Source of the DNA: an uncultured Ureaplasma sp.
Lineage (GTDB): Bacteria > Bacillota_I > Bacilli_A > Mycoplasmatales > Mycoplasmoidaceae
Assembly (NCBI GenBank): GCA_902791895.1
Contig: CADAXN010000002.1
Location: 1-42,622 of the forward strand
Direction of reading: 5' to 3'
DNA: 42,622 nucleotides
Positions 1 to 42,622 of the stretch are shown piece by piece. The notes below the pieces were generated by a model, which saw only the letters and a program-made list of their open reading frames with translations, was not told the origin of the DNA and did no database searches. The position numbers were made by a program, and so were the translations under genes. Within the stretch, counting starts at the first letter, position 1, and every line of letters starts with the position of its first letter.

Positions 1-10
1 AAACAAAAAA

Positions 11-29
11 ATATCCACATAGTGGATAT
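11..29 (-). terminator. Hairpin terminator, probable end of the rpoBC transcript
   Basis: An 8-bp perfect stem (ATATCCAC / GTGGATAT) with a 3-nt loop is followed on the minus strand by a run of T (TTTTTTTGTTT, bases 1-11). It also has a weaker T-run on the plus side (31-37), so it may work in both directions. It is the first convincing terminator downstream of rpoC, about 430 nt after its stop. That it ends the rpoBC mRNA is inferred. Confidence 0.6.
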
Positions 30-61
30 AATTTTTTGCTGACATTTTTTTAATACTTCAC

Positions 62-160
62 CTATAATTCAAGTGTTGCACTTAACATGTCATTCTGGGT
101 ATATGTATACAAAGTATACATATATACTTTTCCAACTTTTTTTGCAACATTACTCCAAGA
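62..160 (-). repeat. Repeat module copy A: TTGCAACAT block plus GTATAC palindrome
   Basis: On the minus strand this reads AGTAATGTTGCAAAAA and then an 11-bp-arm palindrome (arms 100-110 and 114-124, core GTATACATAT, spacer AAA). The same two blocks in the same order lie on the plus strand at 42524-42599. Translated in the frame matching the small ORF at the right end, it gives SNVAKKVGKVYMYTLYTY, against SNVAKSEQ...KIYMYTMYTY there. It is therefore either a remnant of the same gene's 3' end or a conserved DNA element. The frame is open only from 160 to the stop at 62-64. Confidence 0.6.
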
Positions 161-183
161 TTAAGATCTGCGGCATATAATTT

Positions 184-223
184 AAGAAAACTAATACTAA
201 GCAAAACTTTATTTAGTTTTCTT
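184..223. repeat. 11-bp inverted repeat in the rpoC downstream region
   Basis: AAGAAAACTAA (184-194) and TTAGTTTTCTT (213-223) form a perfect 11-bp stem with an 18-nt loop. There is no T-run on either side, so it is not an obvious terminator. Apart from this hairpin and the repeat copies at 62-160 and 405-423, I see no gene in the 455 bases downstream of rpoC. Confidence 0.45.
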
Positions 224-404
224 GATATAGAGAAGTGAAAAATATGAATAATGTCCTTGAAGATGGAATTAATTCACCAATTAGATATTGTTAAATTCTC
301 ATAGAGGTACAAACTTTAATGGACAACAAAAAATTGTCGAAATTTACTTGTTAAAGAGAAGTATGTTTTGAAACAAAATTTTGGAGAAGTTTTGTAGTAA
401 AAAT

Positions 405-423
405 GCTCACTTTTTTGCAACAT
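405..423 (-). repeat. Repeat module copy B: GTGAGC/TTGCAACAT block
   Basis: GCTCACTTTTTTGCAACAT occurs here and, with one T fewer, in the reverse orientation at 42528-42546. It shares the TTTTTGCAACAT core with copy A at 135-155. This copy has no palindrome beside it. Confidence 0.5.
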
Positions 424-455
424 AGCTCTGGTTTTAGATATTCTAATAAGAAAAT

Positions 456-4247
<3,792 letters not shown>

Positions 4248-4267
4248 AATTTACCTCTTGCCACCTT

Positions 4268-7200
4268 TTAATAATTGTCTTCTTCATCTTCTGAAGCAAT
4301 ATCAAAATCATTGAATGAACTCAATGCACTTGCATTTTCATTTTGTTTGAATTCATCATCGCTTACAGCAGTATAAGTATTGATATCTTCAACCTTACCT
4401 TTTTGGTCAATAACTGACATAGTTAAAGCAAGACCTTGAAGTTGTTTAGAAAGTAATTTGAATGTTTCAGGTAGTCCTGGTTCAGGAATTTTCTTACCTT
4501 TAACAATAGAATTGTATGTACCATTACGTCCTTTAACATCATCAGATTTGATGGTTAGAATTTCTTGTAAGTTATGCGCAGCACCATAAGCTTCAAGCGC
4601 TCAAACTTCCATTTCACCAAATCTCTGACCACCATTTTGTGATTTACCACCAAGTGGTTGTTGAGTAATCTTACTGTATGGACCAACAGCACGTGCATGA
4701 ATCTTGTCATCAACCATGTGGTCAAGTTTCATCATGTACATAACTCCAACAGTTGTTAATCCGTCAAATGGTTCACCAGTTTTTCCATCAAACAACTGGA
4801 ACTTACCAAGTTTAGATTTGTCTTTTGTATCAAATCTAGCCTCTGCTAAGTTTTTAACTACATCATCAACACTAGCTCCACAGAATACTGGAGTAATTGC
4901 TTTGTAGTTCAATACTTCAATATCAAGTCCAGCGTTCTTAACCATTAATAACACATCGTTATAAGAAATCTTTTTCTTAGCTTCTTCATAAGTAGTAATG
5001 TCATTTTGTTTGCAGTATTTGTTAATTGATTTAACCAACACTTTGGCTTTTTCAGTAGGAATACCAAAGTTGCTTACAAATAATTTAACAGCTTCAGCAT
5101 TTGATTTTGCGTTGAAAACAAATTCAATTGCTTTTTGTTGACCAAGCACACGCATTGATAAACCTAAGTTCATTTCTAGTACTTGACCGATATTCATACG
5201 TGAAGGTACACCTAATGGGTTTAAACAAATATCAATAGGTGTTCCGTCATCCATAAATGGCATGTCAGCTACTGGAGCTACAATAGAAATACATCCCTTG
5301 TTTCCATGACGACCTGACATTTTGTCACCAATTTGGATCTTACGTTTTTGAATAATGAATACTTTAATACATTCAATTACGTCATCATCAAGTTCATCAT
5401 TGTTAGCAACACTGAATCTTTGAACTTTAGCAACAATACCATCACCACCATGTGGAACTTTTAATGAACTTTCACGGTATCCTTTAGTTTTTCCACCAAA
5501 AATTACTTGCAATAATTTTTCTTCAGGTGAGAAATCACTTTGTCCACGAGGAGTTTGTTTACCAACTAAGATGTCACCTTCATGAACTTCAGCACCAACC
5601 ATGATGATTCCGTCCTCGTCTAAGTAACGTTTAGCATCATCACTAACGTTATTTAAATCACGAGTAATTTCTTCATCACCATTGCTTGTTCTTAAGCAGT
5701 TGACTGTATGTTCTTCAATTGTGATTGAAGTATATACATCGTCTTTAACTAATCTTTCAGAGATTACAATAGCATCTTCATAATTGTATCCATTTCATGT
5801 AGTGAAAGCTACAAGTGGGTTTCTACCTAACGCTAATTGACCATTGTACATTGCTGGTCCATCAGTTAAAGTATCATTAGCTTTAACTTTTTGACCAATT
5901 GAAACAATTGGGGCTTGATTAATACATGTGTCTTGGTTAGATTTGTGATACTTAACAAGTTTATAGTTGTCAAGTTTACCATCTTTAGTACGAATTGAAA
6001 TTTGGTTACCATCTACTTTTTCAACTACACCATCATTTTTAGCAACAAGTGTTAGTCCAGAGTCGTGAGCAATTTTATATTCAGTACCTGTACCAACAAT
6101 TGGTGCATATGGATGAATTAATGGAACAGCTTGACGTTGCATGTTTGCACCCATTAATGCACGAGTTGTATCATCATGTTCCAAGAATGGAATTGCACTA
6201 GCAGCAATTGAAACTACTTGTCTTGGTGCAATATCAATGTAATCAATTTGATCAACTGGTAATTCTTCTTGGTTTGAACGATAACGACAAATAGCTGTCT
6301 TAACTAAAATCTTACCGTTTTCATCATGTGGAATTACAGCTTCACATATTGCATATTCATCTTCACTTAAAGGAGCTAATCAAACAACTTCTTTTTGAAT
6401 TACACCATTTTTAACTGGATGATATGGTGAAATCAAGAATCCATTTTTGTCAATTTGCGTAAATGAAGCTAATGACATAATTAAACCAATGTTCATACCT
6501 TCAGGTGTTTCAATTGGACAAATTCTTCCGTATTGTGAATAGTGAATATCACGGATATCTAGGTTGGGGTCTTCACGAGATATACCACCATCACCCATCG
6601 CAGAAATACGACGTTTATTAGAAAGTTCTGATAATGGGTTTTGTTGATCTACGAATTGTGTTAATTGGTTAGTGTTAAAGAAGTTTTTAACAACAAGTTG
6701 GAAAGATTTAGTATTAACAACTTTTGAAGGTGTCATATTCTTAGCAAATTTTTCTTGTTGTTCTTCATTGGCAGTAGCAATAGAAACTGAAGCTAACTTA
6801 TCTTTAATGTGTTTTTCAACACGAGCCATTCCGATTTGTAATTTAGCTTTTAATTGTTCAGCAATTAGACGTAAACGTTTGTTGCCTAAGTGGTCAATGT
6901 CATCATATTGTCCAATACCAGATAGTAAGTTGATAGTATATGACATGCAAGCAATGAAATCAGCTAATGATAATGTGTAACAATTTGATAATCTTTCATC
7001 ATCAGATGTTTCACCAATAATTGGAGTTCATTCGATTTGACGATCATTATCTTGATAAACATCTACACATTCAACAGTCATGCATTGATTTTTCATGGCT
7101 TTTGTTTTGTTAGGAATTTGAATTTCACGAATAATATCAAGTTCTTTATTCTTAGCAGCTTCTTTGAAAGCGGCTAATTCTTTCTTGGTAATTAAAGTTC

Positions 7201-8605
7201 CTTGTTTTAAGAACACTTTTCCATTTTTGTATAAGATGTCTTTGAATAGTGTTCTTTGGTATAAACGATCAGAAACGTGCATCTTGTGAAGTGTACGATA
7301 TCTACCAGCACATGTTAAATCATACTTACGTGGGTCCATAAAGTGAGCAACAATAACATCTTGGTAGCACACAGGATTAGACTTACTACTTGTATCAGAT
7401 TCAAGACTTCTAGTTGAAATAGAAAATTTTGAAATTAAATCTTTAGCTGCTTTTTCAGTAATGATTACATCAAGTATTTCTACTCTCTCCTTGTCTTTAA
7501 GTTGAGTTCTTTGGTCTAAAACTCTATTCATTTTGCTTTGAATAGCAGCAATTTTGTTTTCAGCACGTTTTCTTTCTTCAGGAGAAGAAGCAGAAAGTAA
7601 TTGTTTTTGGAAATCTTCGTACTTTTCTTTGTTCTCTTCTCAAAGTTTGTCGTAAAGAGCAGTTAATTCATTAATTTCTTTTAGACAGTCTTCATACTTA
7701 ACAACGTAATGTTTAAGTTTTGTGTCAATTGGAGAACCCTTTCCAGATTCTTTTAAATTTCTAAATTCTTCAACTTGACTACGATATTCCATGATTTCAG
7801 GATCTTGAACAATATCATCATGGTTATATTTCGTAATTGTATCTTTGTCTTTTAATTTTTCTGCGCTTAAAGTATCAAGAATTGTTAAGTCATCACTAAA
7901 TGCGTCACGAATTCCTTTTTGAGTCATACCAAAAGCTTTTAGTAATAATGTTGCTGGAACTTCAATAACAGCATCACCCAATGAGTTACGTACTAAAGCT
8001 TTTAGGATATGCAAATTTTCATCGTAAATAAAATTTAATAATGTACCTCTAGATGGTAAGATTTCACAAATGTATCCAGTGTTAACACGTTTTTTGTTAT
8101 TCAATTTGATTTGTGATTTATTGAAAATGTATGCACCTGGTGCACGTAGAATTTGGGAAATTACAAACTTTTCAATTCCATTGATGATGAAAGTTCCCTT
8201 TTCAGTCATAATTGGAATGTTAGCAAAGAAAATTCCTTTTGTTAATCCTTTACGTTCTTTTCTAACTTTGATTATTTCACCGCTTTTGTTGTCGACAATT
8301 TCAACATCCACATAAAGTGCTTGCTCATAGTTTTTTCTTTCATTACGACATTGTTCCTCAGTTTTCAAAGGTTTAGCAAAACTAATTCCTTTGAAGACAA
8401 CTTCATAACGATTATTCCTAGCATGTTTTACTGGAGAATAACTAACGATAAGTTTTTCTAATTCATCAGTTAAGAATTTTTGATATGAATCACGTTGCAT
8501 TTGCAACAAATTTGGTTCATCAAAATTAATGTCTATTTTTCCGAAATCTCTGCAGTTTACTAATTCAGAATAAGACATGTTTTTGTAGTTCAATTTATTA
8601 GCCAT
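4268..8605 (-). CDS. rpoB: DNA-directed RNA polymerase subunit beta
   Basis: This is the beta subunit (1445 aa), and the frame is intact when UGA is Trp. Landmarks are the N-terminal lobe and protrusion, the rifampicin-pocket region [20 protein letters not shown], the fork region [27 protein letters not shown], the [20 protein letters not shown] segment, and [18 protein letters not shown] near the C terminus. The tail is acidic (EDEEDNY). The start [15 protein letters not shown] has a good AAGGA site 9-10 nt upstream. The residue equivalent to E. coli His526 is Asn (about residue 663), a change known from naturally rifampicin-resistant mollicutes. It is the first gene of the rpoB-rpoC operon; rplJ/rplL are not next to it. 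Confidence 0.98.
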
Positions 8606-8673
8606 TTTTTTCTATCCTTGTGATTTGTATTACATTCATACGAATATAAATTTTTGAGAATGTAAGTGTTAAA

Positions 8674-8679
8674 ATTATA
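8674..8679 (-). promoter_or_regulatory. -10 box of the rpoBC operon
   Basis: A TATAAT on the minus strand 68 nt before the rpoB ATG gives an expected 5' UTR of about 60 nt. I see no clear -35 box, which is usual for mollicute promoters. The 210 bp between rpoB and the rnpB terminator contain no credible gene. Confidence 0.5.
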
Positions 8680-8810
8680 TATAAATAATAAGATATTTTA
8701 AATATTTTTTTATATTTTTTGCTTTTTTTATAAAAAAATCCAAATTTTGCCAGTATTTTAGGTGGGATTTGGTAGCAAATTTGGTTTATGGCCACAAAAA
8801 CTAACGTCAT

Positions 8811-8840
8811 AAAATAAAAAAACTAGGACAATTCCTAGCT
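8811..8840 (-). terminator. Rho-independent terminator of rnpB
   Basis: CTAGGA / TCCTAG stem (8823-8828 and 8833-8838) with a 4-nt loop, followed on the minus strand by TTTTTTTATTTT. It sits about 40 nt after the predicted 3' end of RNase P RNA and separates it from rpoB. Confidence 0.8.
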
Positions 8841-8877
8841 CTGTTATTGATAATTGTATACTACTGAGCACAACTAT

Positions 8878-9246
8878 CGTTTGTTGCAATGTAAGCCATG
8901 TTCTGTTGCGAAAACTCGCCGTCAATTATTTATCTACTTAAAGTGAACTTTAAGTCACAAAAAACAATTCAGTTCCTGTTCTTTGCGTTCCCTCACCATA
9001 ATTTAGGTTTCTTGCTTTAGGGGTTTACCGCGTTTCATCTAGAAATTTCTCTCTAGCTCGTCTCTGTGGCACTTTAACAAATTAGCAGCATGGAATCTTA
9101 GGATTCTTTAGCTAATAATTTCGCCGTCATAACACAAGTGTTATGCTGGGATTTATTTTTTGATCCCACTAAATCACTACACCCATCGCAGGATGTGCAA
9201 GCATGGACTTTCCTCTACTACAAAAATAGCAGCAATTGACCTTGCA
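8878..9246 (-). ncRNA. rnpB: RNase P RNA (type B)
   Basis: This is the catalytic RNA of ribonuclease P, which matures tRNA 5' ends. On the minus strand the universally conserved blocks appear in order: GAGGAAAGTCCATGC near the 5' end, AAGTGCCACAGAGACGA, AACGCGGTAAACCCC (the tRNA CCA-binding L15 region), a GAAACCTAAATT...GGGAACG block, and ACAGAACATGGCTTACA just before the 3' strand of P1. P1 can be drawn as TTGCAA with TTGCAA, and P2 as GTCAATT with AATTGAC. Both ends are approximate (a few nt). The gene has its own promoter and terminator. Confidence 0.95.
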
Positions 9247-9252
9247 AAGATT

Positions 9253-9258
9253 ATTATA
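9253..9258 (-). promoter_or_regulatory. -10 box of rnpB
   Basis: TATAAT on the minus strand, 6-7 nt before the predicted 5' end of RNase P RNA. A TTG-containing region lies about 17 nt further upstream. Confidence 0.65.
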
Positions 9259-9339
9259 CATCGTTTTTTTTCAACCAATATAACATAAAAACATTTTTTA
9301 TTTAAATATTTTTTAATTCTATTTTAATTACCGTTGTGT

Positions 9340-9345
9340 TATAAT
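9340..9345 (+). promoter_or_regulatory. Extended -10 promoter of the threonine dehydratase gene
   Basis: TGTTATAAT fits an extended -10 (TGnTATAAT). It lies 20 nt before the ATG, with a strong GGAGG ribosome-binding site (9352-9356) between. The promoter is divergent from that of rnpB. Confidence 0.6.
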
Positions 9346-9365
9346 TTAAATGGAGGAAAAAATTA

Positions 9366-10601
9366 ATGAAAGAAAAATGAACAAACCCCGTTAAATTCTC
9401 AGACATCATTGATGCTGAGGATCGATTTTTAAAATCAGGAATAGTTTATCCCTGCGTTTTAAAATACTGTAATGTATTATCAGAAAGATTTAAAGCTTCA
9501 TTTTACCACGTAGTTGAAACATTCCAAAGAGTAAAATCTTTCAAAATCAGAGGTGCATATAATGCTATCGCTAGCTTAACAAATGCACAAAAGAAAAAAG
9601 GTGTTATTTGTGCTTCTGCTGGTAACCATGCTCAAGGTACGGCTATCTCAGCTACAAAGATGGGCATTAAATCTTACATTGTAATGCCATCTAATGCACC
9701 ATTAAGCAAAGTTAATGCAACAAAGAATTTTGGAGGTAATGTTATTTTAGCTCCACAACCTTCTTTTGATGCTGCTTATGCATTAAGTAAGAAATTAGCT
9801 AAGGAAAAAGGATACGTAGAAATCCCACCTTATGATAATGTATACACAATCGCAGGACAAGGAACAATCGCTTTAGAAGCATTAGGTCAAATCCGTGATT
9901 TAGATACATTCATCGTTCCAATTGGTGGTGGTGGATTAATTGCTGGTATTGCTACAGCTGCTAAAGTAATGAATCCAAAAATCCGTATCATAGGTGTTCA
10001 ATCTGCACAATTCCCTGCAATGAAAATGTCATTTGATAAAAAGAAAATTGTTTCTTATGCAACTGGAGTTCCAACATTAGCTGATGGATGTGCTGTTAAA
10101 ACTCCAGGTACAATCACATTTGATATCATCCGTCATTTAGTTGATGAAATCGTTACTGTTACTGAAGACGAAATCATCAAGGGAATTGCAACACTTTCAT
10201 ACGATGGAAAAGTTATTGCTGAAGGTGCAGGTGCAATGCCAACTGCTGCAATTTTAGCTAATAAAATTAAGTACAGAAAAGGTGAAAAGATCGCTTTAAT
10301 GGTATCTGGTGGTAACATCGATGTTATTAAATACAATAACGTACTATTAAACGGTTTGGAATTATTAGGCAGAAGAGTTAGAATTAACATTAACCTAAAA
10401 GACAGCAAAAAAGTTGCTCTATTCACTAAGATATTAACTCAAAACAGCGCTGCTGCTACATGTCTATTATGTGATAAATTCATCACTGACAAGACAAAAC
10501 CAGGTAAGTATGACTTATCAATTATTTCATTGTCAAAAGATGACATGAAGAAATTATTGTCTGATTTAACAAAAAATAAGTTTCAATTTTCTCGTCTATA
10601 A
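9366..10601 (+). CDS. Threonine dehydratase (threonine ammonia-lyase)
   Basis: This is a PLP enzyme (411 aa) of fold type II that deaminates threonine (and often serine) to 2-oxobutyrate and ammonia. The motifs seen are SFKIRGAYNA with the PLP lysine at Lys60, SAGNHAQGTA, and the glycine loop PIGGGGLIAG that binds the PLP phosphate. After about residue 330 there is a small ACT-like regulatory region. The codon at residue 5 is UGA (Trp). The start is chosen by the GGAGG site 9 nt upstream. No isoleucine-biosynthesis genes are nearby, so a catabolic role (TdcB-like) is more likely than a biosynthetic one (IlvA-like); that choice is inference. The gene is monocistronic, with a terminator directly after it. 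Confidence 0.92.
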
Positions 10602-10675
10602 TATCTAGTCAAAGATAAAGACTGATAAAAATTTCAAAATAAGCCAATCAGGCTAAGTTTATCTCGAATTACTTT

Positions 10676-10697
10676 AAAAGCCCTAATGGGCTTTTTT
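10676..10697 (+). terminator. Rho-independent terminator after threonine dehydratase
   Basis: Stem AAAAGCCC / GGGCTTTT with loop TAAT, running into TTTTTTG. Confidence 0.85.
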
Positions 10698-10739
10698 GTT
10701 TATAGTTTATAAACCAAACACTAGTCAGATAAACATATT

Positions 10740-10745
10740 TATAAT
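10740..10745 (+). promoter_or_regulatory. -10 box implying a leaderless P-type ATPase mRNA
   Basis: TATAAT followed by 7 nt and then the ATG at 10753. Transcription would start on or next to the start codon, and no ribosome-binding site is present. Confidence 0.55.
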
Positions 10746-10752
10746 ATGTATC

Positions 10753-12741
10753 ATGGGAAAGATTAAGTTGAATAAAGAACATATAGTTAAACTTGTAATT
10801 TATATTACTAGTGCTGTTTTATCAATTATTCTTTTAGCCTTATCTTATACTGTTTTGGAAACACAATATAAAGATAAAGAAGAAATATTTAAATTCGATA
10901 CAAACAAATGAATTCTTTTTGCTTTGTATTTGGTAATTGTTCTTGGTAATTCATATCAAATATTTTTTGATGCTTTTAAAAATTTATTTAAACTCAAAAT
11001 TAATGAGAAAACATTAATTGTAATTGCAATAACTGCTGCATTTATAATTGGCGAATATTTTGAAGCAGCAATGGTTGTGATTTTATTCAATTTTGGTGAA
11101 TTAATTGAGGATATCGCTGAATATAAAACTAATCAACATCTTATAATTTTGAAGAATTCATCACCAAAAAGAGCAAATCTTTTTAGCAATAATAAGATTG
11201 TTTCTGTGCTAGCAAGTGAATTAAAAGTTGGTGATCTAATCCAAATAAAACCTGGAGATGCTATTCCTGTAGATTGCACAGTAATAAAAGGTGTTTCAAA
11301 TATTGACACAAGATATATTAACGGTGAATCTAAATACTTCGATGTTAGTAAAGATACATATTTAAGATCTGGAGCTATTAACATTGATGGTGAATTAATT
11401 TGTGAAGTTAAAACGACTACAGAAAATTCAACTTCACATCAATATTTAAATTTGATTAAAAATGCCTCAAAACAAAAATCAAATTCAGAAAAATTTATTA
11501 CTAAATTTTCTAAGATTTATACACCAATTGTTGTTGCAGCTGCAATATTAATTATTGTTATTCCAATCATCATTAACAAAGATAGCTGACAACTTTGATT
11601 AAATGCTGGATTATCAGTTTTATTAGCATCTTGTCCATGTGCATTTGTTATTTCAACTCCAGTCGCATACTTCGCTACAATCAGCGCTTTAACAAAAAGT
11701 AACATTCTTATCAGAGAAGAAAAATACATCGATGTACTAGCAAAATCTGATACTGTTGTTTTTGATAAAACTGGTACATTAACAACTGGTGAATTAAGAA
11801 TTAATGAAGTTAAATCTTTTGATAAGAAATACAATGAACAAGATATCATTGATTTAATTGGTTCAATTGAATTACATTCAAATCATGTTTTAGCAAAAAT
11901 AATTACTTCAAAAATTAGAAATCAAAAAAAGATTGATAACATTACAACTCTCTCAGGTAGAGGTTTGATTGGAAAAATAGGAAATAAAAAAATAATCGTT
12001 GGAAATAAGCGATTGATTGATGAAAATAAAATTTTCATTAACAATGAAAACATCCAAAATTGAACTTGTATTTATTTAGCAATTGAAGATAAATTAATTG
12101 GTGTTATTACATTCAAAGATCAAATCCGTGCAGACGCAAAAGAAACTATTGCAAAATTAAAAAATATAGGAATTAATAACTTTTATATTCTTTCAGGTGA
12201 CAATCAACAATCTGTAAACTATGTCGCTCAAGAATTAGAGATTCAAAATGCTTATGGTGATCTTTTACCAGATGACAAAATAACTAAATTTAAACAAATT
12301 AAGAAAAATAGCAAAAATGCTATTTTTGTAGGCGACGGAGTTAATGATGGACCAGTGTTAAAATTAGCTGATGTTGGTATTGCTATAGATCAAGGTTATG
12401 ATATTGTTAAAGCGACAGCAGATGTTGTTATCTTAGCAAATAACCTTGTTTATATGACAAATAACATCAATTTGCTTTATGAACTATTGCATTCAGCTAA
12501 AAGAACATTCCGTTTAGTAAGAGCAAATACTTGAACAATAATTTCGATTAAATTATTGTCAATTTTTGTGATTTTGACTTTGTCTGTGTTAAGCGCATAT
12601 AAAATTATTGTCGAACAAACAACAATAATTTTAATTCTTGGAATCCTAGCCGATGTTGGTTTAACATTATTTACAACCTCATTATCCTTCAGTCTTTTTA
12701 AAACTAAATCTCGCAATATACAAAGTAAATTATCAAGATAG
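10753..12741 (+). CDS. P1B-type heavy-metal translocating ATPase
   Basis: This membrane pump (662 aa) moves metal ions using ATP through an aspartyl-phosphate intermediate. It has two or more N-terminal helices, then the actuator domain (NGES in place of TGES), the metal-site helix SCPCAF (Cys294-Pro-Cys296), the phosphorylation motif DKTGTLTTGE (Asp338), and the hinge GDGVNDGPVL (about 527). The CPC motif fits Zn/Cd/Pb or Cu pumps (ZntA/CadA/CopA type). There is no N-terminal HMA (CxxC) domain. The signature His-Pro of the N domain reads His378-Val instead. A TTG start further upstream would lie inside the preceding terminator, so the ATG 8 nt after a TATAAT box is preferred. It is not in an operon with a visible metal regulator. 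Confidence 0.9.
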
Positions 12742-12796
12742 TATCTACTATTTAAGATTTATGTATATAATTATTAGAAACATCGACTAAAATAAA

Positions 12797-13642
12797 ATGC
12801 AAAAAGACAAAGAAGTAGCAATTCGATTTTCCAATGTTGTTTTTGGTTATAGCCAAAAACAATTGGTTCCTACTATCAAAAATATTTCTTTTGATATTTA
12901 TGATGGTGAATATATTTGCATTGTTGGTAGCAATGGTAGTGGTAAATCAACTATTTCAAAAATTTTAGTAGGATTGCTAAAACCATGAAGTGGAAGTGTC
13001 TTTGTTTATGGAACACTTATAAGCAATTTCACACTAAAAAAATTGCGTGATAATGTTGGTGTTATTTTTCAAAATCCGGATAACCAATTTATTGGTTTAA
13101 CAGCTGAAGATGATATTGCTTTTGGTTTGGAAAACCGTTTGGTCAATTCAACAAGAATGTGACCAATCATTAAGCAAGTGGCAGGGATTGTTAATATTGA
13201 ACAATTATTACACCTAAATGCAAACCAACTTTCTGGTGGTCAAAAACAAAGAGTTGCTATTGCTTCGGTTCTTGCAATGGATCCAAAAATTATTATTTTT
13301 GATGAATCTACTTCGATGCTTGATCCTACAAGCAAAAAAGATTTAAAAGAATTAATGATTATTTTGAAAGAGAAATATCATAAAACCATTATCTCTATCA
13401 CACATGACATGGAAGAAATTATCCATGCTGATCGTGTTTTAGTTATTAAAAATGGTTCACTACAAGAGTTTGATGAACCAAAAGTTGTTTTTGAAAATGA
13501 AAATTTCCTAAAAAACAATTGTCTTGATTTTCCTTTTACACTTAATCTTTCTAGATTAATTAAAAATGAAAATCCAAAATTTCCATTAACTTTGGATAAA
13601 GACAAATTAGCAACAGAGGTGGCAAAGTTATGGAAAAAATAG
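12797..13642 (+). CDS. ecfA1: ECF transporter ATPase subunit A1
   Basis: This is the first of two ATPases of an energy-coupling-factor (vitamin/cofactor) transporter; 281 aa, cytoplasmic. It shows Walker [11 protein letters not shown]-loop VIFQNPDNQ typical of EcfA/CbiO, signature LSGGQKQR, Walker B IIIFDES and the switch histidine in [15 protein letters not shown] at 12766-12771 lies 25 nt before the ATG, and no ribosome-binding site is evident. The 3' end overlaps ecfA2 by 13 bases, so the genes are co-translated. The NPDNQ loop and synteny with ecfA2-ecfT-truA identify it firmly. S components are not in the window. Confidence 0.93.
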
Positions 13643-14583
13643 AGACTCCTGTTGTCAACTTTGATTCACCATTGAATATTAAAGAAGCAAAAGAATTTTT
13701 GCTAGACCAACAGTCAGCTATATTTTTAGATCATTTAAGAATTGTTTTTAATGAAAAAACTAATGAAGAACATGAAGTATTATTGCCAACAACACTAAAT
13801 TTAGAGAAAAACAAAATTTACTTTATTATTGGTGACTCTGGAGTTGGAAAAACAACTTTAGTTACTCATTTCAATGGTCTATTAAAATCAAAATACGGAA
13901 ACATTTTTTTACTTAATGATTGCAAAATTTTTGGTCAAAAAAGAAGAATTTCTCATTTTAAACGTTTGCGAAAAACTGTGGGAATGGTTTTTCAATTTCC
14001 AGAATACCAATTATTTAAAGATAATATTGTAAAAGATGTTATGTTTGGTCCAGTTAACCTTGGTGTTAAAAAACAAGAGGCTAGAGAATTAGCAATTAAA
14101 TATTTAAAACAAATGGGAATTGATAAAAGCCTATTCAAACGTTCACCGTTTGAATTATCTGGTGGCCAAAAACGTCGCGTGGCTATTGCTGGAATCTTAG
14201 CAATTCAACCAGATATCATGGTTTTTGATGAACCAACAGCTGGGTTAGATCCTGCTGGAGTTAAATCAATTCTTGAACTCATTCAAGATTTGAAAAAGCA
14301 AAATAAGACAATTATTATCATCACTCATGATATGAATCAAGTATTGCAAATGGCTAATAAAGTTATAGTGCTTGCTGATAAAAAAGTTAAATATTTTGAT
14401 ACTCCATATAACATTTTTAAAAACGATGAACTTATAAAAAATACAACCATTATTAAACCAATGGTTATGCAAATGATTGACACATTAATTGCAAAAGACA
14501 AAAGATTCAATGTCTTATATTCAATGCAACCAAAAACAGTCGAAGAACTTGCTGAATGTATCAATAAGGTGGTAAAGGTATAA
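13630..14583 (+). CDS. ecfA2: ECF transporter ATPase subunit A2
   Basis: This is the second ECF ATPase (317 aa), partner of EcfA1. It has an N-terminal extension of about 45 residues before the ABC fold, Walker A GDSGVGKTT, Q-loop VFQFPEYQLF (the FPEYQLF form is typical of EcfA2), signature LSGGQKRR, Walker B IMVFDEPTAGLDP and switch IITHDMNQ. It starts inside the ecfA1 end behind a GAGGTGG ribosome-binding site and ends 2 nt before ecfT. Confidence 0.94.
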   Translation: MEKIETPVVNFDSPLNIKEAKEFLLDQQSAIFLDHLRIVFNEKTNEEHEVLLPTTLNLEKNKIYFIIGDSGVGKTTLVTHFNGLLKSKYGNIFLLNDCKIFGQKRRISHFKRLRKTVGMVFQFPEYQLFKDNIVKDVMFGPVNLGVKKQEARELAIKYLKQMGIDKSLFKRSPFELSGGQKRRVAIAGILAIQPDIMVFDEPTAGLDPAGVKSILELIQDLKKQNKTIIIITHDMNQVLQMANKVIVLADKKVKYFDTPYNIFKNDELIKNTTIIKPMVMQMIDTLIAKDKRFNVLYSMQPKTVEELAECINKVVKV

Positions 14584-14585
14584 TT

Positions 14586-15656
14586 ATGCAAAACGCTTTA
14601 GAAAGATACATAAACAAAAAGTCATTTTGGCATAACATCAATCCAACTGTAAAATTAATCATTACTGTCTTTTTAATTACAATTGTTTTCCTACCTATTG
14701 GTTTTTTTGGAATTCTAATAAGTACATGTTTGATTATTTTAATTTGGATATCTGCTAAATTACCAGCAAAATTGTTTAAGTCAATTTTTCTGACATGAAT
14801 TATCATGTTCCTATTACTTGGAATAATTAACTGAATTGCATATAAGAGTCCAGGATTTAATTCTGATATAGTCAATAATGACATGAATGTCATTTTTGGT
14901 GATGTATCAAATTATAATCCAAGTCACTTATTTACTACATCAGATGGTGCATATACATCCTTAGTTGGTAATATTTGGGGTGGAAATATCATTGGTGTCT
15001 TTTATGATAAACCAAATGCAGTTCTAGTCAACTCAGGTGTTAAATACGATTCAGCCAAAGCTGCAAGTGGAATTACTTTGTATCTATGATATAGTTCAAC
15101 ATGATACTCATTATCTAGCAAAGTATTAATCAATACTTCAATGGTTTCATTCAAAATTATTCTAATGATTTCAATCATTACTATTCTTGTATCAACCACA
15201 AGTAACATTGAATTAACCATTGGTATTGAAGATTTACTTCACCCATTATCGTATTTAAGAATACCAGTTAATGAATGAGCGATGACTTTTGCAATAGCTA
15301 TTAGATTCGTTCCATCATTATTGGTAGAGTCACAAAATATTTTAAGAGCACAAGCTTCACGTGGTGTTGACTTTAGAAATGGTAACATTAAAGATAAAAC
15401 TAAATCTTTAATTTCACTGATTGTGCCAATGTTCTCAATTGCTTTCCATAAGGCAGATGATTTGTCAAATGCGATGGAAGCTAGAAGTTATGATCCAAGA
15501 AGAAAACGTACAAGATACCGTAACTATAGTGTCAGTTGAAAAGACTTTGTAGCTATCGGAATAATAGGTATGCTATTTAGTTTCTTTATTTTCTTTACTA
15601 CTAAACACATGGTATTTGGACCATTTAACTGAATTGAATACGTTAGTATAGCTTAA
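14586..15656 (+). CDS. ecfT: ECF transporter transmembrane subunit T
   Basis: This is the membrane scaffold that couples EcfA1A2 to substrate-binding S subunits; 356 aa with several UGA Trp codons. Hydrophobic helices near the N terminus (IITVFLITIVFLPIGFFGIL) and in the second half are split by a larger polar loop (about residues 95-160) than in typical EcfT of about 265 aa. The two coupling-helix motifs are present: ASRGVDFRNG, and AMEARSYDP (normally AMEARGY). It is followed by truA at a distance of 2 nt, the usual ecfA-ecfA-ecfT-truA order of Firmicutes and mollicutes. Confidence 0.93.
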
Positions 15657-15658
15657 TT

Positions 15659-16384
15659 ATGAATTACTTAATTGATATAAGCTACGATGGTAATAACTAC
15701 CATGGTTGAAGCAAACAAAAGAACAATATTTCTATTCAGCAAACAATAGAAAAAGGTTTAAGCGATATTTACAAAAAGAAAATTGATATTGTTGGTAGTG
15801 GAAGAACTGATACCAAAGTTCATGCCGTTCACCAATACTTTAATTTTCATGAAGATAAAATTAACTTGTCTGTTGAGAAATTAAAGAATGCATTGAAATA
15901 TAAAATTCCAGTAGATATAAAGGTTAATAGTATTACAGTTGTTGAGAACAATTTTAATGCGAGATATGATGCTAAAAATAAGACCTATCTTTATTTGATC
16001 AACACTAATGAATTTGATTTGTTTAGAAATAATTATTTATTAAACTACAACAAGCCTATTAATCTTGATTTATGAAATCAATCTAAAGAATTGTTTGTAG
16101 GTACTCATGATTTCTTATCATTTAGTAAATCTGCACTATCTAACACTACTAGAACTATTAATGCAATTAAAATAGTAAACAAAAAAGGTTTAATTGAAAT
16201 TTACATTAATGGTAATGGGTTTTTGAGAAACATGGTAAGGATGATAATTGGCAGCTTGATTGATTTAAATGAAAACAAAAAATCATTAGATGATATTAAA
16301 AGATTAATTAATAATCCAAAAAAAGGATCAGCTAATACTTTAGCTAATCCTTGTGGTTTATATCTTTATCAAGTTAATTATTAG
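15659..16384 (+). CDS. truA: tRNA pseudouridine(38-40) synthase
   Basis: It converts uridines 38-40 of the tRNA anticodon arm to pseudouridine; 241 aa, complete. The catalytic Asp lies in GSGRTDTKVHA (about residue 51). Other family stretches are the DISYDG start, RNMVRMIIGSLI and the C-terminal GLYLYQ. Its last 29 bases, including the stop codon, are repeated exactly at 18471-18499, so the 3' end of this gene is one boundary of the islet that follows. It is the last gene of the ecf operon. Confidence 0.95.
16356..16384 (+). repeat. 29-bp direct repeat, left copy (attL-like)
   Basis: This is identical over 29 bases to 18471-18499, offset 2115. It begins GTTTATATCTTTATC and ends with the truA stop codon TAATTATTAG. 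The flanking bases differ on both sides (G/A on the left, A/G on the right). It marks the left boundary of the islet. Confidence 0.9.
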
Positions 16385-16466
16385 ATTTATTAATTGAGAT
16401 TACAATAACAAGTATTTATTTTTAATATGCAATTTTAATATATAGTGAACTGCATTTGACTTAGTT

Positions 16467-16486
16467 TTTTAAAAATATTTTTAAAA
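16467..16486. repeat. 20-bp AT palindrome upstream of the first islet gene
   Basis: A perfect palindrome of T4 A5 TA T5 A4 type lies 55 bp before the first islet gene. It may be an operator or just AT-rich structure. No other gene signal is seen between 16385 and 16530. Confidence 0.4.
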
Positions 16487-16530
16487 TCCCTCTATTTTTT
16501 CATTTTTATATATTGGGAGCATATCAAATT

Positions 16531-16536
16531 TATAAT
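16531..16536 (+). promoter_or_regulatory. -10 box of the islet genes
   Basis: TATAAT only 4 nt before the ATG at 16541, which suggests a leaderless transcript or a start at the next Met (residue 10). Confidence 0.45.
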
Positions 16537-16540
16537 ATCA

Positions 16541-16867
16541 ATGAAGAAATACAAAATCTATTCATCTATGAAAAATAAAAACTTAGTTGGTGATATTATT
16601 CAAGTTAAAAAAATTAAAGTTAATGGTGGCCAAGTTAGACCAACAACTAAAAAACAAAAATCAACAAGAGATTTGTTGATTGAGTTTATGGGCGAACAAA
16701 GAGAATTTAATACACGAATTGAAAAAGATATAGCAAATCTTAAGAATGATGTTAGTTCATTAAAGAAAACTCAAGATCAACAAAACAAACATCTTCAAAG
16801 AATTGATAGTAGATTAGATAGACAAGATGAACGTTTTGAAAATATCGAACATGAATTATCTATATAG
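16541..16867 (+). CDS. Coiled-coil protein, DUF16-like, islet gene 1
   Basis: Protein of 108 aa without a recognised enzymatic domain. The first 40 residues are basic (Lys-rich, KKIKVNGGQVRPTTKKQK). From about residue 50 to the end there is a charged heptad-rich helix (FNTRIEKDIANLKNDVSSL, then KHLQRIDSRLDRQDERF). The repeating RIDSRLDRQDERFENIE pattern resembles the C-terminal coiled coils of the DUF16 family abundant in Mycoplasma pneumoniae; that family link is by eye only. It has no signal peptide or membrane segment. It precedes the RHH gene by 12 nt. Function unknown. Confidence 0.7.
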   Translation: MKKYKIYSSMKNKNLVGDIIQVKKIKVNGGQVRPTTKKQKSTRDLLIEFMGEQREFNTRIEKDIANLKNDVSSLKKTQDQQNKHLQRIDSRLDRQDERFENIEHELSI

Positions 16868-16879
16868 GTTTAATTAATT

Positions 16880-17140
16880 ATGGCTAAGAGTGTATTTAAA
16901 TTTCCAAATAGGGATAATTATAAAGCTGTTTATCTAGAAAAAGATGTATTTGAAAAATTAGATAAAACAGCAACAAGATTAAAAATGACAAAGTCCAAGC
17001 TACTTCGCCATTGCTTTGAGAAGTATATAGCTGATGAGGAATTAGCTTCGCAACAAAATGAATTACTTAAATTATTTACTGAAACAGTTAGCAATTTAAT
17101 TAAACATAATGAAAAAGGTTTCGATGAACTTAAAAACTAA
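16880..17140 (+). CDS. Ribbon-helix-helix DNA-binding protein, islet gene 2
   Basis: Protein of 86 aa. A short strand (YKAVYLEKDVFEKLD) is followed by two helices with the turn KMTKSKLLRHCFEKYI, the layout of CopG/Arc/MetJ ribbon-helix-helix proteins. The C-terminal 30 residues form a charged helix for oligomerisation. Such proteins are dimeric regulators, often plasmid copy-number repressors or antitoxins. A role as regulator of this islet, for example at the palindrome 16467-16486, is inference. No strong ribosome-binding site is seen. It lies 32 nt before the NERD gene. Confidence 0.7.
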   Translation: MAKSVFKFPNRDNYKAVYLEKDVFEKLDKTATRLKMTKSKLLRHCFEKYIADEELASQQNELLKLFTETVSNLIKHNEKGFDELKN

Positions 17141-17142
17141 TT

Positions 17143-17163
17143 AAAGAAAAGAAGTAGGTTTTT
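17143..17163 (+). repeat. 21-bp purine-rich repeat, copy 1
   Basis: The block starting AAAGAAAAGAAGTA matches 20 of 21 bases with 17917-17937. It lies between the RHH stop and the NERD start and is embedded in a CTAATTAAA ... TTTAATTAG inverted repeat (17137-17145 / 17162-17170). It may be a processing, translation-control or recombination signal. Confidence 0.5.
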
Positions 17164-17172
17164 TAATTAGAT

Positions 17173-17877
17173 ATGTGGTGAATAATTTTAATTTCAATTC
17201 TTATACCAGCAATAAGTGTTGGTACTTTTGTTGTCTTAATAATTATTTCTAAAATTAAACATCAGCATGGTGATTATAATGATGGTGGAGGAATTCATAT
17301 TGGTGCACATCAACATGTATCTTTTTTTACACCAGCTAATGACAGAGCTGGAATAGTTGGTGAAAAGAGAGTGAATTATCATCTTAGACCACTTTTAAGA
17401 AATGATGAATATTTACTAACAAATTTACTATTACCTCTAAGAAATGGTGAAAAAACTGAAATTGACGCTGTCTTAATCTCTCGAAAAGGAATTTTCTGTA
17501 TTGAAATAAAACATTGAGTTGGTCATATTACTGGGAATGAAGAAGATGAATATTGAACTCAAAAATATGATGATCCTAATAAAGAAGATAAAAAACATGA
17601 AAATCCAATTTGACAAAATGATTTTCATTGCACCATTATAAAAGAAAAGCTAAATATTTATTGTCCTATAAACAATGTTGTTATTTTTTATAGATTAGAG
17701 TATGGTCGAAGAATTAATTCCAAATACATCTATACTGTTAGAAAGTTTAGAGACTATTATCGTAGTCTAGATAGCAATGTTATACCAGAAAATTCTCTAA
17801 AAATGATTTATCAAAAATTAGAACCATATATAGCCACTCCTGAAGAATTAGAAAGACATAGAGAGGCTTATAAATAA
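17173..17877 (+). CDS. Membrane-anchored NERD (nuclease-related) domain protein, islet gene 3
   Basis: Protein of 234 aa, recognisable only when its UGA codons are read as Trp (residues 3, 115, 128 and 147). One N-terminal membrane helix (residues 4-27) is followed by a His/Gly-rich linker (QHGDYNDGGGIHIGAHQH) and then a NERD domain (about 60-190). Conserved points are GEKRVNYHL (Glu64), LLPLRNGEKTEIDAVLIS (Asp98) and IFCIEIKHW (Glu111, Lys113). The Asp plus ExK arrangement is that of the PD-(D/E)xK nuclease fold. The NERD family is widespread and its substrate is generally unknown; a role in DNA processing or defence is inference. Start ATG at 17173; its ribosome-binding site is weak. Confidence 0.8.
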
Positions 17878-17916
17878 TAAATGAGTTTTTATTTATGTAA
17901 ATGTCTCCATTAGTGG

Positions 17917-17937
17917 AAAGAAAAGAAGTAAGTTTTT
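17917..17937 (+). repeat. 21-bp purine-rich repeat, copy 2
   Basis: Matches 17143-17163 with one difference (A for G at position 15). It lies between the NERD stop and the next islet gene, so the two copies bracket the NERD gene. A short TCCA/TGGA hairpin lies just before it. Confidence 0.5.
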
Positions 17938-17983
17938 ATTGCAAAATCGATATATATACTCATTATGGTAGGAGGTAAAATAT

Positions 17984-18331
17984 ATGAATAAATTTAAAGT
18001 TAGTAATAGAATACTAAATGTAAAGATGGAAATTTTGTTTATGACTAATATTAACAGAGCAAAATACAAAAATTTTATAGATATTTTGAATAAACAAATT
18101 AGTTTAAAAAAAATTAACAGTTTTGATGATTTTAGATCATCATTATTGCAAATTAAAGAAAAATTTGAAAATGAATTTAATAAACTTGATAAGAGTACAT
18201 TTAATGATTTAAAAAGTGATTTTGTTATAAATTGCAATTATTCTTTATATATTGATCGAATAAAAGAATTAGAAAATGAATTTGAATTCATTGGTTGTAG
18301 CACGTTTATTGAAGGTGTAGATTGATGTTAA
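17984..18331 (+). CDS. Hypothetical protein, islet gene 4
   Basis: Protein of 115 aa that I do not recognise. It is soluble and mostly helical by composition, rich in Lys, Phe and Asn (KKINSFDDFRSSLLQIKEKF), and ends in EGVDWC with a UGA Trp. It has the best ribosome-binding site in the islet (TAGGAGG, 8 nt before the ATG) and a possible promoter TATACT about 30 nt upstream, so it may be expressed apart from the NERD gene. No membrane segment, signal peptide or catalytic motif is evident. Confidence 0.65.
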
Positions 18332-18361
18332 TATTGCACAAAAGTTTTTAGTTTTTTAGTG

Positions 18362-18367
18362 TATAAT
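18362..18367 (+). promoter_or_regulatory. -10 box of the islet RNA gene
   Basis: TATAAT preceded by a T-rich stretch and a TTGCAC 22 nt further upstream. It is not followed by a usable ORF. Confidence 0.5.
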
Positions 18368-18373
18368 AGTATG

Positions 18374-18456
18374 AAGGTTAGGGAACGGATGCTGCCATCA
18401 ACAACAGTCCAAGTATAAAGTGAAATGTTTCTCAACAATGGGGAACATTTTTTATT
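18374..18456 (+). ncRNA. Predicted small structured RNA in the islet
   Basis: A stretch of about 85 nt with its own -10 box and ending in a strong terminator. It can form a first helix GGA-(TG)-CTG / CAG-TCC (18389-18408 region, 2-nt bulge) and a second of 11 bp, AAATGTTTCTC / GGGGAACATTT (including two T-G pairs), with loop AACAAT, followed by TTTATTT. The local base composition is clearly more GC-rich than the flanks. It does not match SRP RNA, tmRNA, 6S RNA, a T-box or any riboswitch I can recall. A 15-codon ORF inside begins upstream of the predicted transcript start. Ends are approximate. Confidence 0.5.
18423..18456 (+). terminator. Terminator hairpin of the islet RNA
   Basis: 11-bp stem with a 6-nt loop followed by TTTATTT. 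It also ends any transcript reading through the islet genes. Confidence 0.65.
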
Positions 18457-18470
18457 TATAGTGGTGTATA

Positions 18471-18499
18471 GTTTATATCTTTATCAAGTTAATTATTAG
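18471..18499 (+). repeat. 29-bp direct repeat, right copy (attR-like)
   Basis: Perfect copy of 16356-16384. On the minus strand it supplies the last codons and the stop of the membrane-protein gene that follows (PNN and TAA). Confidence 0.9.
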
Positions 18500-18959
18500 G
18501 TTTTTCTTTTTTCTTACGTTCACTTGTTGACAATCTAATGTGGTAAGTCATTGAACCTAAGAAAATACTTACTGGGTAAACAAGTGCAGTTGAAAATAAA
18601 GCATAAATATTAAATATATCTTGATTAATTACACAATTTACAATTGCACCAATAATTAAACCTAATAATAGTACAATGCATTTTGTGCAGTAAAGGAGGA
18701 TACTAATAACAACAATTCCTCCTTTACGACTTTGTTTAAAGGTTTTAAAGATTAAGTTGTTAAAAATAATTCCCAATACAAATGCTGCAATAATAAAAGG
18801 AATATTTAATAAACAGCCATATAGAATAGTGTAGTTATTATAAACCGCACTCAAAGTGAGTGTTATTAAAAAAGATACACCAATCAAAATTGAAAGGTAT
18901 ATCAAAAAGAAAATATTTACTCTTTCTGAAAATATATTCTTTTTAGTTTGTTTTGTCAT
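18489..18959 (-). CDS. Four-helix membrane protein, possibly AtpI-like
   Basis: Integral membrane protein of 156 aa with four hydrophobic helices (about 16-40, 45-68, 82-105, 117-138) and a lysine-rich C-terminal tail (SERKKKEKPNN). Its ATG overlaps the upp stop (TAATG), so it is translationally coupled to upp. In many Firmicutes and mycoplasmas the gene after upp in the ATP synthase region is atpI, a four-helix protein of similar size; the identification rests on that context and topology, not on a sequence motif. No atp genes follow here. The stop codon lies inside the 29-bp repeat, so the gene is intact despite the adjacent islet. Confidence 0.6.
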   Translation of the reverse strand: MTKQTKKNIFSERVNIFFLIYLSILIGVSFLITLTLSAVYNNYTILYGCLLNIPFIIAAFVLGIIFNNLIFKTFKQSRKGGIVVISILLYCTKCIVLLLGLIIGAIVNCVINQDIFNIYALFSTALVYPVSIFLGSMTYHIRLSTSERKKKEKPNN

Positions 18960-19579
18960 TATTTAGTTCCAAAGATACGATCGCCAGCATCGCCTAAACC
19001 AGGAACTATATAAGAATTTTCATCTAATTTTTCGTCAACAGCACAAGTGAAAACTTGAATGCTATCATCATATTCTTTAAGTGCTTTTAATCCCTCAGGA
19101 GCAGAGATTACACAAGCTACACGAATTGATTTAGGCTTATAAGTCTTGATAATATCAATTGCTTTGATTGTTGAAAGACCAGTAGCTAACATTGGATCTA
19201 AAACAATTACATCAGCGCCTGCAATTTTTTTAGGCATCTTACAATAATATTGTACAGGTTTTAAAGTTTGTTCATCACGGTATAAACCAATGTGACCAAT
19301 AGATGCTTGTGGACACATTAATTTAAATCCATCAACCATTCCCAATCCAGCACGTAAAATTGGTACTAAAACTACAGGAGTTTCTAATTTATAACCATTA
19401 GTTTTAGCTAGTGGTGTTTCAATTTCGAAAGTAGTCAATTTTAAATCTTTTGTAACTTCAAAAGACATGAATTGTGATAATTCTAATAAGTTTGATCTAA
19501 AATCACGAGAATCCGTATGTTTATTACGCATTCTTGATAATTTCATTTTAATTAATGGATGTTCAACTATTTTGTACAT
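18959..19579 (-). CDS. upp: Uracil phosphoribosyltransferase
   Basis: It makes UMP from uracil and PRPP; 206 aa, the usual size. Typical features are the MYKIVEHPLIKMKLSRMRNK start, VPILRAGLGMVDGF, the PRPP-binding loop VIVLDPMLATGLSTIKA and the C-terminal GLGDAGDRIFGTK. The ribosome-binding site is AGGAGT 7 nt before ATG. It lies 22 nt after the last permease of a nucleoside/base importer, so uptake and salvage are joined in one operon. Confidence 0.97.
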   Translation of the reverse strand: MYKIVEHPLIKMKLSRMRNKHTDSRDFRSNLLELSQFMSFEVTKDLKLTTFEIETPLAKTNGYKLETPVVLVPILRAGLGMVDGFKLMCPQASIGHIGLYRDEQTLKPVQYYCKMPKKIAGADVIVLDPMLATGLSTIKAIDIIKTYKPKSIRVACVISAPEGLKALKEYDDSIQVFTCAVDEKLDENSYIVPGLGDAGDRIFGTK

Positions 19580-19601
19580 AATTTACTCCTATCAATTTAA
19601 C

Positions 19602-20528
19602 CTAGCGGAGATTCCGGTCAAAAGGAATTCCATCATATTCTGGTGCCCGCACTCATCTAGCGAAGAATATCAAGGCGGTGAAAGTAATTAAGTAAGGCAG
19701 AGTATATGCGAGTTCTCTTGCAAATCCAACGTTTGTTAAAACGTTTGACATACATAGTGACATGAATAATGAGAATACAATTGAAGTTATAGTAATTCAT
19801 TCAATTTTTCATGCACCAACAATCATAATTGCTAATGCTAAATATCCTAAGCCTTGAGTGTTGCCTTGTGATTGTTTAATGTTGAATAAGAATATTCCTC
19901 CAGCTAGTCCAGCAACTGCACTTGATAATAATACAGCTACTCATTGATATTTTTTTACACTAATTGATTGTGCATCAACAGCAAATGGGTTTTCACCAAC
20001 AGCACGATATCTTAAACCAACTCTAGTTTTTGTAACAATTACTCAAATAATTGCAACAAGAACCAATGCAGCGATAAATATTAATATTGATGATCCATAT
20101 AGTGAATTTCCTACATATAGGAAATCATCAAAACCAGATAACAATTTTGAAGATCCGTCATAAAAGATGTTTCCGAATTTACTATTAACGAAAGTACAGA
20201 AAGCAACTCCAATTAAGTTAATTGCAGTACCACTAATTACATGGTTAGCTTTGAGATTGATGCAGACAAATGCATGCATTGCTCCGGTGATCATTGTTGC
20301 AATCATAGTGAACAACAGAGCGAAAATAATTCCGCTTGGTCCCATATTGGTAATGCCAATTAAAGGTGAAGAGAATATTCCAAAGAATACTACTCCGAAA
20401 CACATCATTCCATCAATACCGATGTTAACTATTCCAGCTCGTTCAGACAAGTAACCAGAAATAGCGCCTAATAACAATACTGCACCATACAGTAATGCAT
20501 AGTTAAGAATAATACCACAAAATTCCAT
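19602..20528 (-). CDS. Nucleoside ABC transporter permease (NupQ-like)
   Basis: Membrane subunit of a BMP-type nucleoside importer; 308 aa, about 8-10 hydrophobic helices. Family motifs are ISGYLSERAGIVNIGIDGMM near the N terminus and a GENPFAVDAQSISVKKYQW loop that contacts the ATPase. The length equals that of the smaller permease of other mollicute systems. Its ATG overlaps the stop of the larger permease (TAATG) behind an AAAGGAGG site. The C terminus (PEYDGIPFDRNLR) is cytoplasmic. Confidence 0.9.
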
Positions 20529-22846
20529 TAAAAACCACCTCCTTTGATATCAATTTGTTCAATCTTCTTATCTAAGATGTCATTTAAAGATTGTCTTTGA
20601 ATTTCAATAGTTGCTAATTTGTATGCAGTCTTATCCTTATATTGTTGAATCTTAGTAACATAATTCAAATCCATACCATATTCTTTAGCAACACGCATTT
20701 CTTTAGAAATTAATTCTCTTGATAAATTTGAAGTTTGTGAACGAACTTTATCATAAGGTATTACTTTTAGTAAATGATTACGTTTAGAAATCTCTTGCTT
20801 CTTTTCAAGATATTTGTAGTAAACTTCGTATGCGTCTTCACGATATTTTGTGAATAAAGCAAAAATTTCATTTTCATCACGATATGAAGTTTCAGCAAGT
20901 TTAGTTCTAAAGCGCATCTCGCTCTTTAATTCACTAATTGCTAACTCATAAGTGCATCTAAGTTTAGCTAATTGAACTTGTCTTTCTTGTAAATTAGTCA
21001 TCTTAGAAATTTCATTCTTTTGAATTAGATAGTCTTCTTTAACTTTAACCATTGAAGATTTATAGAATTTCTTCAATCTTTGCTTAATCATTTTAATATC
21101 GAAAGAATATAGCTTGTTGACAGTAATAGTGCTACGATAATTATATTTAATAAGTAAAATTGAATCGTTACAAATATCCATAATGTTTCAGATGCATTGG
21201 TTACGATATTTTTTGTTACTTAATTTATTAATGTCAATACGATATTTTTCAAATGTTGTTCGAATATCTAATGAGTTGTATAAACGCTGTTTATCATCAT
21301 ATAGTTTAGATAGTTTTTCCAAACTTAGAAGATATTTAGTAGCTTCATGAACATTTAGTTTATCACGATATTTGTTATTTAGTTTTGATAATTCACGATA
21401 GAATGTTTTCTCTAAATGTTTAGGTAAAACTTTATTTACAGCATACTTATCAAAGATTTCAGAATAACTATTAACATAATCAACAAAGTATTCGTTCTTA
21501 GCAAATTTATCCTGATTATATTTATCGAGTTTTCTATTTAATTGGGTAATCTGTTTATTGATTCGATAGATATCAAAAGTGAAATAGATTGCCCCTCATG
21601 ATTCCTCGAGCTTGTTTGTCAAGTGGTGCGAATATGAACGATACTCAGCTTCATTCTTTTTACCATCGACAATTTTACGTAGTCAAATTCAAGGTTTAAA
21701 GTAGTAAATTAAGCTAATAGCAGCTGCACCATAAACAATAACACCGAACATTAAGTCAGCAATTGCTGGGTCAACTGAGTATGCACTTTGAATTGTAGCT
21801 TTAGCATTGTCAACCATCGCAAAGAATAATGAAATAGGTAATACACCAATTGGATTAGTCATGGCGATCAATCCAACTGAAATTCCATTGAATCCTTCAC
21901 TAGGTATTGCTTTAGCGCTAATGGTTACAAACACTTGGTTAGTTTGTCCACAATAAATCATAGCGCCTAGCAAACCTGCAAGTAATCCTGAGATTATCAT
22001 TGCAATCATACGTTTCTTTTGAATGTTAATTCCAGCATATGTTGATGCAGAAGTACTTAATCCAGTAGTTGATACTTTCTTTCCGAAAGTTGAATAGTTA
22101 ATAATCAATACAGAAACTGGGATGGTAACAAGCATAATAACCAATAATGGTAATCAGTATCCATTAATAGTACTTCCATCACCTTGGAAAATATTTAGTG
22201 ATACATTTGCTGGCAATAAACTTGTAGTTAAACCAGTATCTGCCATATATCCACCATTAGTTGCGGCAACTTGAATCATGTAAGTTCCAGCAAAATATAT
22301 GATTCAGTTAAATAAGATGGAAGTAATTACTTCATTAATGTTTAAATAAGTCTTAAGTGCTCCAATGATTGAGGAAATTACTGCTCCTGACATCATTGCC
22401 ATTATAATCACAACAATTTGGCCTAAACCAATAGGAACATTAGCTTGACTTAAAGCAAATCCAACAATGGTAGCAATTTGACCAGCAAAAAGCATTTGTC
22501 CAGAAATACCGATGTTGAATAAACCAACTTTCTGAGCAAAAATAAATGATAGCGCGGAGACTGCAAATATTGCAATTGATCCAATTGTTGCTTTTACGAA
22601 ACTACCACTAAATGGTGCTCTAAATATTTCAGCAATGATTTGGTAAAATAATGATCCTCGACCATAAATTATCATTGTGATAAATAGTGCAATAAGTAAT
22701 GAAATAACAATTGAAAAAAATGCAACTAAGACATTTTTTGTCGTTTTCTTACGATTATCACCATACGCAAAATTTCAAAATCTGAAACGTCGTATTTTGT
22801 TAATGTTCGACAAAAATGAATATTTGTTTGTGTTCTTATTATTCAT
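20528..22846 (-). CDS. Nucleoside ABC transporter permease (NupP-like) with a long C-terminal coiled-coil extension
   Basis: Protein of 772 aa, continuous with UGA as Trp. Residues about 35-390 form the BPD_transp_2 permease: a hydrophobic helix near 36-57, the motif AQKVGLFNIGISGQMLFAG, NEVITSILFNW and PSEGFNGISVGLIAM. From about residue 400 on there is a hydrophilic extension of about 370 residues with charged helical repeats and very many Lys, Tyr and Arg (for example KLDKYNQDKFAKNEYF and EISKMTNLQERQVQLAKL). Known bacterial homologues are about 350 aa, and those of some mycoplasmas about 500. The role of the tail is unknown. Start chosen by AAGGAG before MNNKNTNKYSF; it begins 2 nt after the ATPase stop. 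Confidence 0.88.
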
Positions 22847-22848
22847 GA

Positions 22849-24525
22849 TTATTTATCTCCTTTTCCAGATTTCATAGCAGTTTTAGATTGTTTAGATATT
22901 TTCTTATCAACAACACTTGTACTATGAGATAAGTACTTAGCAATTGTTGCTCGATTAGTTTTATATGCCGGACTATCATAAACAATCTTACCACTATCAA
23001 TAACTGCAATTCTTGTAGAGATTGATAAGATTTCATCAAGTTCATATGAAATTAATAAAACTGCCGTGCCGTTTTTAGCATCTTGAATAATTCTTTGGTG
23101 AATATAGTTTATTGCGCCTAAGTCTAAACCTCTAGTTGGTTGCACAAAAATTGCAAAGTTATGAGGTCTAGATAATTCACGACCAATAACTAACTTTTGT
23201 TGATTACCACCTGAAAGTGAACGTGCTTTTGCTTTACCATCGTTAGCTCCACGAACATCTCATTCACTAATGATTGATTTAGCATATGTTGTAATTTGCT
23301 TTTTATTTAAAAAACCAAATACAGTAAATGGGTATTTATCAATTTGTGGTAAAACAGCATTGATAGATACTGATTCATCAAGCACTAAACCATATTTCAA
23401 ACGGTCTTCTGGAACATGGCATAAACCATTGTCATATAATGTTTTAACTTTTGAGTCAATAACATCAATTTTTGTTTTTAACTTAACATTGTAAATAGTT
23501 ACTGAACCAGTTACACGATTCTTTAACAAACCGCCTAAAATTAAAGCTAATTCAGTTTGACCATTACCTTCAATACCAGCTAATCCTAAAATTTCACCTT
23601 CATGAATTTTTAAGTCAAAATTTTTAAGAGCTAGAACTTTTGGTTGAGCTAATTTGTAAGCATTTAAATTTTTAATATCACAAATTACTGGACGTTTATC
23701 ATAACTTGAGTCTTTAACATTGTTTTTAGTTAGAACAAGTTTATAACCAACCATTTCATTAGCCATATCTTGTTCAGTTACTTTTTTAACATCTACAGTT
23801 TTAACTAATCGTCCTTTACGAATGATAGACGCACGATCAGCAACGGCTTTAACCTCATTAAGCTTGTGTGTAATTAAAATGATTGTTTTGCCTTGCTTTT
23901 TAAATTCAAGAACCATTTTTAAGAAACCTTTGATTTCTTCATCTGATAACACTGCTGTTGGTTCATCAAAAATCAAAATATCTGCATCACGATATAACAA
24001 CTTAAGAATTTCTGTTCTTTGTTGTTCACCAACTGATGCATTTACTGATAGAGTATCAAGATTAACTGGTAAATTATATTCAGCAGATAATTTTTCAATT
24101 TTTTTGCGAGCAGATTTACGGTCTAAAAAACCATTTTTCGTCATTTCAGCACCAAGAATGATATTGTCTAATAATGTGTAAACATTAACTAACTTAAAGT
24201 GTTGGTGCACCATTCCTAGTCCATTTCTTCTAGCATCACTAGCACTAGACAATATTTGTTCTTTACCATTGATAATTACTTTTCCAGAATCATATGGTAA
24301 AGTTCCAAATAAAATTGACATGATAGTTGTTTTTCCAGCACCATTTTCACCAACTAAAGCATGAATTTCATTTTTCTCTACTTTCAATGTTAAGTTGTCA
24401 TTTGCTATTAACTGACCGTTGTTAAAAGTCTTAGTGATGTTTAACATTTCAACAGCATATTTTGAAGTGTTAGCCTCATATAAACTTGGAAGTTTTTTTT
24501 GTTTTAATTCTAATTCTTTTTTCAT
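22849..24525 (-). CDS. Nucleoside ABC transporter ATP-binding protein (double ATPase, NupO/RbsA-like)
   Basis: Cytoplasmic energiser with two ABC domains in one chain; 558 aa. The N-terminal domain has Walker A GENGAGKTT, MVHQHFKL (the Q-loop form of BMP-family nucleoside ATPases) and Walker B ILIFDEPTAVL. The C-terminal domain has the degenerate Walker A GIEGNGQTEL, HVPEDRLKYGLV, signature LSGGNQQK and PTRGLDLGA. The frame also reads upstream into the preceding gene; the start taken, MKKELELKQKK, has an AAAGG site and lies 10 nt after the BMP protein stop. Confidence 0.94.
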
Positions 24526-24535
24526 GATAAAACCT

Positions 24536-26242
24536 TTAACTATACATGAAATATTTATTTTCATCCAACATATCAAATGGAGTTCTTTCATATGCATCCC
24601 CACCATATGGATTAGGAAATTCATATGTGGTGTTGTATAAAAATTCAATTATTGTGTTGTAGTCTTCAAATTGATCATCAGGAGAAAGAATTTTCATCGC
24701 TGCCCTAAGTGAATCCCATCCAGTTCCACCAAATGGATCTTCAGGTTGATATTTAGTGTCATCACCCTTTGAAATCATAACTCCACCATTATAAACGTTT
24801 CCAACAGATAAATATCCAGCATTACCAACAAATGAACGCGAAACTTTTGCAGAATCTGATGTTAATGCTTCTGCTAATGGAGTATGATCATAACCTAATC
24901 AATGAATTTCATTTTGGTCGTAATAATAACCTCTAATACCTTTGGCTTGAGCTTGAAGGATTAATGAACCAAGTTGAGCTAAGTTTTTTTGTGCAGAGAA
25001 TTGAATAATCTTGTCACCATAGTTAAGTGGTGAAAGACTAGTATATTGTGCAAGCTCTCCATTCTCTTGATCAGTATCAACACCAATAACAACAGTTGGA
25101 GAGTGTTCACAACGTACTTCATTAACTGCATCGATAGTTTGCGGACCAGCTACTGGTAAAATAGCATCAGCACCTTGAGTTAACAATTGTTGTACTAAAA
25201 GTCTTGCATCTCCAGTATTAAATGAATTTGTGTAGAAAGAAGTAGACTTACCAGCAGAAATTAAATCAACTGTTCGTTTGTCTTTAGTTGCTTGGTCTCA
25301 ATCATTGTACTCTATATACTTAGGCAAAATAAAATTATTATAGAAATAAATACCTCATTCAAAACCACCCATAAATGAAGTAACAGTAGGAATTGGTAGT
25401 CCTCCAAAAGTACCAACGGCTAATTTACCATTATTTACTTTTGAATACACATCATCATATCTTGATTGTAGGTATTGACAAATTGCTATGCCACATAAGA
25501 AAGCGGCTTGGTCAGATCTAAAGGTTGTTGCTGAAATATGTTCATCACTAAAATTTGAATCTAGTATTAAATAACTTACTTTTTCAAAAGTATCGTGATA
25601 TTGAGCAATAAATTGTGCAACTGGTGTTTCATGTAAAAATCCACCTAAAATTATGCTACCTTTTCCTAAAGAAGAATGTTCAATTGAATTAACTGCAGAT
25701 GTATAAGAGTTGATGAATCCTTTATTATCGTCTGAAGTTGGTTTAATAGATTTAGCTGAATATACACCATCAGAATACGAATTAGATGGTTCACTTAATT
25801 GTGGCATTTTAATTCGCATACCATCGCCTGGTTGTCAAGTATCTGTACCTAATGTTGTGTCATTTTGGTGAACTCAATTAGTAAGTCCAAGATACGAACT
25901 TTCATTGAATGACTTATCCAAAATAGAGTGAGCATTACTATCAATAATCAATTGAGCATATTCAAATAATCGTTGATTTTGAATATTGTTAATTGATGAC
26001 ATTGGATCAGTCGCATCAATTTTAGCATTGCTATAAATTGAAGAAATTTCATGTATTGGTTCATCTTCTGGTGATGACTGTCATGCTGATTCATCTTGCA
26101 AAGAAGAATAATCAGCAGCTGAATCAGGGTTAATTGTTTTACCAGTATACCCAGCAATAATAGCAATACCCGCAGCTACTTTAATCAATGCTTTACAAGC
26201 ACTAGGTAGTGGTTTCTTTTGTGTTTTTGCTTTCTTTGTCAT
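24536..26242 (-). CDS. BMP-family substrate-binding protein of the nucleoside importer
   Basis: Extracellular binding component (568 aa) of the ABC system encoded downstream. It has a Lys-rich N terminus followed by a hydrophobic segment (about 18-32, LIKVAAGIAIIAG), then a low-complexity Ser/Asp linker and the periplasmic-binding-like BMP domain. Recognisable parts are SDQAAFLCGIAICQYL, GKLAVGTFGGLPIPTVTSFMGGFEWG, QGADAILPVAGPQT and VVIGVDTDQEN. The segment after the hydrophobic stretch has no Cys, so no lipobox is present; the only nearby Cys (residue 16) precedes it. The protein would be held by an uncleaved helix or secreted. The ribosome-binding site is AAGGAT; it is the first gene of the operon. 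Confidence 0.88.
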
Positions 26243-26278
26243 TGAGATCCTTTCTGAAATAAAATAAAAAATGACGTC

Positions 26279-26284
26279 ATTATA
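26279..26284 (-). promoter_or_regulatory. -10 box of the nucleoside-importer operon
   Basis: TATAAT on the minus strand with a TTGCTA 15 nt upstream. The predicted transcript start falls in the 10-bp palindrome ATGACGTCAT (26271-26280). Confidence 0.55.
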
Positions 26285-26308
26285 AACGCTTATTCGCAAT
26301 AGCAAGAT

Positions 26309-26322
26309 AATTGTTTACAATT
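26309..26322. promoter_or_regulatory. 14-bp inverted repeat between divergent promoters (possible operator)
   Basis: AATTGT-TT-ACAATT lies just upstream of the importer promoter and about 105 bp from the metG promoter. Its position suggests a repressor or activator site, but no regulator gene is identified. Confidence 0.35.
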
Positions 26323-26426
26323 AACATCATACTTTGTCCATTTGACTTATTATATAAATTACATTTATAAAAATAATATTTTTAGAGTGTATTGTTAGTA
26401 CATAAAGTAGTTTATTATCATCAATG

Positions 26427-26432
26427 TATAAT
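26427..26432 (+). promoter_or_regulatory. -10 box deciding the metG start
   Basis: TATAAT lies between two in-frame ATGs. The upstream ATG (26424) precedes the -10 box and cannot be on the transcript; the ATG at 26442 lies 9 nt downstream and would be at or near the first transcribed base. Confidence 0.6.
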
Positions 26433-26441
26433 AAAAACAAT

Positions 26442-27998
26442 ATGGCAAAGAAGTATCTTATAACAACTCCTATTTATTATGCATCAGGAAAACCACATAT
26501 TGGTCATGCATTTACCACTATTTTGGCTGATACTTTTGCATCTTATAAACGTCTTTTAGGTTATGATGCCCTTTTATTATCCGGAATGGATGAACATGGA
26601 CAAAAAATCGCCGATAAAGCAGCAAGTGTTGGTAAAAAACCACAAGATTTTGTTGATGATATCAATGTAGATTTTCATAACTTATGAAAACTTTTAAACA
26701 TCAATTTTGGTGCATTTATACGTACATCTAGTCCAGAACACTGCCAAGCAGTACAAAAAGTTTTTTCAAAACTTTATGAAGACAAACAAATCTATTTGGA
26801 TAGTTGAAAAGGTTTATATTGTGTACAATGCGAGGAAAATTATACACAAAGTACAGCAGTCAAACATGAAGATGGACAATTATATTGCAAAGTAGGTCAT
26901 AAATTAGTAGAAAAGTCAGAATCTTCTTATTTTTTAAAAATTTCAAAATTTCAAGATTGATTAATTGATTTTTATAAAAAACAACCTAATTTCATTACTC
27001 CAACTGAAAGAGTGACTGAAATTATGAAAAATTTCATTTTACCTGGACTTGAAGATTTATCAATTACTCGTACTACTTTTGATTGGGGTGTAAAAACAAT
27101 CGAAGATAAATATCATATCCTTTATGTTTGAATTGATGCTCTAATGTCATATTTAACAGGTTTAGGTTATTTACAAAAAAATGATGGACTTTACCAAAAA
27201 TACTGAAACAATGATGATTCAGAAAAAATTAATATTGTTGGTAAAGAAATCACTAGATTTCATGGAATTTACTGACCGGTTCTTTTAAAATGTTTAGATT
27301 TAAAATTACCATCTAGAATTATCTCTCATGGATGAATCATTACTAAAGAAGGAAAGATGTCAAAATCTTTAGGTAATGTTGTTGATCCAGTTGAATATAT
27401 CAATAAATACGGAAGCGATGCTTTAAGATACTATTTAATGAAAAACATCACTATCTATAGTGATGGAGTATTCTCAAATGATATGTTCATCAATACTTAT
27501 AATTCTGATTTAGCTAACAATTATGGTAACTTGATTTCTAGATCTTTAGGAATGATTAATAAATACACAAATGGAATAATTCCAGAGATTAATAATAGTG
27601 CTTTAGATAGTATTGACAAAGCACTTATTAATAAGGTAAAAGAAATGTTGCCTTTAGTTGAAAAATATGTTGATTGTTTTGAATTCAATAATTTAGTTAA
27701 TGAGTTAATGAATTTATGTTCAATGACTAATAAATACATTGAGGATACAAAACCTTGAACATTAAAAGAAGAAAATCAAAAACCTAAATTATTTAATTTC
27801 TTAAACATCATTGCAAATGTTTCAAGAAACTTAACTTTCTATCTTTCACCAATTCTTAAAAATGGTTGTGAATTAGCAAAAGAACAATATAAATTTTCTG
27901 AAGAAAATTTAAATGTTAAAACTTTAACTAATTTCGAAGTCTTAAATAATCGTCAAGTTGGTGCATGCAAACCTATTTTTGTAAGAATAAAAGAATAA
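26442..27998 (+). CDS. metG: Methionyl-tRNA synthetase
   Basis: It charges tRNA-Met with methionine; 518 aa, complete, with several UGA Trp codons. Class I signatures are YYASGKPHIGHA (HIGH) near the N terminus and KEGKMSKSLGNVVDP (KMSKS). A Cys pair (YCVQCEENY) lies in the connective domain, which keeps few Zn ligands. The C terminus lacks the tRNA-binding (EMAP-like) domain found in longer forms. No ribosome-binding site is present, and a -10 box sits 9 nt before the ATG, pointing to a leaderless mRNA. Confidence 0.96.
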
Positions 27999-28020
27999 TA
28001 AACCACATATTCAGTATTAA

Positions 28021-28050
28021 TAATTTTGCTTTTGATAAAGCAAATTTTAT
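28021..28050 (+). terminator. Rho-independent terminator after metG
   Basis: Stem TTTGCTTT / AAAGCAAA with a 4-nt loop, extended by A-T pairs and followed by TTTTATTTTC. Confidence 0.7.
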
Positions 28051-28072
28051 TTTCATAATCGCTAACATTTTT

Positions 28073-28096
28073 ATGTTGAATTTAATTGGGTTCAAC
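28073..28096. promoter_or_regulatory. Inverted repeat upstream of pepA
   Basis: TGTTGAA and TTCAACA with a 10-nt spacer, about 45 bp before the pepA ATG and just upstream of its probable TATAAA box. A possible operator; function not shown. Confidence 0.3.
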
Positions 28097-28141
28097 ACTT
28101 AAATAACAAAAAAACATTTATAAATATAAAATATTCTTACT

Positions 28142-29512
28142 ATGTATTCCATTAATTTAAAAAACAAATTTGATATCACATTAAAAGCTATTTCTTCAGT
28201 TGATAAAGCTGCTAAATCTGCAAAAAATTTAAGTTGTGTTAACGAAAAAAATAACATTTACTTTGTAATCAACAAAAAAGAGTTTAATTTACCTGATTTT
28301 AACTATGCTGTCCGAAACTTTTTTGCTGCACATATAAAGAACGTAAACATCGATGTAAACTCATTTTTAGCACTAATTGACTCAAAATATCATCAAGCAG
28401 TTATAACATGATTTTTAACAAATCATGAACTTCTAAATTTCTTACCATTTAATTTAAAATCTGATAAGAAACCTAAGATTACTAACAACTTCATCGTTGA
28501 TAAAAAATATCAAAAGTTGGTAGACAATTCAAAATCAATGGTTGATGCTTTTAACTTTTCAAGAGAATTGCAATTAATGCCAAGTAACTATTTAAATCCT
28601 AATTCATTTGCTCAGAAAATTAAAAAATTATTTGAACCATACAAAAACATTTTAGAAATCAAAATCTTAAATAAACAAGATTTAGCTAATAAAAAAATGA
28701 ATTTAATTCTATCAGTTGGTAACGCTTCAAACGAAGCTAATTCACCTAAATTAATTTCAATTAAGTTTAAAAATACTAAGCCAACATTTGCTGTAGTTGG
28801 TAAAGGAATCACATTTGATACTGGTGGAATCAACTTAAAACCTGGAGTACATATGACAGGTATGCAATATGACATGTCAGGAGCTGCAATCGTTGCTGGA
28901 ATCATGTATGCATTTTGCTTGAACAAAATTAAACCTAACTTTGCAGTTGTAATGCCTTTAGCTGTTAATGATATTGGTTCTAACTGTACAAAAGTAGGTG
29001 ATGTAATCACCTCTTACTCTAAAAAAACGGTAGAAATAACTAACACTGATGCTGAAGGAAGATTGATTTTAGCTGATGCAATGACTTATGCAATTAAAGA
29101 TTTAGGTGTTAAATCAATTGCTACTATTGCTACATTAACAGGAGCAATCACTATTGCTTTGGGTGATGTCTATACTGGATATTGATCAAACAACATTAAC
29201 AATACTGCTTTATTTGCCAAAGCAGCAAACAATGCTGGTGAATATGTTTGAAACATGCCATTTAATAATGAATTTTCAAAACCATTGAAAAAATCATTGC
29301 TTGCTGATTTAATCAATTGTGTTGAAAAAGGAGATGCTTCTTCTATCTCAGCAGCTTGTTTCTTAAAAGAGTTTGCTAATGGTGTGGATTTTATCCACCT
29401 AGATATTGCTGGAAGTAGTGAAATTAAAGCAAGAGGATTTTCTCACCCATTACCAGTAATGCTAAATACATTATTTGAGTTTGTTAAGGAAAACTTCCAT
29501 GGCAAAAAATAA
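28142..29512 (+). CDS. pepA: Leucyl aminopeptidase (M17 family)
   Basis: Cytosolic two-metal aminopeptidase (456 aa) that releases N-terminal residues from peptides. The active-site segments are VVGKGITFDTGGINLKP (Lys and Asp metal/catalytic residues) and NTDAEGRLILADAM (Asp, Glu, Arg), plus ATLTGAITIALG. The N-terminal M17 domain is short and divergent, as in other mollicutes. Its start follows an A/T-rich -10-like TATAAA with no ribosome-binding site. Its last 14 bases overlap a small membrane-protein gene. Confidence 0.95.
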
Positions 29513-29678
29513 AGATTTAGACATAAATCAAACTAATAGAAACCCTAACTCTCCGGTTTCTGAGGAACAATTAAAGAAAATAAAAACAAAACGAGTAGCA
29601 ATAGTTACCCTATTATCTATTTTAGCCGCTGCAAGCATAGTGGCAATGATTTTGGTTTTTGTTTTTATAAAAAAATAG
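29499..29678 (+). CDS. Small single-helix membrane protein
   Basis: Protein of 59 aa. A hydrophilic, Asn/Lys-rich N-terminal half (KNKDLDINQTNRNPNSPVS) is followed by one strongly hydrophobic helix (about 36-57, IVTLLSILAAASIVAMILV) and a short FIKK end. This is a tail-anchored layout with the N terminus probably cytoplasmic. The ATG overlaps the pepA end and has an AAGGA site 8 nt upstream, so it is co-expressed with pepA. Function unknown. Confidence 0.65.
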   Translation: MAKNKDLDINQTNRNPNSPVSEEQLKKIKTKRVAIVTLLSILAAASIVAMILVFVFIKK

Positions 29679-29868
29679 TGATTTTATAACGCATATAATT
29701 ATTGATAAATCTTTCGTGTTTATAGTTCTTAATAATTGAATAGAAAAACAATTGTTTGTTTAAATCTATACTGCTTAAATTAATGCAGTTAAAATTATTT
29801 TGTTATATTTATTTGACTTTTGAACATATATATTTCATATATATACATTATTTAGGATGGTTGTTTAA

Positions 29869-29934
29869 ATGAAAAAATCAAAATTATTTTTGATATACTT
29901 ATCATGCTATGTTTTGTATATAATTTATATATAG
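29869..29934 (+). CDS. Possible 21-aa hydrophobic leader peptide ahead of tpiA
   Basis: A start ATG behind AGGATGG encodes MKKSKLFLIYLSCYVLY and ends at TAG 13 nt before the tpiA start. Its codons overlap the likely tpiA -10 box (TATAAT, 29919-29924), so it may be fortuitous. The rest of 29679-29868 is AT-rich and shows no gene. Confidence 0.2.
   Translation: MKKSKLFLIYLSCYVLYIIYI
29919..29924 (+). promoter_or_regulatory. -10 box of tpiA
   Basis: TATAAT 23 nt before the tpiA ATG, leaving room for the weak GAAAGAGAA ribosome-binding site. Confidence 0.5.
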
Positions 29935-29947
29935 AAAGAGAATTGAT

Positions 29948-30958
29948 ATGGCTACTAAAAAATCTAAGTCAAATAAAACCAAAAAAGTTGCTAAGGTTGA
30001 AACTAAACCTGCTAAAACTGAAAAAACTACAGTTGCTCAAAATAAACCTGCTAAGAAAAAACGCGCTACTATAAAAGAAGAAATTAAAGACTACTTAGCT
30101 GAAAGAAATAATAAAGTGTTCATTGGTAACTGAAAAATGAACATGAAGTTTGATGATATAAAATCTTACTTTCATCACTTTAATACATTACTTAAGAAAG
30201 ACAAAATCTTAAGTCAAATGAATAACCTTATTGGTATTGCGCCAACTGCAATCGGTTTATTGCCTGTAGCTGGGATGGTAAAAAATGGTGTAATGCCTGT
30301 TGCACAATTTGTTCACCATGCAAAACAAGGTTCTTACACAGGTTGTATTTCTTATGATCAAGTTCATGAATATAACATTAACTACGCTATCGTTGGTCAC
30401 TCTGAAACAAGAAAAATGTTTAAACTAACTGAAAATGATATTAACTTAGTAGTTAAAACATTGTTAGAAAATGATATGCATCCTATTCTTTGTATCGGTG
30501 ATACACTTGAAGAATATGAAGCTAAAGAAACTGAAAAATCAATTACAAGACAGTTATTAAATGATCTAAAAGGTATTCATCCTGAACTTGTTAAAAATGT
30601 AATTATTGCTTATGAACCAATTTGAGCAATTGGTAGAAAAGCCGCAACAGTTCAGCAAATTCAAAGAATGATAACATTTATTCGTACAACAATTGAAGAA
30701 ATGTTTGATAGCAAAACTGCGAAGGAAACTCACGTTCTATATGGCGGAAGTGTTAAAGTAGAAAACGCTATGGATATTTTAAAAGTTAAAGGATTAGACG
30801 GCTTCATGATTGGCGGAGACAGTCTAAACCCTGAATCATTCTATGAAATAATTATCTCTTCTCAAGAATACGCTCGTGTTAATAGCATTATCAATGCTAA
30901 GAAAATTGCTAAAGCAAACAAAAAAATCGAGAAAGAAAAACTTAAAAATAGTAATTAA
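29948..30958 (+). CDS. tpiA: Triosephosphate isomerase with Lys-rich terminal extensions
   Basis: It interconverts dihydroxyacetone phosphate and glyceraldehyde 3-phosphate in glycolysis; 336 aa against about 250 usual. The TIM barrel starts at about residue 55 (NKVFIGNWKMN, catalytic Asn61/Lys63), with the catalytic His in AIVGHSETR, the catalytic Glu in IAYEPIWAIG, and phosphate loops LYGGSV and GFMIGGDSL. Ahead of it is a 54-residue tail made mainly of Lys, Ala, Thr and Pro (KKSKSNKTKKVAKVETKPAK), resembling histone H1 or nucleoid-protein tails. The C terminus also ends in a Lys-rich helix (KKIAKANKKIEKEKLK). All catalytic residues are present, so the enzyme should be active. The start has no in-frame alternative ATG closer to the barrel except within NMKFDD. 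Confidence 0.93.
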
Positions 30959-30981
30959 CTTTTAAAAATTCTCTATTCAAA

Positions 30982-31010
30982 AATATCACTACTCAAGTGA
31001 TATTTTTTAT
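30982..31010 (+). terminator. Rho-independent terminator after tpiA
   Basis: Perfect 9-bp stem AATATCACT / AGTGATATT with a 5-nt loop, followed by TTTTATTTAT. Confidence 0.8.
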
Positions 31011-31081
31011 TTATCAGATTATTTTGTTAAATGATTACATATAATTATTTAAATGCTTTTATTTTAAGGAGCAGTTATTTT

Positions 31082-32035
31082 ATGGCTTTACAACAAAAAA
31101 TAATGAATGATTCTAACACATTTGATGTAATTATTATTGGTGCTGGTCCAAGTTCTTTTAGTGCTTCTATTTATCTAGCAAATGCAGGATATAAAGTAGC
31201 TTATATTGAAAAAAATGTACCAGGTGGTAGATTAGTTAATATTCCTTTAATTGTTAATTACCCTGGATTTAAACAAATATCTGGTGCTGATTTAGCATTA
31301 AATATGTATGAACAAGCTGAAGCAAGTGGTGCAATTGCTATTTTTGGCGAAGTTACTCAAATCGATCAATATAAAAACTATCATGTAGTTTATACTTCAG
31401 ATGGAGCTACAAGATATACAAAAGCATTAGTCTTAGCTACTGGTATGCTTGAAAATAAATTAATGGCAAAAAACGCTGAAGAATATGAACATAAAGGTGT
31501 AAGTTATTGTGCTATTTGTGATGGTGTTTTTGCTAAAGACAAAGATGTAATTGTAATTGGTGGAGGAGATAGCGCATTATCAAATGCACTATATCTATCA
31601 AAAATTTGCAAACAAGTTTATGTTGTTGTGCGAAGAGATCAATTCAGAGCAAAATATGTTCAACAAGAACAATTATCACAAGTAGAAAACATTCAAGTTA
31701 TTTTTAATTCTAATGTCGTGACTGTTTTAGGTGATGGTAATAAAGTTACCGGTGTAGAAATAAAAAACAATCAAACAAATGAAGTAAAACAAATCAATTG
31801 TGATTACATTTTTAATTACACTGGATCTATACCTTCAAATCAATATATAACAGACAAAAGTATTTTAGATGAGAATAACAAAATTATTCACAATGAAAAA
31901 ATGGAAACTACTATTCCTGGACTTTATGCTATTGGTGATGTAACAAACAACCAATATCAACAAATTACTATCGCTGTAGCTAATGGTACTGTAGCTGCAC
32001 TTAATATTATTAATTATTTAAATAACTGAAAATAA
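31082..32035 (+). CDS. trxB: Thioredoxin reductase
   Basis: FAD/NADPH enzyme (317 aa) that reduces thioredoxin. It has the FAD-binding DVIIIGAGPSSFSASIY, the redox pair in SYCAICDG (CxxC), NADPH-binding VIGGGDSALSNALYL, and the C-terminal FAD motif PGLYAIGDV. The last codons are a UGA (Trp), Lys and TAA. The start MALQQKIMND was chosen because an AAGGAG site lies 10 nt upstream; an earlier ATG 51 bases before lacks one. It is followed after 2 nt by whiA. Confidence 0.95.
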
Positions 32036-32037
32036 AA

Positions 32038-32961
32038 ATGTCTACATTTAGTGAGTCAATAAAACAAGAGATTTGTAGTCAAAAATATGACAACGAATCC
32101 ATCAAGAAACTATTGTCATCATTTTTAACTAACAAAATGAAAATATCATTATCATCATCAAAAATCGAATATTATGTCGAGTCGAATTTTTCTTTTGTTA
32201 TCCGTTTCATCACTGAGTGTTTAGATAAAGTTATTAAAACAAAGAGATTTTTAAGCTATAGTGAAATTAATAAATTTAACAAAAACAGAATTTATCGTCT
32301 AACTATTGAACAAGAAATTTCTGAAGGTCTTATTAATGAATTAAAAGTTCTTGAAGATAAAGAATTAAATTTCTGCAAAAACGAACAATTAAAAAGTGCT
32401 TACCTAGTTGGTGCATTTTTAAGTGGTGGTAGCATTAGTGATATCTCAAAACCTTTTTATCATTTAGAGATCAGAAGCACAAATCCAAAATATTTGCGCT
32501 TTATCCAACAAATTTTAATTAGTTGAAATCTTTCTCCAACAATTTTAAAACGTAAATATAATAATGTGGTTTACATAAAGCGTTCTACTGAAATTTCTGA
32601 TTTCCTAAAACATATTGGAGCTATTGATAGCATGTCAACATTAGAAGACACTATCATCTCAAGAGATTTTAATAATCAAGTTCATAGATTAAATAATCTT
32701 GACTTCTCTAATATTTCTAAATCTACTAATGCTAGTGATAAGCAAATCGAAATGATTAAAAAAATTCTTCCTACAAAATATTACAAGGAAGAAAAGGATA
32801 AATTTAAAAATTATTGTCAATTGCGTTTAGAAAATCCAACTGCTAGTATTGCTGAACTTACTATTTTATTTCAACAAAGATTTAATACCAAAATTACTCG
32901 GTCTGGTATTAACCATTACATTATTAAGCTTAGAAGATATTATCATAAGTTAAACAAATAA
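32038..32961 (+). CDS. whiA: WhiA-family DNA-binding protein
   Basis: Protein of 307 aa with the WhiA layout: a degenerate LAGLIDADG homing-endonuclease-like N-terminal region (KSAYLVGAFLSGGSI in its second repeat) and a C-terminal helix-turn-helix (ENPTASIAELTILFQQRF, KITRSGINHYIIKLR). WhiA binds DNA and influences division and chromosome segregation in Firmicutes, and in mycoplasmas acts as a regulator of ribosomal-protein genes; the role here is inferred. It is coupled to trxB. Confidence 0.92.
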
Positions 32962-32971
32962 CTTTTGATTT

Positions 32972-33262
32972 TTACTTTTTGCCTCTTCTAGACTTAGCTT
33001 TTTTACTTTTTGGTTTTGGGTGAGAGTTTTTTACTTGGATTTTGCCTTTAGAACTATGGATAACTAGTTCAGATTTATGTTTTCTTGAAATAGCTCTTGC
33101 TTTTTTAATAGCAGTAGATTTTTTTCTAGCATGAAAAGTACGACGTCCTGCTTTGTTAATTTTAACGTCCCATCCACCTTCTTTTTTGTTAGGAACTACA
33201 TGGTGTTCTTTACGGCTTGTTTTTGACTTTTTGCTTTTACTTATTTTTCTTTTCTTTATCAT
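32972..33262 (-). CDS. DUF2188 domain protein with basic tails
   Basis: Protein of 96 aa. The centre (about 19-75) matches the DUF2188 pattern: HHVVPNKKEGGWDVKINKAG, KSTAIKKARAISRKHKSELV and IHSSKGKIQVKNS. The N terminus and the C-terminal 20 residues are almost purely Lys/Arg/Ser (KPKSKKAKSRRGKK), so it is very basic and could bind nucleic acid; the family function is unknown. It converges on whiA with a 10-bp gap. A TATAAT box lies 7 nt before its ATG, with no ribosome-binding site. Confidence 0.8.
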   Translation of the reverse strand: MIKKRKISKSKKSKTSRKEHHVVPNKKEGGWDVKINKAGRRTFHARKKSTAIKKARAISRKHKSELVIHSSKGKIQVKNSHPKPKSKKAKSRRGKK

Positions 33263-33269
33263 ATATTTT

Positions 33270-33275
33270 ATTATA
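33270..33275 (-). promoter_or_regulatory. -10 box implying a leaderless DUF2188 mRNA
   Basis: TATAAT on the minus strand, separated by exactly 7 nt from the ATG. Confidence 0.55.
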
Positions 33276-33298
33276 ACATATATTCATTAAAATAGAGA

Positions 33299-33546
33299 TT
33301 AAATACAAGATAAATATCATTTCTTAAACCAAGAAATGTATTGAGAATTGTCAAAATCAACAACTAGTTATGCAGCAATATTATTTTCAGGTGTAAAACT
33401 ATTAATGTTTTTTGCACCAAATAACTGATCAATTTTATTGATTTTATCAATAATAGAAAAATCAAATTCTATATCTAGAGTTGGATATTTATCGGCCAAA
33501 TTAGATAAAAGTGAAATAATCTTTCAAAAGACTCATTATTTTCCAT
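33299..33546 (-). pseudogene. Decayed gene of about 80 codons
   Basis: From the ATG at 33546 (7 nt after a TATAAT, 33554-33559) the frame reads MENNESFE, then is lost. Shifted by one base it continues with KIISLLSNLADKYPTLDIEF and further to FTPENNIAA, reaches a TAA (33368-33370), and then reads on in the same frame LVVDFDNSQYISWFKKW to a final TAA (33299-33301). The pieces look like one small soluble protein broken by one frameshift and one nonsense codon. I do not recognise the family. The rest of 33560-33785 is AT-rich, with a GTAACAA/TTGTTAC inverted repeat and the polC promoter region. Confidence 0.5.
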
Positions 33547-33785
33547 ATCAGGTATTATATATATGCTAACACATAATTTAAAATATTTGTAACAATTTAT
33601 TGTTACAAATAATAAATAAATTTAGTTAATTTTTTAAATTGAAATAAAGTCTATAATTTTGCTAAATTTAACAAATTTTTTTCAAATCCAGTTGAAATTT
33701 TAGGTGTTTTTAAAAATATTTAAAAATTTTTGTAAAAACTTTCTTCAAAACTTGATTATTTTTATATAGTAAAAACACCCTTATT

Positions 33786-36700
33786 ATGAATGACAAATTT
33801 CGTGAATTTTTTATCCGTTCTAAAATCTTAACAGGTGAAGAGTTTGACCAAATTATTAATTATGCAAGTTTTGTCTTTAATAAAAACAAAACAACTAACA
33901 ATTCAAGAATTATAATAATTTTGAAAAAAATCTTACCATTAGAGCTATTTAAAAAGATTTTAAATGGGATAAAATTATGTAAAAATTCTTTTGAATTTGA
34001 AATTCATAATAAAATTGCAGATTTCACTAGCGAAAATGTAAAAGAATACTTTAAGTATTTTGTTGAATCACTTACATTAAGCGAAACTATAGTTAAAAAT
34101 TTATTAGATTTTGTTGATGCGAAAATTAACGATGCAAATATAACTATTTCATATTTTCATAATTTTGAAGAAGAAACTCTAAAAGATTTAAATCAAATAC
34201 TACTTAGTAAATACCAATTTGCTGGATTTGATATTAAAAAAATAGAGTTTATCTTTAGTAAAGATAAACAGGATCTTGAACTTTATAGAAAACAAAAAAT
34301 CGATGAAATTAACAATTCAATCAAAGAAATTAAACTAATAAACGAAAGTGAAGCTAGAGTTTTATCAGACAATAAAATAAAGTCTGAAAACTACACAAGT
34401 ATAGCAGAACTTACTCCAGATGTTAAATATGCAACACTTCAATGTAAAATCTTTAAAACAGAAATAAATAAAACAAAAAATGGAAAACTTATTTACTTAT
34501 TTTGAGTAACTGACTACACTTCTGCCTTTAAAATAAAAGCATTTTCAACAGATTTGAATTCAACACCATACAACTATTCAAGACCTAATTTGCCTTCAAC
34601 ATATCTTAATAAATTTGGTGTAAATGATTGGGTTCTTGTTGAATGTTCATTCAACATTGATAAATATAGTTCTAATGAATTTATAGGTACAATAAGAAAA
34701 ATTGTTAAAACTAAAATTCCGAAAAAATTTGTCAGAGAAGACAAAGCGGAATCTAAAAGAATTGAATTACTGGCACATACAAAGATGTCAGCCTTTGATG
34801 GTATTGCTTCAGTTTCGGAAATTATAGAACGTAGTAAAGACTTTGGTTGAAATGCTATCAGTATTGTTGATCGTTTCAACGTTCAATCATTTCCTGACGC
34901 CTATAACATTGGCAAAAAACTTGGACAAAAAATAATTTATGGAGCCGAAATCAATGTTTTAAAAGATACTCCAGTTTACGTATTAAATCCAAGAGATGAA
35001 GATTTATTTAAATCTGAAATGATTGTATTTGATATTGAAACATCAGGTCTAAACAATGAATTTTGTGATTTGATCGAATTTGGTGCTGTTAAGATTAAAA
35101 ATTTAAGAATTGTTGACCGTATTGATTTTTTTATTAAACCTTCAAAGCCTATTTCTTCATATATCTCTACAAAAACACATATTACTAATGAAACTCTACA
35201 AAAAGAAGGAATTGATTTAGTTGAAGCTTTAAAGAAAATTAAAGAATGAATTGGTGATAAAACTTTAATAGCACACAACGGTATTAATTTTGACTATCGT
35301 TTTTTGAACAAAAAGTTAGAGCAAAATAAATTACCATTAATTAAAAATCCAATTATTGATACTATGCAGTTATCAAGATATTTGAACAAGAATTCTGTTC
35401 AACACAATCTTGGTGCAATTTCACATCTTTATAAACTTGAATATAATGATGAAATTGCTCACCGTGCTGATTTTGATGCTGAAGTTTTGACAAAAGTTTG
35501 AAATCACATGCTTAACCAGCTAAAAGTTCAAAAAGTATTTAATGTTAAAGAACTAAATAATCTTGTTAATGAAAATTATTGAAATCGTCAGTTCGCTGAA
35601 AACTTCCTAGATATCTATTGCAGAAATAATCAATCATTTAAAAAATTATATAAGCTAATTTCTGATTCTAGCACTACACACCTTTATAACTATCCAAGAG
35701 TTTTTTATAAAGAACTAAATGACCTTCGTAATGATTTTATCATTGTAAACGCACCAACAGAAAGTGCATTATTTGATGCAGCAATTAATGGAACAAGCGA
35801 AGAATTAGACAATGAAATTAAATATTTAGACTATGTATTTATTGCAAGTCCTAATAACTTGTTACATAGAATAAATGATCACGATTTAACTTTAGAACAA
35901 ATTCAACAAATCATTAAAAAGATTATCAATGCTGCAACTAAATTGAATCGCAAAGTAATTGCTGTAAGTGATGCATACTATCTTGACGAAGTTGATCAAA
36001 TAGGAAGAAGGGTATATATTAATTCAAAACTTTTAGGTGGTAAAGCTCATCGTTTATATCGTTATGGGGAAGATAATAGTGTTGTTCCTGACACTCATTT
36101 AAGAACAACCGATGAAATGCTAAAAGAATTTGCATTCTTAAAAGATAAAGAACTGATTAAAAAAATTGTTATTGATAACACTATTGAATTTAACCGTCAA
36201 ATTGAAAATAATTTAGAACCAATTAAGTTGAAATTATATCCTCCAAAAATCGAAAACGTTGAGGATAAATTAAAAAAGTTTGCTATTGATAAACTTCATG
36301 AAATATATGGTGAAAATCCACATGAAATCATTCAAAAACGAACTGATAAGGAATTAAATTCTATTATTTCCAATAATTTCTCAATTATTTACTGAATTGC
36401 TCACTTACTAGTTGAGAAATCATTGAGTGATGGTTATGTTGTTGGTTCAAGAGGATCAGTGGGTTCATCTTTTGTTGCTTATTTATTAAACATTACTGAA
36501 GTTAATCCATTACCAGCACATTATCGTTGTCCTAAATGTCACTATACTGATTTTAATGTTGATAAACCAAATGGTTTTGATTTACCAATTAAGAAATGTC
36601 CAAATTGTGGATGTGATCTTATAGGTGATGGTCACAACATTCCATTTGAAACTTTCTTAGGTTTCCGTGGTGAAAAAACGCCTGATATTGATTTAAACTT

Positions 36701-38135
36701 CTCTGGTTTGTATCAATCGAGAGCCCATGAGTTTACTCGTCAACTATTTGGTGAACAACATACTTTTAGAGCTGGAACAATTGCCACAGTTGCTGAAAAA
36801 ACAGCATATGGTTATGTTAAAGCATTTTTTGAAAAAACACAACCTTATGCGATTATCAATCCTGCTTATATTGATTGAATTGTAACTAAATGTGTGGACG
36901 TTAAACGAACTACAGGACAACACCCAGGTGGAATTATTGTTGTTCCAAAAGATATGAGCGTATTTGATTTCACACCATATCAATTTTCTGCAGATGATAA
37001 ATCATCAACATGATATACATCGCATTTCACATTTGATAGCTTACATGATAATCTATTAAAACTTGATATTCTTGGTCATGATGATCCAACTAAGTTAAAA
37101 ATCTTGGAAAAAATGACAGGAATTAATCCAAGATCTATACCTTTTCATGATGAAAAAGTTATCTCAATGTTTAGTACTAACAAAGAGTTAGGAATTACAC
37201 CTGAACAAATTTTTGGTGAAACAACTGGTGCACTTGGTTTACCAGAATTTGGTACAAATTTCGTACGTGAAATTTTAAAAGAAACACAGCCAAAATCATT
37301 TGATGATTTAATTTCTATCTCTGGATTAAGTCATGGTACTGATGTATGAAGGAATAATGCACAAGAATTAATTAATAATATGCATTTGAAACTATCAGAA
37401 GTTGTAACTTGTCGTGATAGTATTATGAGCAATTTAATTAAATTAGGTGTACCACAAGAAACTGCATTCAGTGTTATGGAAACTGTGCGTAAAGGTAAAG
37501 GTATCAAGGAAAAAGACATGCAAATAATTAATAATCATAAAGTACCAAAATGATATATTGATTCTTGCTTAAAAATTGCTTATCTTTTCCCAAAAGCGCA
37601 TGCTGCTGCGTATGTTATTTCTGCATGAAGGGTTGCTTGATTTAAAATGTATTATCCTGTTGCATTCTATGCAAGTTATTACAGTATTAAACCCGAATAT
37701 TTTGATTTAGAAGCTGCATTAAAAGGACCAGAATTTGTTCATGAAAAATGATTAGATATTCGTAAACGTTTAAATAACAAACTAACAAAAAGTGAAGTAA
37801 AGCCTAAAGAAGAAGAGGCTATTCCAATATATGAAGTTATGCTAGAAATGTTTGCTAGAGGTATTAAATTTAAAAATGTTAGTCTTACTAAATCTCATGC
37901 AACACATTTCCAAATTGAAGATAATTATATTATTCCTCCATTTAATGTAATTCCAGGATTAGGTAATGCTACTGCAGAAACAATTATTAAAGCACGTGAA
38001 CAAAAACCATTTAATTCAAAAGAAGATTTAATGAATCGAACTTCAATTACTAACACAGTATTTGAAACAATGAATGATTTAGGTATTACAGCAGATTTGT
38101 GTGATACAGACCAAATTAATTTATTTGAAATGTAA
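33786..38135 (+). CDS. polC: DNA polymerase III alpha subunit, PolC type
   Basis: Main replicative polymerase with proofreading exonuclease; 1449 aa, intact with UGA as Trp. Order: N-terminal domain and OB fold, first PHP part ([14 protein letters not shown], about 335), exonuclease ([11 protein letters not shown] at about 412; [23 protein letters not shown]), second PHP part, zinc-binding CPKCHYTDF...[10 protein letters not shown], palm [16 protein letters not shown] and [13 protein letters not shown], and the C-terminal HhH-like region. In the PHP domain the usual HLHT and TDH motifs read LLAHT and VDR, so several metal ligands are missing. There is no ribosome-binding site, and a weak TATAGT lies about 17 nt upstream. 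It is followed by trmL 3 nt after the stop. Confidence 0.97.
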
Positions 38136-38138
38136 TTT

Positions 38139-38648
38139 ATGTTGAATATTGTTTTATTTGAACCTGAAATTCCAGAAAATACTGGTAACATCGCTCGAAC
38201 TTGTGTAGCTTTTAATATTAGACTACATTTGATTCGTCCTTATGGTTTTTTTCTAACTGATAAAAATCTTAAAAGAAGTTCCGTAACTTATTGAAATAAA
38301 TTAGATTTACATGAATATGATTGCTATCAAGATTTTATTGATCAAAATCATATAGACAAAAAAACTCCAATATATTACATAACAAGATATGGCAAACATA
38401 CATCTGATAAAATAAAATATGATCCAAAGCAAGAATCATATTTAGTTTTTGGTAAAGAATCAACAGGAATTGATAAATCGATTCTTAAAGCTAATTTGTC
38501 AAAAACAATTCGTATTCCTACAACCGATAAAGTTAGAGCACTAAATTTATCTAATTGTGTTGCGATGTTAGCTTATGAATATGTTAAACAAAATGATTTT
38601 GCAGGCTTGTGCAAAACTGAACCATTTAAAGTTAATGAACTTAAATAG
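38139..38648 (+). CDS. trmL: tRNA (cytidine/uridine-34-2'-O)-methyltransferase
   Basis: SPOUT-class methyltransferase (169 aa) that methylates the ribose of the wobble base in certain tRNA-Leu. Motif 1 is [16 protein letters not shown]; motifs 2 and 3 are [11 protein letters not shown] and [21 protein letters not shown], the knot that binds AdoMet. The length is usual. It starts 3 nt after polC and converges with the PTS gene, overlapping its stop by 8 bp. Confidence 0.95.
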
Positions 38649-40848
38649 GGAAATTTAATTTAAAACTAGCGTGAGCATTAATTAAGAATTTGTTAATTCT
38701 ATTTATTTTTGTCACTGCTGGTTTTACTTTCTTTTTTGTTTGCTTGTTTTCTTTTTTAGCTAGATCTTTTCTACCTTTACTACCTTTAACAACAGCTCAG
38801 TAAACAAACATATGAATGATGCTAGCACCAATAATTGCTACGAAATATCATAGGATACTTATATATTTCATTGGAGTGCTTGCAGTTCCGTCGCTTCCGC
38901 CACCAAAGATAGCTGGAATAAATGTATGAAGGTTTCCTGGGTCAGCATAGACACCTAAGCAGAAGGCAATTAATGGTCCACCTCACATTGCAACGTGTCC
39001 ACCAACAAAGAACATAAATGCAAGTCCCCCAGCAATTGCAGAAGCTGTAACATTAGCAATTACAGTTTGTTTTGGACGTTTAGCAAAGAATGGAATTGCA
39101 CCTTCACTAATTCCCATAAAACCTAAACCAATTGCGGTTGCACCATTTTTCAAATCATCTGGTTCATTGAATGTTTTTCTGAAAATTACAGCAGCTAAAC
39201 CACATCCTAATGGTGCAACTGGAATAGCAGCAGCACATGCACCCATGAATCTTGGATCTACTAAGATTAAGCATGTAGCAGTTGATACTGCAATTTTGTT
39301 TATTGGTCCGCCCATATCAAATCCAATCATAGCACCTAATAAGAAGCCGATTAGGAAGTTTACGCCTGGGATTGATCCGGCATATGCAATACCAGCACCA
39401 ATATAGTTCATCATGCAACCTAATATACCACTTAACAAGAATACAAATGGGAACACTAAAATAGATGTAACTACTACTGGTACAAAGATAATTGAGATAA
39501 TTGGTCTTATAGCTTGTTTAACTTTTCAAGTGTTAATTCACTTAACAATTCCACCAGCAGCAAATCCCATCATGATTGCTGCAATAATACCCAAACTAAT
39601 ATCTGATATTGTTATAGAGCCTGTTGATTGGAACAATGTAATTGATACTTCTTTTGGAATTCCCGGCCAATATCAATACAATGATGTTGACCCGGCAACA
39701 AACGAAGCAATCAATCCTGGAGCAAATGCACTACGCCCAGCAATTGATTCCGCAATATATGCACCCATAATACCAATAAAGAAAGTAAATCCAACATTGG
39801 CTACTTGCATTGCATATCACATTGGAGAATTTGCAAGAGGAGTATTTGTTCCATAAATACCAGTACAAATTGCATTAATAATTGCATACACAATACCTGA
39901 GAACACTAATACTGGAATCATATGAGAAACACCAGACAAAAAATGCTTCATGAAAGGATTTTGTTTTTTACCGCCTAAACTAGTAGCTTGAGTTTTTTGT
40001 CCTCCTCCACCTTGGCCTTGTCAAATAACAGCTTTTTTCATTGCAGTTTGAAGTGTTGTTGTCGGGTCATCAATTGCATTATGTGTACCACAGAAGAAAA
40101 TTTTCTTACCGATAAAACGATCTGTTTCAACACCAATATCAGCAGCAATAATAACATAGTCAGCTTTTTTAATTAGTTCATCAGTCAATGCATGTTCTCT
40201 ACCGTTTTGGCCTTCGGTTTCTATATGCACATTCACATTTAGTTCTTTTCCAGCATTTTCTAATGCCTCACGTGTCATAAATGTATGTACGATACCTGTA
40301 GCACAAGCACTAACACCAATAACTAATGGTTTAGACTTGTCCACTTGTTTTGGTTTCTCATTCTTAGATGCTTTGATAATTTTGATATCAGTATTCTTTT
40401 CATCAATAGCATCTGTGATTAATTTAGTAACTGTCTGCTTACTCTTTGTAGTCAATAATTTCTTGCAGAAATTCTCATCCATTAATCCAGTAGAAATTCT
40501 TGCTAGATATTCCATGTGAAGATCTCCTAAATTCTTTTCAGGAATAAGGATAGCAATAGCAAATTTTACGGGATTATTGTCAATTGCTTTTCAATCTACA
40601 CCTTTCTTGAATCTAGCAGCAATGATTGCTGGTTTTTTGATGTTACCAGACATAGCATGTGGAATCGCAAACGAATCTTTCATACCAGTGGTTGAAACTT
40701 TTTCTCTACGAACAAAACCATCAATAAGATTTTGTTCATCATCAATAACTTTTAATTGTTTTGCTAGCTTAGCAATTTTTTTAAAAGCATCCATTTGATT
40801 TTTTACGTCAATATCAAACAAAACGTGTTTTTGATTAAATATATCCAT
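38641..40848 (-). CDS. fruA: Fructose-specific PTS transporter, EIIABC
   Basis: It imports and phosphorylates fructose (to fructose 1-phosphate) using phosphate from HPr; 735 aa. Domain order is EIIA (about 1-145, phosphorylated His64 in FAIPHAM), EIIB (about 170-275, Cys182 in SACATGIVHTFM) and membrane EIIC (about 295-690). Typical EIIC parts are GIMGAYIAESIAGRSAFAPG, GFDMGGPINKIA and GFMGISEGAIPFF. It ends in a Lys-rich cytoplasmic tail. The EIIB motif usually has Cys-Pro-Thr; here it is Cys-Ala-Thr. It is divergent from manA with a 46-bp gap; fruK is not in the window. Confidence 0.94.
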
Positions 40849-40894
40849 ATTTTATAGTCTATCATTTATATAATACAAAATAATACTCTTTATT
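40849..40894. promoter_or_regulatory. Compact divergent promoter region fruA/manA
   Basis: These 46 bp must hold both promoters. For manA a TATAAT lies at 40869-40874, 20 nt before its ATG. On the minus strand TATTATATAA and TATAAA are candidate -10 boxes for the PTS gene. Neither side has a ribosome-binding site. Confidence 0.5.
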
Positions 40895-41815
40895 ATGAAA
40901 GATATATTTTTTCTAAAACCTCATTTTGAAGAAAGAATTTGAGGTGGAAATAACTTAAAAAAACTAAATTATAAGATTAGCAACAATCATATTGGAGAAG
41001 CTTGAATTGTTAGTGGATATCCAAACAAGTCTTCAATCATTACTAATGGAAAATACAAAAACAAAACATTAGAATGGTTATTTCAAAACCATCCAGAGTA
41101 TTTTGATTATCCAAAATCAAAAGTTTATCCATTGTTAATCAAAATCCTTGATTGCAATGATAAATTGAGCATTCAAGTTCACCCTGATGATAATTATGCA
41201 CAAAAACATTATCATCAATTAGGCAAGAATGAATGTTGATATATTTTAGATGCTAAGAAAAATGCCTCAATTATTTACGGTCATAATGCTAAAACTAAAA
41301 AAGAATTAATTAATTTAATCAAGAACAATAAATGAAATCAACTATTAAAAGTTAAGAAAGTTAAAAAAGGTGACTTCATTTATGTACCTGCTGGAACAGT
41401 TCATGCAATTAATGGTGGATTGTTAATCTATGAACTTCAACAGTCTTCAGATTTAACTTTTAGACTATATGATTATAACCGTTTAAATAATAATCAATTA
41501 AGACCATTGCATATTAAGGAATCAATTGATGTAATTACCATCCCTCATAAAGATTATCAAACCGATAAGAGTTCTAATGTATTGATCTCAAATGAATACT
41601 TCAAGCTTGTAAAACTTGATAATCTTGTTGATACAAAATATATTTTTAACGATGCAAAATGGCTACAAATCACAATAGTCTCAGGTTGTGGAACCTTAAA
41701 TAATAAGAAGAGTATTAAAGCTGGAGATTCGTTTATTATTGGAAGCCAAATTAATACATTTTCGCTATCAGGAAATTTAACTGTTTTAGTGGGATATATT
41801 ACCAAAAAACGCTAA
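40895..41815 (+). CDS. manA: Mannose-6-phosphate isomerase, class I
   Basis: Zn enzyme (306 aa) that interconverts mannose 6-phosphate and fructose 6-phosphate. The metal-site motifs are QVHPDDNYA and PAGTVHAINGG, with YELQQSSDLTFRLYDY in the cupin core; the start LKPHFEERIWGGNNL is typical of the short Firmicute type. It stands opposite the fructose PTS gene, in line with a carbohydrate-uptake locus. A terminator follows. Confidence 0.95.
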
Positions 41816-41869
41816 TTTTTTAAAAAATAAACTTATGAAATGTATAAGTTTCTAAAATTTTTGCGAAAA

Positions 41870-41899
41870 ATCCCATTTAATGTTGGGATATTCTTTTTT
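41870..41899 (+). terminator. Rho-independent terminator after manA
   Basis: Stem ATCCCA / TGGGAT (41870-41875, 41884-41889) with an 8-nt loop and a following ATTCTTTTTTG. Confidence 0.8.
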
Positions 41900-41921
41900 G
41901 TTTCGTTTTGGATTTGAAATA

Positions 41922-41987
41922 ATGCAAAAATTTAAAAACAAAATATCACCACACTTGAGATATCTAAAAGTTGCATTCATTCTTTAA
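41922..41987 (+). CDS. Possible 21-aa basic peptide
   Basis: ATG to TAA encodes a peptide starting MQKFKNKISPHLRYLK. It has no ribosome-binding site and may be chance. It precedes the small-ORF cluster in the same direction. The rest of 41900-42028 is AT-rich, with an ACAAACTAATTTGTTG hairpin. Confidence 0.2.
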   Translation: MQKFKNKISPHLRYLKVAFIL

Positions 41988-42028
41988 CAACTTCTCTTAG
42001 TAACAAACTAATTTGTTGCTAGTGTTAA

Positions 42029-42172
42029 ATGTTAGTTTGGAAGTATAACTACAATGCTACATTAGATATTATTCTAATGGTGTTATTGTTCTTCGGATTA
42101 ATGACAGTTGACCTTTGAGTACATTTAGCTACGGATAAAGAATTTAGACGAAAGAGACAGAGTAATCAATAA
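42029..42172 (+). CDS. Small membrane protein 1 of the terminal cluster
   Basis: Protein of 47 aa, including one UGA Trp. A short polar N terminus (MLVWKYNYNAT) is followed by one long hydrophobic helix (LDIILMVLLFFGLMTVDLW) and a strongly basic end (KEFRRKRQSNQ). This size and layout resembles filamentous-phage coat proteins, whose basic C terminus faces the DNA, but also ordinary small membrane proteins. I do not recognise the family. No strong ribosome-binding site is seen. It lies 14 nt before the next ORF. Confidence 0.5.
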
Positions 42173-42186
42173 ATAGGAGGCAAGTT

Positions 42187-42318
42187 ATGAATGATTATTG
42201 AGATATAGTTGTTAAAATGTGTGGAAAGACTACTGCTAATGCAGTGCATTGAATTGTCAATGCGATGATGATTGCTGAAGTATTAGTGGGAGTAATCTTA
42301 GTAGTATTTAGATTGTAA
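42187..42318 (+). CDS. Small membrane protein 2 of the terminal cluster
   Basis: Protein of 43 aa with two UGA Trp codons. A polar N-terminal half (MNDYWDIVVKMCGKTTANAV) is followed by one hydrophobic helix (MMIAEVLVGVILVVF) ending in RL. It has the best ribosome-binding site of the cluster, TAGGAGG 6 nt before the ATG, which supports translation despite the small size. Function unknown. Confidence 0.6.
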
Positions 42319-42608
42319 GTGGAACAATAGCATTAAATAGAGAACAAGATTGTGGTATTGGACAAGCTTTAAAAGAAGCAAGCAAACCAATGGTTAAGTT
42401 TATTCTTTTAATTGCGATTGCTAGAATAAGTATTCCATTACTATGGAATTTCTTATTTCCATTCTTAATAGCACAAGGTTGAAACCTAAACACACCAAAT
42501 AATTTTAGCAATTTAAATTTTAAGAGTAATGTTGCAAAAAGTGAGCAAAATTTAACAAAATTTCAAAAAATATATATGTATACGATGTATACATATATAA
42601 AATTATAA
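42312..42608 (+). CDS. Small membrane protein 3 of the terminal cluster (start uncertain)
   Basis: An open frame of up to 98 codons overlaps the end of the previous ORF. No ATG is available before 42390; an ATT at 42312 or re-initiation is possible, otherwise the protein has 72 aa from ATG 42390. It has an amphipathic N-terminal part (LNREQDCGIGQALKEASKP), one or two hydrophobic helices (KFILLIAIARISIPLLWNFL) and a polar tail. The tail, KSNVAKSEQ...KIYMYTMYTY, is encoded by the repeat module and its palindrome and has a counterpart on the minus strand at 62-160. A further ATG at 42612 may begin a next gene cut by the window edge. Confidence 0.45.
42524..42599 (+). repeat. Repeat module copy C with 13-bp-arm palindrome
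   Basis: GAGTAATGTTGCAAAAAGTG (42524-42543) combines features of copies A and B at the left end, here in inverted orientation. It is followed by a palindrome with 13-bp arms (42571-42583 and 42587-42599, spacer GAT, core GTATACATAT). Confidence 0.65.
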
Positions 42609-42622
42609 AAAATGCTTGAACT

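Follow-up and report, generated by a model that had tools for sequence, protein, structure and literature searches.

A putative membrane-tethered NERD nuclease with phage-linked relatives in a probably integrated gene islet of a rumen mycoplasma-like bacterium

SNIPE is a membrane-anchored nuclease, of the topology predicted below for a protein of a rumen mycoplasma-like bacterium, that cuts phage DNA at injection (PMC13190303). SmdA of Staphylococcus aureus is needed for cell division and, according to its authors, is without a number of the residues that are best conserved in NERD (PMC9040797). NERD also recurs as a domain in the defence proteins PglW, MkoA and MAD6 (PMC10952713).

The NERD protein described here is encoded in an islet, a small block of foreign genes. 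It resembles SNIPE in having one N-terminal transmembrane segment, an N-out/C-in orientation and a cytoplasmic nuclease, these being assigned to the islet protein by prediction and the charge rule only. It differs from SNIPE in that the GIY-YIG nuclease and DUF4041 are absent from it, no Pfam domain other than NERD and no recognition domain such as DUF4041 being found at E<=1, and its nuclease belongs to another superfamily; by this comparison the islet protein would be SNIPE-like in mechanism without being a member of SNIPE. With SmdA it shares the arrangement of one N-terminal transmembrane segment and a cytoplasmic NERD domain, but SmdA is a core staphylococcal division protein in which conserved residues are lost, whereas the islet protein is accessory, keeps D98, E111 and K113, and is not the product of a core division gene at a fixed locus. 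It matches the NERD region of PglW (BREX type 2/Pgl), MAD6 (MADS) and MkoA (Mokosh I); these are large multidomain proteins with profiles of 612-1607 positions, whereas the islet protein, at 234 aa, corresponds to the NERD part only. Its scores, 44.7 against 460 bits for MAD6 and 32.2 against 990 for PglW, are too low for membership, and it covers only positions 33-103 of the 1607 of MkoA.

The islet at the 3' end of truA

The window, that is, the whole 42.6-kb stretch analysed, is the entire contig C2 of genome G000, which uses genetic code 4 and is assembled as 496 kb in 36 contigs (82% complete). Between truA and an atpI-like gene lie four coding genes, all on the plus strand when open reading frames are called under code 4, and then a small RNA gene, so that the islet of ~2.1 kb contains genes for a coiled-coil protein (CC), a putative ribbon-helix-helix (RHH) protein, the NERD protein and ORF4 in addition to the small RNA (Table 1). 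An earlier, sequence-only reading had placed the first three genes at the right coordinates; it missed ORF4 and the small RNA gene, and its interval ends at 18331 because ORF4 ends there. Elsewhere in the window, a class B bacterial RNase P RNA is found at 8887-9247 on the minus strand (271.6 bits).

Table 1. Features of the islet and its flanks (window coordinates).
Feature	Position	Strand	Description or basis
truA	15659..16384	+	left flanking gene
Left direct repeat (att-like)	16356..16388	+	final 29 bp of truA with stop, plus 4 bp
CC, 108-aa coiled-coil protein	16541..16867	+	member of a modular family, often in several copies; motif KKQKSTRDLLIEFMGEQREFN
Putative ribbon-helix-helix protein, 86 aa	16880..17140	+	sub-threshold Pfam RHH_1
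Direct repeat left of NERD gene	17143..17163	+	21 bp, 20/21 identical to 17917-17937
NERD protein, 234 aa	17173..17877	+	Pfam NERD, AlphaFold2, homologues; D98, E111, K113, E64
Direct repeat right of NERD gene	17917..17937	+	21 bp, 20/21 identical to 17143-17163
ORF4, 114-115 aa	17984..18331	+	strong AGGAGG ribosome site; matches no known family
Small RNA -10 box TATAAT	18362..18367	+	sequence; TATAAT similarly placed before the G019 copies
Small RNA gene	about 18368..18455	+	one 44-nt unit and intrinsic terminator, hairpin 18422-18451
Right direct repeat	18471..18503	+	second copy of truA 3' end; overlaps end of atpI-like gene
atpI-like gene	18489..18959	-	right flanking gene

The repeats that flank the islet are identical at 32 of 33 positions, 29 of them consecutive, lie 2115 bp apart and constitute the sole exact direct repeat of >=20 bp in the window. 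When the flanks are rejoined at the repeat, truA (241 aa) and the atpI-like gene (156 aa) are intact and convergent. In the relative G031 the gap between the two genes is only ~32 bp; G016 and G007 have another gene in that place. Direct repeats that duplicate the 3' end of a gene are what is expected of a site-specifically integrated element, and because the truA 3' end is duplicated and the flanking genes are intact after rejoining, integration most likely occurred at this end. We infer the mechanism, since no integrase lies within the islet and the assembled genome, 82% complete, has no match to PF00589; the element would now be without, or would never have had, an integrase of its own.

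The 21-bp repeats on either side of the NERD gene lie near the ends of a block common to the window and G019 (17160-17926), which starts 3' of the RHH gene, and the NERD gene may thus have been inserted separately. As judged from these sequences, the islet appears to have been assembled as a patchwork from pieces that species have exchanged, and not to form a single system.

The NERD protein and its relatives

The Pfam NERD profile (PF08378) matches residues 60-172 with 93.9 bits (cut-off 22.1; E 1.1e-26). The residues Asp98 and Glu111-x-Lys113, which the earlier reading had described as intact, are at those positions and are invariant across 22 aligned homologues, as are G106-I107-F108, G117 and N144, with E64 nearly so. 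In an AlphaFold2 model built from 16 sequences (pLDDT 89.2), a helix at 2-32 is followed by helix-strands-helix-strand, the strand-helix order of a PD-(D/E)XK core, in which strand 94-103 holds D98 and strand 106-113 holds E111 and K113; the structure prediction that had been proposed as a check thus gave a fold with its nuclease residues in place rather than one lacking an active site. Matches of the model to the PDB are all weak (best E 0.027) and include the PD-(D/E)XK enzymes Bax1, Can2, McrC, HamA and Cas4, and two BFVD entries match at E below 0.001, one of them named a siphovirus NERD protein.

The membrane tether proposed earlier also holds, as a single N-terminal hydrophobic helix. 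Because in five homologues this helix is preceded by no K/R residue and followed by 2-6 of them, the protein is predicted to be N-out/C-in, with the NERD domain facing the cytoplasm. The model allows the protein to be described with confidence as a PD-(D/E)XK fold tethered by a single N-terminal membrane helix, and it is presumably active as a nuclease. Domain score, catalytic residues and fold all fit the PF08378 family, within which the protein differs in belonging to a distinct subfamily marked by a long motif, KGIFCIE-K-WVGHI-GN---EYW-Q-YDDP, and by an N-terminal membrane helix as a constant feature.

Of the 320 genomes of the order, 87 contain NERD relatives, and only five (G000, G019, G031, G101 and G111) give strong islet-type matches. 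Within the genus, full-length islet-type genes were found in three of 36 genomes (G000, G019 and G031), at different loci. When contigs were scanned, a single-sequence query returned none and an alignment query found relatives. Named relatives with 52-66% identity come from Bacilli or Bacillales MAGs of the rumen and gut, an Erysipelotrichaceae MAG and Metamycoplasma hyosynoviae, and the subfamily is one of rumen/gut Bacilli and Mollicutes. The earlier reading had regarded both RHH and NERD proteins as common on plasmids; plasmid matches of the NERD protein are only distant and partial, and the RHH protein has none. The genus also possesses a paralogue with a transmembrane segment and a NERD domain, whose position, between rnj and a sirtuin gene, is fixed. 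In G016, 132 bp of this gene (L005 1529-1660) are 85.6% identical to window 17488-17619, which suggests recombination between the fixed-locus and islet paralogues.

Close relatives of the islet gene are solitary (G019), situated in a phage-type cassette (G031) or carried as phage cargo. In the tree, the window and G019 copies group together (100/100), and the mollicute copy of G031 groups with two viral copies (99/92); the latter group adjoins rumen Bacilli copies, the wider grouping (91/82) not being firm. The viral copies are on L231 and L232, the only two viral contigs with the close subfamily. L231 (IMGVR_UViG_3300032007_000399) is a siphophage with the order major tail, tape measure, tail, holin, 117-aa gene, NERD, 117-aa membrane protein, 328-aa variable gene and serine integrases. 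L232 carries tandem large serine recombinases in the vicinity of the same 117-aa/NERD/117-aa genes, the next gene being different, and structural phage genes are absent from the stretch covered.

The G031 cassette is 91.5% identical to L231 in DNA over 2235 bp, extending through the 328-aa gene, and the tryptophan codons of its NERD gene are six TGG and no TGA (GC3 0.23). Because of this identity and the absence of TGA tryptophan codons, we conclude that on at least one recent occasion the NERD gene passed into Mollicutes from bacteria or phages that use the standard code. The window gene has one TGG and four TGA tryptophan codons (GC3 0.11), and the copy of the window and G019 is an older, adapted one. 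Between these two copies pN/pS is 0.40 at a dS of 0.6, as against 0.05-0.15 among phage-type pairs, which indicates that the islet gene is under purifying selection.

The right boundary of the G031 locus, 211 bp long, is also present in L132 and L133, two contigs of Bacilli. In rumen Bacilli the NERD cargo is bordered by recurring sequences of 61-211 bp that are 73-96% identical (L132 2380-2440 and 4641-4850; L016 8645-8855; L130 8247-8457), and the genes between them vary, like those of a cassette hotspot. In L130 a gene for a PDC-S26-like PD-(D/E)XK protein is present in the NERD neighbourhood. In L129 (3012-4636) an IetA-like AAA gene ends 20 bp 5' of an islet-type NERD gene, and the two possibly form a two-gene defence pair.

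The genes beside the NERD gene

The CC gene has a TATAAT box 4 bp 5' of its ATG, a position that suggests a leaderless mRNA. Its family occurs in 13 of the 36 genomes of the genus, often more than once per genome and with N- and C-terminal modules swapped, and the C-terminal 35 residues are identical in G016. In this behaviour CC resembles RepMP1/DUF16 of Mycoplasma pneumoniae, which are often multicopy coiled coils with exchangeable N- and C-terminal modules (PMC3472980), but CC has no match to Pfam DUF16 at E<=1, so that its earlier description as DUF16-like is confined to behaviour and membership in DUF16 is rejected; it differs further in that, in relatives, several copies are located behind a tyrosine-recombinase gene or what is left of one. 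In G031 a CC copy starts inside the 3' end of a tyrosine-recombinase gene, and other copies are located behind recombinase remnants; CC genes at or just behind such 3' ends or remnants have a common ATATAATATA promoter box (L071 2594-3582; L018 8186-8559; L065 1-400), as if recombinase and CC units shuffled together. In G016 (L066 75-4852) a CC gene is found immediately past an hsdS-hsdR-like type I restriction locus, named by eye. The CC pattern was not found in viral contigs.

The second open reading frame is real, and its assignment as an RHH regulator is a weak one: the RHH_1 profile gives 16.4 bits against a cut-off of 20.5 and a CopG chain matches at E 0.77, while sub-threshold matches from several libraries converge on residues about 17-57. 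The AlphaFold2 monomer, computed from three sequences, is all-helix with no strand and has low confidence (pTM 0.32). Convincing relatives occur in only three of the 320 genomes of the order (G000, G016 and G019), G019 retaining a fragment only (96-97% over 31 residues), and plasmid, phage and viral-contig matches are all absent, for which reason a plasmid origin is rejected. In G016:C22 the RHH gene also follows CC. Because the DNA identity over 288 bp spanning CC-RHH is 93.75%, against 74% protein identity for truA of the same two genomes, the pair was probably exchanged or converted recently between G016 and the window.

ORF4 has only marginal matches in the order. Over 94 bp the small RNA is 97% identical to one of the G019 copies, of which there are two, each made of two tandem units: one lies just 3' of the G019 NERD gene (L015 6711-6850, G019:C7) and the other between polC and whiA (L223 6901-7030, G019:C5). 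Rfam gave no match at its curated thresholds and nothing convincing beneath these; within the genus the gene was found only in G000 and G019 and not in the other 34 genomes, and the pattern was not found in viral contigs. An obligate partnership with NERD is rejected, the small RNA being absent from G031 and apparently, by eye, from the NERD flanks of Bacilli and phages. The tandem units, promoter and terminator resemble the layout of a type III toxin-antitoxin system, and the gene may encode an antitoxin RNA of this kind; against this, no toxin is adjacent, the G019:C5 copy is without one, and no Rfam family fits. A candidate H-type pseudoknot can be sketched by eye in each unit and was not counted.

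Function of the NERD protein

The NERD gene may be a phage-type accessory ('moron') gene for a single-protein, membrane-anchored PD-(D/E)XK nuclease. The N-terminal helix would keep the nuclease domain at the membrane's inner face; foreign DNA would most likely be cut there during entry, so that a lysogen would exclude competing phages or plasmids; the tether would at the same time keep the nuclease off the host chromosome. To this reading, a phage-derived accessory membrane nuclease that excludes incoming DNA, residing in an integrated patchwork islet, we assign roughly an even chance. It draws on the computed islet boundaries, on the family, fold and active site, and on the predicted topology, phage- and recombinase-linked relatives, transfer between lineages and constraint, with SNIPE as the experimental precedent for the principle and the NERD domains of known defence proteins as a further argument, and from these we infer catalysis, substrate, exclusion and a continued role of the mollicute copy. 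A role in DNA processing, exclusion or defence at the membrane had been guessed at the outset, and the guess gains support from relatives in phage and recombinase cargo, some of them near relatives of defence genes, the function itself staying conjectural. Against exclusion stand the small number of viral contigs, two, that carry the close subfamily, the division role of SmdA with its like architecture, the absence of a recognised recognition domain and of an integrase, and the age of the window copy, which, with its four TGA codons and low GC3, could have changed its role.

The phage location of the relatives would also suit a mere passenger, whose use to the phage itself lay in the turnover of host DNA, in recombination or in counter-defence, and which is neutral or decaying in the mollicute islet, as would the patchy distribution in the genus and the truncation of adjacent RHH pieces in relatives. 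We regard this as unlikely, because the reading frame is intact, the active site and membrane helix are retained, the pN/pS against G019 at that dS indicates constraint, and the gene is situated past the holin and near integrases, outside the phage replication genes. A housekeeping function like that of SmdA, in which a tethered NERD protein links membrane, nucleoid and division and is not a defence nuclease, is suggested by the identical architecture (PMC9040797) and by the TM-NERD gene fixed beside rnj in the genus. That paralogue is the better candidate for such a role, and the islet copy is an accessory gene that most relatives lack, that has been transferred horizontally, is borne by phages and retains D98, E111 and K113, where SmdA is without several conserved NERD residues; the explanation is distinctly improbable.

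The sequence-only reading had also seen a compact module in the neighbouring genes. In a true CC-RHH-NERD operon, RHH would repress or sense and CC would scaffold the membrane nuclease as one defence or toxin-antitoxin-like system, and the common strand, the gaps of 12 and 32 bp and the CC-RHH pair in G016 are consistent with this. A neighbourhood search in mollicutes, set beforehand as the test, found RHH adjoining NERD in the window only among the 320 genomes of the order; NERD is elsewhere solitary or has other partners, and the block common to G019 starts past RHH. Family searches of CC, NERD and ORF4 revealed no toxin family, nor is one present in any other islet protein, which is at odds with a type II toxin-antitoxin system. 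The three genes as one conserved system are therefore rejected for want of recurrence, and we hold such an operon to be very unlikely.

The exclusion reading could extend beyond this islet. Tentatively, and with clearly less assurance, standard-code rumen Bacilli and wall-less code-4 Mollicutes might have in common a family of single-protein NERD nucleases, carried by prophages, tethered to the membrane and not recognised before; its members would cut foreign DNA crossing the membrane, and it would have reached a SNIPE-like strategy independently with a PD-(D/E)XK enzyme. Standalone NERD proteins are widespread, and the sole functional study cited is that of SmdA, a degenerate division protein; a phage-linked, membrane-tethered subfamily that appears catalytically intact would therefore offer a clean test of the function of a solitary NERD nuclease. 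The recent transfer into code-4 Mollicutes took place by way of a rumen phage-type cassette, in a setting where TGA reassignment might hinder exchange.
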